From: Candidatus Jettenia caeni
GTDB taxonomy: Bacteria > Planctomycetota > Brocadiia > Brocadiales > Brocadiaceae
Assembly (NCBI GenBank): GCA_000296795.1
Contig: BAFH01000003.1
Coordinates: 868,401-932,400 of the forward strand
Reading direction: 5' to 3'
Length of the DNA: 64,000 nt
Part shown: positions 1-64,000 of the stretch, one piece after another
How the letters are laid out: the number at the start of each line of letters is the position of its first letter
Numbering within the stretch: the first letter of the stretch is position 1
Translations under genes and position numbers: made by a program
Notes under the pieces: generated by a model
What the model saw: only the letters and a program-made list of their open reading frames with translations
What the model was told of the DNA's origin: nothing
Database searches by the model: none

Positions 1-3000
1 AGGTGTGGTGAAACGCCACGAATAGTCTTCTGCCATGTTGTTTCCACTCAGATCTTTAGCACCGGTTGTGACAGTAGCCGTATAGTTCTTATCATAGGCA
101 AGGCTTGTAAGCGGTGTAAATTGTGCAGTAGCACCACTACAAGATACTTCTCCGCTAATATTATTACTACCATCGCTTATGGTAAATGCCTGAACAATGG
201 CAGATGTATCCATCTCCTCATGAAAAGTAACAGTAATGATCGTATCAACGGCCACATCTTTTTCATTATTGTAAGGGTTAGTAAGTTTTATCGTAGGAGC
301 TGTTGTATCTAAAGTGATAGAATTACTTTCTGTAGCCGATACATTACCTGCTGCATCCTTATACCATACATATACGATCTTTTCACCGTCTCCCTCTTCT
401 AACGTATACGAGATTTCACTACTATAATTGCTAGTAGGGGCAACAGATATCCAGCCGGAATCAGATGGTAATGGTTTAGCAGAACCGGTAGAAATATAAT
501 AATCTGTTATCCCTACATTATCTGTAGCATAAAGGTTAAGGGTAACTAAAGTTGAATTGACATACATTGCTCCGTCATTAATGCTAATAGAACCAATAGG
601 TGGAATAGAATCTATATAAGCTGATACAAATTGCCAAAGCGGGCCGATGCTGGTACTCCCGTTACTATCTTTGGAAATGATCTTCCAGTAATAAGTCGTA
701 TAAGAGGACAGGAGACCGGGGATGTAAAAGGTATCTGGTTGGTCTGATGAAATAAGTGGTGGATCTGAAGTAGTACCAAAATAAACATCATACGAAACTG
801 TATCATTAATATCTGGGTCACCACCGCTCCATCGCAATATTACATCTACCGGTTGATCTATTGCACCATCTGCCGGTGTTGGATTTGTGGGAACATTCGG
901 AGATTGGTTAAATACTGAAACAGTTTTCGTAACTGATGAAATAAACCCATTTTTATCCATCACTTGGAGGGTAACATTATAATTTCCGAGTGAATCATAC
1001 CGATGAACAATTTTCCTGTTTACAGAGAAAATAGTGTCAAATATATTATCACTATCAAGATCCCATCTTACCTTTACCTGTTCACTTTTTGATTCTGCAT
1101 CAGAAGAAAGATTTCCATCAAAAATAAAGATAGTACCTACACCGCCTTGATAAGGATTTACACTAAAATCAGCCATTGGCGGTGTATTAAGAGAGGGTCC
1201 ACCATAAGCACCTCTATCATTTCTCGTGCTATTAGGATCATTATATCTTGTTTCAGGATAACCGCTATCAATAGCAGGAGAGCCTGCTTTGAGATGGAAA
1301 TCATTATTAGGAAAATCAATAAACATAGGATCGGCATCCGTATCACCTGGTCCCATTATTTTAAAGTAATTTGCTTTTGAGTAATAGGGATCGAGTTCAC
1401 CAAAGTTCCCTTTTGTATTATTCCAATACATATTAAATGAAGGAAAGATGTGCTGATGCGCAGTATCAAGGGCATTACTTTCAACTACACCTATATTATT
1501 GTTAGCTATGATATTATTTTTTAAGTAAACTTTGGTATCTTCTACTGAATTGTTAAGACGAACGGCATCGCTAAGATTAATAAATGTATTATTCTCTATG
1601 AAAATATTTGATGATGTATAACCATCAATACCAATACCGAAATTATTATCACTAATTATGTTGTTTCGTATGATAATTTTAGTTGCTCCTATGCTAACAC
1701 CTCTCTTTATCCAATTATTGGAAACAATCGCAGGACCATTCGCACAGTTAACAATCATATAATCACCAAAACCATCCAACATGCTATTTCTGGCCATATC
1801 AATACGGCAACTACTTTTATTAAATACTGTTACCGATGGACCAGCACCTTGCAATCGTATTCCTTCTTTTAATGTTATACTTTCTACCCCATAGTCACCA
1901 TAGTCTCCAGGATATACATAAACCATATCCCCATCCTGTGCTGCATCAATAGCAGCTTGTATCGTACTGTATTGAGTTGGCACTTCCAGGACATTTCTAT
2001 CGGGAACATAAAATATGGTGTCTGTCAAGCTTGTCCAGTTGCCAAGTGCGTCAGACACCTTTGCATAAACAGTTTTTACCTCACGTGCTGTATTACCACC
2101 ATAAAGAGTAAGATCCCAATCCTTCTTTATCGCAGAATAAGGCTCTGCAGTTGACCATGTTACACCATCATTGCTAAACATCATTTGTGAACTACTGCCA
2201 AGGCCCCCAACTTCGTCAGTAAGATCCAATGTTACCGTAACAAGTTTATCTGCTGTAGCATATTCATCAAAATTCACGGATATTATTCCTGTTGGTCCAA
2301 TAGTATCTTCCTTATATGTGCCGTCAAAGGTCAATGTCTGGCCACTATATAACATCTTTGCCTGATAAGATGGTGAATAAAGATTAGTTATTGGCGAAAA
2401 GGTGATTGTATATATCCCAATAGGTAAGTCTGATTTGAACCAATCTGTACCACTGCCTTCATAGGTATCTAAAGGACCTTTTATCGTAAATAATGCATCT
2501 GTACGATTTGAGATTACCTGGATTGTACCTGTACCATTATATTCAAAGGCCCCCATATCCGGGGCAATACCGTTATAAAATACTCCTACATTAGTACCTT
2601 TGTCGATACACGGCGAGCCAGTATTAAGGTGGTAATCTTTATTTGTAGGGTTTACAAAAGAAGGATCTACAGATATATTATTGTTTATACCTGTTTGGTC
2701 AGTTATTTTACCATTATAGTTTGCACTACTATTACCATAAATATCATTATTCTTGAAAATCGATGAATTATCATAACTATTAACACCAATATTATTATTT
2801 GTAATTATGTTATTGATAATTTGAGCGGACCCTATCCAGCCGAAAATTCCTTCATCTCCATTAGCAGCAATAGTATTATTGTAAATATGAATATCAGTTC
2901 CCGAATTTATCCATATACCAGGCTGACTATTTTCTATGATAAGATTATTGATTATCTCTGAATTTGACGCAGAATATGTAGTATTCCAACCGACATAAAT

Positions 3001-6000
3001 CCCAGTTGTTCCGCCTTTAATTATGCAATTTTTCACTTTGGATGAATTTGACTCAAGTAGTATGACATATCTCCATGTAATACTGCTAGAGTTAATGATT
3101 GTTAGCCCTTCTATGGTAGAATTATCAGCATCTAGAATACTCCAGCCGGCCGTATCTTCGACAGAAATTGTTGTTTTATTGGCACCTGCGCCCATAAGGG
3201 TTATTCCATGTTTCATTTCAATACCAAAATACGTATTAGGATGCTTTTGATTATTTGGATGAACTATACCTTTAATTGCATAAAACCCTTCCGTCAAATA
3301 AACTGTATCTCCTGGACTTGCAGCATCTATAGCATCTTGAATTGTTTCATATACTTTTCCATTCAAAAGAATTTGTCCGGGTGTTCCAGTTACTTTTGTT
3401 ATAGTATCTGAATAAATTTGTGATTCATTACCCTCATAGTCCCTGAATTGAGCATAAACGGTATAAATAGTTGATCCATATTTACCACCATAACGGGTAT
3501 CTACCAGACTCCAGGGGTACTGAGAATTATAATGTTCCCAATATGTCCAGTTAGTTTTATCATTACTAAACCTCATATGTTTTACACCGGAATCACTATC
3601 TGAAGCAGAAAGATTTAGGGTAACTGAATAGGATGTAGTAGATTCTGCACCGTTATTTATAAGAATAGAGCCAGCAGGTACAGTAGAATCGCCTACAGTT
3701 GTAAAATGAAATACTGGGCTATATCTCGTATCACCTGTATCATCAATTGCCACTATTGCCCAGGACATCACTTTATTATAAGGAAGATTGTAGAGGGTAT
3801 ATGTTGTTTCTGTCTGCTGATATGATCGTAAATTATTATCAGCATACATATAAATATCGTTATCGCCCTCCATGGCATAAACATTAAACCTTAAACCTTC
3901 TCCTCCCGGATGATTTGCGCTCCATTTTAGTGTCACCGTTAATGGTTGTTCTGTCGCATTATTGGCCGGATTAATGGCAACGATGTCTCCTGGTCCCTGA
4001 TCACCAACGATAGTTACACTTTGAGTATTACTCCAATCACTTACTCCACAATTATTAATCGCCTTTACACGGTAATAATAGGTGCCGGGTAATTTTTCTC
4101 CAGAATACCACGATGTCCCACTATTTGTGTAAACTACTGAAGGACTGTTAAATGAAGAGGAATCATCCTCTTGCAGGTTATAAAAAGATACATTACTTGA
4201 ATTAGACCAATTGACATAATAGCTATTGGTAGATGGTGTGATACTGTACAGTGTTGGGATAGAGGGAGCAGTACAATCGCTAACAACACTAAAATCTCTA
4301 TCACTCATATCACTGTCCTTACCATCAAATGAATCCGTTGCCTCAATCCTGATTCTACCCTTTGTAGTAGCTATCGATGGTATATACGAATAAGAACCAT
4401 CATTAACTTCGTTAGTTGCTATGGTTGACCAATTACCGCCACCGTCGGTAGACCCGAATATATCTATCTTCTTAATTGTTCCCGTGTTGTCTGTGGCTGT
4501 CCATTTTATATCATAGGATTTGCCAACAGTTAATGTTTCATTACCGTTAGGTGAATTTATTGTTACCGCTGGTTGGTAATTAACTATTTGTACAAGTGGG
4601 TTCTGAATTGACCATCCGAAAGTCTTCTCTTGATCTTCCCATTGTATTCTCCACCAGGTATAAAGCACTCCATTGTAATAAGCAGCCTGAGGCCCTTCTT
4701 TAATTTGTCCACTACTTCCAGTTGGCATCTCTTTTATAAAAGTACCACCAGGTGTTTCTCTTGCATTGACCTCTGCACTCGTTTTAATCCAATCGCCAAT
4801 CTTCAGTAAACTTGCTGACACAATAAAGTCAGCATCACTTTCTAAATTTCCACCCGCACTGAACCAGTTACTCATTGCCCCATTACTGTCCCTTGCTCTT
4901 GCCTGCCAATGATACTTGCCGTCAGCAAGCCCTGAACACGTAACAGCCGCAATTTGTCCCGATGAAACACTACCACCAGAGACACAATTAGGAGAAGGTA
5001 ACTTTGCGAATGATGTTCCAATCGGTTTGATCTCAACCTCAAGAGAAACGGGGTTGTTGTCAGGATCTGTTACCTTGCCTTTCATAACCACCGTTCTCTC
5101 ACTTGTAGAGCCACCAACAGCTATATTGATTACACCATCAGATTTGCATTGAACAAGGTCCGTGGGAATATTGGGGGCATTACCGGAGGTATTATTGATA
5201 GTAACAGAAACGATATCGCTTGTTGCATCATCACCGGCAAGGGCAATAGCTTTAGCGGTTAGATTATGAGTACCATTAGTATCTTTTGTAGTATCCCAGT
5301 CCCATCTATAAGGATCACTACTGTCTGTAAATTTCAAAACATTGTCTATGTAGAATTCAACTTTTGATATGTTACTTAAAGGACTGGCCGAAGTAGTGAC
5401 CGAGACGGAACTACTTATATTAGCGCCATCTGATGGACTAATAATTGAAACACTCGGATCAATAGTAATTTTAGATAAGTCCTCTGTAATATTATTTTTA
5501 GGCTCGAATATTGCTCCATTAAAACAATACTTATCAACGGCATACCAAACATCATCATAAGGAGGAAATTGTATTTTTTCTGGTTTTTTCAAACATGGTA
5601 GTTCTATATTTTCTGTTTGTGCCGCTATACCAGAAAAAAGCAAAAAGCTGAATTCAGTATTATTCTCTTTTGTATCAACCGCACTCAATCTTGGCACATA
5701 GATCACATTGCCTTTTCCTGTTTTGTCTATACTATATATTTTTCTATCTTGCCCACCTGCATATTCTTTGAGTGCATTTTTTATTTCAGGCCAACAACTA
5801 GGGTCTACAGTTACAGTATAACTCCCTTGCCTAAAGTAAATTCCATGACTCCCCTGTGCCACATAAACGTGGGGATGACCGTTCGTTTTTTCTACATATT
5901 TCCATTTGACATAAGCTCCTGGAGACATTTTTTCGTCATTCCAATGAAATTTCTCATTATCATTATTCGAAGGGTTGTTTTCTTCATAGAATGCAAACAC

Positions 6001-6887
6001 TTGATCAGATAGATGATGAAAGAAATATGCGCCTACCGGTGTAGACTTTAGTATATCATTGTTATCCTTTTCTAAGATAACAACAAAGCGTTCTCTATCT
6101 CCCGAGTGTCTCGAAAACCACTTATTAATAATACTCTTACCAGTTTTGGGGTCGAACGGATAGTAAAAAAAATATTGCAAGAAGATATATCCATTGTATT
6201 CATAAGCAGTGCCATAAATTTTACTATTATTCCTTAAGTCGTCAAAATTAGAAGTACCTTTAGGATAAGAGAGATTTGTATCAATTGCAGCAACATAGGG
6301 TTCGTCTGTTGTACCTTCAAACTCTAGCAAGCTATATTCTTCATCAACACTATCCCATGGTCTTGTTATTCCATATTCAAACCCCTCGTCGTTATAATAT
6401 GCTATATTTATACCTTTATTTGAATTCTCCTCTATAACATTCGCATCTTTCAAGTAGAACTCTTTATCAAAAACACCTTGTTTAAAATCTTTTTTCCCCA
6501 CTGCAACACGATAATTATGATAATAATTAAAATTTTCGAAAGTGTTTAATTCTTTTACATATATTCTTACTATATCTCTTATATCAATAGGATAGTAAAT
6601 CTCTCCTTCTTTTAGTTCTCCATCTTTATATCCCCAAGGATCTTTGTTTCGTTCTTTTGATTTATTATAATTACCAAAATAGACATAGGGAGCATATCTA
6701 TCTAAAAGATCTATAATAATACCTTTATCGATATTATTATGATCTCTTATAAAAAATGCTGTCCAAAGTTCGTCAAAATTGCCATCATTATTATCATCTT
6801 CATGTTCAATACAACTTATTCTATATTTACCTATCAAATCATTATTAAAATTTTTAGCTTCTATTTCAAAATCTTCCCATTCTAAAT
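1..6887 (-). pseudogene. C-terminal part (cut by window edge) of giant secreted multidomain protein, separated from its start by an IS
   Basis: One uninterrupted minus-strand frame runs from the IS junction to the left edge, about 2,290 codons, with no stop seen at the points I translated. In N-to-C order I read these parts. About 6870-5650 is a VPS62-like domain (APYVYFG, YFFYYPFDP, GDRERFVVILE, HVYVAQGSHG). About 5470-5200 is a Big/Ig domain. About 4790-4600 is a bacterial SH3-like segment (VNARETPGG, GWSIQ). Several FN3/Ig domains cover 4560-3420. A first right-handed beta-helix (VYETIQDAIDAASPGDTVYL, then N-rich turns) covers about 3360-2560. A second (YSTIQAAIDAAQDGDMVYVY) covers about 1970-1200. 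A PKD domain lies at about 1165-930 and FN3 at 880-620. Two further Ig-like domains follow, the last of Big_5 type. The protein is probably an extracellular adhesin-like or carbohydrate-active surface protein; no catalytic function can be assigned. Without the upstream fragment it has no signal peptide. Confidence 0.85.
6879..6887. repeat. Target-site duplication, left copy (ATTCTAAAT)
   Basis: The 9-bp sequence ATTCTAAAT lies directly left of the IS5-like element and recurs at 8039-8047 directly right of it. Removing the IS and one copy joins the two gene halves in frame (NLEW followed by EDFEIEA). Confidence 0.95.
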
Positions 6888-8038
6888 GGCTTTGTTGCAC
6901 AAAGCCGGATAAATATCTGATATACTAAGAGAATAAGGGAAAGAGTACCATAAATTATTTTGTAGGATAAGTATATCAGTATGAAGCAACAGAAACGGGA
7001 CGTAAAGAAACTAGCAGGAACAGATAAAAGGCCGCTCCAAGAACAGAAAAAGAAGAAATCAAAGAAGGACTACCGGGTAAGAAACTGGTCAGAGTATACA
7101 GAGGCATTAAGACAAAGAGGGTCTCTTGATGTATGGATAGATGAGGGGGTACAAGAGAAATGGAATGCAGAGCCAACGGGCCAAAGAGGGTCTCCCCCTA
7201 CGTATAGTGATCTGGCCATAACATCAACGCTTCAGTTGGGTATCGTATTTCATCAAAGACTTCGTCAAACAGAAGGATTAGTCAAATCACTGTTTCGGCT
7301 CATGAATATCCCTCTGAAGGTTCCTGATTATTCAACCCTGTCTCGAAGAGGTGAAACAGTGGGAATTTCTTTAGCGAAAGAGAAGAAAGAGAATCTGGTA
7401 TTAGTCCTTGATAGCAGTGGGTTAAAGGTCTATGGGGAAGGGGAATGGAAGGTAAGACAGCATGGATATACCAAGAGAAGAACATGGAGAAAGATTCATT
7501 TGTCCATTACTCCTGATGGAGAGATAAGAGCACAAGAGCTTACCGAGAATAGTACTGGTGATTCAGAGGTAGTAGATAAGCTTCTAAGCCAGGAAGAGTC
7601 AAGGATTGATACCTTTGCCGGTGATGGCTCCTATGATAAGAGGAAGGTCTATGAGAGTTGTAAGAGAAGAGGGATTCTCAGAATACTTATTCCTCCGAGG
7701 AAGGATGCAAAGATATGGCAGCATGGCAACTGCAGTACAGAGCCACATGTCCGAGATGAGACGATAAGGCATATCAGAAGAACTTCCCTAAGACAGTGGA
7801 AAGAGCGTGTTGGTTACCACGTCCGCTCTCTGGTTGAGAATGCGATATTTCGATTCAAAACCATCTTTGGCGATAGGCTTTATGCCAGAAATCTTGCTCA
7901 ACAAAGAACAGAAGTAGGTATCAAGGCATCTTTTTTAAACCGTATGATGAAATTAGGAATGCCGGAAAGTTATGCGATCTCATAAATTGCATACTACAGG
8001 GAAAAACTGCTTTTTTATCGGATTTGTGCAACAAAGCC
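6888..8038 (+). mobile_element. IS5-family (IS903-like) insertion sequence, complete, 1151 bp
   Basis: The element is bounded by terminal inverted repeats. Both ends begin GGCTTTGTTGCACAAA, followed by GCCGG at the left and TCCGA at the right (read inward). It is flanked by the 9-bp duplication ATTCTAAAT, a length typical of the IS903 subgroup. It holds one intact transposase gene. The identical duplication and full-length reading frame suggest recent insertion. The left end is itself a near palindrome (GGCTTTG-TTGCA-CAAAGCC). Confidence 0.95.
6981..7985 (+). CDS. IS5-family DDE transposase
   Basis: This 334-residue protein cuts and pastes the surrounding element. The N-terminus is lysine-rich and basic (residues 1-35). 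The RNase-H-like catalytic core shows D144 in LVLDSSGLKVYGEGEW, D215 in FAGDGSYDKRKVYE and E286 in RSLVENAIFRFK, the DDE spacing and context of the IS903 branch. The C-terminal RxxxEVGIKASFLNRM segment is also family-like. The start is the ATG 93 bp inside the left end; no strong ribosome binding site is visible. The frame is intact, so the element may still be active. Confidence 0.95.
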   Translation: MKQQKRDVKKLAGTDKRPLQEQKKKKSKKDYRVRNWSEYTEALRQRGSLDVWIDEGVQEKWNAEPTGQRGSPPTYSDLAITSTLQLGIVFHQRLRQTEGLVKSLFRLMNIPLKVPDYSTLSRRGETVGISLAKEKKENLVLVLDSSGLKVYGEGEWKVRQHGYTKRRTWRKIHLSITPDGEIRAQELTENSTGDSEVVDKLLSQEESRIDTFAGDGSYDKRKVYESCKRRGILRILIPPRKDAKIWQHGNCSTEPHVRDETIRHIRRTSLRQWKERVGYHVRSLVENAIFRFKTIFGDRLYARNLAQQRTEVGIKASFLNRMMKLGMPESYAIS

Positions 8039-8759
8039 ATTCTAAATTAATAACTCTGGGTTCGTTATAACTGCTCCATACCAAATTTTCATCTTCATCC
8101 TCAACTCCTAAATGAATTCTATAACCATTCCCTATAAATCTTAAAGAGAAATTTGCAGGTTTACCACTTCCGTTAGGAGCATTCAGTTTAAAAAAAACTC
8201 CTTTTTTATCTAATCCCCCAACTTTTAATTTAGAATATTTGATCTTATAAGTTCCTGGTTCATTTATCAAAATATCGATAGAACCATCTTTTTCATTAAT
8301 ATGGAAAGACTGCACCCGCATCCAATATTTTTTGTTTCCGTGTTGTTTTCGTAATTTATACACTTGCAACATTTCTTCACGATTTTCGTCAATCCCTTTG
8401 CCAGGAAATACCTTTATATTTAAAGGCCTCTTTATTTTAGAGGTCCCAGCATTTTCTACTTTCAAAGAAAATAATCCAATTATATCCTCGTTATATGGCA
8501 TTACTTCTGATTCAGATAATGTTATATTAGCATCTTCTTTCAATGCATTTGACGGAACTTCCAACATTAAAGCTGTTTTAGTACTTAACGTTATATTAAT
8601 ATTACCACTTCTAACGCCCAAATATTGAGTAGCAGAGTTTTTTTCTTGCGATAAAGCATTTTTAGAAATAAAAACACTTATAAACACGAGCAAAAAGATA
8701 TTTAATACGATATGAAGTAATCCAGACACCACATCCATTTGCTTATTTGTTGTATTCAT
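8039..8759 (-). pseudogene. N-terminal fragment of the giant secreted protein, truncated by the IS
   Basis: This is the start of the gene continued at 6887-1. Translation begins at the ATG at 8759 after a GAGAG-like site. Residues 1-38 are a signal peptide with a long hydrophobic core (GLLHIVLNIFLLVFISVFIS). About 200 residues of beta-rich sequence follow, with a ZU5-like look (ALMLEVPSNALKEDANITLS), ending at PRVINLEW at the IS junction. In the present sequence the frame reads on into the IS and stops at 7980, giving a 259-residue truncated, possibly secreted product. Before insertion the protein would have exceeded 2,500 residues. Confidence 0.85.
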
Positions 8760-8825
8760 GCTTCTCTCTTTCCTAACTGCTTTATCAGAAGTAATAATTA
8801 TTTTACGGTAAAATGATAATGAAAC

Positions 8826-8879
8826 AAAAAAAGCCTTACTGCAAAGATATTTGTTAAAAACATCTTCGGCAGTAAGGCT
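8826..8879 (-). terminator. Intrinsic terminator overlapping the riboswitch 3' half
   Basis: On the minus strand the arms AGCCTTACTGC and GCAGTAAGGCT (8869-8879 and 8832-8842) pair perfectly. The inner AAGAT/ATCTT pairing extends the stem, and a run of seven T follows. Its 5' arm is the UAGCCUUACUGCCG segment that the aptamer also needs, so the two folds exclude each other. Confidence 0.85.
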
Positions 8880-8966
8880 ATCTTTCTGATATTTCTTATC
8901 TGGAGATGACTTGAGCTGAGATCCTACACTTTGCGCCCCCTGATCACTCAGGGTTTACCTTTATCG
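8863..8966 (-). promoter_or_regulatory. Cyclic-di-GMP-I (GEMM-I) riboswitch aptamer
   Basis: Read on the minus strand, the segment shows GGTAAACC. A perfect hairpin CCCTGA-GTGA-TCAGGG with a GNRA tetraloop comes next, then GGCGCAAAG, the strand GTGTAGGATCT and, after a variable loop, AGATAGCCTTACTGCCGAAG. These match the GEMM-I consensus order (GGCAAACC, GNRA hairpin, GACGCAAAGC, GGNCUA, AUAGCC, UGCCG). The position equivalent to G20 is G, favouring c-di-GMP over cGAMP. The 3' part overlaps the terminator, so ligand binding should prevent termination and switch the giant gene on. Confidence 0.82.
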
Positions 8967-8996
8967 TGGTATTTGTACCGCAAAATTATTTTTACC

Positions 8997-9025
8997 ACTA
9001 AACCATTTGTAGAATTATATGTCAA
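8997..9025 (-). promoter_or_regulatory. Sigma-70-type promoter for the riboswitch-controlled giant gene
   Basis: On the minus strand TTGACA (9025-9020) is separated by exactly 17 bp from TTTAGT (9002-8997). Transcription would start near 8990, about 25 nt before the aptamer. Confidence 0.6.
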
Positions 9026-9797
9026 GGGAAAAACTAATTGTTTATTTGAATAGTTCTCTTTTACTTCTTGTTTAATAAAATTTTTTATCTTTTTGAGAAA
9101 TAGGCATATTGGTTTGATTATATCTATTTGCCGGATAGGATGGGCATACATAATTACTCAAGATAAGGTGCAAACCTGACCTGAGAGCTATCCAAAAAGA
9201 CTATATTTTAAGGGTTATTGAGAATAAGCCAAAGCCAGGAGCAATCAAAGGAGAAGTAATCCTCCTTGTCTCCTTTAGAAACTTATCCTTACCTACAAGT
9301 CGGGTAGAGAGTGAAGGGAAAGGCGCAGTAAACCAGGAGGAACATGAAGACCTGGGGATGCAAAATTTTGTATCTGTACTGAGCATGTTGAACGGATAAA
9401 AAGCAGAGAGAAAAAAATATGAAAAACCGTAACCATTGAGTTTTCAGAAAGAACTATCAGGCAATACAAGCATTATAAGAGAAGCGAAGCAGGTGATGAT
9501 TCACATACACCCTTAATCCTCTATCAAAGGGTTAAGGAGTGCGTTCAGGAATCGACATGATTCCCCATTATGGGTTCAATTGTACCTTGAACCCCTATCC
9601 TTTACATGGAGTCGGTAGCTCATGTTGTTCTCATAGTCTCAGCGCCAGGGAAATATTTCAAATTGAGGGTTCAGGTTATAAACCTGAACCCGCTTGAGTA
9701 AGATTTTACGAATCTCCTGTCAAAGGTAGTCTCATGTATGATTCATGTAACTACCGAATAAGAGAACAATGACCAGGAGTATTTCTATGTAAGTTGT
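9026..9797. other. Gene-poor stretch with repeats and IS-end remnants
   Basis: I see no convincing gene here. The stretch holds a 19-bp IS50-like end at 9282-9300, a decayed GAGACGCAA-type palindrome near 9350-9375, and one copy of a roughly 130-bp direct repeat at 9564-9692. Confidence 0.6.
9564..9692. repeat. Imperfect direct repeat, copy 1 (~130 bp)
   Basis: It matches 10849-10980, sharing GTTCTCATAGTCTCAGCGCC, AGGGAAATATT and AACCTGAACCCGC. It contains the palindrome GGGTTCAGGTT-ATA-AACCTGAACCC. Confidence 0.8.
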
Positions 9798-10031
9798 CTA
9801 TAGGTGTGCAACTGGTATCGTCTCAGTTCTTTCAGGAAGCCGTTTCCCATTGGCAATCTCTTCGACTGCCTGTAATATTGTGGAATGATAATATCGGTAA
9901 CCACACGTATCGCATACACCAACAGGAACGTCTTCAAGCATAATAAAGCCAGTCTTATGCTTAAAGATCTCCTTTTTTATCAAACGCTTTTTTACAATAC
10001 CTTCACAGTACTCACATGTATAACCGTACAT
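9798..10031 (-). CDS. YgiT-type (MqsA-like) zinc-finger protein, putative antitoxin
   Basis: The product is 77 residues with two Cys pairs, CEYC at positions 7-10 and CDTC near 39-42, plus GYRYYHS, the signature of the YgiT zinc-binding domain found at the N-terminus of MqsA antitoxins. No helix-turn-helix follows, so it is the short form. It lies 90 bp downstream of the DUF4258 gene on the same strand, a pairing that recurs in bacterial toxin-antitoxin loci. Function in this organism is inferred from that pairing. Confidence 0.8.
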   Translation of the reverse strand: MYGYTCEYCEGIVKKRLIKKEIFKHKTGFIMLEDVPVGVCDTCGYRYYHSTILQAVEEIANGKRLPERTETIPVAHL

Positions 10032-10055
10032 TTTTTCTCCTCAATGCTCTATATG

Positions 10056-10080
10056 CATGGACAAACGGAGTTTGTCCATG
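10056..10080. repeat. 25-bp hairpin of the GACAAAC/GTTTGTC family
   Basis: CATGGACAAAC-GGA-GTTTGTCCATG has perfect 11-bp arms. Two relatives with compensated arm changes lie at 44580-44604 and 44641-44665. It lies between the two toxin-antitoxin genes. Confidence 0.8.
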
Positions 10081-10121
10081 CCACCCTAACCCTGTATAAA
10101 TAAAATCAATTTTCTATACAA

Positions 10122-10406
10122 TCAGGTAATTTTGTAAACCGTTATAATTAGGAAAACTCCTGTTTCCTTAAAACGACCTACTACTCCTATTATTGTAGAG
10201 CGATCCGTACCTGTTCCTTCTATCACAAATTTGACGCCACGAGGGTCATTTTTCTCTGTCTTTTTAATTTTACCACGTAAAATGGCACTTTCAATATCAC
10301 AAATATCAAGGCTATCCTCTGCCATTTCTTCTACAGCATGATACGTCATATCATAGTTACCCGATCTCATGGTATCACGTATCTTTTCAATTGTTCGCCG
10401 GGGCAT
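10122..10406 (-). CDS. DUF4258 domain protein, putative toxin of a two-gene module
   Basis: This 94-residue protein has the DUF4258 pattern: YDMTYHAVEEMAEDSL with the characteristic His, then an ILRGKI stretch and the beta-rich RSTIIGVVGRFKETGVFLIITVY. DUF4258 proteins are RelE/HigB-like in fold and usually precede a small antitoxin, here the YgiT-type gene 90 bp downstream. A GGAG site lies about 10 nt before the ATG. Toxicity is an inference from family and context. Confidence 0.75.
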   Translation of the reverse strand: MPRRTIEKIRDTMRSGNYDMTYHAVEEMAEDSLDICDIESAILRGKIKKTEKNDPRGVKFVIEGTGTDRSTIIGVVGRFKETGVFLIITVYKIT

Positions 10407-10650
10407 TGTTACGACTCCAATCTCCTGTATGCTAATCCTTGTACCATTCCTCTTTTACCATTGCAGAATGCGGCTATATTATGTATACATTGTAACACGT
10501 GAGGTATATTCAAGCAATTTTAAACCTTTTGTTTAGATTTTTTCCCCAACTATATCCAAATCCTGAAAGTACTCCATACCTACTGCCTTGAGGGACTGAT
10601 GACTCGAAGGTTTCACTCGGAACTGGCGTTTCGTGGAATGCATAACCTTC

Positions 10651-10792
10651 TCTTATTATTCTACCCTCATCTGAAGAGGAAAAACGGTAAGAGTTTCCCT
10701 GCTGAAAGAGAGCAAAGAGAAGCTGGTGGTGGTCCTTGATAGCAATGGTTTAAAGGTATACTAAGAAGGTGAATGGAAGATAAGATTTAGAA
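10651..10792 (+). pseudogene. IS5-family transposase relic
   Basis: One frame reads YYSTLI, stop, RGKTVRVSLLKESKEKL, then VVVLDSNGLKVY, stop, EGEWKIR. This aligns with residues 117-159 of the intact transposase at 6981-7985 (DYSTLSRRGETVGISLAKEK, VLDSSGLKVYGEGEWKVR). There are two stops, and no ends or remainder. Confidence 0.8.
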
Positions 10793-10848
10793 AATTATTT
10801 GAGGTCTCCCAGAGGTATAAAAACATAGGTTTAATCCATTGTCTTCGA

Positions 10849-10980
10849 CCCATTGCGGGTTCAATTTTGCACATTGAATCCAGATGCTTTGCGCGGAGTC
10901 GATGGCTCATATTGTTCTCATAGTCTCAGCGCCAGGGAAATATTCCACATTGAGGATTCAGGTGATAAACCTGAACCCGC
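10849..10980. repeat. Imperfect direct repeat, copy 2 (~130 bp)
   Basis: This is the partner of 9564-9692. The pair brackets the YgiT/DUF4258 genes. Confidence 0.8.
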
Positions 10981-11326
10981 CCAGAGAAGCAAGGTAAACC
11001 AAGAAGAACACGAAGTACACGAAGAAAGAATGACCTGGAGACGCAAGATTTTGTGAAAGACGTAGAGAAACAAGATCTTGCGTCTCTCCTGAGCATATTG
11101 AACAGATAAAAATGAGATGTGGAACTCTCTCATTCTTCATGTACTTCGTGTTCTTCGTGGCGTTTTAAAGATGTGGGTAGGGATAAGTTATTAAGGGGGA
11201 CTTTAAAAATTTCCCCTTAATAAAGGGAGCAAAGGGGTTGTAATCTGCATACAGATAAAACCGGCTGAACTTTTGCGGAAAACCTGATTTATTTAGCTAT
11301 AAATTTCATCGTTGTTTTTATTGAGA

Positions 11327-11590
11327 TCAGGATATCTCTAATATCTCTATTTTCACACGGTAGCCAAGTTTATGGAGATAGTCGCAGCAGTCGTCCCAAT
11401 ACAGGCCAAATTCTCGCACATCGGCAAGTCCTATCCGCGCGGTGATGTCTCTTAAAAGCTCAAAATACTGATCTTCAAAATCAGCTTCTCTCATCATATC
11501 CTCTGCCCAACTTATAAGATTTGATGTGTCTATTCTTCTGTTGATATAATCTATCAGCATATTTACGAGCATTTCTCTGGTTACAATCAT
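11327..11590 (-). CDS. Small conserved-looking hypothetical protein, downstream member of a gene pair
   Basis: I recognise no named family. The protein is about 87 residues, acidic and mostly helical (LVNMLIDYINRRI, SNLISWAEDMM) with aromatic-rich YWDDCCDYLHKLGYRV at the end. I place the start at ATG 11590 because GGGAG lies about 9 nt before it; an ATG at 11608 would overlap the upstream gene by 14 bp. The tight coupling with 11595-11846 suggests co-translation and possibly a toxin-antitoxin-like or other two-protein module, but no motif proves it. Confidence 0.65.
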   Translation of the reverse strand: MIVTREMLVNMLIDYINRRIDTSNLISWAEDMMREADFEDQYFELLRDITARIGLADVREFGLYWDDCCDYLHKLGYRVKIEILEIS

Positions 11591-11594
11591 GTCC

Positions 11595-11846
11595 TTATTC
11601 TCCCACATTTTTATGGCCCTCGTCTTTAGGAGTTTTTTCGTGAATTTCCATTAACTGATCTATGTCATTATAAATTTCCTGGTAAAACCTGGCAGTCTCT
11701 TCGCTGGCATTTACCTCTTTAACGTATCTCGCCCTTCTTCCGTGTCTGCCTTTTACCTCAAGCCAGTATTTTCTACCGCCATTATTGAGTTTCTCCCAAT
11801 GGGGAAATTTTCTTTCATGTAATTGTCTTCTGTCTTCGATACTCAT
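11595..11846 (-). CDS. Small basic hypothetical protein, upstream member of a gene pair
   Basis: The protein has 83 residues and is rich in Arg, Lys and Trp: RRQLHERKFPHWEKL, then a beta-rich KYWLEVKGRHGRRARYVKEV that could bind nucleic acid, then an acidic helical tail. Its stop lies 4 bp before the preferred start of the next gene. I do not recognise the family. The basic-plus-acidic neighbour arrangement resembles type II toxin-antitoxin pairs, which is only a suggestion. Confidence 0.65.
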   Translation of the reverse strand: MSIEDRRQLHERKFPHWEKLNNGGRKYWLEVKGRHGRRARYVKEVNASEETARFYQEIYNDIDQLMEIHEKTPKDEGHKNVGE

Positions 11847-11925
11847 TATGATTTGTCCAAAAGAAAGAATATTTGGTTTGTAAATCGTTGAATATCAAAT
11901 AATTTTACCAGATTATCATACATTT

Positions 11926-14900
11926 TCAAACAGATATGATCTTGCCTGATCTGAGGAAGATGAATTTGAACTCAGGGTTGTCTCTGTTAAGACATCGCTT
12001 TACTGCTTCAGTATAGACCTCTTTTTGATGGCGGTATTTACCTAACTTCTCTGCAAACTGATCGCCGGCACGAACGTTCTTCCCACTATTACCCGCAAAA
12101 GAAACCGCTTCCGCAAAGGAAAGGTCTGTTGTCTTCATCGTGTCTGTCTTGTACTCAGCAATAATGATACGGTTATCTATCTTATAGAGGATATCGATTT
12201 TTCCTCTCATAATTTGTCCATTCCACGGAAGTAAGAAGGGCACTTCCCGCCCAAGAATTTCCGCACTTTGCAGCTCTCTGTATGCCTCCGAATCAATAAA
12301 ATCCAACAGTATTTTGAATGTCTCTGCTTTTATAAACTCCAGGTCCCGCGCTTGTATTGTATACAGAGATTTTGTAACCATCCCTTCATATATTCCCGGA
12401 GAGGAAAAGAATGAAGGGTTGATATAAACCTTAGAACCCCCTTCTTCTGGAACAGAAGTTGATGTATGTATCGGAGTCGTTGACATAACTCCTGCATCCT
12501 CATTTTGCGTGGTGAACACCCATCCCATAGTGGATTCTGTTAATCTGCAGAGTTCTTCTCTCGTCCCGTGGAAATCCCATCTCTCCAATACATAATGACA
12601 CATGGAGCCAATTAACATAGCAAGGTTTAAACGGTCTTCAGCAATCTTCCCGACTCCGCCACTGAAAGCAGGGGGGGGCTCCTGGTGAGATATCCCTTCC
12701 GCGGAGAGGGACGTTGGGGAGATGAAGACAGGGGTTTGTTTTATCTCATCCATTGCCTGTTTACGCTTCCTCCATATTTCCACCCAAGATACCCAATCAG
12801 CACTCCACTTTTTCTCCCTTTGGGTTTTTGAGGGACGACGTATACCGTCGAATTTGAAATGTTCTGCAAAAATCTCTGCATTTCCTAAAGAGATTTTTTT
12901 TCTACTGGAGGAATTATTTTTTAATCCCCCTTGATCACCCTTTAAAAAAGGGGGAGAATGCCCTTTATCTCCCTTGAGAAAAGGGGGAGATTTTGGTGTT
13001 TTTTCAAAAGAGGAAATTTCCGGCGTTTTTGTAGAAGGTGATGAAGGGCTATTTTCTGAATCTGCGGGCAAGCTGCTAGTGCTCGTAATTATTTCGCTAT
13101 CAAACTCAATACCTGCGGATTTCTTCATCGATTGTGTAATCAGTCCCATATAGGATTTATCATCGTACTTCAATAAACCGGTAAGGATGAGTCGTTCCTT
13201 TGCTCTGGTCATTGCCACATAGAGGATCCGTTTCTCTTCTTCCCATGAGCGGTCATTTAATTTTTTTTCAATGAGAATACTGTGAAGATTCCTTACCTGC
13301 CGGTTCCCTCTGCCAATCACTATGCCCGTTGTGGATGTAGACCAATCGAATACGGCCGGACCCGGGACTTCATTGTCATTTCTTACTTCACCGTGTAAGT
13401 TACCCAGGATTACGACAGGAAATTCCAACCCCTTCGATTTATGGATTGTCAGGATTTTCACGACATCCAGCGTCTCGTCGGCGAGAGGACTCTCTCCCTC
13501 TTCCTTTGCCTCCTTTATTCGCCTGGTTATACGGCCGATGAAGGTTTTCAAAGAGATCGCATCAGATTGTTCCTGATCGCATGCCATCTGGTAGAGTTTC
13601 CGGAGGTTAGCCAGCTTCTGTTCGCCGTGCCATGCAGAGGCTGTGATCTCGGCAATATGGGTATTGTCCATAATCTCGTCAATAAGCTGAGAAACGGGAA
13701 GTATGCCTGCACGAGCATGGAATTTTCTGAGAAGGTTATAAAACTCTTTTACTATGGGTATAAAATCGGGCTGATTCAGGGTTTTGTCATTTTCTTTTAA
13801 TCCCCCTTGATCCCCCGTTAGAAAAGGGGGAGAATTTGTTTGATCCTCCTTGAGATCCGAGATGTCTTTACGGTAATCGAACAGATTATGTATCCGAAGC
13901 TCGTATATCTCACGGTCGGTTAAGCCTACCATAGGCGAACGCAGCACACCTGCCAGGGCAATTGTATCGTAAGGGTTTTCTGTAATACGGAGGAGATTCA
14001 TAAAATCGAGAACTTCCTGGGTAGTATAGAAGTATTTTTCACCTTCTACAAGGTAAGGAATACCGTATCGTTTAAAGGCCTCAATATACGGCCTTACCTG
14101 GGTAAATGCGCGCAGAAGCAAGGCGACATCCTTGTATCGGAACTTTCGCAGTCTATTTTCTGCCAGTTCATCCCTTATAGCTTCATTATTTACCTGTTTT
14201 ATTATCCATCGTGCAATCCACTCGGCCTCAGCCTCCCTCGATTCATCGGCTTTCATCTCCTTTCCCTCATTATCAGACACAAGGATGATCTCAACTGTTT
14301 GTGAGGGATGTGCCTTCGGTCTATTGGCATGGATTGGAATGTAGCAAGGTTGCAAGCCAGGCCGTTCTATCATGATTCTTCCATCAAACAACTGGTTTAT
14401 TACATCAATGATACCGCTATGGCTTCTAAAATTTTCCTGTAATTTTAAAACCTCGTTCGGCCTGCAAATCTGTTTTACTACCTGCTCATAGGCCTCAATA
14501 TCTGCCCTGCGGAAGGAATAAATGGATTGCTTGGGATCGCCAACAATAAAAAGCTTTCCCGGCTCAGGGACTACCTCACAGGCTTCCCCGCTATAATGTC
14601 CCGATGCTTCGGAAAGGAAAAGAACGATTTCATACTGAACAGGGTCGGTATCCTGAAACTCATCCACGAGTATGGCCCTGAACTCAGATTTCAGTTTATC
14701 CCGAATAAAACGGTATTCACTATTCCGGAGCAAATCCCTGGTTAAGGTAAGAAGACCGTCAAAAGAGACGTACCCCTGTGATATATACGTTTGCCGAAAA
14801 GCCTTTGCAAACGGGATGATGAGGTCTAATACGACCTTTATAAACCCATCATCAACAGTTTTTAACTTCTTTAATAGATTATGACTCTCTTTTACCAGCG

Positions 14901-15810
14901 CCTGTGCTGTTTCAAATCCTCCGTTTGTCCATCCCGCCTTTGCCTCAGAAGCTTTCTTATCAAGATCGTACTCCAGGTTGTTCAAATGGCGAATGCCTTG
15001 TTTCTTTATGGTATCAAGAATCTTTAATAATTCCTGTAGTTGTGAAAGGAGGTTATTCTTTGGCTTCTCACAGGAAGGGATAATTTTACCAATCTCGCTT
15101 CGTAACGGATCCAGTATCGTATGGCGCCATTCATCATCAGGGCTTGACATAAGAGAATTAAAAGGGATAGTAAACCCTGACAAGCGTTTTGCTAATTCCT
15201 TAAGCGACCCAAGGTCTAATCGCTTGAGTACATATTTCCAGATATGTGCACGAGGGGAAGCGAGGGTAAGCTCTGTATCCAGCCACTGTGTCCATTCTTT
15301 ATCAAATAGCTCATCAAAGACATCCCCTTCATCCACGACAAACCCGGGAACTACACCTGATTCAACAGGATACAGGCGCAGGATATAGGCGGCAAAGCTG
15401 TGAATCGTTCCAATAACGGCTTTATCCATATCCTCAAGGGATTTCCTTGCACGACGTTCAATCTCACGATACGTTACCTGATAGGTATCACGGATGTGAG
15501 CCAGAAACGATTCTCCTTTCATCTTCTCGTCTTCTGAGGCATTTCCCCTGATAACAGCGACAATCTTTTCCAGTTCTCCCAGCAATCTCATCTTTATATC
15601 GCTGGCAGCCTTCTCGGTAAACGTCATGGCAACCACTTTTTGGATGGGACTTTCCTCTTCTTGAAGCCTTTTGTGGCCTAAGAGTACATGCAATACCCGG
15701 TTTACCAGAAGTGTAGTCTTGCCGGTTCCTGCACCAGCCGTCACAACGATATTTCTTTCCTGTTCGAATACCGCAAGTTTTCTTGTAGCATCATCGATAG
15801 GCTTTTGCAT
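11926..15810 (-). CDS. addA: UvrD/AddA-type ATP-dependent helicase-nuclease
   Basis: This 1,294-residue protein should unwind and resect DNA ends during double-strand-break repair. Superfamily 1 motifs are clear: Walker A AGAGTGKTT (residues 25-33), the DEAD-box-like VDEFQDTDP, GDPKQSIYSFRRAD, motif V TIHKSKGLEFPVV and motif VI YVAMTRAKERL. The C-terminus carries a PD-(D/E)XK nuclease (GKID near 1205, then EYKTD at 1219-1223). Length is near AddA (about 1,200) plus insertions. Three insertions translate a dispersed palindromic repeat (SPPFLTGDQGGL near residue 660; SPPFLKGDKGH and SPPFLKGDQGGL near 940-965). No addB partner lies in the window. It is most likely AddA rather than RecB; other AddA-like helicases cannot be excluded. 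Confidence 0.85.
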   Translation of the reverse strand: MQKPIDDATRKLAVFEQERNIVVTAGAGTGKTTLLVNRVLHVLLGHKRLQEEESPIQKVVAMTFTEKAASDIKMRLLGELEKIVAVIRGNASEDEKMKGESFLAHIRDTYQVTYREIERRARKSLEDMDKAVIGTIHSFAAYILRLYPVESGVVPGFVVDEGDVFDELFDKEWTQWLDTELTLASPRAHIWKYVLKRLDLGSLKELAKRLSGFTIPFNSLMSSPDDEWRHTILDPLRSEIGKIIPSCEKPKNNLLSQLQELLKILDTIKKQGIRHLNNLEYDLDKKASEAKAGWTNGGFETAQALVKESHNLLKKLKTVDDGFIKVVLDLIIPFAKAFRQTYISQGYVSFDGLLTLTRDLLRNSEYRFIRDKLKSEFRAILVDEFQDTDPVQYEIVLFLSEASGHYSGEACEVVPEPGKLFIVGDPKQSIYSFRRADIEAYEQVVKQICRPNEVLKLQENFRSHSGIIDVINQLFDGRIMIERPGLQPCYIPIHANRPKAHPSQTVEIILVSDNEGKEMKADESREAEAEWIARWIIKQVNNEAIRDELAENRLRKFRYKDVALLLRAFTQVRPYIEAFKRYGIPYLVEGEKYFYTTQEVLDFMNLLRITENPYDTIALAGVLRSPMVGLTDREIYELRIHNLFDYRKDISDLKEDQTNSPPFLTGDQGGLKENDKTLNQPDFIPIVKEFYNLLRKFHARAGILPVSQLIDEIMDNTHIAEITASAWHGEQKLANLRKLYQMACDQEQSDAISLKTFIGRITRRIKEAKEEGESPLADETLDVVKILTIHKSKGLEFPVVILGNLHGEVRNDNEVPGPAVFDWSTSTTGIVIGRGNRQVRNLHSILIEKKLNDRSWEEEKRILYVAMTRAKERLILTGLLKYDDKSYMGLITQSMKKSAGIEFDSEIITSTSSLPADSENSPSSPSTKTPEISSFEKTPKSPPFLKGDKGHSPPFLKGDQGGLKNNSSSRKKISLGNAEIFAEHFKFDGIRRPSKTQREKKWSADWVSWVEIWRKRKQAMDEIKQTPVFISPTSLSAEGISHQEPPPAFSGGVGKIAEDRLNLAMLIGSMCHYVLERWDFHGTREELCRLTESTMGWVFTTQNEDAGVMSTTPIHTSTSVPEEGGSKVYINPSFFSSPGIYEGMVTKSLYTIQARDLEFIKAETFKILLDFIDSEAYRELQSAEILGREVPFLLPWNGQIMRGKIDILYKIDNRIIIAEYKTDTMKTTDLSFAEAVSFAGNSGKNVRAGDQFAEKLGKYRHQKEVYTEAVKRCLNRDNPEFKFIFLRSGKIISV
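12920..12990. repeat. Two tandem copies of the TCCCCCTT/AAGGGGGA palindromic repeat inside the addA-like gene
   Basis: The plus strand reads AATCCCCCTTGATCACCC, TTTAAAAAAGGGGGAGAA, then a second copy ATCTCCCTTGAGAAAAGGGG. On the coding strand both are in frame and give two PPFLKGD units. They fall between the helicase and nuclease domains. Confidence 0.85.
13799..13832. repeat. Third in-frame palindromic repeat copy inside the addA-like gene
   Basis: AATCCCCCTTGATCCCCCGT followed by TAGAAAAGGGGGAG encodes SPPFLTGDQGGL on the minus strand, near residue 660 of the protein. Confidence 0.85.
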
Positions 15811-16000
15811 AATAGTGTATTGCTCTATAAAAGATTTCTCTTCCGTTACATAAGGCGAGGATAAATTTGTAAAGATGCAAACCCGAAGGTTTGCCCTGCG
15901 TTTGAGCTTTATAGTTAATAATACAATTTTTTATTTGAAATATCAGGATAATTTTAAATAATGACAATAGGATATGTCCATAGAATAAGGAGGTAAAATT

Positions 16001-17158
16001 ATGAAAGCTATGATCCTGGCAGCAGGGGAAGGAACGCGGGTAAGGCCAATAACGTTTATGCTTCCCAAACCCATGATTCCCCTGGTAAGGGCGCCAGTTA
16101 TGGAACTTATTATACAACATCTGAAATCCTTTGGAATTGATCAAATTATTATAAATACCAGTCATCTTGCCCCGCTTATAGAGAATTACTTCCGGGACGG
16201 AGATCGCCTGAATGTGCAAATTGCCTATTCATTCGAAGGGAAGCTTGTGGATAGGGAACTCAGAGGAGAAGCCCTTGGCTCGGCTGGAGGCATGAAAAAA
16301 GTACAGGATTTTTCGGGATTCTTTGATGGTACTTTTATGGTAGTATGCGGCGATGCATTTATTGATCTTGATATATCAAAAGTCCTGGAATTCCACATAA
16401 CAAAAAAATCTATTGCAACAATCGTTTTAAAAGATATTCCCCGCTCTAACGTTTATAAATACGGGGTTGTTCAGACGGATGATACAGGGAGGATTTTAAA
16501 ATTTCAGGAGAAGCCAAAGATTGAGGAAGCAATTTCCACAGTGATTAATACCGGTATCTATATTTTTGAGCCTGAAGTGTTTGATTATATCCCAACAGGT
16601 GTTAAATACGATATCGCAAACGACTTATTCCCTGGACTTCTTCAGGCAAACAAACCGGTCTATGGAGTATCTATTCCCTTTCAATGGATAGATATTGGCT
16701 CTATTCCTGATTATTGGGAGGCATCACGACTGATTCTCTTAGAGAAAGTGAAGGGATATTCCATACCCGGACATCAGATAAAAAAGGGAATTCATACAGG
16801 AATAAATCTCAAATTGAACCTGGATAAACTTAAGATCGTTCCGCCGGTATACATTGGCAGCGGCACAAGTGTTGGGGATGGAGCAGAGATACGCGGTCCT
16901 ACGGTAATAGGATCTAATTGCGTTATAGACCCTGGGGCAATAATCAGGGAATGCCTTATCAGTGATTACACACGGATAAGTAGTGTAGCAAAACTGGAAA
17001 GGAAGATTATCTTTGGTAAAAATTGCATAGACCCGTCGGGAGAATCGCTCGATATAGAAGAGTATCACATTGGATGGGTTGTGGATGATGTCAGAAAGGA
17101 ATCTGAAATTTCAGAAACTCATAAATTACTTATTGAACTTGCGAAAGAACTTTTATAA
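16001..17158 (+). CDS. NDP-sugar nucleotidyltransferase (mannose-1-phosphate guanylyltransferase-like)
   Basis: The enzyme activates a sugar phosphate with an NTP for polysaccharide or glycan synthesis. The 385-residue protein opens with the Rossmann signature MILAAGEGTRVRP and the substrate lysine in MLPKPMIPL, has GSAGG and the metal-binding VVCGDAFIDLD, and ends in a left-handed beta-helix of hexapeptide repeats (IGSGTSVGDGAEIRGPTVIG). A strong AAGGAGG site sits before the ATG. The sugar and nucleotide cannot be read from the sequence; GDP-mannose or dTDP-glucose types are the main options. It stands alone between divergent addA and the next gene. Confidence 0.85.
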   Translation: MKAMILAAGEGTRVRPITFMLPKPMIPLVRAPVMELIIQHLKSFGIDQIIINTSHLAPLIENYFRDGDRLNVQIAYSFEGKLVDRELRGEALGSAGGMKKVQDFSGFFDGTFMVVCGDAFIDLDISKVLEFHITKKSIATIVLKDIPRSNVYKYGVVQTDDTGRILKFQEKPKIEEAISTVINTGIYIFEPEVFDYIPTGVKYDIANDLFPGLLQANKPVYGVSIPFQWIDIGSIPDYWEASRLILLEKVKGYSIPGHQIKKGIHTGINLKLNLDKLKIVPPVYIGSGTSVGDGAEIRGPTVIGSNCVIDPGAIIRECLISDYTRISSVAKLERKIIFGKNCIDPSGESLDIEEYHIGWVVDDVRKESEISETHKLLIELAKELL

Positions 17159-17343
17159 GCAAAACCTTACATAACACAGAAAATACCTCTATATTCGCAG
17201 TAACAATTCCTGCCTGCCGGTATGTCCCCAAGCTACTATTTCCCAATTTCTCTTCTTGACTAAAATGCCTATTTACTATACAGTGATAGAAATTATTTTT
17301 GAGCATTGATGTAAACGTTTGGATTTATCAGAAAAACAGATAC

Positions 17344-17799
17344 ATGAACCTCTTCCAAAAATTAAAACCGGGAATTCCTAAAAAAGGTCTTTTCTATATC
17401 GCTACCGCGGTGTGGGGATTTGTCTCATTTCGGATCCTTTCTATTGGGTTTGATGATATTTTTGAGAATACATCATTTTACTGGATATTCCTTTTAGCCG
17501 GCGTCTTACTATCTATTCCTTTTTTCAAATTTTTCTTCCTCAGGATCTCGAATAAACATATCAGGAGAATACTCAATGCAAAAAGTGAACGGCCTTGCCT
17601 TTTCTCTTTTTTTGATATCAAGGGTTACGGCATCATGGCTTTTATGATTGCATTAGGGATCATTGCACAAAAAATAAGAATCGTTCCACTTTTGTACATA
17701 GGAACGTTTTATATTTCGCTGGGGCTCTCTCTTTTCTTTTCCGCTCTCCACTTTCTTATCTCGGGGATACGGTATAAGCACATGAGCATCTGCAGATAA
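17344..17799 (+). CDS. Integral membrane protein of unknown function
   Basis: This is about 151 residues from ATG 17344. A TTG at 17299 would add 15 residues, and neither start has a good ribosome binding site. Four hydrophobic segments are visible (GLFYIATAVWGFVSF, FYWIFLLAGVLLSI, GIMAFMIALGIIA, YIGTFYISLGLSLFFSALHFL), with a basic loop (RISNKHIRRIL) between the second and third. I recognise no family. It may be lipid- or transport-related, but nothing in the context supports a role. Confidence 0.65.
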   Translation: MNLFQKLKPGIPKKGLFYIATAVWGFVSFRILSIGFDDIFENTSFYWIFLLAGVLLSIPFFKFFFLRISNKHIRRILNAKSERPCLFSFFDIKGYGIMAFMIALGIIAQKIRIVPLLYIGTFYISLGLSLFFSALHFLISGIRYKHMSICR

Positions 17800-17882
17800 A
17801 TGGGAAAACCTAAAATCCCAAGATACTTAAAAATATTATGGAATAAGAACCTGTAATACAAGGGACCATCTTTTATGAGTCT

Positions 17883-17910
17883 GATGTAGGGCAAGGCTTT
17901 AGCCTTGCTC
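17883..17910. repeat. GTAGGGCRAGGCTTTAGCCTTGC repeat, short copy
   Basis: The core GGCAAGGCTTTAGCCTTGC is palindromic and matches the left part of the larger repeats at 39695 and 42624. It ends about 25 bp before the cyclophilin start. Confidence 0.7.
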
Positions 17911-17934
17911 AGAAAACTTTAGAAAGGAGCACAA

Positions 17935-18429
17935 ATGAGTAAGAAACAATGGAGCAGTCCACCAGCAATGTTGATCGATCCCAAGAAAATTTACTATGCA
18001 ACGATGGAAACCGAAAAAGGTACGATTGAAATACAACTCTATCCGCAATATGCCCCGAAAACAGTCAACAACTTCGTTTTCCTGGCCCGGGAAGGCTTTT
18101 ACGATGGCATCAAGTTCCATCGGGTAATCAGCGACTTCATGATCCAGGGCGGTGATCCCACAGGCACCGGTAGAGGCGGTCCCGGATATAAATTCGAGGA
18201 TGAGGTAAAGGGAAATCCCCTGGCTCATGAGACTGGGGTGATCTCAATGGCCAACGCAGGACCAAATACCAACGGGAGCCAGTTTTTTATCACACACTCA
18301 CCACAACCACATCTCAACGGTAAACATACTGTCTTCGGTAAAGTAACCAGCGGCAAGGATGTCGTGGATGCAATCCGTCAGGGCGATATGATTACTAAGG
18401 TAACTATTCGTGAAGCTGAAGGCTCTTAA
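17935..18429 (+). CDS. ppiB: Cyclophilin-type peptidyl-prolyl cis-trans isomerase
   Basis: The protein catalyses proline cis-trans isomerisation. The 164-residue protein is a single cyclophilin domain: [12 protein letters not shown], the active-site [19 protein letters not shown] with the catalytic Arg, [17 protein letters not shown] and the substrate-binding [11 protein letters not shown]. There is no signal peptide, so it is cytoplasmic. An AAGGAG site lies before the ATG. It appears monocistronic. Confidence 0.95.
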
Positions 18430-18487
18430 ACCGGGCATACTACGTATGCCACGGAACACAACAGGAAAAAGAAAGATGAAACAACCT

Positions 18488-18560
18488 AAGCCCAAAGGGC
18501 TGTTATGATTATAGATAATGCACAATCACGAATAAATAACCCCGAAGGGGTGAAATGATT
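18488..18560. repeat. 73-bp dispersed repeat, copy 1
   Basis: It starts AAGCCCAAAGGGCTGT and continues ATGATTATAGA...CCCGAAGGGGTGAAATGATT. It matches 59955-60027 at most positions. It contains two short GC palindromes and touches the carbamate kinase stop codon. Confidence 0.85.
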
Positions 18561-19509
18561 ATAGACCCTTTACCATTATTGTACCCGTATTACCTTGCAA
18601 TGCCTCCTTGACCTTATCAAGAGAGGTAATGATTGCTGATCTTCCTCCCCAATCCAGGAAATTTATGGCTGCTTGAATTTTTGGGCCCATACTCCCTGGA
18701 GGAAAGTGACCTTCTTTCATATATTTTTTAGCATCATCTATGGTTAATCTGCCGAGGGCATGTTCGTTTGATTGTTTGAAGTTTAAGAAGGCATGTTCCA
18801 CATTCGTAAGCATCATAAGACAATCTGCCTTGATACCCCGCGCCAGAATACCAGAAGCAAGATCCTTATCAATTACAACATCAACGCCTTCCAGGTCTCC
18901 ATCTTCTCTCATAACAACCGGAATGCCACCGCCGCCGGCTGCTATGGCAATATCACCCGCTTCCAACAGCTTTTTTATAGCCCGCTCTTCTACAATCCCG
19001 ATAGGGTTCGGAGAAGCAACAGCCCGCCGGTATCCCCTATGAGAATCTTCCACGATGTGCCAGCCTTTTTCCTGACGGAAGTATTCCGCCTCTTCTTTCG
19101 TAAAGAAAGGACCTATGGGTTTGGTGGGATTTGAAAAGGCTTTATCATGTTTATCGACAATAACCTGTGTAACGACAGTAACTACACACCTATCAATTCC
19201 TTCTTTTCGCAGCCGATTGGTTAAGGATTGTTGGATCATATATCCTATTGCGCCCTCAGTATCTGCCACGCAGATACTGAGGGTAAGTTCCGGTACCTGA
19301 TTCCGGCCAGCATCTGACATGAGCAGCATATTACCTACCTGAGGTCCATTCCCATGCGTAATAATTACCGCATAGCCTTGCTTCAAGCAGTAAACGATAC
19401 CATCCAGACTCTTCCGGATATTCTCAAACTGCTCTGCAATAGTACCCTTTTGCCCCTCACGGATGAGGGCGTTTCCTCCTAAGGCAATTACGATAATTCG
19501 ATCTTTCAT
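18559..19509 (-). CDS. arcC: Carbamate kinase
   Basis: It interconverts carbamoyl phosphate plus ADP with carbamate plus ATP. The 316-residue length is typical. Motifs are IALGGNAL near the N-terminus, THGNGPQVGN, AAGGGGIPVV and DKDLAS, all of the amino-acid kinase/carbamate kinase family. The ATG follows the stop of the upstream GTPase-like gene by 1 bp, so translation is coupled. No ornithine transcarbamylase or arginine deiminase neighbours exist here, so the classical arginine pathway is not indicated. Last gene of a three-gene operon. Confidence 0.93.
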   Translation of the reverse strand: MKDRIIVIALGGNALIREGQKGTIAEQFENIRKSLDGIVYCLKQGYAVIITHGNGPQVGNMLLMSDAGRNQVPELTLSICVADTEGAIGYMIQQSLTNRLRKEGIDRCVVTVVTQVIVDKHDKAFSNPTKPIGPFFTKEEAEYFRQEKGWHIVEDSHRGYRRAVASPNPIGIVEERAIKKLLEAGDIAIAAGGGGIPVVMREDGDLEGVDVVIDKDLASGILARGIKADCLMMLTNVEHAFLNFKQSNEHALGRLTIDDAKKYMKEGHFPPGSMGPKIQAAINFLDWGGRSAIITSLDKVKEALQGNTGTIMVKGL

Positions 19510-19510
19510 G

Positions 19511-20830
19511 CTACAATAATTTTTTTTCTATAAGTTCTTTCAGGGTAGGTGTGCCTATTTCTTGCAGTTCATAGCGAACCCTATCAGTTGGTTTATCTAT
19601 AAAGATAAGCTTCCTTAAGTCAATGGGTGTGCCAATAATCACCATATCGCATGGAATACGGTGTATGGTTTCCTGTAACTCTTTTTTCTGGGAATGTCCA
19701 TAGCCCATCGCAGGCAACAATTTTCCTATGTGGGGATAATTTCTGAATGTTTCAGCAATAGATCTTATGGCAAAGGGTCTTGGATCGATAATCTCCCCTG
19801 CTCCATATTTCTCTGCTGCCAGGATTCCGGCGCCAAAGGCCATACCACCATGTGTTAAGGTTGGCCCATCCTCTATAACCAATACTCGTTTGCCCTTTAT
19901 CAGTTCCGGCTCTTCAACAGTTATCGGTAATGCAGCATCCACAATGATGGCGTCTGGATTTAATAATTTTACCTGCTCTTTCAGGCGCTTTACATTCTCC
20001 GGCTCCGCCGTATCTTCCTTACTTATAATGATACTATGTGCCATCAGGAGATTCGTTTCTCCCGGATAGTAGGTAATCTCATCTCCTGGACGGTGCGGGT
20101 CAACGATGGTAATATGCATATCGGGCACATAAAAAGGGATGTCGTTATTACCTCCATCCCAGAGAATAATATCTGCCTCCTGTTCAGCTTCTCGTAAAAT
20201 AGCTTCATAATCAACTCCTGCATATACCACCGTGTTGTGTTCTATATGGGGTTCATATTCTTCAATTTCCTCGATAGTACAGTCATGTCTTTTAAGGTCA
20301 TCATAGGAGGTAAATCGCTGTATACGCTGTTTGGCAAGATCACCATAAGGCATGGGATGCCTTATAACAACAACATTCTTCCCCAGTTCTTTGAGAATTT
20401 TGCAAACCTTTCGTGAAGCCGGACTCTTGCCGCAACCTGTCCTTACAGCACAGATAGCAATAACGGGTTTTTTACTCTTTACCATAGTTTGCCTTGCACC
20501 GAGGAGAGTAAACTGTGCACCTGCCGCATTCACAAGGCTTGCTTTATGCATAACATATTGATACGGCACATCGCTGTAAGAGAATACCACCTCGTCAATA
20601 GCATGGGATTTTATAAGCGTTATTAATTTTTGTTCCGGTTCGATAGGGATACCCTTTGGGTACAGTTTACCTGCTAATAAAGGAGGGTATTGCCTTTCGG
20701 CAATATTTGGTATTTGTGTTGCTGTAAATGCGATCACTTCATATTCGGAATTATCACGAAAGCACATATTAAAGTTGTGAAAGTCCCGTCCAGCCGCTCC
20801 CATGATAATGATTTTTTTTCTCTTTGGCAT
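19511..20830 (-). CDS. Cyclic 2,3-diphosphoglycerate synthetase-like P-loop GTPase
   Basis: The 439-residue protein starts at ATG 20830, chosen for a GAGGAGGG site just upstream. An N-terminal Rossmann-like half (KKIIIMGAAGRDFHNFN) is followed by a P-loop TGCGKS at residues 131-136. The sequence resembles the cyclic 2,3-diphosphoglycerate synthetases known from methanogens (GAAGRDFHNFN, the DVPY region, AVRTGCGKSP). Bacterial homologues often sit beside carbamate kinase and are of unproven function. Whether this one makes cyclic 2,3-diphosphoglycerate is unknown. Confidence 0.8.
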   Translation of the reverse strand: MPKRKKIIIMGAAGRDFHNFNMCFRDNSEYEVIAFTATQIPNIAERQYPPLLAGKLYPKGIPIEPEQKLITLIKSHAIDEVVFSYSDVPYQYVMHKASLVNAAGAQFTLLGARQTMVKSKKPVIAICAVRTGCGKSPASRKVCKILKELGKNVVVIRHPMPYGDLAKQRIQRFTSYDDLKRHDCTIEEIEEYEPHIEHNTVVYAGVDYEAILREAEQEADIILWDGGNNDIPFYVPDMHITIVDPHRPGDEITYYPGETNLLMAHSIIISKEDTAEPENVKRLKEQVKLLNPDAIIVDAALPITVEEPELIKGKRVLVIEDGPTLTHGGMAFGAGILAAEKYGAGEIIDPRPFAIRSIAETFRNYPHIGKLLPAMGYGHSQKKELQETIHRIPCDMVIIGTPIDLRKLIFIDKPTDRVRYELQEIGTPTLKELIEKKLL

Positions 20831-20856
20831 GTGAGCCCTCCTCTCAACCTTTCCTA

Positions 20857-21543
20857 TCATTTTTTTATCAACATATCCACCATTACATTCCATATCCTGT
20901 CAGCAATTACTTGTTCAGACAGCAATTGGCCATTCTTTATACAATCGATCATTATCCAGTTATTTTTTCCCTTCACAATTTCCAGAAAGGTTTGTTGAGC
21001 ATATCGCAGATGATGTATATCCTCTTCATGAATATCTTTTTTTTCATCTCCGAGATACGTGCGCTGTTCTTTCTTTTCAATAAGCCGGTACGCTATCTCT
21101 GCCGGTACATAGAGCAAGATATTCAAATGAGACCTTGGGACAGCAAAGATAGCATGTTCTAAGATATCCAACCATTGAAAAAATTTTTCTCTCTGAGCAG
21201 AATCACTGATTTTTCCTCCCTGGTGAGCCATATTATCACATACATAGCGGTTCGATATGATAATCTTGCCCTCTCTTAACCACGTATTCATTTGTTCTTT
21301 GCACTCCCATCGGTCTCCTGCGTAAAGCACTGATGCCAGGTATGGACTTACTATCTCTGCACTGCCAAACTCACCTTTAAGGTACTTTACAATCATATCG
21401 GCAAAAAAGGTTTTACCGTACTGGGGAAAGTCTGTAGTGACGGCAGGGTAACCCTCTTTTAGCAAACGCTCATACAAAAGCTTTGTTTGCACTGTTTTAC
21501 CACTACCATCGATACCGGTAATAACAACTAATTTTCCCCGCAT
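20857..21543 (-). CDS. dTMP-kinase-like nucleoside monophosphate kinase
   Basis: This 228-residue protein has the P-loop GIDGSGKT (residues 10-17), the TDFPQYGK segment with the DFP/Y type motif, DRW near the middle and ISNRYVCDNMAHQGGK, all thymidylate kinase features. A GGAG site precedes the ATG. It is the first gene of the operon with the GTPase-like gene 26 bp downstream and carbamate kinase. It may be the cell's thymidylate kinase or a paralogue serving the other two genes. Confidence 0.85.
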   Translation of the reverse strand: MRGKLVVITGIDGSGKTVQTKLLYERLLKEGYPAVTTDFPQYGKTFFADMIVKYLKGEFGSAEIVSPYLASVLYAGDRWECKEQMNTWLREGKIIISNRYVCDNMAHQGGKISDSAQREKFFQWLDILEHAIFAVPRSHLNILLYVPAEIAYRLIEKKEQRTYLGDEKKDIHEEDIHHLRYAQQTFLEIVKGKNNWIMIDCIKNGQLLSEQVIADRIWNVMVDMLIKK

Positions 21544-21759
21544 TCCATATTCTCCAATTTTCGTTTATCTCATTTTTCTGTACAGATATCTATTGCTTTA
21601 TAGCAATTTTATCGCTATTGTCAATATTTTATATCGAAACTATAAAAATTTGAGAGATTATCTTCTATGTTGACCTGAGAAGTAAAATCTGCTACATTTG
21701 ATATCCTGTTGAAAGTCCATAACGAATCCTTACTCTTTTCTAAAACACCGATAGAAACA

Positions 21760-23910
21760 ATGTCAGAAAACAGTTGTATATATGCAGAAAAAATCAGAAT
21801 AAAGATTTATACAATACTGCTCATCTCGATAAGTATAATAAGTTTTTCAGGATGTGGTGTATTTTCTAAGAAAGTTACCATTGATAATGTAGTGACAAAA
21901 ACTGATATTGAACTCCAGCGCAAGTTAGAGGAATGGACAGAACAGCTCTACTCTAACGACCCCACAGTAAGAAGCTCCGCGGCAGTTTCTCTTCTGGGTT
22001 TAAACCTTCTCCATGCACAGGAACCATTGGTAAAGATATTAAGGAATAATGGTGAGCGTGAGGATGTGCAGATATCTGTCATTAATGCATTTGGATTCAC
22101 CAAAGATGACCGCGCAACAGATATTTTGATCGATTTATTGGATAGTGAATCCGCTCCGATTCAAACTGCTGCAGCCGAATCACTTGAAAAGTTGAAAACA
22201 AGAAATTCTATACGAAAAATGTCTGAGACAATGCTCGATCCTAAACAGTCTATAAGTGTTAAGTTATTACTGGCAAAATCATTGGGCAATACAAATGACC
22301 GGGATGCTGTCGATCCCTTGATTAAAACGCTTTCAATGGATGACATCAGATTGAGACAAGTGGCCATGGAATCTCTGGAAAAGATTACGAAACAACCCAA
22401 CATGAATGATTCAGCATGGTGGAGAGAGTGGTGGACCCGTAACAGATCAAAAACACGTGAACAATGGCTTGAGGATATTGTATCAAAGCAGGAAGAGAAT
22501 ACACAACAGTTGGAATCAAAGATTGAGGAATTAAACTTCGAAATAGCCCAAAAGTTTATTAAACTGCTTGAAGTTCGGTCTGATAAAATGGACCCAAAGC
22601 CATTAATTGAGGCGATGGAGAGTGATTATCCCAACGTAAGGATATTTGCTGCAAAAGAATTGGTAAAGATTAAGGAACCATCAGTAATCAATGCATTAAT
22701 ACATGCCATATCAGACGAACAGAAGGAGGTTCGCATCGAAGTGGTTCAGGCACTGGGAGAAATTGATAATGACGATAGAGTCATCAAACCCTTAATTCAG
22801 TCTTTAAGCGACACGAGCCTTGCGGTCAGAAAAGAAGCGGCAAAAGCCTTAGGTAAACTGGGAAAACGTGAAGCAGAAGAAGATTTAATTTTAGCATTAA
22901 ATAATAATACCGATATCTCTCTTATATGTTCTATAATAGAATCTTTAGGGCAGATTGGAGATACACGGGCGGTTGATCCTCTTATTACTTTTTTAGGACA
23001 TAAAGAACCAAAAGCACGGGAATGCACAGCCGCTGCACTTGGAAAGATCCGTGATGCGCGCGCAATGGAGCCTTTAATTGCCGCCTTGAACGATGAACAG
23101 GAGCGCGTACGTTGGTATGCCGCTGATGGCTTAGGGAAAATTGGTGACCCTCTCTGCGTAGAATCACTTATCAAATTACTTTCTGACCCCAGTGCGCGGG
23201 TAAGAGAATCTGCCGTAACGGCGTTGGGACAGATAGGGAATCAACAATCGATAGAATCGTTATTAAAAGCGCTTCAGGACGTTGATAAACGGGTCGCAGA
23301 TCAAGCTGCCGAATCTCTCCTGAATATAAAAAAGATAGATTTTGAGGTTATGGATTCTATAGCAACTACCTTTTCTACCAACAAGGATTACAAAAGGGCG
23401 GAAATTATTTTAGAAAGGCAAATTGCAGAATATTCAACAAAACCAGAATTCAAAGAAGAGATTTTACAAGCTAAGATTAAATTAGCCAAAACACTCTTTA
23501 CCATGAAAGACCTTCAGAAGGCGCTTGGTATTTATGAAGAGCTGGTAAAACAATTTCCGGACGATGATACCATAAAAATCCATCTTATACAGTGCTTAAA
23601 AGAGATGAAACAATTTGATCGTGCCCTGGAATGGTATACCATTTGGATCAAAGAAACATCCCGAAATAATCAATTATGCTGGCAAGGCCGTTTGGATATC
23701 GCAAATGCTATGTTTGAACAAGGAAAGTATGAGAATGTAAAAAGCCTCATCGACGGCTTACAAGTGGAAGATCTCAATTTAGGCGGAAGCGAATTCAAGC
23801 AAAATTTTCAAAGTTTAAAAGACGTGTCCGTAAGGGAATTATTTAATTCAAAAACGGTAAGCCAAAAATCAGAATTGGAAGAGTCCTTAAATGTTGAAAA
23901 TAAAAAATAG
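21760..23910 (+). CDS. HEAT-repeat and TPR lipoprotein
   Basis: Starting at ATG 21760 the product has about 716 residues. A signal peptide ends in the lipobox ISFSGC, so it is probably anchored in a membrane facing the periplasm. About 15 PBS-lyase-type HEAT repeats follow (VDPLITFLGH..., AMEPLIAALND..., VESLIKLLSD... each with AAEALGKIGD-like helices). A C-terminal TPR-like helical part (KALGIYEELVKQFPDDD) follows. It probably scaffolds protein-protein contacts. It ends 26 bp before trkA on the same strand, so co-transcription is possible. Confidence 0.85.
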   Translation: MSENSCIYAEKIRIKIYTILLISISIISFSGCGVFSKKVTIDNVVTKTDIELQRKLEEWTEQLYSNDPTVRSSAAVSLLGLNLLHAQEPLVKILRNNGEREDVQISVINAFGFTKDDRATDILIDLLDSESAPIQTAAAESLEKLKTRNSIRKMSETMLDPKQSISVKLLLAKSLGNTNDRDAVDPLIKTLSMDDIRLRQVAMESLEKITKQPNMNDSAWWREWWTRNRSKTREQWLEDIVSKQEENTQQLESKIEELNFEIAQKFIKLLEVRSDKMDPKPLIEAMESDYPNVRIFAAKELVKIKEPSVINALIHAISDEQKEVRIEVVQALGEIDNDDRVIKPLIQSLSDTSLAVRKEAAKALGKLGKREAEEDLILALNNNTDISLICSIIESLGQIGDTRAVDPLITFLGHKEPKARECTAAALGKIRDARAMEPLIAALNDEQERVRWYAADGLGKIGDPLCVESLIKLLSDPSARVRESAVTALGQIGNQQSIESLLKALQDVDKRVADQAAESLLNIKKIDFEVMDSIATTFSTNKDYKRAEIILERQIAEYSTKPEFKEEILQAKIKLAKTLFTMKDLQKALGIYEELVKQFPDDDTIKIHLIQCLKEMKQFDRALEWYTIWIKETSRNNQLCWQGRLDIANAMFEQGKYENVKSLIDGLQVEDLNLGGSEFKQNFQSLKDVSVRELFNSKTVSQKSELEESLNVENKK

Positions 23911-23936
23911 TTCTATTTCAGGATAATTGTAATTAT

Positions 23937-25292
23937 ATGAAAATTCTTATTGTAGGTGCAGGTGCGGTTGGGTTTAATCTGGCAAAACAACTATCGATGG
24001 AAGGACATGATATTTCTGTCGTTGAAAAGGATTACGATCTCGTGAAACGAATTACCGAAAAGTTAGATGTCTCCGTTGTGTCGGGAAGTGCAAGCTCACC
24101 CACCGTTCTGGAGGAAGCAGGGATACAAAACACGGACATGGTATTGGCTGTTACGAATAGTGACGAGATAAATATGGTGGTCTGTACGCTTTCTCACAGC
24201 TATGGTGTTAAAACGAGAATTGCCAGAATAAGAAACCCCGAGTTTACTGATGAAAAACCCATTTTACACCAAAACGGATTTTATATAGACCACGTTGTAA
24301 ATCCGGAAAAGATTACCATTAATTCTATTATGGATATCATAGGCACTCCCGGGGCTATCTATGTCGCAGATTTCACAGAAGGGGATATCCTCCTGAGAGG
24401 ATTTAACGTGCCTGAAGATGCGCCCATAGCAGGAAAGAGACTTTCCGAGTTAAAGGAGGTAGAATCAACAGATTCTTTTCTTATTGTTGCTATTCAGCGA
24501 AATGATGAGATGGTTATTCCAACCGGTGAGACAAAGCTGCTGCCTCGTGACAATATTTTCGTACTGGTAGCCAAAGAGGCATTGCCTTTCTTCTTGCCTA
24601 TGGTCAACAGACGGGCAGATGAGGTTGAAAAGATCGTTATTTATGGCGCAAATCGCATCAGTCTTGAACTGGCAAAAAAATTAGAAGATCATAAGATCAG
24701 CGTTACCATAATTGAACCGGATAAAGAAAAAACACAACAAGCTGCTGCAGTTCTCGACCGGACCATTATCCTTCAGGGAAATGGTCTGGATGTTGACCTT
24801 CTCAAAGAATCATCTATTGATATTACTGATTTTTTCGTAGCTTTATCAGAAAACGAGCAGACTAATATCTTATCTGCATTATTAGCCAAGAGACTTGGCG
24901 CAAGAAAAGCGATTGTACTTACCGAAGAGCCTGCATTTGTACCTATTATCAATTCATTGGGTATGGATATCGTCATTAATCCAAGATTAATTACCGTGGG
25001 GTCTATCCTGCAGCATATCCGGCGGGGACATACACTTTCTGTTGTAAAATTTCAACATAGTGAGGCGGAGGCTATGGAATTTATTGCTGATAAAGATTCA
25101 AAGGTTGTAGGTAAACCGATTCGGGAAATACCCTTTCCCCAAGGCTCTATTCTTGGAGCTATTGTGCGTGAAGGCACGATGCAGATACCAAGAGGCAATA
25201 CCATTATAAACCCAGGAGAAAGTGTCATTGTCTTTGCTCTCCCGAACGCCATTGAGAAAATTCAATCCCTTTTTTCCAGTAAAAAAGATTGA
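23937..25292 (+). CDS. trkA: Trk potassium uptake regulatory subunit TrkA
   Basis: TrkA is the cytoplasmic gating ring of the TrkH potassium channel. The 451-residue protein has the classic duplicated RCK layout: RCK_N with the NAD-binding GAGAVGFNLA (residues 7-16), RCK_C, then a second RCK_N (IYGANRISLELAKKL) and RCK_C. Length is that of standard TrkA. The gene is followed after 31 bp by trkH. Confidence 0.95.
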   Translation: MKILIVGAGAVGFNLAKQLSMEGHDISVVEKDYDLVKRITEKLDVSVVSGSASSPTVLEEAGIQNTDMVLAVTNSDEINMVVCTLSHSYGVKTRIARIRNPEFTDEKPILHQNGFYIDHVVNPEKITINSIMDIIGTPGAIYVADFTEGDILLRGFNVPEDAPIAGKRLSELKEVESTDSFLIVAIQRNDEMVIPTGETKLLPRDNIFVLVAKEALPFFLPMVNRRADEVEKIVIYGANRISLELAKKLEDHKISVTIIEPDKEKTQQAAAVLDRTIILQGNGLDVDLLKESSIDITDFFVALSENEQTNILSALLAKRLGARKAIVLTEEPAFVPIINSLGMDIVINPRLITVGSILQHIRRGHTLSVVKFQHSEAEAMEFIADKDSKVVGKPIREIPFPQGSILGAIVREGTMQIPRGNTIINPGESVIVFALPNAIEKIQSLFSSKKD

Positions 25293-25323
25293 GTAAACAT
25301 CCACCGATTAGAGCACCTCACTT

Positions 25324-26805
25324 ATGAATATTCCTATAGTATTATATACAGTAGGCAATCTCATACTTATGCTAGCCGGTATCCTGGTTGTCCCCTTGGG
25401 TGTGTCCCTGTATTACAAAGATATTGCTGCTATGTGGGCATTTGTTTACACGATAATCATTACCGGCATCCTGGGTGGATTCAGTAAGATATTTTTAAGA
25501 AAAAAGGCTGAGGCCATCGGTATCCGAGAGGGTATTGCCATTGTGACGTTTAGCTGGATCGTATGTATCTTTTTGGGCGCCCTTCCTTTTTGGTATTCTG
25601 GTGTATGTACAACCTATTGCGATGCCGTCTTCGAAACGACCAGCGGTTTTACGACAACAGGGTCGTCCATTTTTAAAGACGTCGAAGTATTACCCCATAG
25701 CATTCTTTTCTGGAGGGCGTTTACTAATTGGCTCGGTGGTATGGGTATTATTGTTATTTTCGTTGCCTTACTGCCTGCAATGGGTGTTACTGGATATCAG
25801 CTCTTTAGCGCCGAAGTAAGCGGCCCAACTGCCGATAAATTAAAACCTAGAATTGGTGAAACAGCAAAACTGCTCTGGATGATATATCTTGTCATTACTG
25901 TCTCTATGATGATATTGCTCGTCTGTGGTGGTATGCCTATTTTTGATTCAATTTGTCAGACATTCACAACGGTATCTACTGGTGGGTTTGCTATAAAGAA
26001 CACGAGCACTGCATATTATAATAGTTTATACGTGGAAATTGTTACTGCGGCCTTTATGTTTCTTTGCGGATGTAGCTTTGCACTTTACTATAAATGTTTT
26101 CAGAAAGAGTTTAAGAAAATCTTCAAAAATTCTGAACTTCGATTCTTTGCAGGTCTTATATTAACAGCAATCTTATTTATCGCACTGATACTATATTTTA
26201 ACTGGCAAAAATACCCAAATATTGAGGTCAAAAACCGTTATAATGACTTAGGGAATGCTTTTCGATATAGCTTTTTCCAAGTAATAACCGTTTGTACCGG
26301 AACTGGTCATGTTTCCGCTGATTTTGATTTATGGCCCGATATTTGCCGCTTCTTACTCATTTTATTAATGTTCATTGGCGCATGTGCCGGTTCTACTGGC
26401 GGTGGTATAAAATGTGTGAGAATATTGTTGTTACTGAAATCAAGTATGAGAGAATTGGTCCGTGTATTAAGGCCGAGAATGGTAAAACATGTAAAGATCA
26501 ATGGCGAATCAGTAAGCGAAGAAATCATTACGGAAAGTTCAGTATTCTTTGTTGTATATTTAGGATTCTTTGGTATCTGTTCGCTTGCATTAATGGCGTT
26601 AAATACTGATATGATTACAGCTTTTTCCGCCGTAGCAACGTGTATGGCGAATTGCGGGCCGGGACTGGCAAAAGTGGGTCCAATGGCTAACTTTAGTGAT
26701 ATGAGTTATACCGGTAAGTGGATATTAAGTTTTTGTATGCTTTTAGGCAGGTTAGAAATTTATAGCTTAATACTTCTATTTTTACCTATCCTGTGGAAAC
26801 GTTAG
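25324..26805 (+). CDS. trkH: Trk potassium uptake channel subunit TrkH
   Basis: The 493-residue membrane protein has about ten to twelve hydrophobic segments and the four pore-loop repeats of the TrkH/KtrB family: TTSGFTTTGSSI, TVSTGGFA, TVCTGTGHVSAD and ATCMANCGPGL, each with the selectivity glycine. It lets K+ in under control of TrkA encoded just upstream. The start ATG follows the trkA stop by 31 bp. Confidence 0.95.
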   Translation: MNIPIVLYTVGNLILMLAGILVVPLGVSLYYKDIAAMWAFVYTIIITGILGGFSKIFLRKKAEAIGIREGIAIVTFSWIVCIFLGALPFWYSGVCTTYCDAVFETTSGFTTTGSSIFKDVEVLPHSILFWRAFTNWLGGMGIIVIFVALLPAMGVTGYQLFSAEVSGPTADKLKPRIGETAKLLWMIYLVITVSMMILLVCGGMPIFDSICQTFTTVSTGGFAIKNTSTAYYNSLYVEIVTAAFMFLCGCSFALYYKCFQKEFKKIFKNSELRFFAGLILTAILFIALILYFNWQKYPNIEVKNRYNDLGNAFRYSFFQVITVCTGTGHVSADFDLWPDICRFLLILLMFIGACAGSTGGGIKCVRILLLLKSSMRELVRVLRPRMVKHVKINGESVSEEIITESSVFFVVYLGFFGICSLALMALNTDMITAFSAVATCMANCGPGLAKVGPMANFSDMSYTGKWILSFCMLLGRLEIYSLILLFLPILWKR

Positions 26806-26855
26806 AATTTCTGTTGACTCACAAAAAACGTGATGATATACTTTAAATCTCTTAT

Positions 26856-26932
26856 GGGCGATTAGCTCAATTGGCTAGAGCACTTGCCTTACAAGCAAGG
26901 GGTCATAGGTTCGAGTCCTATATCGCCCACCA
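26856..26932 (+). tRNA. tRNA-Val (anticodon TAC)
   Basis: The acceptor pairs GGGCGAT with ATCGCCC, followed by discriminator A and an encoded CCA. The D arm AGCTCAATTGGCTAGAGC is normal. The anticodon stem CTTGC/GCAAG holds the loop CTTACAA (anticodon TAC, 26890-26892), and the T arm contains GGTTCGAGTCC. Confidence 0.95.
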
Positions 26933-26969
26933 TTATTATGATGAAAGGTTTTATCGCTCTATAAAATAA

Positions 26970-27043
26970 GGGGCCGTAGCTCAATTGGTTAGAGTACCAG
27001 ACTGTCGATCTGGATGTTGCGGGTTCGAGTCCCGTCGGCCTCG
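26970..27043 (+). tRNA. tRNA-Asp (anticodon GTC)
   Basis: The acceptor GGGGCCG pairs with CGGCCTC (one G-U). The anticodon stem CCAGA/TCTGG holds the loop CTGTCGA (GTC). The T arm is GCGGGTTCGAGTCCCGT. CCA is not encoded, unlike the tRNA-Val 37 bp upstream. Its 3' end is duplicated at 29012. Confidence 0.95.
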
Positions 27044-27071
27044 TTTTATACTTTGGTATTATTAGATTTAC
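27019..27071 (+). repeat. att-like direct repeat, copy at tRNA-Asp 3' end
   Basis: GCGGGTTCGAGTCCCGT, then CGGCCTCGTTTTAT and GTATTATTAGATTTAC. It matches 29012-29062 with a 2-base deletion and three substitutions. It covers the T arm and acceptor of tRNA-Asp plus 28 bp downstream. Confidence 0.75.
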
Positions 27072-27500
27072 AAATTGAATTTTACTTCTGTTGACAGCTT
27101 GGTGACGATCACCCCTTTTAGAAATAGCATTGTAACATCAACTTTTACATTTCTACGCCTGAATGAGCATATCCTTCTGTTATCTTTATGTTGCTGTATT
27201 TCCCAAGACCCTTGTGATACATTAAAAAGCAAAATACCCTTATTGATTAACTGTGATGCTACGCTATGCCTTGTAGCATCGTAAAGCCTGACTGACGTAT
27301 CACAATATCTACCCTTTCCCTGACTGCGTTCCCATATGCATCAAGATAATTTACAATAAGAAGCTCTAAAGTATTTGTCATTGCAAGGGGTTTTTCCCGA
27401 AGCAATCTTTTCTCAACTATTCAAGAGATTGCTTCGGACACTACCCTCGCAATGACAAGTTAAGCACAGCAACACGGACAAGCCATGCCCCTGTAGGGAT
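27072..27500. other. Decayed sequence at the left of the tRNA-Asp island, with nested inverted repeat
   Basis: I see no intact gene. A minus-strand stretch reads LIVNYLDAYGNAVRERVDIV before stops, a possible coding relic. A nested inverted repeat spans 27376-27458: outer arms TTGTCATTGC and GCAATGACAA, inner arms CCGAAGCAATCT and AGATTGCTTCGG. Confidence 0.55.
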
Positions 27501-27512
27501 CGTTTGCTGTGT

Positions 27513-27698
27513 TTAACTCGATAGCCTTATAGCCATTTCAGAATTGGTACTTCTTTTCTTATTTACAATTTCATTTATCGTCCTAAATGTAGCATGAATC
27601 TCTTTTGCCAAATGTGATTGAGTCATCCCTAAAGGTTTCATAAAATCTTCTTTTAAGATCTCTCCTGGATGTGTTGGTTTTCTTATTAAATCAACCAT
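27513..27698 (-). pseudogene. higA: Truncated HigA-family (XRE) antitoxin
   Basis: The 61-residue frame from ATG 27698 reads RKPTHPGEILKEDFMKPLGM, the HigA N-terminus, then the helix-turn-helix TQSHLAKEIHATFRTINEIV. It stops right after MAIRLSS, where full-length members (about 95-105 residues) continue AIRLSKFFGT. The lost C-terminus coincides with the edge of the 27376-27458 repeat. No HigB toxin is adjacent. Confidence 0.8.
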
Positions 27699-27809
27699 AT
27701 TCTTACCTTCTGTCAATGATAATCTGTAATTTCAACATCATAAAGGAAGAATTAAATAAAATATAACGGGATCCAAGAATATTCTTAACAAAAATAAAAC
27801 TGAAAAACC

Positions 27810-28295
27810 TTACCTGAACTTTTTTAAAAACTCTATAAATATTTCTTCTTTTATTCGGTATCCTTTCTCGATCAATTCAAGTAATAAAGCTTCCATTTTT
27901 ATTTTGTCAAGTTTGCCATTCTTGTATGAATCCCACAATATACCAAGTGTCCCTTTGGGATTAAGCCCTTTAAATCGCGCAACAGTCCTTGCTTTCGATT
28001 CGTCTATAAATATTCTCTCAATATTCTCTCTCACTGCAAGGCTTATTACTGCCTTTTCTCCATCACCAAGAAATTCCGGCAAATCTTTTAGAATAGTAAC
28101 TCGATAAGAAATTATATTTTTATTTTCGAAATATCGTAGTATCAGTTGTGCGTCTTCTTTTTTTCTTTTGATACCGTTCTTAATCTCTAATTCTACCTGG
28201 GAAGGAATATAAAGAGTGTAATTATCAAGAAGATTAATTTGACCTATTTTGGCAAGAAATATAAGGGGTGATGCATTACATACAACCTCATGCAT
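27810..28295 (-). CDS. PIN-domain (DUF3368) putative VapC-like toxin
   Basis: The 161-residue protein begins MHEVVCNASPLIFLAKIG with the early acidic/Asn-Ser-Pro PIN signature. It continues with GDGEKAVISLAVRE and FIDESKARTVAR, the second and third acidic clusters, and GTLGILWDSYKNG of DUF3368 proteins. Such proteins are predicted RNases. The ATG abuts the stop of the UPF0175 gene, so both are co-translated as a toxin-antitoxin pair. The first catalytic position reads N (CNASP) where many PIN proteins have D, as is usual in the DUF3368 branch. Confidence 0.85.
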   Translation of the reverse strand: MHEVVCNASPLIFLAKIGQINLLDNYTLYIPSQVELEIKNGIKRKKEDAQLILRYFENKNIISYRVTILKDLPEFLGDGEKAVISLAVRENIERIFIDESKARTVARFKGLNPKGTLGILWDSYKNGKLDKIKMEALLLELIEKGYRIKEEIFIEFLKKFR

Positions 28296-28577
28296 TTATT
28301 TTAGGTCCTCAATCAGACTCTCCATGGTATAGTCGATATGTATATCGGCCTTTTTTAATTTATCTATTATGTCCCATATATCTAAAGAAAGCATTTCAGC
28401 AGCCTTCTGAAGGGTAATTTTACGGTTTCTATAAAGTTCGAGGATATTCTTTTCATTCAACAACTCAATACCTTCATTTATCACCTTGTTAACAAGGTCG
28501 TCAACCTCCATACCATGTATTTTTGAAGCTTTTTCCACTTTTTTATATAAATTATCGCTAAGTTTAACTACCTTCAT
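28296..28577 (-). CDS. UPF0175-family putative antitoxin
   Basis: The 93-residue protein has an N-terminal DNA-binding-like helix region (KLSDNLYKKVEKASKIHG) and the UPF0175 core (YRNRKITLQKAAEMLSLDIWDIIDKLKKADI) that resembles a helix-turn-helix. It directly precedes the DUF3368 PIN gene. UPF0175/DUF3368 pairs are widespread, especially in archaea and thermophilic bacteria. Confidence 0.85.
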   Translation of the reverse strand: MKVVKLSDNLYKKVEKASKIHGMEVDDLVNKVINEGIELLNEKNILELYRNRKITLQKAAEMLSLDIWDIIDKLKKADIHIDYTMESLIEDLK

Positions 28578-28821
28578 CTTTTCATCCCTGGAATTAACTC
28601 TTATTTTCAGCCTTGTAAATTACCTTATTTATAATGCTCAAAATCTTACTGTCAATGCAAACTTAAGGTATAATATCAACTCCATTTATATACGTCAATT
28701 ACAATAGTATAATTAAGATGGTATGCATCGAAAAATGGGAAGAAAATAGATCTATAAATACATACTCGATATCTCTGTGATTCGTTCGTTTACTGTGACC
28801 AAGTTGTGACTGAATATAACG

Positions 28822-28849
28822 GAAAGGCTTTGTTGCAACAAAGCCTTTC
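28822..28849. repeat. Perfect 28-bp palindrome made of IS5-type end sequence
   Basis: GAAAGGCTTTGTTG joined to CAACAAAGCCTTTC. The inner GGCTTTGTTGC/GCAACAAAGCC is the same as the outer 11 bases of the IS at 6888-8038, placed head to head. No T-run follows, so a terminator is less likely than an IS-end relic. Confidence 0.7.
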
Positions 28850-29011
28850 TAAAGTATAGTAAGCTTCCACTATTGGCTTGTTAAGTCAATTGGCCTTTAT
28901 GCCAATAAGCTAATTCTATGTTTATAGAGTTGGTGACACATTGGTAATGCTATTTTAAGGGTATCAAAAATCATAAGTTTTTTAATATCAAATACATAAA
29001 AAACTAAGAGG

Positions 29012-29062
29012 GCGGGTTCGAGTCCCGTGCCTCGTTTTATGCGTTAGTATTATTAGATTTAC
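29012..29062 (+). repeat. att-like direct repeat, copy 2 (partial tRNA-Asp 3' end)
   Basis: GCGGGTTCGAGTCCCGT, then GCCTCGTTTTAT and GTATTATTAGATTTAC. No tRNA 5' part is present, so this is not a functional tRNA gene. With 27019-27071 it brackets the 1.9-kb island. Confidence 0.75.
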
Positions 29063-29292
29063 CAAAGGAGGTATCTTCTTGTAAAAAGAACAACGTGTGT
29101 TCATGTTCGCCCTGATTACAGAAAAACACCCAGGTAAAAAAATATTTCTTCAACTTAACTTAAAAGAAAACCTCTCGATATTGTTTCGCATATATCTATA
29201 GCGTTTCTTATGGCTTTTTCTTGACCGTAAACTCATTTCTCAGTAGTATACAGGCCTGTATAAAACTATCGTTCCTTTGTCCTGTTTATCCT

Positions 29293-30666
29293 ATGAGAGA
29301 ACCACAATCGCTATTTTTAACAGAGGATTCGCTGGGGATCGTTACTGATCTCTATCAGCTTACGATGGCTGCCGGATATTTTGAACATGGGGTGCATGAT
29401 ATCACAACCTTTGAATTATTCGTTCGCCAATTGCCTGAGAATCGTTCCTATCTCATCACAGCAGGGATAGAACAGGCGGTCCACTACCTCACTCATATTA
29501 AATTCTCAGAGGACAACATTCAGTTCTTAAGGCGGCTACCCGCATTTAAGCACGTAAGCTATGAATTTTTTAAATATTTACAAAACTTTACCTTCAGCGG
29601 TACTGTCTATGCAATGCCTGAAGGAACCATTGCCTTTTCAGACGAACCTCTGATTCGGGTAACAGCCCCCATTATTGAGGCACAGCTTGTAGAAACATAT
29701 CTGCTTTCAATAATCAACTTCCAAACGTTAATTGCAACAAAATCATCAAGGATTGTATACGCAGCCAAAGGAAGGGAGGTAATTGATTTTGGTACACGCC
29801 GCGCCCACGGTCCTCAGGCGGGTATTCTTGCTGCCAGATCAAGTTTTATCGGTGGATGCAGTAGCACCTCGAATGTATTTGCCGCCTATACGTTGGGGAT
29901 ACCTGCGGTTGGAACCATTGCCCATTCATGGGTCATGGCCTTTGAGAATGAACTGGATTCATTTCATAAATTCTATGAGACGTTTCCTGATTATACGGTT
30001 CTGCTTATCGATACTTACGATACCTTAACCGGAGCGCAACACGCAGCTATGATTAGCAACAAAATCAAAGGAGTTCGCATCGATAGTGGTGATGTATTAA
30101 AACTCAGCAAAGAAGTACGGAAAATTTTAGATGCCAAAGGATTACAACATGTCAAAATCATCGCTAGCGGCGATTTACATGAAAACCGTATCGATGATTT
30201 ATTAAAAAATAATGCGCCTATTGACTCTTTTGGGGTAGGCACCGAAATGGTAACCTCGAAAGATGCCCCAGCACTGGGTGGTGTCTATAAATTAGTTGAA
30301 CAAGGGCATAAGGGAAAAATCATTCCGAAAATGAAACTGAGTAAAGGAAAAGTTACCTATCCGGGTAAAAAACAGGTATATCGTATTACTGATACCGTTG
30401 GTAATTTTATAAAGGATGTGATTGGACTTGAGGGTGAGAATATTGAAGGAATTCCCCTTTTAATACCTGTTATAAAGGATGGGAAACCATGCTATAATTT
30501 GCCCACAATTCATGATATTCAACGTACCGCATCAGAAAACCTTATACACTTGCCCAACCCATTCAAATATTTAACAGATGCAGAAACATATCCGGTATAT
30601 AAAAGTCACGGACTGGAGGTAAAAAAACAAGAGGCTGAAAGAATAGTAAGGGATATGAATATGTGA
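29293..30666 (+). CDS. pncB: Nicotinate phosphoribosyltransferase
   Basis: The enzyme joins nicotinate and PRPP to nicotinate mononucleotide in NAD salvage. From ATG 29293 the product has 457 residues (a TTG at 29221 would add 24 atypical residues). Family motifs: TDLYQLTMAAGYF at the N-terminus, FELFVRQLPENRSYLI, EVIDFGTRRAHGP with the catalytic-region His, GIPAVGTIAHSWVMAF, RIDSGDVLKLS and FGVGTEMVTSKDAP. It precedes nadE by 47 bp, so two NAD-synthesis steps are probably in one operon. Confidence 0.95.
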   Translation: MREPQSLFLTEDSLGIVTDLYQLTMAAGYFEHGVHDITTFELFVRQLPENRSYLITAGIEQAVHYLTHIKFSEDNIQFLRRLPAFKHVSYEFFKYLQNFTFSGTVYAMPEGTIAFSDEPLIRVTAPIIEAQLVETYLLSIINFQTLIATKSSRIVYAAKGREVIDFGTRRAHGPQAGILAARSSFIGGCSSTSNVFAAYTLGIPAVGTIAHSWVMAFENELDSFHKFYETFPDYTVLLIDTYDTLTGAQHAAMISNKIKGVRIDSGDVLKLSKEVRKILDAKGLQHVKIIASGDLHENRIDDLLKNNAPIDSFGVGTEMVTSKDAPALGGVYKLVEQGHKGKIIPKMKLSKGKVTYPGKKQVYRITDTVGNFIKDVIGLEGENIEGIPLLIPVIKDGKPCYNLPTIHDIQRTASENLIHLPNPFKYLTDAETYPVYKSHGLEVKKQEAERIVRDMNM

Positions 30667-30713
30667 TGCAAAATTTGTTTGCTAAATAGAAAACCACATA
30701 TTACATTAAAGAT

Positions 30714-32351
30714 ATGAAAATTGCGTTGGCACAGATTAATCAAACCGTAGGCGACTTTCAAAAAAATACCGAAAAAATCTGCTCATATATCAACCGCGCC
30801 AGGATTCAGGGCGCCAATCTCGTCGTTTTCCCGGAATTAGCCGTTACCGGTTATCCGCCAAAGGACCTCCTGGATATCCCTTCATTTATCGATAAAAATC
30901 TCCAGGCTTTAGATGAAATAACCCATTGTACTTATGGTATCTCTGCCATTGTAGGCTTTGTTGATAAAAACAAACAACCCTACGGTAAGCTTGTTCATAA
31001 TGCTGCGGCATTTATTCAAGATCAAAAGATTGTTTCCGTCCATCATAAATCACTCCTGCCAACCTACGATGTGTTTGATGAGTACCGTTACTTTGAACCA
31101 GCACATACTATTTTCCCTGGAGAATTTATGGGTAATGCATTAGGGATATCTATCTGCGAGGACATATGGAATGATGAGGAATTTTGGACACGTCCTTTAT
31201 ATGAAACAGATCCCATAGAAAGCCTGATCTCTCAAAAAGCTACTATCATTATCAACATCTCCTCGTCACCCTTTGCGGTAGAGAAACACGAGAAAATACG
31301 ATTGCCTATGCTTACCCATGATGCCAGAAAATATAGAGTTCCGCTTCTCTATGTAAATCAGGTTGGAGGCAATGATGAGCTTGTCTTTGATGGAAATAGC
31401 TCCGCAATAAATGCCGAAGGCAAGCTTATTGCGCAGGCAGCCGCTTTTGAAGAAGACTTGATGGTTATCGACATTGAAAATCCGGTGCAACTGCAGGCCA
31501 AAGCTTATACCCCTATCGAAACTGTTCATAAGGCTTTGATTGTAGGACTTCGGGATTATGCAGCAAAATGTGGTTTTAGGAACGTAGTTATTGGTCTTAG
31601 CGGAGGTATTGATTCCGCTGTTACCGCTGCATTAGCTGTCGAATCGTTGGGGAGTGACAATGTTATTGGAGTACTCATGCCGTCTCAGTTCTCATCACAG
31701 AGTAGCATCGAAGATGCGGTAAAACTCTCCCGAAACCTCTTGATTCCTTACAAGATCATACCGATCGAAGGAATATTTGAAACGTATCAGAATGTCCTGA
31801 AACCGGAATTCGAAGGGATGTCCTTTGATATTACCGAAGAAAACCTGCAGGCGCGCATCCGCGGTAATATCATTATGGCGCTTTCCAACAAATATGGATA
31901 CCTTGTTTTGACAACCGGAAACAAATCGGAATTGGCTGTAGGTTATTGCACCTTATATGGGGATATGAGTGGCGGACTGGCGTTACTATCCGATGTGCCA
32001 AAAACAATGGTATATGAACTAGCCAGGTATATAAATCGGGAGAAAGAAATTATTCCACAAAATAGTATGAGCAAAGCCCCTTCGGCAGAATTAAAACCGA
32101 ATCAATTCGATCAGGACACCTTGCCATCTTACGACATCTTGGATACTATCTTAAAGGCGTACATAGAAGATACGAAGTGCATTGCTGAAATTATTCAAAT
32201 GGGATTTGATGAAAAAATCGTGCATGACATTATCAGGAAGGTAAACAGAAATGAATACAAGAGGCGACAAGCAGCTCCGGGTATAAAAGTAACTTCTAAG
32301 GCATTTGGATCGGGAAGGCGTATGCCGATTGCCCATAAATTTGTCTCCTAA
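30714..32351 (+). CDS. nadE: Glutamine-dependent NAD+ synthetase
   Basis: It amidates nicotinate adenine dinucleotide to NAD+, taking ammonia from glutamine. The 545-residue protein has the two-domain form. The N-terminal nitrilase-type glutaminase shows the E41 (VFPELAVTGYPP), K112 (HHKSLLPTYD) and C148 (ISICEDIW) triad. The C-terminal synthetase has the PP-loop SGGIDSA at 296-302 and TTGNKSELAVGYCTLYGDM. It follows pncB. Confidence 0.97.
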   Translation: MKIALAQINQTVGDFQKNTEKICSYINRARIQGANLVVFPELAVTGYPPKDLLDIPSFIDKNLQALDEITHCTYGISAIVGFVDKNKQPYGKLVHNAAAFIQDQKIVSVHHKSLLPTYDVFDEYRYFEPAHTIFPGEFMGNALGISICEDIWNDEEFWTRPLYETDPIESLISQKATIIINISSSPFAVEKHEKIRLPMLTHDARKYRVPLLYVNQVGGNDELVFDGNSSAINAEGKLIAQAAAFEEDLMVIDIENPVQLQAKAYTPIETVHKALIVGLRDYAAKCGFRNVVIGLSGGIDSAVTAALAVESLGSDNVIGVLMPSQFSSQSSIEDAVKLSRNLLIPYKIIPIEGIFETYQNVLKPEFEGMSFDITEENLQARIRGNIIMALSNKYGYLVLTTGNKSELAVGYCTLYGDMSGGLALLSDVPKTMVYELARYINREKEIIPQNSMSKAPSAELKPNQFDQDTLPSYDILDTILKAYIEDTKCIAEIIQMGFDEKIVHDIIRKVNRNEYKRRQAAPGIKVTSKAFGSGRRMPIAHKFVS

Positions 32352-32406
32352 ATCTACGAATTTTTAGTACTTTGCGCTCTCAGCGCCTTTGTGGTAAATT
32401 TTCAAG

Positions 32407-33222
32407 ATGAAAAACTCAAAAGTAAAATTGCCCATTGGAGTCTTCGATTCAGGTATCGGTGGAATATCTGTCCTGGCCGAAATACTAAAGCTACTATCCC
32501 ATGAAGAATTTATTTACTTTGCCGATACGCTTCATTCTCCCTATGGGATCAAGCCGGAAAATATTGTTCAATCTTTATCGATAAAGGCTGCTGAGTTTCT
32601 ATCCCTCCTCGGTATTAAATCCCTGGTCATTGCATGTAACACAGCCACAAGCGCCGCAATTAGCAATATCCGAAAAATGCATACATTTCCTGTAATTGGA
32701 ATGGAGCCTGCGGTGAAACTCGCTGTAGATCTGAAGCCGAAAGGTAAGATTATTGTTATGGCAACACCTCTCACGCTAAAGAGTAAAAAATTTAATGAAT
32801 TGATATCTCATTATACACATCTTGCAGAAATTATTCTGATGCCTTGCGCAGGACTGGTAGAAATTATTGAGCAGGATTATTCTGATAGAAGGAAGATTGA
32901 AAATTATCTCGCAAGCCTGTTTTCATCAAGAGAAAAAAAGGATATTTCGGTTGTTGTCCTCGGTTGTACTCACTATATTCTGATAAAAGAGGAAATTATG
33001 AAAATATTAGGAGGTGAAATTCATGTTATAGACGGAAATTATGGAACAGCAAAACAGTTAAGGACCGTTCTCCAAAATGAGTGCCTGCTTAACAATACCG
33101 TTATAGAAAAACCTTGCCTCCCTTTAAAAGCACAGGTGAAGTTTTATATCTCTGGGAATGGAAACGGAGTGGAAGCAAGGTGTAAACAATTATTGCAACA
33201 GGAAGGAATTATCTGTGAATAA
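32407..33222 (+). CDS. murI: Glutamate racemase
   Basis: It makes D-glutamate for peptidoglycan. The 271-residue protein carries FDSGIGG with D14, the two catalytic cysteines C77 (IACNTATS) and C187 (LGCTHY), and PAVKLA. It lies 55 bp after nadE and 32 bp before rubrerythrin. The presence of murI is of interest if the host is a planctomycete, where peptidoglycan synthesis was long disputed. Confidence 0.95.
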   Translation: MKNSKVKLPIGVFDSGIGGISVLAEILKLLSHEEFIYFADTLHSPYGIKPENIVQSLSIKAAEFLSLLGIKSLVIACNTATSAAISNIRKMHTFPVIGMEPAVKLAVDLKPKGKIIVMATPLTLKSKKFNELISHYTHLAEIILMPCAGLVEIIEQDYSDRRKIENYLASLFSSREKKDISVVVLGCTHYILIKEEIMKILGGEIHVIDGNYGTAKQLRTVLQNECLLNNTVIEKPCLPLKAQVKFYISGNGNGVEARCKQLLQQEGIICE

Positions 33223-33254
33223 AAATTTTTTATTGGAGTAAAGGAGAAAATCAC

Positions 33255-33746
33255 ATGTCAACAATAGATAATTTAAAAAATGCTTTTGCAGGTGAATCAC
33301 AGGCCAACAGAAAATACTTAGCTTTTGCAAAAAAAGCGGATGCAGAGGGTTTCAAACAAGTAGCAAAGCTCTTTCGTGCAGCAGCCGAGGCTGAAACAGT
33401 ACACGCCCATAATCATCTGCGGGTGCTTGGGGGTATCCGCAGCACAAAGGAAAATATCCAGGAGGCAATTGGGGGAGAAACGCATGAGTTTACAACTATG
33501 TATCCCCAGATGATTGAAGAGGCAAAAAAAGAAGGAAATAAACAAGCCTTACAGAGTTTTGAATTTGCCAACAAGGTAGAAAAAATCCATGCAGATCTTT
33601 ATCAAAAAGCCTTAAATAATTTGGGCAAGAATGAGACTGTAGATTACTATGTCTGTCAGGTCTGTGGCGATACGGTTGAAAAGGATGCGCCGGATAAATG
33701 CCGTATCTGTGGCGCGCCTAAGGATAAATTTACAAAAATCGGTTAA
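33255..33746 (+). CDS. rbr: Rubrerythrin
   Basis: The protein reduces peroxide in anaerobes. The 163 residues form a ferritin-like diiron four-helix domain (LKNAFAGESQANRKYLAFA, AAAEAETVHAHNHL, with Glu and ExxH ligands) and a C-terminal rubredoxin-like FeS4 site (YVCQVCGD and CRICGAPKDKF). A strong AAAGGAG site precedes the ATG. It suggests an anaerobic or microaerophilic host. Confidence 0.96.
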   Translation: MSTIDNLKNAFAGESQANRKYLAFAKKADAEGFKQVAKLFRAAAEAETVHAHNHLRVLGGIRSTKENIQEAIGGETHEFTTMYPQMIEEAKKEGNKQALQSFEFANKVEKIHADLYQKALNNLGKNETVDYYVCQVCGDTVEKDAPDKCRICGAPKDKFTKIG

Positions 33747-34169
33747 ATTACTTTACCTTATTTTAAGTATTATTCAAACATCAGAAATGAATTTCTTTCC
33801 ATAGCCGTAGGGCGAAGATACTCTTCGCCCTACAAATATTCTGTAAACAAAAACCTTCCATGTTATGTAGTAAAGATGAATAATTTTTCATATCCAAAAT
33901 CGAATAAAGCATGCTATAATGCTTTATCTCTTTCCTCAATTAAACGTTTAGGAAGCTCAAATAGTAACCGCTTGCTGTGATTGTTTTTCTCCGGACTCTG
34001 TCTGTTTCCCTCTCTTTCCGCCCGTTCCCAAATACTTCCCTATATTCATGAGGACATGGTTTGGAAATAAGCAGGTAAAGCATAGCAAGGTTTGGAAACA
34101 AGCAGAGAAGATTGTACACAAAAGGAATTCCCGTTGTTATTATGCCTATCCGAATATAATAGGAGGCTT
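33747..34169. other. Convergent intergenic region between rubrerythrin and the DedA gene
   Basis: It contains the perfect hairpin GTAGGGCGAAGA-TAC-TCTTCGCCCTAC at 33807-33833, a member of the GTAGGGCGA repeat family that could terminate both flanking genes. Nothing else is recognisable. Confidence 0.6.
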
Positions 34170-34829
34170 TTAATTATTTGCTATTTCCTCCTTCTTTGCC
34201 TGACGATGTCTCAAATATTCAAGAACCGCAGGTATCAGTGAAACAACGATAAGTGCAATAATCATAAGACTGAAATGCTGTTTAATAAAATGTATATTGC
34301 CAAGAAAATAACCTGCATAAATAAACACAGGCACCCAAAAAACAGCCCCCAGGATGTTGTAGAGGGCAAAACGGAGATATGACATACGCCCAATACCTGC
34401 AATGAAGGGTGCGAAGGTACGAATAATAGGTATAAATCGGGCAATAACAATTGTTTTACCGCCGTGCTTTTCAAAGAATCGGTAGGTTCGTTCAAGATAT
34501 TCAGGGTTAAAAAACAGAGATTTCTGTTTTTTAAATATTTTAGGGCCGATATAGTAACCAATCCAGTAGTTTACCGTATCGCCAAGGATCGCTGCAACAG
34601 CCAAAATCGCAATAAGCGCATATACATGCAAAGCCCCTGTAGCGGCAATTGCACCAGCAGCAAACAAGAGAGAATCTCCGGGTAAAAAGGGTGTAGCAAC
34701 AAATCCAGTTTCTGCAAATACAATCAAAAACAAGAGTACATGCACCCAAATGCCGTACGTAGTAACTAATTCATATAAGTGCTTATCTAAATGTAAAACG
34801 AAATGTATGAGATATTCTAACCACTCCAT
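34170..34829 (-). CDS. DedA-family (SNARE-associated/VTT) membrane protein
   Basis: The 219-residue inner-membrane protein has about five to six hydrophobic segments and the DedA signature ETGFVATPFLPGDSLLFAAG, then GDTVNYWIGYYIG, the FFEKHGGKTIVIARFIPIIRTFAPFIAG amphipathic re-entrant region and a basic tail. DedA proteins act in lipid (undecaprenyl phosphate) flipping or membrane homeostasis. A AGGAAG site precedes the ATG. It lies 77 bp after the permease on the same strand. Confidence 0.93.
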   Translation of the reverse strand: MEWLEYLIHFVLHLDKHLYELVTTYGIWVHVLLFLIVFAETGFVATPFLPGDSLLFAAGAIAATGALHVYALIAILAVAAILGDTVNYWIGYYIGPKIFKKQKSLFFNPEYLERTYRFFEKHGGKTIVIARFIPIIRTFAPFIAGIGRMSYLRFALYNILGAVFWVPVFIYAGYFLGNIHFIKQHFSLMIIALIVVSLIPAVLEYLRHRQAKKEEIANN

Positions 34830-34905
34830 TACACTCTTCCTTTCATTGAAATTAAGGCGATAGATTCTTTTAAAAAATGATTGAGAAAAGGAGAAAATAA
34901 GGGAA

Positions 34906-36240
34906 TTAAAGTTTTATGATATAATATCGTAACCAAATATAAACATTTGACAAAACAATCATTTCAATCGTCAGGGGTATTGCATAGATAAGGTATCTTT
35001 TGAATGATATAGGATAGCCTGCCCTTTCTGCAAGACTCAGGGTAACAATATTCGCAGAAGCGCCGATAGGCGTTGCATTCCCTCCAAGGCAAGTTCCAAG
35101 CGCTAAAGACCACCATATGGGCATCAGTGTCGGATGTTGGACGACGGATGTAAAATCTAACTCTTTCGGTACTATTGAATGTGCCATATCAGTAACAAGG
35201 GGAATTATGCTGGCGATTAAAATGGTATTTTCAACAATGGTTGAGGCAAGAGCAGAAAACCATAAGATTACCATTGCAACAGGAAACATGCTTTCTGCAT
35301 CTGGTTTTATGAATGAGACCATACCATCTGAAAGCTTAGAAATCAGTCCAACTTTAATAACACCACCCACAACAATAAAAAGACCGATAAAGTATAAAAG
35401 GGTTGACCATTCTAATTCTCTTAAGATATTATGTGGTTTTTCCTTTGATATAATAAGCAAAAAGGCGGCTCCTAAAATAGCAATGGTTGCAGGTTCAAGA
35501 TGAAGTTTATCATGAAAAATAAACCCCGGAATGACCAACCCTAATATACAGAGAGACTTTATTAACAAGCTGCGATCTTTAATCATCTTATATTCATTTA
35601 TAGCTAATATCTTTTGTCTTGCCTCTTCTTTGACCTGAAGTCTCTTGCCAAAGAGGAGTTTTAAAGTCAGCAAAAAGAAGAAAAACACAAAGAGAATTGC
35701 AGGTGTTAAATTATAGATAAAGTCCATAAAGGTTAATTGTATTTTGCTGGCTATCAGAATATTGGGTGGGCCACCAATAAGTGTGGCTGTACCACCAAGA
35801 CTAGAGGCCATAATCTCTGATAAGAGAAACGGGAAAGGATCCAATTCCAGCTCATCTGCAATAAATAAGGAAACGGGGACAAGAATCAGAACAGTGGTTA
35901 GATTATTAAGAAAAGTAGAAAAAAGCGCCGTAATACTGGTGAAAAGGATAAGAATCCATAAGGGCCTTCCTTTGGCAAGTTTTGCAGATTTTATTGCCAG
36001 AAATTGAAATACACCTGTTTTACTCAGGATATTAACAATAATCATCATGCTGATAAGGAGAAATACAACGTTATAATCAATAGCGTATTTTTCTTCATAG
36101 AAGGCCTCACGTTGTGTAATTATTCTGAGCGCCATCATCAGACCAGCTCCAACTAATGCAACCTTTGTTTTATCGAGCTTTTCAGAGATAATGAATCCGT
36201 AAGATACGATAAAAATACCGGTAGCAATCCAAAAAAACAT
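34906..36240 (-). CDS. ArsB/NhaD-like (SLC13 / ion transporter superfamily) permease
   Basis: Start ATG 36240 is preferred because AAGGAA lies just upstream. The product has about 444 residues with 11-12 membrane segments. Two halves carry the family repeats: FLNNLTTVLILVPVSL with SLGGTATLIGGPPNILIAS, and VENTILIASIIPLV with LGTCLGGNATPIGASANIV. This GG-T/A-IG-PN pattern marks the ArsB/NhaD/P-permease type. Substrate (anion, citrate, Na+/H+) cannot be read. The CBS-domain gene ends 25 bp upstream, so the CBS protein may regulate it. Confidence 0.88.
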   Translation of the reverse strand: MFFWIATGIFIVSYGFIISEKLDKTKVALVGAGLMMALRIITQREAFYEEKYAIDYNVVFLLISMMIIVNILSKTGVFQFLAIKSAKLAKGRPLWILILFTSITALFSTFLNNLTTVLILVPVSLFIADELELDPFPFLLSEIMASSLGGTATLIGGPPNILIASKIQLTFMDFIYNLTPAILFVFFFFLLTLKLLFGKRLQVKEEARQKILAINEYKMIKDRSLLIKSLCILGLVIPGFIFHDKLHLEPATIAILGAAFLLIISKEKPHNILRELEWSTLLYFIGLFIVVGGVIKVGLISKLSDGMVSFIKPDAESMFPVAMVILWFSALASTIVENTILIASIIPLVTDMAHSIVPKELDFTSVVQHPTLMPIWWSLALGTCLGGNATPIGASANIVTLSLAERAGYPISFKRYLIYAIPLTIEMIVLSNVYIWLRYYIIKL

Positions 36241-36265
36241 AGGGAATTCCTTATAGAGAGGTGGG

Positions 36266-36778
36266 CTATACTGACCCTTTTGCAAGGATATTCATAATAT
36301 GCCTTATCAAATTTATAAGATGCACGATTCCAACAACTTTACTATCTCTTACTACAGGGAGGTTATGGATCTTATTAACAACCATGAGGGCGGCAGCTTT
36401 AGTTACGGTATCATCTTCATGCACCGATAAAACTGTTTTTGTCATTATCTCCGTAATAGTTAAATCTCTGTTTTCTATACATTTTTTTTCAAGATAACTC
36501 TCATCCATCGCAGAGATAAGAAATTCATCAAAAGTTATATACTTGGGAATAAGTACCTTTATAATATCTGCTTCTGTTATGATCCCTGCGAGTCTATCTT
36601 CCTTATCAACTACAAAGATAACACGATATTTGACCTCATTCAGCATTCTGATAAGATACTCAAAGGTATCTGAGGTTCGAATAAGATTTGGAGATGCATC
36701 CATAATATCTTTTACTCTCATAACCTTATATTCCTCATGTTTGATACGGTAATTATCTTTAATAACAATCTGAGTCAT
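36266..36778 (-). CDS. CBS-domain pair protein
   Basis: From ATG 36778 (AAGG about 13 nt upstream) the product has about 170 residues made of two CBS domains: VKDIMDASPNLIRTSDTFEY with GIITEADIIK, and ITEIMTKTVLSVHEDDTV with LPVVRDSKVVGIVHLINLI. Such stand-alone pairs bind adenosyl ligands and regulate enzymes or transporters. It is transcribed just before the permease gene. Confidence 0.88.
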   Translation of the reverse strand: MTQIVIKDNYRIKHEEYKVMRVKDIMDASPNLIRTSDTFEYLIRMLNEVKYRVIFVVDKEDRLAGIITEADIIKVLIPKYITFDEFLISAMDESYLEKKCIENRDLTITEIMTKTVLSVHEDDTVTKAAALMVVNKIHNLPVVRDSKVVGIVHLINLIRHIMNILAKGSV

Positions 36779-37039
36779 TATAATAAAATGCCTTATAGGT
36801 GTCAATATAAAGGGAGTTAATGGTGATAGACGGGGAAAATTTATCACTTTTTTAATTATCAATAATTAAGGCACATCTCTATGATAACAAATCTCTTGCC
36901 AGCTATACGAGATGCTTTTAACAACGTATTATTTGTCTGTAAGAGGCTTACAGCATACACATAGATTCTCATTGACAATAAAATTAGTATACGGTACACT
37001 TTAGAAGCTATTTGGGAATTTATTAACTTGCGCAAAGAT

Positions 37040-38581
37040 ATGTCCTTTAAGTCCTTTAAATCCCGTACAGAATTTTTCAGCAAAAACCTTTTTTATTTTC
37101 TTATTGCTGCATCCCTGGCTATCCACGCTCTCATAATCCTCTTATCGCCACAGACACATCGGATTCTCAATCTTAGCTCACTTCGGGAAAGCTTTATCCG
37201 TGAACCGAGCGAGTATACAGTTACTTTGGAAGTAGAGAGTGCGGATACTGAAACAGGACAGACATCGGATACAAAACAAAAGGAAGTTGAAAAGGAACAG
37301 GAAAAGGAGCCTGAAAAAAAGAAGTACAAAATATTCACCGATACCTCCGATAATATAGAGGATGAAGAAACAAAGGATGATACTGATAAAATTGGTGAAA
37401 AGGGATCTATAGCAAAGGATAATTTCCCTGATGATAAACAAACGATCAACAATGAGCCCCACGCTGAAGGCCACTCTGATGCGCCATTATTGGGTAAAGG
37501 TACTATTCCCTCGCCTGCAGATGCAGGACATCAGCAACCACAAGAGATTATTGCGCAGGCATTTATCCCTGGAGATAGTTCTGGTAACAAAAATTCTCCA
37601 CCGATGTATGCCAATGTGCCGAAAGGGTTGATGAAGCAACAGCATCCGTCGAAATCTTCTCAAATACCGCAGCCTAAGGTGTTATCAGAAGAAGTCAAAG
37701 AAAAAACTGCAAAGGAAGAAATAGTCAAGCTAACCGAAACACGAAAGAATGAAACAACACAGGCGGAAAATACTTTACCGATACCAAAAAGAGAACGGCT
37801 CACTATGGAGCGCAGTATCGATCAAGAAGAAGCAGAACCACTCGCCAGTCAGGAAGGTGTGCTCTTTACCGAGAAACAAAATGAGGCAAAAGAGGAATCT
37901 GAAATAGAAAAAAAATTATTACCGTCACTTCAAGAGCAGAAAAAAATACAGGAAGAAATAGAGGAAAAAGAAGAAAAGCAAGAGACGAAAGAGGATATAA
38001 AAACTGAAAAATTTGCTGAAAAACTCATCGAGACACAAGAAACAATAGATTCAGATACACCCAAACCTGATACAACGACATCAGAGATTCCTGATAGTGA
38101 GCTTCAACGAGCGCTCGAAAGAGGATTGGACGAACAGGAGAGTCCCGGTGAGTCAGAAAAACCTAAGGTTTCCTTTAATGTTCATGCAAAGAAAGAGGGA
38201 TCAAGTAATGAGCCAATACTCTTTGAGGATACCATATCGAATTCGGCAATCCCGGGCGCGCCATCTTTTAACGTCAAAAAACACGAATATGCCGATTATT
38301 TTAAGCATATCCGGGATAGAGTATCGCTGTATTGGTTCCTTGGATACGGAACTCGCGCCGAGATAAAGCTGGAGACCAAAAATGATAAACCAATCGTTAT
38401 TGAATTTAAGGTTTTACCCAATGGCTCAATCGATGATGTGAAAATCTTAGATGATGCCGGGAATTTTCCGCTTGCATCGAGACTCATATTCTCAGTCAAA
38501 AATGCGGCGCCGTTAAATCCTTTCCCATCCAATATCAAAGAGCCATCAATCGATGTAAAATTTAATTTTTATTTTTTCTAA
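37040..38581 (+). CDS. tonB: TonB-type energy transducer
   Basis: This links the inner-membrane ExbBD motor to outer-membrane receptors. About 513 residues: a single N-terminal membrane anchor (LFYFLIAASLAIHALIILL), a very long highly charged Glu/Lys/Thr-rich periplasmic spacer (about residues 65-410), and a TonB C-terminal domain (FKHIRDRVSLYWFL, VIEFKVLPNGSIDDVKIL, AAPLNPFP). It is much longer than Escherichia coli TonB (239). I prefer ATG 37040 over a TTG at 37028. exbB follows after 18 bp. Confidence 0.88.
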   Translation: MSFKSFKSRTEFFSKNLFYFLIAASLAIHALIILLSPQTHRILNLSSLRESFIREPSEYTVTLEVESADTETGQTSDTKQKEVEKEQEKEPEKKKYKIFTDTSDNIEDEETKDDTDKIGEKGSIAKDNFPDDKQTINNEPHAEGHSDAPLLGKGTIPSPADAGHQQPQEIIAQAFIPGDSSGNKNSPPMYANVPKGLMKQQHPSKSSQIPQPKVLSEEVKEKTAKEEIVKLTETRKNETTQAENTLPIPKRERLTMERSIDQEEAEPLASQEGVLFTEKQNEAKEESEIEKKLLPSLQEQKKIQEEIEEKEEKQETKEDIKTEKFAEKLIETQETIDSDTPKPDTTTSEIPDSELQRALERGLDEQESPGESEKPKVSFNVHAKKEGSSNEPILFEDTISNSAIPGAPSFNVKKHEYADYFKHIRDRVSLYWFLGYGTRAEIKLETKNDKPIVIEFKVLPNGSIDDVKILDDAGNFPLASRLIFSVKNAAPLNPFPSNIKEPSIDVKFNFYFF

Positions 38582-38599
38582 ACAGGAGGAAATACTACT

Positions 38600-39220
38600 T
38601 TGGAATGGTTATTAGGTGGTGGTCCTATAATGATACCACTATTAATTTGTTCTGTGTTATCCCTCGCAGTAATCATTGAAAGAGCGATTAATCTGCGCAG
38701 GAATAAAATATTGAAACCAGAAATCATTCAAACTATAGAAGCAATACGGAATACAGATGATATACCTTTTGCGATTTCTAAGTGTGAGGTAATTTCAGGT
38801 CCCTTCTCGAACCTTTTACGTCGAATCCTGATCAATAACCATCTTACACGGGAGGAAAAATTTATTGATATACAGGCTGCCGGGAGACAGGAAACAAAGG
38901 TGCTTGAGAGAAGGCTGCTCGTATTAGAGGTTATTACTGCGGTAGCTCCGCTATTAGGACTGCTTGGAACGGTGCTGGGACTGGAAAATATCTTTGGAAT
39001 TATATCAGAGTTGGGTTTAGGGCAGGCTAAAGCATTTTCTGCAGGACTGGCAGAGGCTATCCGAACTACTGTATTCGGATTGTTTATTGCAATTCCATCC
39101 CTGGTTGCTTATAGTTATTTTGATAAAAAAGTAGACACCTTTGTCCTCGAAATGGAAGAATATTCCATGTATATTCTCAATAAACTTTACCCATCTAAAG
39201 AAAAAACAAAAAATCAATAA
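38600..39220 (+). CDS. exbB: MotA/TolQ/ExbB proton channel protein
   Basis: The 206-residue inner-membrane protein has three hydrophobic segments (IMIPLLICSVLSLAVIIERAI, VITAVAPLLGLLGTVLGLEN, TVFGLFIAIPSLVAYSYF), the MotA/TolQ/ExbB hallmark with the conserved small-residue Thr/Ala helices. The start is TTG at 38600, decided by the strong AGGAGGA 10 nt upstream. Second gene of a tonB-exbB-exbD operon. Confidence 0.93.
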   Translation: MEWLLGGGPIMIPLLICSVLSLAVIIERAINLRRNKILKPEIIQTIEAIRNTDDIPFAISKCEVISGPFSNLLRRILINNHLTREEKFIDIQAAGRQETKVLERRLLVLEVITAVAPLLGLLGTVLGLENIFGIISELGLGQAKAFSAGLAEAIRTTVFGLFIAIPSLVAYSYFDKKVDTFVLEMEEYSMYILNKLYPSKEKTKNQ

Positions 39221-39243
39221 CTATTTTCTATGAGAGAGAAACT

Positions 39244-39657
39244 ATGCGCTTTCGGGAAAAACGTATTACAAGATCTATCATAAATCTCACCCCAATGGTA
39301 GATATGTTGTTTCTGATACTCTTATTTTTTCTGGTCACCTCTAGTTTTACAGAACAACCAAATATTAAACTGGAACTCCCTTCTACTAAATATACATCTA
39401 CCAGCAAACTCGAAGAAAGAATCTTAACGATTTCCCGGGATGAAAAACTATTTTTTCAAAATGAACCTGTTGAAAGAAAAGACCTTATCTTAGTATTGAA
39501 AAACGCCTTTTCCAAACAAGATGACAAAACGCTTGTTCTGCGGGCAGATAAAAATGTCACGTATGGAACAGTTGTTGATATTATGGATGCGGCTAAAGGC
39601 GCTGGCTTGAAAAGGATTGTCGCTCCTACCGTCCTCGAACCCGAAAAGAATCCTTAG
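39244..39657 (+). CDS. exbD: ExbD/TolR biopolymer transport protein
   Basis: The 137-residue protein has a short cytoplasmic N-terminus and one membrane helix carrying the essential Asp (INLTPMVDMLFLILLFFLVTS), then a periplasmic domain (VLRADKNVTYGTVVDIMDAAKGAGL). It completes the proton-motive motor with ExbB. It lies 23 bp after exbB. Confidence 0.95.
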   Translation: MRFREKRITRSIINLTPMVDMLFLILLFFLVTSSFTEQPNIKLELPSTKYTSTSKLEERILTISRDEKLFFQNEPVERKDLILVLKNAFSKQDDKTLVLRADKNVTYGTVVDIMDAAKGAGLKRIVAPTVLEPEKNP

Positions 39658-39694
39658 ACTATTTAACTATCACAGACCTCCTTTGCGGCCATAA

Positions 39695-39806
39695 GATGTA
39701 GGGCGAGGCTTTAGCCTTGCCGCCCCCCGTCTGAATATATACACGAGGATGGCAACCCTGAAGGGTTGCCCCACAGAATGGAAATTCCTATGCATCAAGT
39801 CGGGTC
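39695..39806. repeat. ~112-bp dispersed repeat, copy A
   Basis: Starts GATGTAGGGCGAGGCTTTAG, then CCTTGCC, and later GGCAACCCTGAAGGGTTGCC and CAGAATGGAAATTC. It matches 42624-42737 with substitutions. It has two internal palindromes, and lies directly after exbD. Confidence 0.85.
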
Positions 39807-39839
39807 TCAGGCAACTTTTTACACCACGAAGACATATAT

Positions 39840-40274
39840 TCAGATATTAGTCAAATACTTGTCCAAAATTTTGCCAAGTTCAGGCACAGCGATCTCTACA
39901 TGTTCCTTACCCTTAGGGCGCAACCTATTATAAACCTTTATTACTGTCATGTTACTACTGGACTTAGCCCGCTGATCAGTTACCTGTAGCAGGCCTTCAG
40001 CCACATCACCAGCCCGGGCGCAGAGATACTGCTCCAGCGAACCGTTGGAACCTTCCTTCTGATAATACTGATAGTATACCTGAAGTTGCTCGATAAAATC
40101 ATCGAGCAGCGAATTGACCGACTTCTCAATCATCCTGGGCTTCAAGGCATTGACCAACCCATAAGCGGTCTTTACCACCACGCTTGACAGCCCCTTTTTC
40201 GATTTAATTTGCTGGTCAATGAGAGTAACGCAGTTAGCGACTACCAATGGACGTATGCCCGGATTTTTCGCCAA
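39840..40274 (-). CDS. DUF6918-like conserved protein
   Basis: About 144 residues from the TTG at 40274. The family pattern VVANCVTLIDQQIKSKKGLS, VKTAYGLVNALKP, LLDDFIEQLQVYY and RLRPKGKEHVEIAVPELG is recognisable as DUF6918, whose function is unknown. No ATG lies at the 5' end. The frame extends only to an ATT or CTG at 40295/40292, where a GGGAG site fits better than at the TTG; a non-standard start is likely. It looks soluble. Confidence 0.75.
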   Translation of the reverse strand: MAKNPGIRPLVVANCVTLIDQQIKSKKGLSSVVVKTAYGLVNALKPRMIEKSVNSLLDDFIEQLQVYYQYYQKEGSNGSLEQYLCARAGDVAEGLLQVTDQRAKSSSNMTVIKVYNRLRPKGKEHVEIAVPELGKILDKYLTNI

Positions 40275-40743
40275 TGTTCTTAGATCTTTCAGAATTCACT
40301 CCCTGGAAATGCTTCCACGTTTATGTGATGATAGAAATAATAAAAAATTACCTTTTATAACTCTTCAAATCCTATAAAATTTAATCTAAGAATGCAATCT
40401 TTTTTGTAGAGTAGGCAGGGGAGAACCTTGTATTCTCCCAAATGGGAAACTAGCATAAACGTTTGAATCATACAGGCCAGGGGCGAACACAAGTAGGGGC
40501 GGGTTTTAAACCTGCCCCTACAACAAAACAGTGAAATTCCTCAACGTCAATGTAAAATTGTGCCTTCGGCAACTGAATATACCCGTGCTCTTTATTATTC
40601 TTGTTGAGATGCAAGATTTTGCGTCTCTATGTACCTGAACAGATCCACCCTCTCGGGCGGGTTGAAGTTTGTAACTTGATTGTGTAGGAATTTTCATTTT
40701 CATGAAGCGGGTTTGTGGTAGGGCGGATTAAGCAGTAGCGAAT
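40275..40743. other. Intergenic stretch with repeat fragments
   Basis: It holds a GAGATGCAAGATTTTGCGTC palindrome (about 40607-40627) and copies of a GGGGCGGGTTTTAAACCTGC-like sequence. I see no gene. Confidence 0.5.
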
Positions 40744-41923
40744 CTACCAGGCACCCTCAGAGAGGTTACTATCAAAGCGGGATATGAAGACATCAGATGA
40801 AGCATTGTGAGAGGTATCATAAGCGCCTGGCGTAGTAGGGAGGTCGGTTGTTGTATTATAGGTATAACCCATTACATAGATGTTGCCCTTTGTGTCTGTA
40901 GTAATTGATTTACCATAATCACTATTAGAGCCTCCCAGAAATATGGATGCCAGGAGGGGGTCGATGATGAGTTCCTTTGATGTATCGTATGATGCTACCG
41001 TAAAGCCATAAACAAGTTGAGAAGTTGAAGAGTCAGGAGTTGTAAGTTGAGAGGTTTTTTTCTTCTTTATTCTGACTCCTGGCTTCTGTCTTCTGAACAC
41101 TATATTCCATTGCCACATCAACCCTCTTCCCCACAATCTCCTGAAAGGCTACCGGTTTGGTAAATGTCACCTTCCCTAACTCTGTCTCTACCTTACGCTG
41201 TCCTTTTTCGTTGATGTGTAATCCCCCTTGATCCCCCTTTGCAAAAGGGGGAAAAATTCTCTTGATTCAAAAAAGAGAGAGAACTCCCTTTTAATAAAGG
41301 AGAAGAATTTTCTTTGTTCTCCCTTGGTAAAGAAAGAACAGTAAAATCCCCATTTTCTAAAGGGGGTTGGGGGATTGGGAAGTTTCACACCACTCAACCT
41401 TACCTGAATCTGTCCCGGATCAGCGCCCGGCTTCACACAAAAGAGCTTCTCCACATTATCCCCATACGCCTTCAGCCTCAGCTCAATCCCCTCGTATACC
41501 TCTCCAAGGTTTACCTCTCCATAGGTCGCAATACCACTCCACCACTTCGATGGGTCATTACCTTTAAAATAACTCACCGTTGTCTCTGCCTCATCCTCTC
41601 CCTTTATCTCTGCAAGCTTCCCGTTAACAAGCTCTTCTTTTAATATCAGTCCTTTTTCACAAGACGTATTTTGGAGCATGGTATCGATAAAAGCCAGCAC
41701 AGGTGATGCGGGATGCACGGTACTTAGTGAGGTAGCCGGCAGTGTGCAGAGCGCCCGATGTACCTTGTACGATAAAGGGCAACTGAAGTCTTTTCGTTTT
41801 TTGTGCAAATGCCTCCTTTGTCAGTCTTCCTGCGTTGTCTTCCCCGAATACATAACCTCCCGTTAAAACGAGTGTACAGAAAAGAACTGCTAATGATCCA
41901 AAAAACCTCATACTCCTTTCCAT
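40744..41923 (-). pseudogene. Decayed secreted SBBP-repeat (beta-propeller) protein
   Basis: Three minus-strand frames join to one ancestral protein. The start at 41923 encodes a signal peptide (SLAVLFCTLVLTGGYVFG). A frameshift near 41750 leads to YFKGNDPSKWWSGIATYGEV and VKPGADPGQIQVRLSGVKL, typical of the domain before SBBP propeller repeats. Inserted palindromic repeats follow (41220-41375). The last frame reads TVASYDTSKELIIDPLLAS, then FLGGSNSDYGKSI, and stops at 40744 after one propeller repeat. It is clearly non-functional as read. Confidence 0.8.
41220..41375. repeat. Two copies of the TCCCCCTT/AAGGGGGA palindromic repeat
   Basis: AATCCCCCTTGATCCCCCTT, TGCAAAAGGGGG at 41220-41255, and ATCCCCATTTTCTAAAGGGG at about 41344-41375, inside the SBBP pseudogene. 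Confidence 0.8.
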
Positions 41924-42140
41924 ACATCCCCTCCTAAAAGTTTCCTGAATATGTGCGTGCTTAAGCTGATTCAATCTGCAAGACAATGTCATTTTGGTGG
42001 ATTCGCTCCGCTTAATTCACCCTACTCACTTACTCCTCAATCATTCGGAGGGGTAGATGAAACGAAGTGAATCCACCATTGCATCGTAATGACATTGACC
42101 TGCAAGGTCGAACCAACCTTATTCTTCATGTATGTCAAAA

Positions 42141-42557
42141 TTATTTGAGGAGAAATAGTCCTCCCAGGATAAGGAGCATTCCCATAACCTTTGATAGAGT
42201 AACTTCTTCTCCAAGAAATACCCAACCCAAAATAAAGGTGAACAAAGGGTAACAACTGGTGACAGGGATGATCCTCGATATCTCACCTATCTTAAGCGCT
42301 TTATAAAATACTACCTGTGCTACAAATCCTGCCAGAATGCCGGCAAGGACGAGAAAGGAAATGGATTGAATCCCCATCTTCCCAAACGATGAAAAGTCAG
42401 GGGTATACGAGAGAGCGATTACCATCCCGATAAGAATGCCTGAGCACCTTACCAGATATGCGGTTGTAGGCTCAACAGATGAGAGCCCAATCTTTTCTAA
42501 AAAGGGCACAACTCCCCAAATAAAGGCAGTAAGCAGGGCAAGTAAAAATGCTTTCAT
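42141..42557 (-). CDS. EamA-family (DMT) transporter, single-domain form
   Basis: From ATG 42557 the product has 138 residues with five hydrophobic segments: AFLLALLTAFIWGVVPFLEK, the SGILIGMVIAL helix, FLVLAGILAGFVAQVVFYKAL, RIIPVTSCYPLFTFILGWVFLGE and MGMLLILGGLFLL. This is one EamA repeat, so it probably works as a dimer like small multidrug-resistance proteins. The PVTSCYPLFTFILGWVFLGE motif is typical. Substrate unknown. Confidence 0.88.
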   Translation of the reverse strand: MKAFLLALLTAFIWGVVPFLEKIGLSSVEPTTAYLVRCSGILIGMVIALSYTPDFSSFGKMGIQSISFLVLAGILAGFVAQVVFYKALKIGEISRIIPVTSCYPLFTFILGWVFLGEEVTLSKVMGMLLILGGLFLLK

Positions 42558-42623
42558 AACACAATTATCCTCGATAAATACTATTGAGTATACCATAGGC
42601 CTTCAGCGACAAAAAACGGTGTC

Positions 42624-42737
42624 GATGTAGGGCGAGGCTTTAGCCTTGCCTCCCCGCCTGAATACCTGCACAAAGACAGTAACCCTGAAGGGTTGCCCTA
42701 CAGAATGGAAATTCTTTAATATATAAGGGTCGGGTTG
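42624..42737. repeat. ~114-bp dispersed repeat, copy B
   Basis: Partner of 39695-39806: the same order of the GGCGAGGCTTTAGCCTTGCC and AACCCTGAAGGGTTGCCC palindromes and CAGAATGGAAATTC. Confidence 0.85.
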
Positions 42738-43203
42738 AAAAGAACAAAACCAGACGAATGTTCTTTTTTACCCACCCCCGATGCCCTTCGGATGTGGCTA
42801 AGGGGTGGGCTCATTCCCCTGGAGAGACGCAAAATCCTGCCTCTCTACCATTGGGGTAGGGGGTGGGTTAACAGCATCATGAAAGACCTTGAATTTCCTC
42901 TACATGAAAACAGAATTACTCTCTATGGTCATTCAGGAATACGATTATAATACAATGAAATGAAAAATTGTCTAACAATATTTCATTAAAAAAATATCCT
43001 GCAATCTGTTATACTATATCTATATTTTCCCCATAGAAAAGGTTGTGCGCGTTCTATTTCCTTTGAGGCATATGATACGTAAGTAAGTTACGAAAATCTG
43101 TAAACAGGTTTTGAAAAGAGATATCCTGTCTTGTTAACGATAACATTTATACGGAAAGAATGCTGTACCAGTAAGTACATTCAGAACTTCGGAAAGGAAT
43201 TGT
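42738..43203. other. Intergenic stretch upstream of the aminotransferase
   Basis: It contains a GAGACGCAAAATCCTGCCTC-type repeat (about 42822-42848) and G/C-run repeats (CCCACCCCC..GGGGTGGG). No gene is seen; AAGGA precedes the ATG at 43204. Confidence 0.5.
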
Positions 43204-44382
43204 ATGTCAATATCTAACAAAGTAAAGGAAGGAATTGCCGCTTCATCCTGGGTTGTGAAAATATTTGAGGGTCATTCCCAGGGTATTTCAGAAGAGAAAG
43301 AAGTTTATGATTTTCGGCTGGGAAACCCGAAGATTGAACCTCCGGCAGAGTTTGTTGAGGAATTGAAGAAGATTGCAAATAATCCCTTTCCAGGGATGCA
43401 TGGTTACTCAGCTCTGGCAGGACATCTTCAAACACGGGATGCAATAGCAAAGACGCTGTCAAAAGAAAGAGGACTGCCTTTCACCGCGCACCATGTGATT
43501 ATGACCTCTGGCGGCGCCGGTGCATTAAATATTATCCTGAAGGCAATTCTGAACCATGAGGATGAAGTTATTGTTCTGACACCTCTTTATTTGGAATATC
43601 CCTATTATATAGATAATCACGGCGGGGTTTGTTGTGGAGTTGAAACAAATGCAGACTTCACATTAAACATTGATAGCATAGCTGCAAAGATAACTCCCCG
43701 TACTAAGGCAATTATCATAAACTCTCCAAACAATCCGACCGGGATGATTTACTCTGAAGAGAGTTTGAGATCTGTCGCAAGGATTCTGGGCGAGAAAAGT
43801 CGAGAATATGGAAAAGATATCTTTTTGATTTATGATGCTGCGTATCAGGACATCGTTTACGATGGGAATGAGCTTCCTGACATCTTTAATATCTACCCGA
43901 ATACCATCTTTGCGGCTTCGTATTCCAAACCGCTTTCGATTCCAGGGGAAAGGATAGGCTATGTGGCAGTTCATCCTGAGATAAAAAATTCCAGAGAACT
44001 TATCGAGGCACTGACATTTGCGAATCGGGTTCTTGGATACCTGAGCGCCCCTGTCCTTATGCAGCACGTCGTTGCAAATCTTCAGGGTGTTCATGTTGAC
44101 AGGGCGGAATATCAGGAAAGAAGGGATATGTTCTGTAACGCCCTGCAGGATTTTGGTTATTCATTTATACGGCCCATGGGGGCTTATTATATCTTCCCAA
44201 AAACTCCCGGAGACGATCTCATATTTGCTCAAGAACTGGCTAAAGAAGGGATACTGGTGCTTCCCGGGAAAAGCTTTGGAAGAAGCGGATACATCAGAAT
44301 AGCTTTTTGTGTAAAAAAAGAAACCATAAAAAAATCGCTCTTGGGGTTTAAAAGGATAATAGACCGTTATGCTGTAAGATAA
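43204..44382 (+). CDS. Class I/II pyridoxal-phosphate aminotransferase
   Basis: The 392-residue protein has fold-type I landmarks: the LGNPKIEPP N-terminus, TSGGAGALNIILKA (cofactor phosphate site), NSPNNPTG (residues 173-180), DAAYQDIVYDG with D211, and the cofactor lysine K242 in ASYSKPLSIPGERIGY. C-terminal GxxxRIAFC binds the substrate carboxylate. It is aspartate-aminotransferase-like; the amino acid is not determinable. Confidence 0.9.
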   Translation: MSISNKVKEGIAASSWVVKIFEGHSQGISEEKEVYDFRLGNPKIEPPAEFVEELKKIANNPFPGMHGYSALAGHLQTRDAIAKTLSKERGLPFTAHHVIMTSGGAGALNIILKAILNHEDEVIVLTPLYLEYPYYIDNHGGVCCGVETNADFTLNIDSIAAKITPRTKAIIINSPNNPTGMIYSEESLRSVARILGEKSREYGKDIFLIYDAAYQDIVYDGNELPDIFNIYPNTIFAASYSKPLSIPGERIGYVAVHPEIKNSRELIEALTFANRVLGYLSAPVLMQHVVANLQGVHVDRAEYQERRDMFCNALQDFGYSFIRPMGAYYIFPKTPGDDLIFAQELAKEGILVLPGKSFGRSGYIRIAFCVKKETIKKSLLGFKRIIDRYAVR

Positions 44383-44579
44383 ATTTAAATTCACCATTCT
44401 TCTTACTTCTTCCGCAAGGCGGTTAAGAAAGGAATTTCAAAGTTAGCCACGAATATTCACGAATAGACACGAATACTAGAGGTTATCCCAAGACCTTAAT
44501 TTAGTATCTAGAATCATTTGAGATATAGCAGGTATAAGGAGAGAATTTTTCATACTTTGTAAGCTGGTTCCTGGGGTGG

Positions 44580-44604
44580 CACTGACAAACTTTGTTTGTC
44601 AGTG
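44580..44604. repeat. 25-bp hairpin of the GACAAAC/GTTTGTC family
   Basis: CACTGACAAAC-TTT-GTTTGTCAGTG has perfect 11-bp arms. Confidence 0.85.
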
Positions 44605-44640
44605 TTTTGTAATCCATATCCATGTACGTAGGTAAATAAG

Positions 44641-44665
44641 CACGGACAAACGAAGTTTGTCCGTG
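44641..44665. repeat. 25-bp hairpin of the GACAAAC/GTTTGTC family
   Basis: CACGGACAAAC-GAA-GTTTGTCCGTG has perfect 11-bp arms and differs from its neighbour by paired changes. Confidence 0.85.
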
Positions 44666-44848
44666 CCACCTGGTCTGGAGTTATCTAAAAATCTTACTGG
44701 TAGTATCTGGAATCATGTGAAGATGGAGAGGTTTCCGTAGAAAAATAGGTTTTGGGATAGCTTCTAGAAAAATAAAAGATTTGTGCTCATTCGTGGCTTA
44801 AAAGAGTTGCCGAAGGCTTAGTTTAAAAAATGTTTAGGAATTTCAATG

Positions 44849-45151
44849 TTAGTGAAAATGGTTTTTAAACATACGGTTTAGAGCGGTATTGGGGTTAAGG
44901 TTTTTGATTTTGGGTTTTAGTTCATGGAAAAGATAAACCTTTCCCTGTTTATTTGTGTAATGTACTGGGATCATAAAGCCAGTATGACAGATATCACACT
45001 CTTCTTTGATAGGGCAAAGAGGATCACAGGCATTTTTAGTCTCCAGTAGACGTACCTCTCGTGGTAAGAGATGGAACTCATAAGAACAATACGTGCATCG
45101 AACCAGGACAGGCTGTTTCTTTTTCTTAGAGAAGAAGGGGAAAATACCCAT
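44849..45151 (-). CDS. Small zinc-ribbon-like protein downstream of the IS91-like transposase
   Basis: The ATG at 45151 has a fine AAGGAG site 7 nt upstream and lies inside the 3' end of the transposase frame (overlap about 26 bp), so the two are translationally linked. The 100-residue product shows four Cys pairs or single cysteines suited to metal binding: CTYCSYEF, CDPLCPIKEECDICHTG. It has a basic N-terminus. I recognise no named family. It may be a passenger or accessory gene of the element. Confidence 0.7.
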   Translation of the reverse strand: MGIFPFFSKKKKQPVLVRCTYCSYEFHLLPREVRLLETKNACDPLCPIKEECDICHTGFMIPVHYTNKQGKVYLFHELKPKIKNLNPNTALNRMFKNHFH

Positions 45152-46343
45152 GAGCAATCTCCTTGTGTTGAGTGATAAGAGAGTCAGAAGCAAATACGGC
45201 GGATTGTAAAACCATACGGGTCTTACACCGGGGGCACAAGAGAGGGTCATACCGGTAAGTAGTCCGGATCATATCCCTCCAGGAGAGAGAAACCTTGCCG
45301 GTGATAACCCGGTTCATCTTCAGGAGGTTATAGACAAGGGGTAAGAGTTTTCCCCGAAGTTTATGGGATAAGAATCCGTAGTAACGAATGTTTCGAAAGT
45401 GTTTATCGGGGATATGACAGATAAGCCGGGCAATAAATTCAAGTACCGGCAGAGTCATAATCTCTTGTGTTTTGGTGGAATGGTCAAGGTACTCGTAAGT
45501 AACTGATGTGCCATCATAGTCTTTGATGCGAGTTTCACCGATAGGGGGACGCTTGAGATATTTGCCAGGATAGTCAACATGAGCCTTCATACTGTTTGAC
45601 TGCCCTTTGAGATGGATGACCCATGTTTTCTCAAAGAACTGAGAAGTCCAGGAGTTAAAGAGGGTAGATGAGGTTAAATGCTTGAGATGAGAAGGGAGCT
45701 TGAGAAGCCCTTGTTTAAATTCATTCCGTAAGAGGGTAATGATTTTGTATCGCCAGGTGTTTTTGAGGGATTCATGATAGAAGTAGGCTTTGCCGATCCA
45801 TCGGGTGTGGCAAGGGGAAAGTCCTCCTGCTGTAGTAGAGAGATGGATATGGATATTCTTTTTGAGATCTCTGCCAAAGGTATGGATGGCAAGAAAGATA
45901 CCGGGAAGAAAGCCCTTAGTCTGAGCCCAATCTTTGATAAGAGTGGCAGCAATGAGGGGAATACGGTTCAAGAGAGAACGGTTCAGCCAGAAGAAGATCC
46001 AGAGTTCTTCAGGCATGGTAAAGGTAATGTGTTGCCAGGTGGTATTGGGAAGGGTATTGAGGCTGTTTTTAATCCAGATGTCATAGCCTTCTTGCCACAG
46101 GAAGGACAAAACCGGGATTTACAGCTATGAGGGACTTTCCTGCTCCTGAAAGCAGGTGGGACAGATAAACTGATGGTACCCAAGAAAAGAGGTTTTGCAG
46201 ACGAGAAGTTTTAAAACGTTGAGAATAATGCTAAGCCGAATAAGGTCACGGTGTTTGAGAAACAGTTTCCACCAGTTTCCCTTATCGAGGAAGATGTCTC
46301 TGAGTTTTATACCACGGGTACTGACATATTCCATATGCATCAT
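45126..46343 (-). pseudogene. IS91-family (Y2/HUH-type) transposase with two frameshifts
   Basis: Three consecutive frames rebuild one IS91-type protein. 46343-46125 gives the zinc-binding N-terminus (FICPTCFQEQ). A second frame gives RKVPHSCKSRFCPSCGKKA. 46109-45126 gives the rest, with the HUH-like IHIHLSTTAGGLS, the Tyr-bearing RNIRYYGFLSHKLRGK and a C-terminal zinc site (CPRCKTRM). Frameshifts lie near 46135 and 46085. IS91 elements move by rolling-circle replication and lack inverted repeats, so I cannot place the ends. Confidence 0.82.
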
Positions 46344-46826
46344 ATATACCTTGATAAAAAGATAAATTCAAAGAAAAAGTCGTTGGGTTTTGTCTTTTAA
46401 AACCCAACCTAATTTATCTACTTTCTGATCATATCTAAATCTCCTTTAAACTACGGAAAATCTTCGAATCATCCTATTATAATATCGCTCGTTAAGGCAA
46501 ACGATAAAAGCATCCTCTGCAAAAACAACCTTTTGGGCAAGGCGTTCATGCTCAGACAATTAAAGTATTCATTCCATTATTGATTATCATCGGTCGTTCT
46601 TGAGGCAACAGATTGCTTATAAAAATATCCTCGTACTGATCGTGTAATACCTAAAACGGTAATCTAATTTTCAGGAATGCCATACTATTTAATTATTGAC
46701 TTTGTTTTCAAAATAGTTAAGATGTGACCATGTCATGAGCGAAACGACAGACCACCCGGCACTGATAGTTTTATAGCTCATCCCAAATAAATTTGGAATT
46801 CCACTTCTTAATAACAAACAACATCT
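46344..46826. other. Intergenic stretch between the IS91-like element and the symporter
   Basis: It holds the hairpin repeat at 46379-46417. The rest shows no gene, and no clear ribosome binding site precedes the symporter ATG. Confidence 0.5.
46379..46417. repeat. GTTGGGTTTT/AAAACCCAAC hairpin repeat, copy 1
   Basis: GTCGTTGGGTTTTGTCTTTT then AAAACCCAACC. It matches 57560-57597, including the flanking CTAATTTAT/CTATTTAT. Confidence 0.8.
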
Positions 46827-48224
46827 ATGGAAAAATTAATAGAATTAATTCATGGAATAAATACTTTCGTCTGGGGTCTTCCGATGGTAGTTGCCATTGT
46901 TGGAATAGGACTCTTTTTAACCGTTTTGAGCCGTTTTATTCAGATACGAAAATTTATGCGGATGTGGCGTGAAACGTTTATAAGGACGTTCCGCAAGGAA
47001 TCGTCAGGCGAAGGTGATATTAGCCCGTTTCAGGCATTAAACGTTGCACTGGGAGGAACGGTAGGGGTTGGAAACATTGCAGGAGTGGCCACAGCAATTG
47101 CAGCAGGCGGACCGGGCGCAATCTTCTGGATGTGGATCTCCGGAATTGTAGGAATGGGAACCAAATTCTTTGAAGTAGCCCTCGGTATTCATTACAGAAC
47201 AAGGGAACCGGGCGGGCCAATGGTCGGCGGTCCTATGATGTACATCAGCCGGGGTATGGGCTCCCGATGGAGATGGCTCGCTTTTGCTTTTGCATTATTT
47301 GGCGCACTGGCAGCTTTTGGGATAGGGAATATGGTCCAGGCAAATTCTGTAGCAGAAGGATTACAATACTTCAATATCCCTTCCTGGATAACCGGCATTG
47401 GATTACTGATTTTCGTAGGGTTGGTAACTATTGGAGGTATAAAGAGAATTGCACACGTGGCAATGTTCTGTGTGCCGGTTATGTGTGTTCTGTATATGCT
47501 CGGCGCCGCCGCAATTATTATCTGGAAAATAAACTATATCCCTTCAGTGCTGACTATGATTATCCACGATGCATTTCATCCGAGAGCTGCAATCGGAGGT
47601 TTTGCCGGTGCAACGATCATGCAGGCGATTCGCTATGGAATATCACGGGGAACTTTTAGTAATGAAGCAGGGCTTGGCAGCGCCCCGATTGCACACGCAA
47701 CCGCCAAAACCGATCATCCGGTTCGTCAGGCATTCTGGGGCATGATGGAGGTGTTTGTCGATACCGTTATTATGTGCTCAGCAACGGCGCTGGTAATTAT
47801 TCTCACGGGCGCATGGTCGTCCGGTGAAACCGGAGCATCGCTTACGATTCATGGTTTTTCATCACTCTTCGGGCTAAAATTTGGATCTGCTCTGGTTGCG
47901 TTTTGTATGGTGCTTACGGCCTATGATACAAACATTGCCTGGTGTTTCTATGGGGAGACTTGTGCTGCTTATCTCTTAGGACATGGACGTATTGTCAGAT
48001 ACGCATACCGGTTCTTATGGCTGCCGTTTGTATTGATTGGGGCATTGTTGAAGCTCGATGCAGTATGGGGTATAGCCGACATCCTGAACGGATTGATGGC
48101 AGTACCAAATCTTATTGCACTGATTGTCCTTGCACCGTTAGTGGTAAAACTTATCCATAATTTCGAAAATAGCCTTCCCGTTAGCAGAACCTTTCCATTA
48201 CAGAAGACTCCCGGCAGGGATTAA
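46827..48224 (+). CDS. AGCS-family sodium:alanine/glycine symporter
   Basis: The 465-residue inner-membrane protein has about ten or eleven helices. Signatures: ALGGTVGVGNIAGVATAIAAGGPGAIFWMW, the AGCS motif that lines the substrate path, GISRGTFSNEAGLGSAPIAHA, and VFVDTVIMCSATALVII. It imports alanine or glycine with Na+ (or H+). Length matches the family. It appears monocistronic; the ATG has no obvious ribosome binding site. Confidence 0.95.
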   Translation: MEKLIELIHGINTFVWGLPMVVAIVGIGLFLTVLSRFIQIRKFMRMWRETFIRTFRKESSGEGDISPFQALNVALGGTVGVGNIAGVATAIAAGGPGAIFWMWISGIVGMGTKFFEVALGIHYRTREPGGPMVGGPMMYISRGMGSRWRWLAFAFALFGALAAFGIGNMVQANSVAEGLQYFNIPSWITGIGLLIFVGLVTIGGIKRIAHVAMFCVPVMCVLYMLGAAAIIIWKINYIPSVLTMIIHDAFHPRAAIGGFAGATIMQAIRYGISRGTFSNEAGLGSAPIAHATAKTDHPVRQAFWGMMEVFVDTVIMCSATALVIILTGAWSSGETGASLTIHGFSSLFGLKFGSALVAFCMVLTAYDTNIAWCFYGETCAAYLLGHGRIVRYAYRFLWLPFVLIGALLKLDAVWGIADILNGLMAVPNLIALIVLAPLVVKLIHNFENSLPVSRTFPLQKTPGRD

Positions 48225-48361
48225 TCATGTACAGCAATCTGTCATTTATACGTTAATTTACTTGACTTTACAAGGTATATGCAGATATTTATAGAAGATG
48301 TATAATCCCTTATGAGATTTTTGAAATAAACTGATTCTTACTGGACAAGAAACGGGTAACA

Positions 48362-48826
48362 ATGGAAGCCCTTCTGAAAGAACTAACCGCCGAATTGCCG
48401 GACACGACGCAAATAGCTCGCATAGCCATCCGGCTGGCGGCTGCTGCAATATTGGGTGCAGTAATAGGAATCCAGCGTGAGAGTGCGGGCAAGGCGGCAG
48501 GATTACGAACGCATATGCTGGTCGCTCTGGGAGCGTCCCTCTTCGTGCTTATTTCCTTAGAGTTCGGGATGTCTTCGAGTGATTTGTCACGCGTAATTCA
48601 AGGGCTTGCCACCGGCATCGGTTTTATTGGAGGGGGAGCTATACTCAAGCTGACCAAGGAACGTGAGATTACAGGGTTAACAACAGCGGCTGGTATCTGG
48701 TTGACAGCGGCAGTCGGCGTAGCTGTAGGGGTGGGCCGCTGGTGGTTGGCGGCGTTGAGTGTCGTTCTGACATGGATCATTCTCACGGCTATCGGCAAAA
48801 TTGAATTTCGGAACGAGAAAAGATAA
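48362..48826 (+). CDS. MgtC/SapB-family membrane protein
   Basis: The 154-residue protein has four or five hydrophobic helices and the MgtC core: RLAAAAILGAVIGIQRESAGKAAGLRTHMLV with the conserved ERxxxxKxAGLRTH pattern, GIGFIGGGAILK and GLTTAAGIWLTAAVGVAVG. MgtC-type proteins aid growth at low Mg2+ and modulate ATP synthase in pathogens; the role here is unknown. Confidence 0.92.
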   Translation: MEALLKELTAELPDTTQIARIAIRLAAAAILGAVIGIQRESAGKAAGLRTHMLVALGASLFVLISLEFGMSSSDLSRVIQGLATGIGFIGGGAILKLTKEREITGLTTAAGIWLTAAVGVAVGVGRWWLAALSVVLTWIILTAIGKIEFRNEKR

Positions 48827-48920
48827 TCGACAAAAACCATAGATATGAGTAAATTACTGGTTTAAGTCCCGAATACCGGATGAAGTCGAATCGTATTAGC
48901 ATAAAATTTTGGAGGCAATC

Positions 48921-49337
48921 ATGAAACAAAGAGAGATCTTTATTACAAAATTCGACAAGGACCGACTTGACGAACTCATCGAGGTTGCTGAAACCTTCGG
49001 GGGTCACAGCAGACAGGATTTACAGGATTTGCAGAAAGAGCTGGAACGCGCCAGGGTTATATCTTCCAAAGAGGTGCCATCCAACGTAGTTACCATGAAT
49101 TCAAGGGTTCTCCTTCACGACACCGATACATCCGAAGAAATGACTTATACTCTGGTCTTTCCAAAAGATGCGGATATTGAATCCGGATCAATCTCGGTCC
49201 TTGCCCCCATTGGAACGGCAATCCTGGGCTACAAAGAAGGAGATAGTATCGAATGGAAGGTTCCGTCCGGGCGGAGAAGCATTTCCATAAAGAAAATACT
49301 TTACCAGCCAGAAGCAGCAGGAGATTTCCACTTGTAG
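48921..49337 (+). CDS. rnk: Rnk/GreA-GreB C-terminal domain transcription-factor-like protein
   Basis: The start ATG at 48921 is fixed by the GGAGG site 7 nt before it. The 138-residue product has a short helical hairpin (residues 10-50) and a GreA/GreB-type FKBP-like C-terminal domain (VTMNSRVLLHDTDTSEEMTYTLV, SVLAPIGTAILGYKEGDSIEWKVPSG). It fits regulator-of-nucleoside-diphosphate-kinase proteins that bind RNA polymerase without full Gre coiled coil. Confidence 0.88.
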   Translation: MKQREIFITKFDKDRLDELIEVAETFGGHSRQDLQDLQKELERARVISSKEVPSNVVTMNSRVLLHDTDTSEEMTYTLVFPKDADIESGSISVLAPIGTAILGYKEGDSIEWKVPSGRRSISIKKILYQPEAAGDFHL

Positions 49338-49495
49338 TGCTGATAAAGCCCTCTACCTGGCCACTATTTCGCTGTAATTCATGACGGGCTGCAATCCATG
49401 GTGGCAGGAGACTTCGTTGCTAGACCGCTCAGGGAGAAGATACCATGAACAATAATAGATTTGAGATGTTCAAATATACAGATGATCAATTGTTC

Positions 49496-50197
49496 TTACC
49501 GAACGGCACGAACAGAGTAATTGATGTTGCCATCGTTATAGGCGTAGTCACAATAACCTGAATCAAACCTGACGACCCAGACCATCGAGTCTTTTCTAAA
49601 ATCAGATGTCCAAATTCTCGCCTGATACGGATCAAACACCTGGTCAATATGTAAATCACCATTCTTGTGTGTTGGTTCCATCAAAGACATAGCTTCTTCC
49701 AGGGTTGGTAAACGCCAGTCATTATAGCCGGAAAATTGCTCAGAGTTCAGTTTGGAAACATAGTCCTTTGCTTTTTCATAATTCATATCATCCTGTGAAC
49801 CTGACTGTTGCCACATTAAACCACTCGCATGGTCATAAACAACCGTTCCTTTATTTTGCACTTCAAACTTATGAGAAAGGCCGGGGACGGAAGGATTCCT
49901 GCGAGCATCGAAGAGATCCGTATCTTTCAGCATGATTTGTACTGTTTCAGGTGATAATCCCTTTTCCGGCTTGTTGCGGAATATTGTTCTCACAATCGCT
50001 GAGTTTTCAGGATTTGCGGTTCTCTTTAGACGGGAAACGGTAACTTCTTTATTTCCTGTTGTTATTACAAACAAACCAATTATTATAGGGATAGGAATGC
50101 CCAGGAGCAAATACAGCAACCTGTTCCTCTTTCTGTTTGTTGAACCGTGTTGAGGTTTTTCCTGATTTGGGATATCTTGTTTATACTCTTTCTTCAT
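49496..50197 (-). CDS. Membrane-anchored DUF1566 protein
   Basis: The 233-residue protein has one N-terminal membrane helix (LLYLLLGIPIPIIIGLFVIT) after a basic cytoplasmic stretch and a DUF1566 domain (DHASGLMWQQSGS, NYEKAKDYVSKLN, FSGYNDWRLPTLEEAMSLM, IWTSDFRKDSMVWVVRFDSG, VRAVR). DUF1566 resembles C-type-lectin-like folds of surface proteins. The Rsm22-like gene ends 73 bp upstream on the same strand. Confidence 0.85.
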   Translation of the reverse strand: MKKEYKQDIPNQEKPQHGSTNRKRNRLLYLLLGIPIPIIIGLFVITTGNKEVTVSRLKRTANPENSAIVRTIFRNKPEKGLSPETVQIMLKDTDLFDARRNPSVPGLSHKFEVQNKGTVVYDHASGLMWQQSGSQDDMNYEKAKDYVSKLNSEQFSGYNDWRLPTLEEAMSLMEPTHKNGDLHIDQVFDPYQARIWTSDFRKDSMVWVVRFDSGYCDYAYNDGNINYSVRAVR

Positions 50198-50269
50198 GTT
50201 GGAAAATCCGTAAAAATCTGTGCGAATCGGCGCCCAGTGTATTTTTTAACTTTCTCAAATACAGACTTA

Positions 50270-51316
50270 TTACGAAAGACCGAGTTTCGGACTTTTTCGG
50301 ATGCGTATTTCTGTCCCCTTTCTGATCTCATCTTCCGGAATTGAAACCATTTCTCCTCGCGGGAGTTCGAATTTTTCAGCTTCTTTGTGCAGCCAAGAAA
50401 GGAATTCACGCCTGGAACTTCTACAAACCATTTGTCTTGTCTTTCCTTTTTCGACAAGACAGTCACCCACGAGCCTTCCCATATTTTCCTTTTTCAGATC
50501 AGGTTTTTCTTTTTTCATTAATAGATAGGAGAATGTGACCGTACGGTTTTTCATGGGAAGATATTCTTCCATTTCAAGCCACCACGGAGGTGCATCAAAC
50601 AAAACCCGGTCGTGGCACCAGTCTTTTTTTGATTCTATAAGAAGCGGACATGTATTGCTGTGTACGCATGGTGCATAGGGATAATATCCGTCTTTAATAA
50701 GGCGTTCTCTGAGATTCATCAGCCGGCGTCCATCATCTTGAGTTGACGGTTCTGCAAACACCAGGCTCTTTACCTCATAAATCCAGGGAGGCAGTTGTGG
50801 CAGTTCTGTCAGTATGTAAGAGAAAACAGCCACATCAATCGATGCTGTTTTTTCAAATCTTACATTCCATGTAAGTGGCCGTGTAATTCCAAAATGATGA
50901 GCCAGATTCCTGGCAACTGATTGAGCTTCAAGAGAAGGTTCAATACATAGTCCTTTGTTGAAATATCGGTTCTGACAGGTAAAGGGGCCAAGTCCGCTGC
51001 CAAATTCTAAATAAGATTTGAGATTATTCCAAAACCCAACTTCCTCACCCCTGTCTAATATGGCCTGTGCCCGAATCCAGTTAAGGGGGAAGTAATAGGC
51101 CAACTGTGCAGCCTGAGCCCAATGCTCCTTCCATGGGGTTTCTCCATAGGGATGTCTGATATAAAAATCAGATTGGTGAAGAATCGTCTGAGCAAGAGAT
51201 TTTGGGGTTGCTAGTGAAAAACCAATCTTATCTAACTGTTGCTCAATGAACCAGGAAAGATGATCAGGAAGCCGGTAACGCCGGATTTTGATTTCTTCTG
51301 TTGTATTGTGAGACAT
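50270..51316 (-). CDS. Rsm22-like small-ribosomal-subunit-associated methyltransferase-fold protein
   Basis: The 348-residue protein shows a SAM-binding-like YLEFGSGLGPFT, the YILTELPQLP segment, then the cysteine cluster PCVHSNTCPLL with WCHDRVLFDAPPW, all typical of Rsm22 proteins, and a C-terminal beta-rich part. Rsm22 in yeast mitochondria binds the small ribosomal subunit and carries an Fe-S cluster; bacterial members are mostly uncharacterised. The Cys set here suits a metal cluster. Confidence 0.85.
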   Translation of the reverse strand: MSHNTTEEIKIRRYRLPDHLSWFIEQQLDKIGFSLATPKSLAQTILHQSDFYIRHPYGETPWKEHWAQAAQLAYYFPLNWIRAQAILDRGEEVGFWNNLKSYLEFGSGLGPFTCQNRYFNKGLCIEPSLEAQSVARNLAHHFGITRPLTWNVRFEKTASIDVAVFSYILTELPQLPPWIYEVKSLVFAEPSTQDDGRRLMNLRERLIKDGYYPYAPCVHSNTCPLLIESKKDWCHDRVLFDAPPWWLEMEEYLPMKNRTVTFSYLLMKKEKPDLKKENMGRLVGDCLVEKGKTRQMVCRSSRREFLSWLHKEAEKFELPRGEMVSIPEDEIRKGTEIRIRKSPKLGLS

Positions 51317-51696
51317 AAAACGTGATAAAATGCGGGCAATTCATTTTTCAGTATCAACTCAGGTAATACTTTTCACTACAAAGGGCGCTGAGAACACAGA
51401 GAAAGAGATTATAACGGAAAAAATCCGTATAATTATTTATACTCAAAGAACCTCCGAGATTCCAGTGTTTTCTGCGATGAGTTATTATCAAATCATTTTT
51501 ACGCTTCTCTTCTTTCGTATTCAATGGAGCTAAGAAGAATTGAATAGTTCTATTGACATTAAAATAGCTTGCAATCTACTGCCTTTTTGCTACAGTATTT
51601 CTCTCATGGGAAGATATTTAATACTATTAAGTTTTCTTTCTCAAACAGTATTTTGTAAATTGGAGTTTGTTTTTTTAATTTTATAGAGGAATCGTT
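51317..51696. other. Divergent intergenic region
   Basis: It lies between the divergent Rsm22-like and OmpA-like genes and should hold promoters for both. I see no gene and no secure promoter. A CAAAGGGCGCTGAGAACAC fragment looks like a dispersed repeat piece. Confidence 0.45.
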
Positions 51697-52881
51697 ATGC
51701 GGAAAAAATATCTATCAGCATCGTTTCTTATGATATCAATGATAATTCTAACGGGTTGCGCGCAACTTAAGCCTCTTAAGAAACCTATCGAACCCCTTGA
51801 GACTTTTGTTCCTCAAAATCTAGATTCAGAATCTCAAGATGTGAAGTATGTGCCAAAGATTAAAAGTTTTGTAATTATTTTGGATGCGTCAGCATCTATG
51901 GAAGAAGAATTTACCGGTACTGTTAATAAAGGGCATTCCAAATTTGCTGTGGCGAAAGATATTTTAGCGAGAATGAATAATACCCTGCCTGAAATCGATA
52001 TAAATAGTGCTCTTGTAACATTTGGACATGGATTTTTAAAGCCATTAGACAAAACATTTGTTGTTTATGAACTCACGAAGCACTCACGGGGGCTTTTAGA
52101 AGATGCGTTAAACGGGGCAACGGTTCCCCAGGGCAGCAGTCCGGCTGGTAATGCTATAAAAGATGCAAAGAATCTATTACTGACGTCAGGTGGCCAAAAT
52201 GCAGTAATTCTTGTCAGTGACGGTGAACAGTTAATCGGAAGTCCCATGGCGAAGGCACAGGATTTAAAAGAAATGTACGGAGATAGGGTATGCCTTTACA
52301 CCATTTTCGTGGGAAATACTGCTGAAGGAGAAAGAGAGCTCGGAGACCTTGCACAAGAAGTAACATGTGGTTTTTCGGTAACTGCCGATGAAATTGCATC
52401 CAGTGATGACATGGCGGACTTTGTAAAAAAGGTATTTTTGACAGCTACGCAAAAACAAGATATTGATAGTGATGGTGATGGTGTTTACGACAAAGACGAT
52501 GAATGCCCGGATACACCTCAAGGGGCAATTGTTGATTCTAGAGGATGCTGGGTGGTAAAAGGAATCACGTTTGAATATAAGAAATGGGATATTAAAGAAG
52601 AGTTTAATTCAAATCTCAGCAACATTGTCGATATTTTACAAAAAAATCCGAATATGTACATAAGAATAGAGGGACATACGGACAATATCGGTTCAATGGA
52701 ATATAATATAGACCTCTCCCAAAAAAGAGCCCAGGCGGTAAAGAACTATTTAGTCGATAAAGGTATCAATGAATCACGTGTCTCTATCGCGGGTTTTGGA
52801 TTTAAAAAGCCTATTGCCCCTAATGACACAGAAGAAGGCCGTGCGCTGAACAGAAGGGCTGAAATTGTTCCCATAAAGTAA
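51697..52881 (+). CDS. vWA-OmpA lipoprotein
   Basis: The 394-residue protein has a lipobox (IILTGCAQ), so it is probably outer-membrane anchored. A von Willebrand A domain with a MIDAS-like DASAS (residues about 57-240; ILDASASMEEE, ILVSDGEQL) follows. A calcium-binding thrombospondin-3-like linker (DSDGDGVYDKDDECPDTPQG) precedes the C-terminal OmpA domain that binds peptidoglycan (IEGHTDNIGSMEYNIDLSQK, RVSIAGFG, NRRAEI). GAGGA precedes the ATG. The combination suggests an envelope-anchoring protein with a binding face. Confidence 0.92.
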   Translation: MRKKYLSASFLMISMIILTGCAQLKPLKKPIEPLETFVPQNLDSESQDVKYVPKIKSFVIILDASASMEEEFTGTVNKGHSKFAVAKDILARMNNTLPEIDINSALVTFGHGFLKPLDKTFVVYELTKHSRGLLEDALNGATVPQGSSPAGNAIKDAKNLLLTSGGQNAVILVSDGEQLIGSPMAKAQDLKEMYGDRVCLYTIFVGNTAEGERELGDLAQEVTCGFSVTADEIASSDDMADFVKKVFLTATQKQDIDSDGDGVYDKDDECPDTPQGAIVDSRGCWVVKGITFEYKKWDIKEEFNSNLSNIVDILQKNPNMYIRIEGHTDNIGSMEYNIDLSQKRAQAVKNYLVDKGINESRVSIAGFGFKKPIAPNDTEEGRALNRRAEIVPIK

Positions 52882-53137
52882 AGTCCCGGAGTCATATCTT
52901 TACAGGTGTCTGAGAATGAAGTAAATGCAACCGTACATCGTACATATCATAGTATTTTATTGTTTATCGAAGGATAATTTCTTATCGGTTGATGAGAGCA
53001 CCGGGACTCTATTGCTATGCGATCAGGTTGTGGATGAGATGGTGGGGTGCTTGCTTTTGAGCGTTTATTTTCCAATTCTCTTGCCTCACTTTTTTATGTT
53101 AAATGAGGGTACTCTGCATGCCAGCCTTCTTCCTGCG

Positions 53138-54982
53138 TCAATCGGTACGTCCTCCGTCCAGCGTCCGGTCGAGGTTGAATGCGGCGCTGATAAGGGCCAG
53201 GTGGGTGAACGCTTGCGGAAAGTTTCCCAACGCTTCACCGCTAGGGCCTGTTTGCTCCGCATAGAGTCCCAGGTGATTGGCGTAGCCGAGCATCTCTTCG
53301 AACAAGAGTCGTGCCTCCTCCAGCCGTCTTGAGTCGGTGCGCCCGGCGCGGGTCAGCGCCTCAACGAGCCAAAAGCTGCACATGTTAAATGTCCCTTCGG
53401 TTCCCGGCAGCCCATCTGGAGCCTCACGTGGGTCGTATCGGTAAACTAGTCCGCCGGCAGCCAGTCCACCTTGCGCTATCGGTTTGCGGATTGCGTCCAC
53501 GGTCGCAAGCATCCGCGGGTCGTTGGGGGCAATGAAGAATACCAGTGGCATCAGCAGATTCGAGGCGTCCAGGGCGGGAGAGTCGTATGCCTGGACGAAG
53601 GCCCGGCGTTGTAGGTCCCATCCTTTTTGCATTACATCCTCGTATATCTCGTCCCGTACACGCAGCCACCGTGCCCGGTCTGCCGGGAACGACCGTTTAT
53701 CGGCCAGACGCAGACCGCGGTCCAGGGCTACCCAGCACATAAGTCGTGAGAAAACGAAGTGCCTCTGTCCGCCGCGCACTTCCCAAATCCCCTCATCCGT
53801 ACGCGCCCAGTTGTTACAGACCCAGTCTACCAGCCGGCGCATATTCTTCCATGCATCATAGCCAGCGGGCGTGCCATATTTATTAAACAAGTAGGCAGAG
53901 TCCATCAGTTCACCGTAAATATCGAGCTGGAGTTGATCGTAAGCGCCGTTGCCGATCCGCACAGGCCGAGAACATCGGTAGCCCTCCAGGTGTGGAAGTT
54001 CCTGTTCGATCAACTCGGCCTGGCCATCGATGCCATACATGAGTTGGAGAGGGCCATTACAGGCGGATTTGTCTTCCTGTAAGCGCGCCACCAGCCAGTC
54101 CATAAACCGGGCAGCTTCTTCGGTAAAGCCAATCCGCATCAACGCATAGAGGGTGAAGGATGCGTCCCGAAGCCAGGTATAGCGGTAGTCCCAATTCCTC
54201 ACCCCGCCAATGTTTTCGGGAAGGCTCGTGGTTGGGGCAGCTATGAGGGCCCCTGTTGGCTCGTATGTCAACAACTTGAGTGCCAGCGCCGAGCGCTGCA
54301 CCATTTCACGCCAGCGGCCCTGATAAGTGCAGTGCGACAGCCATCGTTGCCAGTATGCTACAGTTTCCCGGAACCACTCCTCTGCCTCTCCGGTATCGGG
54401 GCAGTAGCCAGCATCGCGACCCTGGTCGAGCCGGCGTAGAACAAAGGTTGCGCTCTGTCCTTCGCTCAGGATAAAATCGGAAAGCACGCCGTCTCCGTCA
54501 CGCCGCAGCAGGACTGAGGCTGCTAGTCCGAGGCTCAGTCCTGGTCCGTCAAAGCGGGCGCCTTGCCAGGCGACTAATGTCTCGTGCCGGGCACGGGCAT
54601 AGTCAAAGGCAGGCCGGCACTCCAGATGGAACGGCATGCGGCCATGCACCACCCGGACCCGTCGGACGAGTTGGTCATCCGGGGCGCCACCGGCCCCGCC
54701 TACGGGCATGTAGTCCTCGATCTCGCCAATCCCGTCGGGGTGCAGAAACCGCGTAATGAGAATGTTGGTGTTCGGCCAGTAGTGTTGTTTGTGCCGTAGA
54801 CCTTCTCCCTTCGGGGTGATGCGGAACCGGCCTCCCTTCTGATCATCCAGGATAGCGGCGAAGACGCTGGCCGAGTCGAAGCGGGGCAGGCATAGCCAGT
54901 CGATGGATCCATTCATTCCCACCAGCGCTGCAGTTCTCAGGTTGCCGATCAACCCATAATTTTCAATCGGTTGATATGCCAT
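53138..54982 (-). CDS. GH15-family glycoside hydrolase (glucoamylase/trehalase-like)
   Basis: The 614-residue protein has the bacterial GH15 layout: N-terminal beta-domain ([38 protein letters not shown]) and an (alpha/alpha)6 barrel with [20 protein letters not shown] and the late [21 protein letters not shown]. It probably hydrolyses alpha-glucosidic bonds of trehalose or glucans in the cytoplasm; no signal peptide. GAGGAGG precedes the ATG. Base composition is near 60% GC by eye against about 42% around it, which points to recent transfer. Confidence 0.92.
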
Positions 54983-55481
54983 AATTGAGATCCTCCTCTT
55001 TTTTAAATTTTTTTAATTCTTTACGATATCTGTTGCTATTATAGAGACTTCTCCATTTTCTTTCACGGTAAATTTTTGGCAATAAAAAGAGCTTATGGCA
55101 AAACCTTTGCGTCAAAATTTTTGCGTGGTATACTCATTACTACTAAAGAAAATGTACAATATGATCAGGTACTTATAAGCCAGGTAGAGTAGGCAACGCC
55201 TACCAAAAATAGAGCAATAGCGTGATAAACATTTATCAGAGGCTTCTGTTTCCCTTGATAAAATATCTAACTTCTGCTACATTGTTGTAAATTCCGGATG
55301 CAAGAAAACGATGATGCATAGGAAATTCAAAGTTTTTCATGATACCGTTAACCCATCCCTACCCTAATTGTAGAGAAGCAAGATTTTGCGTCTCTCCAGG
55401 GGAATGAACCCCATATGCATCAAGCTAAAGTGTGGAAACGGTGAAGCATAACAAACCACTCATAATCCCCCTTAGTCCCCC
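54983..55481. other. Intergenic stretch between GH15 gene and IS4-like element
   Basis: It contains the AGAGAAGCAAGATTTTGCGT palindrome (55372-55395) and the first half of a TCCCCCTT palindrome that the IS4-like element interrupts. There is no gene. Confidence 0.5.
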
Positions 55482-55489
55482 TTTAGAAA
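55482..55489. repeat. Target-site duplication of the IS4-like element (TTTAGAAA), left copy
   Basis: TTTAGAAA directly precedes the 19-bp end and recurs at 57292-57299. Removing the element and one copy restores a palindromic repeat, CCCCCTTTAGAAAAGGGGG. Confidence 0.88.
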
Positions 55490-57291
55490 CTTATCCTTAC
55501 CCACAAGTATACAAGAGAGAGAGGAGAAAAGAGGGGGATGAGTGTATGTCATTGAGAAATGGATAGAATAGCGAGAATAAATTCCCAAGAGAACAGGGAT
55601 AACAAGCGGAGATAGAGAGCAGATAAGGGAAATTCTTTCAGATACTATGGAAAGAGAGTGAAAAATCTTTTCAAGGTCTCTCACGTGGGCATACTGTTCT
55701 TAGTAAGAGGGCATAAAAACAAGAGAAAATATGGACAGAGAGATGAAGAACCTTAAACGGTATGAGGACCGAAGGCGAACCAAGCTGCACTGATAGAGGC
55801 AAGCTTTTGCATTCCCCGCCAGAGAACTTCAGTACCGGGAAAGCCATCACGTTCTCTTCCCAGGAAGCCACCTAAGCGTGCAACTAAACGGGTTGCTTCC
55901 TGAAGTGAAGGAGGGAAAAGAGGAAGGGTTTTCGTTGTGTTGATAAAGCAGTAAAGGGCTTTCCACTCATGCTCCCCGAACAGGACGGTACAGGGAAGCT
56001 GAGGGACAGCTCTTCCGATCATAGTCAGAAACATGATTCTCCAGGCGACAAGGGAATCAAGAGCAAGGCATCGGATGAGTCCTTCGGCAGTTTGGAGCTG
56101 CCGTTTCTCGATCGTACAGCCACTTTTGAGTACCTTGTGAAAGAGCTCTATAGAAAATCGTACCGAGTAGTAGTTTACCAGGCAGAGTGCCTCATCAAGG
56201 GATTCAACCTTGAGCGTGGTAAGCAACATCCATGAGAGTGGTTCTTCCCCGTGAGGAGGAGATGGTTCATTGACATAAACTGCCCAGAGTGTGAGAGGGC
56301 CAAGACGTGATTTGTTCTGAGGGGGCAGAAGAGTAAGAGGTGCAAAACGGATATCGATGTGTGCACTGCGTTCTGACTTGTTCTTTTTTCGAGGAACAAT
56401 AACTTCAAAAGTATCAGCAACAGGTTGAGTTTCCATAGAGGGCCATAAGTACTTTTGGGGATGTTCTACTTTGCGATCCCATGCTGCTCGTACGAGAAGA
56501 TGACACGATTGAGGATAATCAGAAGCATGGTGAAAGAGTTCATAGATATCGGCTTCCCGGTCTCCAACAGAAATTACCAGGGTATCAGGAGATTCTTTGT
56601 GGATGGTACGGGCTGCCTCAGGGGAATTGAGCCATTTTTGGCTCTCTTTTTCGGTGATAGCTCTTTTCTTCCGCTGATGTTTCTTGCCATAGGTTTCCGG
56701 TGATCGAGTCCAGACTTGCTGATGAAGGATTCCCAGGGGAACCCTTTGAGGGGTAAAAGCCAGGGTGGTATGAACAAGCATTCCCTGGAGGTGTTTGTTT
56801 GTACCGATAGTTCCTCATCCATGGGTCTGTGAATGATTCGTATAATTAAGAGTAGTGGTGTCCTGGATAGCCAGGATAACCTTCTCTTTACTCATTCGGT
56901 TGCTGGTTGCCTGGTAGTGTGGTTGAAGGATATGGTGGTGGGTTACTTTCCGATTATTGAGAAAGCGATATGTAGCTTTGGTATCGCTCCATGTTCCCAT
57001 TGCTTCTGGAATAGAAGCTTGGGGAGAAGCGCAAAAGGTTTCGAGAATAGAAAAAAGTCTCTTCTTAAGGCGTTTATCTCCCAGATTAACCGATTCAAAT
57101 TCGGTTTGTATCCACTGACTGGTTTGGTAGTGAGCTTGAGAAGTGTGATTTTCGTCTCCGTGTTCTGTCATATGAAATAACATAGTTCTTAGAATGAAAA
57201 AATAAAGAAAACGTATAAATTACTACGAAACATAAATGATACGATAAGTTACACATAAAAAAAAGATTGAAAAGATGTGGGTAAGGATGAG
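55490..57291 (-). mobile_element. IS4-family, IS50/Tn5-like insertion sequence, 1802 bp
   Basis: The ends are 19-bp inverted repeats: CTTATCCTTACCCACAAGT at 55490-55508 and, read inward from 57291, CTCATCCTTACCCACATCT. Length, the 19-bp ends and their differing inner bases (ACAAGT, ACATCT) parallel the outer and inner ends of IS50. An 8-bp duplication flanks it. It carries one Tn5-like transposase gene with an internal TGA. Confidence 0.9.
55753..57183 (-). pseudogene. Tn5/IS50-like transposase with one in-frame TGA
   Basis: A single frame of 476 codons, the same length as Tn5 transposase, is interrupted only by TGA at 56817-56815. The part before it (122 residues) has the Tn5 N-terminal domain: FESVNLGDKRLKKRLFSI, GTWSDTKATYRFLNN, then the catalytic AIQDTTTLNY. 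After the TGA it continues GTIGTNKHLQGMLVHTTLAF, VISVGDREADIYELF with the second Asp, and YSVRFSIELFHKVLKSGC with the catalytic Glu. Apart from the stop all catalytic parts remain. A nonsense mutation is the simplest reading. Confidence 0.88.
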
Positions 57292-57397
57292 TTTAGAAAA
57301 GGGGGAAAAGTTTGATATGTTTGATCAGGCAAACTTTTCTCAGGAAAAAATCCTTCCTTCTTTTCCCCCTTTTAAAGGGGGGTAGGGGGGATTAGAG
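57292..57397. repeat. TSD plus TCCCCCTT/AAGGGGGA palindromic repeats
   Basis: TTTAGAAA (57292-57299) with AGGGGGAAAAG is the right half of the palindrome split by the IS. A second palindrome TTCCCCCTTTTAAAGGGGGG lies at about 57363-57383. Confidence 0.8.
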
Positions 57398-57485
57398 GGG
57401 TACATGGACACACATTGCTCTTTCTCCAAAGGAATATCTCCTTTTTCACGGAGCACTATTCTTAGCTTGATGCATATGAGAATAA

Positions 57486-57597
57486 ACCCGCCCCTAACCC
57501 CTCCCAAGAGGGGAATAGAAAGTCCCCTCTCGGGAGGGGATTTAGGGGTGGGTAAAAAAGTCGTTGGGTTTTGTCTTGTACAACCCAACCTATTTAT
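57486..57597. repeat. Large G/C-run inverted repeat followed by GTTGGGTTTT hairpin
   Basis: CCCGCCCCTAACCCCTCCCA, AGAGGGGA pairs with TCCCCTCTCGGGAGGGG, ATTTAGGGGTGGGT (57486-57552). The hairpin GTCGTTGGGTTTTGTC..CAACCCAACC at 57560-57597 matches 46379-46417. It ends 13 bp before the AsmA start. Confidence 0.8.
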
Positions 57598-57610
57598 AGA
57601 GGATAAAATT

Positions 57611-59881
57611 ATGAAAAAGATCATTATTATTGTTCTGTGTTCGATTTTTATTCTTGTGATAGGCGCAGTAGTTACGCCATTTCTTATTGATGTAAATAAA
57701 TATAAAGCAAAAATTATCGATATTGCGAAACCGCACGTGGCGAGAGATTTGGATTTTGACAGCATAAAACTCACCATTTTGAAAGGGCTGGGAGCGGAGA
57801 TTCAGGGACTTCATATTGCAGAAAAGCTGGGTTTTGGTACCCATGATTTTCTGAATTTAGAACGCCTGCGGATAAAAGTAAAATTACTTCCCCTTTTAAA
57901 AAAGCAAATTCAGGTAAAGGAATTAATCCTGGAAAAGCCGGTAGTACGACTGATAAGGAACTCAAAAGGAGAGCTTAATATCGCAGACCTGATGGGTTCC
58001 GGGATAGAAGCGCATGAAGATACGGAAAGCCCGGAGAAAAAAGAGAATGAAAAGAATGGTAGTGAAAATGAGGTGAAAAGCGGAAGCGACCTTTTTGCAG
58101 GACTGCTGGTTTCTACATTTACGGTGAACCAGGGCCATATCGATTTTACTGATGAGTTCACCCGGCAGGGAACTACCACAACGACAACGATAGATTTATT
58201 AGACATGAAATTCATTGATGTATCCACGAATAAACCGATTCAAATGTATATAACAGCCCGGCTGCCTGGGAGTTCGAAGCAAAACTTCGTGACTAAGGGT
58301 ACTGTGGGTCCTTTAGGCGATACCCTGGATATAAAACGGCTTTTTATGGATGTTACATTATCTCTCGATGAATTTAATCCGGATGCAGGTAAATCTTACT
58401 TTTCTGTCAGGAACTCTTTACCGGATATGAGCTTTTTAGGCTTAGTAAGCATGCAAATGGTTCTGGAAGGAAATATTGATAATCTCAAGGCTGATTGTAA
58501 CGTGGATATGAAAGACCTTGAGATTATGTATGGCGAAACATTTCACAAGCCAAAATCTGTCCCTTGTCAAATTTCTATGAAGGTAACTAAGACAGGAGAT
58601 GATATTCATTTAGATCCGTGTGTTATCAGTATGCATACCTTGTCTCTCAAGACATCAGGGAAAATTACCGGTATAACGAACCCGTATTTTGATCTTCTCA
58701 TGGGCACCGGAGAAACATCCCTGAAAGGTTGGGGATCACTGGTTCCTGCACTGAAAGAGTATGAACCGGAAGGGGACTTTGTTCTTCAGAGCTCTTTGAA
58801 AGGAACGATGGAAGACGCTTCTGTTAATCTGCAGTTCTCGTCTCCAAGACTTATGTGTAATCTATCTCAAACATCGGATAATAACCAGAAAGCAACAACT
58901 TCTCAAAGTTTTTTTGAATCTATAGATATGAAAGTTCAAGCCGGGAAAAAGCAGAATAACATCACAGGCAATGGCAGCCTCGATGTCAAGAAGGGGAATG
59001 TGATGGCTGCTCCTTTTGAGAATATACAGGCACAGTTTGATTACCAGAACGATATGCTTGATATTCGTAAATTTCAAGTTCATGCCTTCCAGGGAAACGT
59101 TTCGATGAACGGTAAAGTAAAACCCCGTGAATTTCAATGGAACGTGAAACCGGTTGTTGAAAATATGAATGTGGCAGAAGCTATAGATACCCTCACACAA
59201 TACAAGGGTTTATTCAAAGGGAGATTTTCCGGATCTTTCACAGCAAACAATGCCGGAGATGATAACCAGAAAGGAGCGATTCATGCTCGTGGGCCATTCC
59301 GTATCGATCAGGGGGAAATTATGAATGTAAATCTTGTAGATACAGTCCTGGATGCGCTTTTTGGTATAAAGAGTGTATCTAAATTTCTGGGGAAAGAGGG
59401 TGGTGAACTGGATAAACAAAAGGTCACACGGTTTGATTATCTGGATGGTGATTTTTCCATGACCGGTAATAAAATCAATGTAAAGAAGATTGCGTTACAT
59501 AATATTCATACTGCAAAAGCAACGGATTCTGATGCATTTATAGAAGGGTTGATTGACTATAATACCAGCAGTCTCGACCTTAAGGGCAAGGTTGTTCTCT
59601 CCCATGAATATTCTGCTAAATTAGCCAAGAAGGCGGACCCTCTCAATGCCCTCTTTAATCCGGAAAACCGCATGGTGCTTCCCATTACGGTAACGGGAAG
59701 TATAAACAAGCCAAGACCTATTTTGGACATACCCTATATAACCAGCGCCATGGCGAAATATTATGGCAGGAAAGAACTGGAAAAATTAGGCGATAAGATA
59801 GGATTACCCAAAAAAGGTGATAAAGACCAACAGGGCGAGGAGTCACCCGTAGGCAATATTTTAAAAGAGATTTTAAAATAA
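57611..59881 (+). CDS. AsmA-family protein
   Basis: Start ATG 57611 is chosen because GAGGA precedes it and the upstream in-frame sequence is pure repeat. The 756-residue product has an N-terminal membrane anchor (IIIIVLCSIFILVIGAVVTPF), the AsmA N-terminal pattern (IDVNKYKAKIIDIAKPHVAR, LERLRIKVKLLPLLKKQIQV, NIADLM) and a C-terminal AsmA_2-type region (QGEIMNVNLVDTVLD, PITVTGSINKPRPILDI). AsmA proteins are long periplasmic beta-groove proteins tied to phospholipid transport to the outer membrane. Confidence 0.92.
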   Translation: MKKIIIIVLCSIFILVIGAVVTPFLIDVNKYKAKIIDIAKPHVARDLDFDSIKLTILKGLGAEIQGLHIAEKLGFGTHDFLNLERLRIKVKLLPLLKKQIQVKELILEKPVVRLIRNSKGELNIADLMGSGIEAHEDTESPEKKENEKNGSENEVKSGSDLFAGLLVSTFTVNQGHIDFTDEFTRQGTTTTTTIDLLDMKFIDVSTNKPIQMYITARLPGSSKQNFVTKGTVGPLGDTLDIKRLFMDVTLSLDEFNPDAGKSYFSVRNSLPDMSFLGLVSMQMVLEGNIDNLKADCNVDMKDLEIMYGETFHKPKSVPCQISMKVTKTGDDIHLDPCVISMHTLSLKTSGKITGITNPYFDLLMGTGETSLKGWGSLVPALKEYEPEGDFVLQSSLKGTMEDASVNLQFSSPRLMCNLSQTSDNNQKATTSQSFFESIDMKVQAGKKQNNITGNGSLDVKKGNVMAAPFENIQAQFDYQNDMLDIRKFQVHAFQGNVSMNGKVKPREFQWNVKPVVENMNVAEAIDTLTQYKGLFKGRFSGSFTANNAGDDNQKGAIHARGPFRIDQGEIMNVNLVDTVLDALFGIKSVSKFLGKEGGELDKQKVTRFDYLDGDFSMTGNKINVKKIALHNIHTAKATDSDAFIEGLIDYNTSSLDLKGKVVLSHEYSAKLAKKADPLNALFNPENRMVLPITVTGSINKPRPILDIPYITSAMAKYYGRKELEKLGDKIGLPKKGDKDQQGEESPVGNILKEILK

Positions 59882-60034
59882 TCAGGTTTTTAACAGGGTC
59901 GATTTACTATCAACGCACTTTATATTGTATTTCAACGGTTGATTTCTATACTGCAAGCCCGGAGGGCTGTCATGATTATAGAGAATGCGCAACCACAAGT
60001 AAATAATCCCGAAGGGGTGAAATGATTCGGGGCT
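59882..60034. repeat. Intergenic region with 73-bp dispersed repeat, copy 2 (59955-60027)
   Basis: AAGCCCGGAGGGCTGT, ATGATTATAGAGAATGC and CCCGAAGGGGTGAAATGATT match 18488-18560. It ends 8 bp from the stop of the small minus-strand gene. Confidence 0.85.
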
Positions 60035-60274
60035 CTATTCGGAGTCTACCAGGTAGCCGGAAACTGCAACAGCAGCCACGCCCGAAAAGTAAAAGGTCGC
60101 CTGAGGATGCAGCATCATTCTCAAAGGTGCGGAGAAAACAAAAACGTCCGTTGTCCCTGTAGCATTGGTCTTCGTTGCTACGAAATGGTGGAAAGAATTC
60201 CCATTAAGGCCAAGTTGAAGAAGTACAAAAAAAGTCCAAAACGCCCGTCTAAAAGGAGTATTATTTATATCCAT
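60035..60274 (-). CDS. Small hypothetical protein
   Basis: The 79-residue frame begins at ATG 60274 with a purine-rich GGGGGA site about 8 nt upstream, which supports expression. The sequence has a hydrophobic start (FWTFFVLLQLGLNG) and a beta-rich remainder (SFHHFVATKTNATGTTDVFV, PQATFYFSGVAAVAVSGYLV). I do not recognise a family. It could be the remnant of a longer surface protein. Confidence 0.5.
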   Translation of the reverse strand: MDINNTPFRRAFWTFFVLLQLGLNGNSFHHFVATKTNATGTTDVFVFSAPLRMMLHPQATFYFSGVAAVAVSGYLVDSE

Positions 60275-60509
60275 TCTATATTTCCCCCGTTGAAGTGATT
60301 TCAAGAATCTGATGCAGAGCGATATTTACTATTCAGTTTTATGCATAGTAATCTCCTCATTTTAAATTACTATTGACAGAATAGTCTATTTTATTATACA
60401 TTCACACCCTCATTGCTGCCAGATAATGTCGTCTGGTAAATAAAAGTTTTCTCTTACCCAATAATAATTGGAACGGACTACGTATTGAAGTCTATTACGG
60501 AGGATATCT

Positions 60510-62108
60510 ATGGCTAAACAGAAAACCGGTATGGATGGATTGACGCAACAAGATCCTATGAAAAAACCATTTACACCGGAAACTTTGGATTCAACGGTAA
60601 TCGCAATACCGCTTCTCAAAATGCTCAAAGAGGAGATGCTTAGAGAGGAAATGCTCAAAGAGAAGCAGAAGAAACTTAAAGAAGGTCCGGCGCATAAACC
60701 TAAAGTCTTCCCGGTGATCATTGATTTAAACTTAGAGCATCCTACTGGGCGTGATGGGGCGAGAGATTGGGTTATGAAAACAACGAAAGAGATAATCAGT
60801 GAAATAGGAAACGATAAAGATCCCGGACATCAGGGAATCAACGAGGTGAAAAGTAAACGCAGCCAGCAATACCTGTTTGCAAGCCTTGAAGGCGATGTGA
60901 TACGTGAGTTGGTAAAGCGGGATAGCAGAGCAAGAGTAAAGGAACGGGCGATTTATCATATCTGGCCTGATTTTCCCGTTAAATCTCTCATCAATAAATC
61001 AATCAGTACCGTGAAGGCCGACGCTGCACAAACTTCATTTTCTGCCTATGGCGAGGGTATTGTGTGGGCAGTGCTTGATTCAGGAATAGATGCGACTCAT
61101 CCGCATTTTACCTTGCATGATAATCTCAATCTTAAGGATCCGCTCATCCATACAGATTTCACCAAATTAGGTTCTGCAAACCCGGAAGATGCGAAGCAAG
61201 ATGCTTTCGGTCATGGTACACATGTGGCAGGTATCATCGCGGGTGAAATGAGAGTTAAGAATAAAGGTGGGAAGGAAGGGGAAGCGGAGAAAATCCGGGC
61301 GTATACCCGATTGCGCAATGAAGATGGAGAGATATCCTACAACGAACTTACCCTCGATGCTATTTCGGGAATGTCGCCTAAATGTAAGCTTTTGAGCCTC
61401 AAGGTGCTTGACGAAAAAGGAGATGGTCTGGCAAGCAATCTTATAGCGGCAATTGAAATGATACAGGAGATTAACGGATATGGTCGCCGCCTGCTGATTC
61501 ATGGAGTAAATATGAGCGTTGGTTATGACTTTGAGCCTGAATGGTTTGCCTGTGGACAGAGCCCTCTCTGTGTGGAAGTAGACAGACTCGTTCGTTCGGG
61601 CGTTGTCGTTGTCGTTGCAGCAGGCAATACCGGTTATGGAGTTGCACAAAGCCAGTTTCGGGGAGTTATCTCAGCCGGTATGGACTTGACTATCAATGAT
61701 CCGGGTAATGCTGAGCTTGCGATTACCGTTGGTTCGACGCATAAAGATATGCCGCATGTCTACGGTGTTTCTTATTTCTCATCGAAAGGCCCAACTGGCG
61801 ACGGACGGATCAAGCCTGATCTTGTAGCTCCCGGTGAAAAAATTTTATCCTGTGCGGCGGGTAAGCGGCGCGCAGAAATGAGAGAAAAGATTGGTGATTG
61901 CGATTATCTGGAGGAGAGCGGCACAAGTATGGCTGCGCCGCATGTCTCGGGTGTGATTGCCGCATTCCTTTCAATAAGGCGCGAATTCATTGGGCAACCA
62001 GAAAAGGTTAAAGAGATATTCCTGTCCACCGCTACTGACCTGAAGCGTGAGCGATATTTTCAGGGATACGGCCTTGTAGATTTAATGAGGGCTATTCAAT
62101 CTGTATAA
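60510..62108 (+). CDS. S8-family subtilisin-like serine protease, apparently cytoplasmic
   Basis: The 532-residue protein has the catalytic triad D190 (AVLDSGIDATHPHF), H235 (AFGHGTHVAGIIAG) and S473 (ESGTSMAAPHVSG), with the oxyanion N373 (AAGNTGYG). There is no signal peptide. The first 70 residues are charged, with a MLKEEMLREEMLKEKQKKLK coil, and residues 80-170 resemble an I9-like prodomain. GGAGG precedes the ATG. The alpha/beta hydrolase gene begins 16 bp downstream, so the two form an operon. Role unknown. Confidence 0.92.
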   Translation: MAKQKTGMDGLTQQDPMKKPFTPETLDSTVIAIPLLKMLKEEMLREEMLKEKQKKLKEGPAHKPKVFPVIIDLNLEHPTGRDGARDWVMKTTKEIISEIGNDKDPGHQGINEVKSKRSQQYLFASLEGDVIRELVKRDSRARVKERAIYHIWPDFPVKSLINKSISTVKADAAQTSFSAYGEGIVWAVLDSGIDATHPHFTLHDNLNLKDPLIHTDFTKLGSANPEDAKQDAFGHGTHVAGIIAGEMRVKNKGGKEGEAEKIRAYTRLRNEDGEISYNELTLDAISGMSPKCKLLSLKVLDEKGDGLASNLIAAIEMIQEINGYGRRLLIHGVNMSVGYDFEPEWFACGQSPLCVEVDRLVRSGVVVVVAAGNTGYGVAQSQFRGVISAGMDLTINDPGNAELAITVGSTHKDMPHVYGVSYFSSKGPTGDGRIKPDLVAPGEKILSCAAGKRRAEMREKIGDCDYLEESGTSMAAPHVSGVIAAFLSIRREFIGQPEKVKEIFLSTATDLKRERYFQGYGLVDLMRAIQSV

Positions 62109-62123
62109 TGAAGGGAGGATAGT

Positions 62124-63461
62124 ATGCAAGACTTGAAAGGTTTTCCTTATTTTGAAGTGGAATTTAGCAAGAGGGGTGAGGTGCATGATCAGAATCAGGT
62201 GAAAGAATTGATAGATTTTCTCGCACAAAGCGGTACCTCTGATCTGTTCGTCATCTCGCATGGATGGAATAATGATATGTGCGATGCCCGCAATCTTTAT
62301 ACGCGGTTCTTCGGCTGTATGCGCCATGTGATAAATTCGGGGATAATGGCCGGTATCGACGCGCGTAAGTTTGCCATTATGGCTGTACTCTGGCCCTCAA
62401 AGAAATTTGCTGAGAAAGACCTCATTCCAAGCGGCGCTGCAGGCGCTGAATCGCCGATAACCAACGATCTCCTCAGGCAAGAGCTTGAAGAAATGAAGGG
62501 TGTATTTGATGATCCCCAGGCAGATGCGGTTCTCGATAAGGCAAAGCTGTTGGTGCCAAAACTTGAAGATAGCCCGAAAGCCCGGAAAGAGTTTACTGAT
62601 TTGTTGCGTTCAATACTGCCGAAAGAAACCTCTGTAGATATTGACGCATCGAGTGATTTTTTTAAGCTTCCCGGCGATGAGGTCATCAACCGCCTGAGTA
62701 AGCCTGTACCGATCGTGGAGTCAAAACCGATATCAAGCGGCAGGGCCGCAGCAGGCGGGAGCGGTTCATCTGTAAGCATGGGAGGCGCGGCTGGACTCAT
62801 ACAGTTCTTTAGCGGAATTAAATCGGGTGTGCTTAACTTGCTCAACTACTTGACGTACTATGAGATGAAGGAGCGATCAGGTATCGTTGGCAGTACGGGA
62901 GTAAATCAGGTGCTCAGAAAAATCCTTGCTCAGAATCCGGATATTAAGACTCACTTAATCGGTCATAGTTTTGGTGGCCGCCTGGTCACTGCTGCCGCTG
63001 CCGGGTCTGAAGGTCAATTGCCTGTTAAGGTGAGTACGATGACACTCTTGCAGGCGGCCTTTTCGCATTATGGTTTCTCGGAGCATTATGACGGAGTGAA
63101 TGATGGATTCTTCCGCAGGGTGATAATAAACAAAACGGTAACAGGACCGATCGTGATCAGTTGTACCCGAAATGATAAGGCTGTTGGGAAGATGTATCCG
63201 CTTGCTTCATTAATTGCAGGGCAGATTGCAGCAGCGCTTGGCGACAAGAATGATAAGTACGGTGGCATTGGCCGTAACGGCGCCCAGAAAACGCCCGAAG
63301 CCAGTGAAGGTATCCTCCTTAATCTTAACAGCCAGGATTCTTATCAGTTCCAGCCGGGTAAACTGTATAATCTGAATTCCGATGCGGTCATCAAAGACCA
63401 TTCTGATATATGCCATAACGAAATTGCATACGCGATATTTAACGCGGTTGCAAAGACGTAG
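62124..63461 (+). CDS. Alpha/beta-hydrolase, partner of the S8 protease
   Basis: The 445-residue protein has FVISHGWNNDMCDARN (residues 43-57, oxyanion region) and the nucleophile elbow GHSFGG with S282. A long insertion lies between (about 95-240), including a glycine/serine-rich AAGGSGSSVSMGGAAG possible linker or membrane-contact segment. A candidate acid and His occur later (SCTRNDKAVGKMYP; KDHSDICHNE). There is no signal peptide. GGGAGG lies before the ATG. It may be an esterase or lipase; the pairing with a subtilisin is unusual. Confidence 0.85.
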   Translation: MQDLKGFPYFEVEFSKRGEVHDQNQVKELIDFLAQSGTSDLFVISHGWNNDMCDARNLYTRFFGCMRHVINSGIMAGIDARKFAIMAVLWPSKKFAEKDLIPSGAAGAESPITNDLLRQELEEMKGVFDDPQADAVLDKAKLLVPKLEDSPKARKEFTDLLRSILPKETSVDIDASSDFFKLPGDEVINRLSKPVPIVESKPISSGRAAAGGSGSSVSMGGAAGLIQFFSGIKSGVLNLLNYLTYYEMKERSGIVGSTGVNQVLRKILAQNPDIKTHLIGHSFGGRLVTAAAAGSEGQLPVKVSTMTLLQAAFSHYGFSEHYDGVNDGFFRRVIINKTVTGPIVISCTRNDKAVGKMYPLASLIAGQIAAALGDKNDKYGGIGRNGAQKTPEASEGILLNLNSQDSYQFQPGKLYNLNSDAVIKDHSDICHNEIAYAIFNAVAKT

Positions 63462-63708
63462 CACGGTTTAAAACAGAAGACTACAGGGAAATAGTTACGG
63501 ACGTATCATCTTTGTATGAGGTATCTTTGTGTTCCGCATTTTATCAGGAGAATCAATCACATAGGGTTGGGTCTCACAATTCCCTGTTTAGGGATCTTAA
63601 AGTTATGATGGTAGAGAATCGATCATAAAGCAGTGGGCAGCCGAAGGCAACCGTTAACCTCATCGGCTGTTGGGGCGGCGATATGCCACAGGATACAAGA
63701 TGTCCGCA
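63462..63708. other. Convergent intergenic region
   Basis: Between the hydrolase and the YjgR-like gene. GC rises toward the right. I see no gene or clear terminator. Confidence 0.4.
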
Positions 63709-64000
63709 CTAACGGCGGTGGGATTCATTAAGGATGCCTCCCAGCACGCCGCGCAGGATTTTCCGGCCGATCTGGCTGCCAACAGCTCGCGCAGTTTGCT
63801 TTGCCATAGTCTCAATCATCCCCTGACGACGCTTGGTACCCCACAACCATTCTCTCAGCCTGACGCCAATGTCGCTACTTTTTTCAGTTTGCGGGGTGGA
63901 AGGGCCGGGGGGTGCGGCATCAGGCGCTGAAGCGGTCACGCCTTGCGTTTTACGGGCGAGAATTTCGTGCGCCGATTCCCGATTGATTGCATTGTCATAC
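63709..64000 (-). CDS. C-terminal end of a YjgR/HerA-like (DUF853) ATPase, partial
   Basis: The frame is open from the right edge to a stop at 63709. It reads YDNAINRESAHEILARKTQG, a proline-rich linker, then WLWGTKRRQGMIETMAKQTA, RAVGSQIGRKILRGVLGGIL, the typical C-terminus of DUF853/YjgR HerA-like ATPases. The ATPase core lies outside the window. GC is visibly higher (about 58-60%) than in the middle of the window. Confidence 0.8.
   Translation of the reverse strand, partial: YDNAINRESAHEILARKTQGVTASAPDAAPPGPSTPQTEKSSDIGVRLREWLWGTKRRQGMIETMAKQTARAVGSQIGRKILRGVLGGILNESHRR

What the first reader, a model, noticed from the sequence alone, without database searches (positions are those of the whole stretch)
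8826..9025. c-di-GMP-I riboswitch with overlapping terminator controls a giant secreted protein
The minus-strand leader holds in order a TTGACA-17-TTTAGT promoter, all GEMM-I aptamer landmarks (GGTAAACC, GNRA hairpin, GCGCAAAG, AGATAGCC, TGCCGAAG) and a perfect terminator whose 5' arm is the aptamer's 3' strand. Family knowledge says this layout is an ON switch. It links c-di-GMP, a signal of surface life, to a surface protein above 2,500 residues.
Basis: partly seen in the sequence, partly recalled or inferred. Interest (0 to 1): 0.75.

Follow-up and report, generated by a model that had tools for sequence, protein, structure and literature searches.

The report
c-di-GMP riboswitch before IS-broken giant gene
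A genuine c-di-GMP-sensing RNA switch of a well-known class, one of about 21 in this anammox bacterium's genome, sits in front of a giant secreted-protein gene that a transposon has cut in two, so the switch is ordinary and its present target is probably broken.

Summary
Window 9025-8826 (minus strand) holds a TTGACA-17-TTTAGT promoter, a c-di-GMP-I (GEMM-I) aptamer (59.8 bits against RF01051, cut-off 35) and an intrinsic terminator (-26.9 kcal/mol, z -8.6). The terminator's 5' arm is the aptamer's 3' strand, so the two folds exclude each other. That predicts a transcriptional ON switch, as in the studied Geobacter pilM switch. Aptamer plus terminator are unchanged (0/143) in one Jettenia relative while the DNA upstream differs by 4%.

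The target claim needs correcting. The gene was one frame of about 3,451 codons with a signal-peptide-like start, but a 1,151-bp IS5-family element (6888-8038, 9-bp target duplication, 17 near-identical genomic copies) interrupts it after codon 240. The switch now leads into a 259-codon fragment. Both Jettenia relatives keep the switch; neither has this gene intact behind it.

The genome is an anammox Candidatus Jettenia with 21 such aptamers; one Brocadia relative has 56. The overlapping design occurs in 30 of 73 Jettenia and 35 of 40 Brocadia copies examined. Ligand binding and switching direction were not tested. Verdict: new member of a known kind.

The parts
8997..9025 (-). Promoter: TTGACA (9025-9020), 17-nt spacer, TTTAGT (9002-8997)
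   Evidence: Sequence; both hexamers invariant in two Jettenia orthologs while four spacer bases differ. TTGA[CA][AT] lies upstream of 38 of 73 Jettenia aptamers, shuffles average 15.8, max 26.
8864..8968 (-). c-di-GMP-I (GEMM-I) riboswitch aptamer
   Evidence: RF03167 59.7 bits; RF01051 59.8 bits
8862..8879 (-). Shared switching strand AGCCTTACTGCCGAAGAT: 3' side of the aptamer and 5' arm of the terminator
8826..8879 (-). Intrinsic terminator: hairpin 8879-8832 and T run 8832-8826
   Evidence: -26.9 kcal/mol, z -8.58; same design in 30/73 Jettenia and 35/40 Brocadia leaders
8039..8759 (-). 5' part of the giant gene, 240 codons with a signal-peptide-like N-terminus; the frame runs on into the IS to 7980 (259 codons in all)
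6888..8038 (+). IS5-family insertion sequence, 1,151 bp, inverted ends GGCTTTGTTGCAC, 9-bp target duplication ATTCTAAAT (6879-6887 and 8039-8047); 17 near-identical full copies in the genome, 14 with perfect 9-bp duplications
6981..7985 (+). IS5-family transposase, 334 aa
   Evidence: NF033579 E 8.6e-90, PF13737, PF01609
1..6887 (-). 3' part of the giant gene, continuing to 2,756 bases beyond the window start; Big_7, Big_5, PKD and beta-helix domains; no in-frame stop

Best explanation
A transcriptional c-di-GMP-I riboswitch of the ON type. RNA polymerase starts a few bases after TTTAGT and transcribes the aptamer. With c-di-GMP bound, the strand AGCCTTACTGCCGAAG stays in the aptamer, its downstream complement cannot form the terminator, and transcription runs on. 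Without ligand the same strand pairs with ATCTTTGCAGTAAGGC and transcription stops at the T run. It is one of a genome-wide set of such switches. Its target was a giant secreted protein of about 3,451 residues; in this assembly an IS5-family element has split that gene after codon 240, so the switch now probably drives only a short fragment. Shown from sequence: aptamer, terminator, shared strand, insertion. Inferred: ligand, direction of switching, secretion, loss of function.
For: Covariance-model hits; terminator energy and z-score; shared strand and late take-over by the terminator in growing-transcript folding, about 25 nt after the aptamer is complete, as in the studied pilM ON switch (PMC9262584); G20- and A47-equivalents of c-di-GMP type; canonical GGDEF enzymes in the genome; 0/143 and 4/143 changes in orthologs against 28/676 upstream; recurrence of the design; IS with target duplication and restored frame.
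Against: No ligand or transcription data. Plain folding of the aptamer alone does not give the GEMM-I fold (such folding omits tertiary contacts and ligand). The -10 hexamer is weak. Many dispersed copies are related, so recurrence is not fully independent evidence. The IS could be absent in part of the population.
Confidence: 0.85

Rival explanations
1. An OFF switch: ligand binding favours termination, as in the C. difficile Cd1 switch.
For: GEMM-I switches of both signs are known (PMC9262584). About 22 Jettenia leaders have a terminator separate from the aptamer, which could act that way.
Against: Here the terminator uses the aptamer's own 3' strand, so bound aptamer and terminator cannot coexist.
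Confidence: 0.07
2. It senses a different cyclic dinucleotide (cGAMP) or is a GGC-type variant with altered specificity.
For: Rfam's best label is RF03167, c-di-GMP-I-GGC.
Against: The GGC consensus G at the A47 position is A here, the hit is only 0.7 bits over cut-off, and RF01051 scores 59.8. Readable copies in Jettenia and Brocadia all have G and A at the two positions. The seven fully readable GGDEF domains have Asp, not the Ser of cGAMP-making enzymes.
Confidence: 0.06
3. The switch is now a relic: it still works as RNA but controls no functional gene at this locus.
For: IS insertion here. In G001 a 3' gene remnant follows the switch and the giant frame beyond is in two pieces; in G002 (Ca. 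Jettenia ecosi) no such gene follows.
Against: Aptamer and terminator are more conserved than their flank. The 3' part of the gene has no stop over ~3,200 codons, so the insertion is recent. A 259-residue fragment could still be secreted. This is compatible with the main explanation.
Confidence: 0.4

Closest known systems
c-di-GMP-I riboswitch (GEMM-I), Rfam RF01051
   Same: All aptamer landmarks, model score well over cut-off, G20 and A47 equivalents
   Different: Nothing beyond ordinary sequence variation; long P3 loop
pilM cGAMP riboswitch of Geobacter metallireducens (PMC9262584)
   Same: Terminator formed with the aptamer's 3' strand, mutually exclusive folds, ON logic, similar binding window
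   Different: Senses cGAMP; the window's key bases are of the c-di-GMP type
c-di-GMP-I-GGC, Rfam RF03167
   Same: Overall fold; marginal score over cut-off
   Different: A instead of G at the A47 position
IS5-family insertion sequence (NF033579 transposase)
   Same: Transposase family, GGCTTTGTTGC ends, 9-bp target duplication
   Different: Nothing unusual found

Membership tests
c-di-GMP-I riboswitch (RF01051) | Covariance-model score over the curated cut-off | tested here: met
   59.8 bits against 35
c-di-GMP-I riboswitch (RF01051) | G20 and A47 ligand-contact bases | tested here: met
   G in AAAGGTAAACC, A in CGCAAAG
c-di-GMP-I riboswitch (RF01051) | Selective binding of c-di-GMP | not testable with these tools
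   Needs in-line probing
c-di-GMP-I riboswitch (RF01051) | Expression platform downstream of the aptamer | tested here: met
   Overlapping intrinsic terminator
c-di-GMP-I-GGC (RF03167) | G at the A47 position | tested here: not met
   Consensus CGCGAAG, window CGCAAAG
GEMM-Ib cGAMP riboswitch | A at position 20 | tested here: not met
   G; the G20A link to cGAMP binding is from PMC6274999 and family knowledge
Transcriptional ON riboswitch | Ligand lowers termination | not testable with these tools
   Inferred from mutually exclusive folds
IS5 family insertion sequence | IS5 transposase, terminal inverted repeats, short target duplication | tested here: met

The most novel reading that the evidence does not exclude
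Anammox bacteria of the genera Jettenia and Brocadia run much of their c-di-GMP output through one aptamer-terminator design copied many times (21 to 56 aptamers per genome in those counted closely), in front of pilus, glycosyltransferase, metalloprotease and giant secreted-protein genes. The switch stays at its locus while the genes behind it turn over, making it a portable regulatory part.
Probability: 0.4. Interest if true: 0.55.

Novelty: new member of a known kind. Interest (0 to 1): 0.33.

Why it matters
By itself it adds one more c-di-GMP-I riboswitch. In context it shows that anammox bacteria, which work as biofilms and granules in wastewater treatment, carry a large set of these switches: in Jettenia 21 to 28 aptamers beside 0 or 1 PilZ domains (a common protein receptor domain for c-di-GMP). 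That gives a testable prediction: raising c-di-GMP should switch on pili and giant secreted proteins together. It also warns that naming a switch's target from the nearest reading frame can fail when a transposon has entered the gene.

Tried and rejected
GGC-variant and cGAMP readings: rejected on key bases. An 11-bp target duplication with a 1,149-bp IS: first read, corrected to 9 bp and 1,151 bp after comparing 17 copies. Relatives of the giant protein's N-terminus: none in genome contigs or in the related genomes searched. Literature on c-di-GMP riboswitches in anammox bacteria: nothing relevant found in the held library; it omits most subscription journals, so this is not proof of novelty. 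My first regular-expression classifier of terminators failed and was replaced by a folding-based one; its cut-offs are mine and a few classes may be wrong. In the pair count a few of the 27 hairpins are separate, non-overlapping terminators and supply many of the two-sided changes; the overlapping ones are nearly invariant, so covariation supports the hairpin family more than the overlap itself. A first alignment of the orthologs was in the wrong orientation and was redone. Weak miRNA matches at the terminator are far below cut-off and are chance hairpin hits.

Full report
WHAT WAS CHECKED. The aptamer at 8968-8864 is found by cmscan as RF03167 (59.7 bits, cut-off 59, E 1.5e-11) and scores 59.8 bits against the parent family RF01051 (cut-off 35). 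The same search gives no hit in 14 control genomes. The terminator hairpin (8879-8832) folds at -26.9 kcal/mol with z -8.58; no shuffle of 200 reached it.

WHICH VARIANT. Rfam's best label is the GGC variant, but the consensus G at the A47 position is A in the window (CGCAAAG), and the G20 equivalent is G. These are the c-di-GMP-type bases. Wherever my script could read them, the 73 Jettenia and 40 Brocadia copies have the same two bases. I did not verify the third contact (C92) by numbering; the CCG of the 3' junction is present. The genome has ten GGDEF domains; the seven I could read fully carry GHxxGD and GG[DE]EF, the canonical aspartate where cGAMP-making enzymes have serine (PMC6456294; that the D of GHxxGD is this residue is from my own knowledge of the family).

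HOW IT SHOULD WORK. The strand AGCCTTACTGCCGAAGAT is at once the 3' side of the aptamer and the 5' arm of the terminator. In folding of a growing transcript the terminator pairing takes over when the 3' end reaches about 8841-8837, roughly 25 nt after the aptamer is complete. The Geobacter pilM switch is built this way, has a 25-nt binding window and is an experimentally studied ON switch (PMC9262584). ON is therefore an inference from anatomy plus a close precedent, not a measurement.

CONSTRAINT. The leader has orthologs in both other Jettenia genomes searched. In G001 the 143 bases of aptamer plus terminator are unchanged while 28 of 676 upstream positions differ; about six changes would be expected at that rate. 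In G002 four of 143 differ: two in the P3 loop, one at an unpaired P3 position and one in the terminator loop. Both promoter hexamers are invariant while four spacer positions differ.

THE TARGET IS BROKEN. The frame starting at 8759 has a signal-peptide-like N-terminus (my reading, no predictor was run). It is interrupted by an element whose IS5-family transposase lies on the other strand (6981-7985; NF033579, E 8.6e-90). The exact element is 6888-8038, 1,151 bp, with inverted ends and a 9-bp duplication ATTCTAAAT. Seventeen near-identical full copies lie in this genome, 14 with perfect 9-bp duplications. The element plus one duplication (1,160 bases) accounts for the frame difference between the two parts, which together make about 3,451 codons ending 2,756 bases before the window start. 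The 3' part has no stop and carries Big_7, Big_5, PKD and beta-helix domains, so the insertion is probably recent. As assembled, readthrough gives a 259-codon product.

THE GENE TURNS OVER, THE SWITCH STAYS. The first 241 codons have no homolog in the related genomes searched. In G001 the switch is followed by a 3' gene remnant, then a giant reading frame in two abutting pieces (824 and 2,380 codons) whose last 816 residues are 89% identical to the window protein. In G002 no such gene follows. A 338-aa protein gene and an adenine-glycosylase-like gene beyond are shared by all three.

GENOME CONTEXT. A 100% match over 2,567 bases shows that G002 is Candidatus Jettenia ecosi, so the window is a Jettenia. 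Its four contigs and roughly 95% DNA identity to J. ecosi fit Ca. J. caeni KSU-1 (ANI 94.91% in PMC6828613), but the name was not proven. The genome has 21 RF01051 matches at E <= 0.001 (18 over cut-off), the two relatives 24 and 28, and Brocadiaceae genomes up to 56. That the genus with 56 is Brocadia rests on the number of species and on named contigs (L050 in the same genus matches a named Brocadia contig at 100%). Overlapping terminators occur in 30 of 73 Jettenia leaders and 35 of 40 Brocadia leaders; about 22 Jettenia leaders have a separate terminator and the rest no clear one. Genes behind own-genome switches include PilM, a pilin-like protein, a prepilin peptidase, a glycosyltransferase, a matrixin-type protease, beta-helix proteins, a response regulator with a partial GGDEF domain, and another giant PKD protein of at least 3,109 residues. 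Known protein receptor domains look few: one PilZ and four MshEN.

VERDICT. The claim about what it controls must be amended to a gene that is interrupted in this assembly. It is a new member of a known kind; the copy number in anammox bacteria is the more interesting part.

Noticed in passing
window 9025-11926: A 2.9-kb stretch without a long reading frame, made largely of repeats found many times elsewhere in this genome and its two sister genomes, including remnants related to the IS5 element.
   Followed up: no
L020, L023-L028 (own-genome leaders): Many aptamers carry the same inserted repeat (CAGTGTCAGTATAAGTAACAGACACTTACACT and variants) in the P3 loop; the repeat was found only in the three Jettenia genomes among 59 searched.
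   Followed up: partly
L015-L018, L022: A second design: a complete aptamer followed by a separate terminator whose 5' arm resembles the aptamer's 3' strand, in front of pilus and glycosyltransferase genes. Its sign, ON or OFF, is unclear.
   Followed up: partly
L012, L013: The highest-scoring aptamers (84-87 bits) lack a clear terminator and lie about 65 nt before a start codon, which suggests translational control; two or three nearly identical copies lie close together.
   Followed up: no
L014:5019-6725: A riboswitch stands before a response regulator with a methyltransferase domain and a partial GGDEF domain, a possible feedback link to c-di-GMP.
   Followed up: no
L027:2673-11999: Another overlapping-terminator switch leads into an uninterrupted frame of at least 3,109 codons with some 22 PKD domains, a better intact example of switch plus giant protein.
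   Followed up: partly
L133 (G001:C1:3345000-3364999): The related giant gene in G001 is in two abutting frames (824 and 2,380 codons), consistent with a frameshift or a sequencing error.
   Followed up: no
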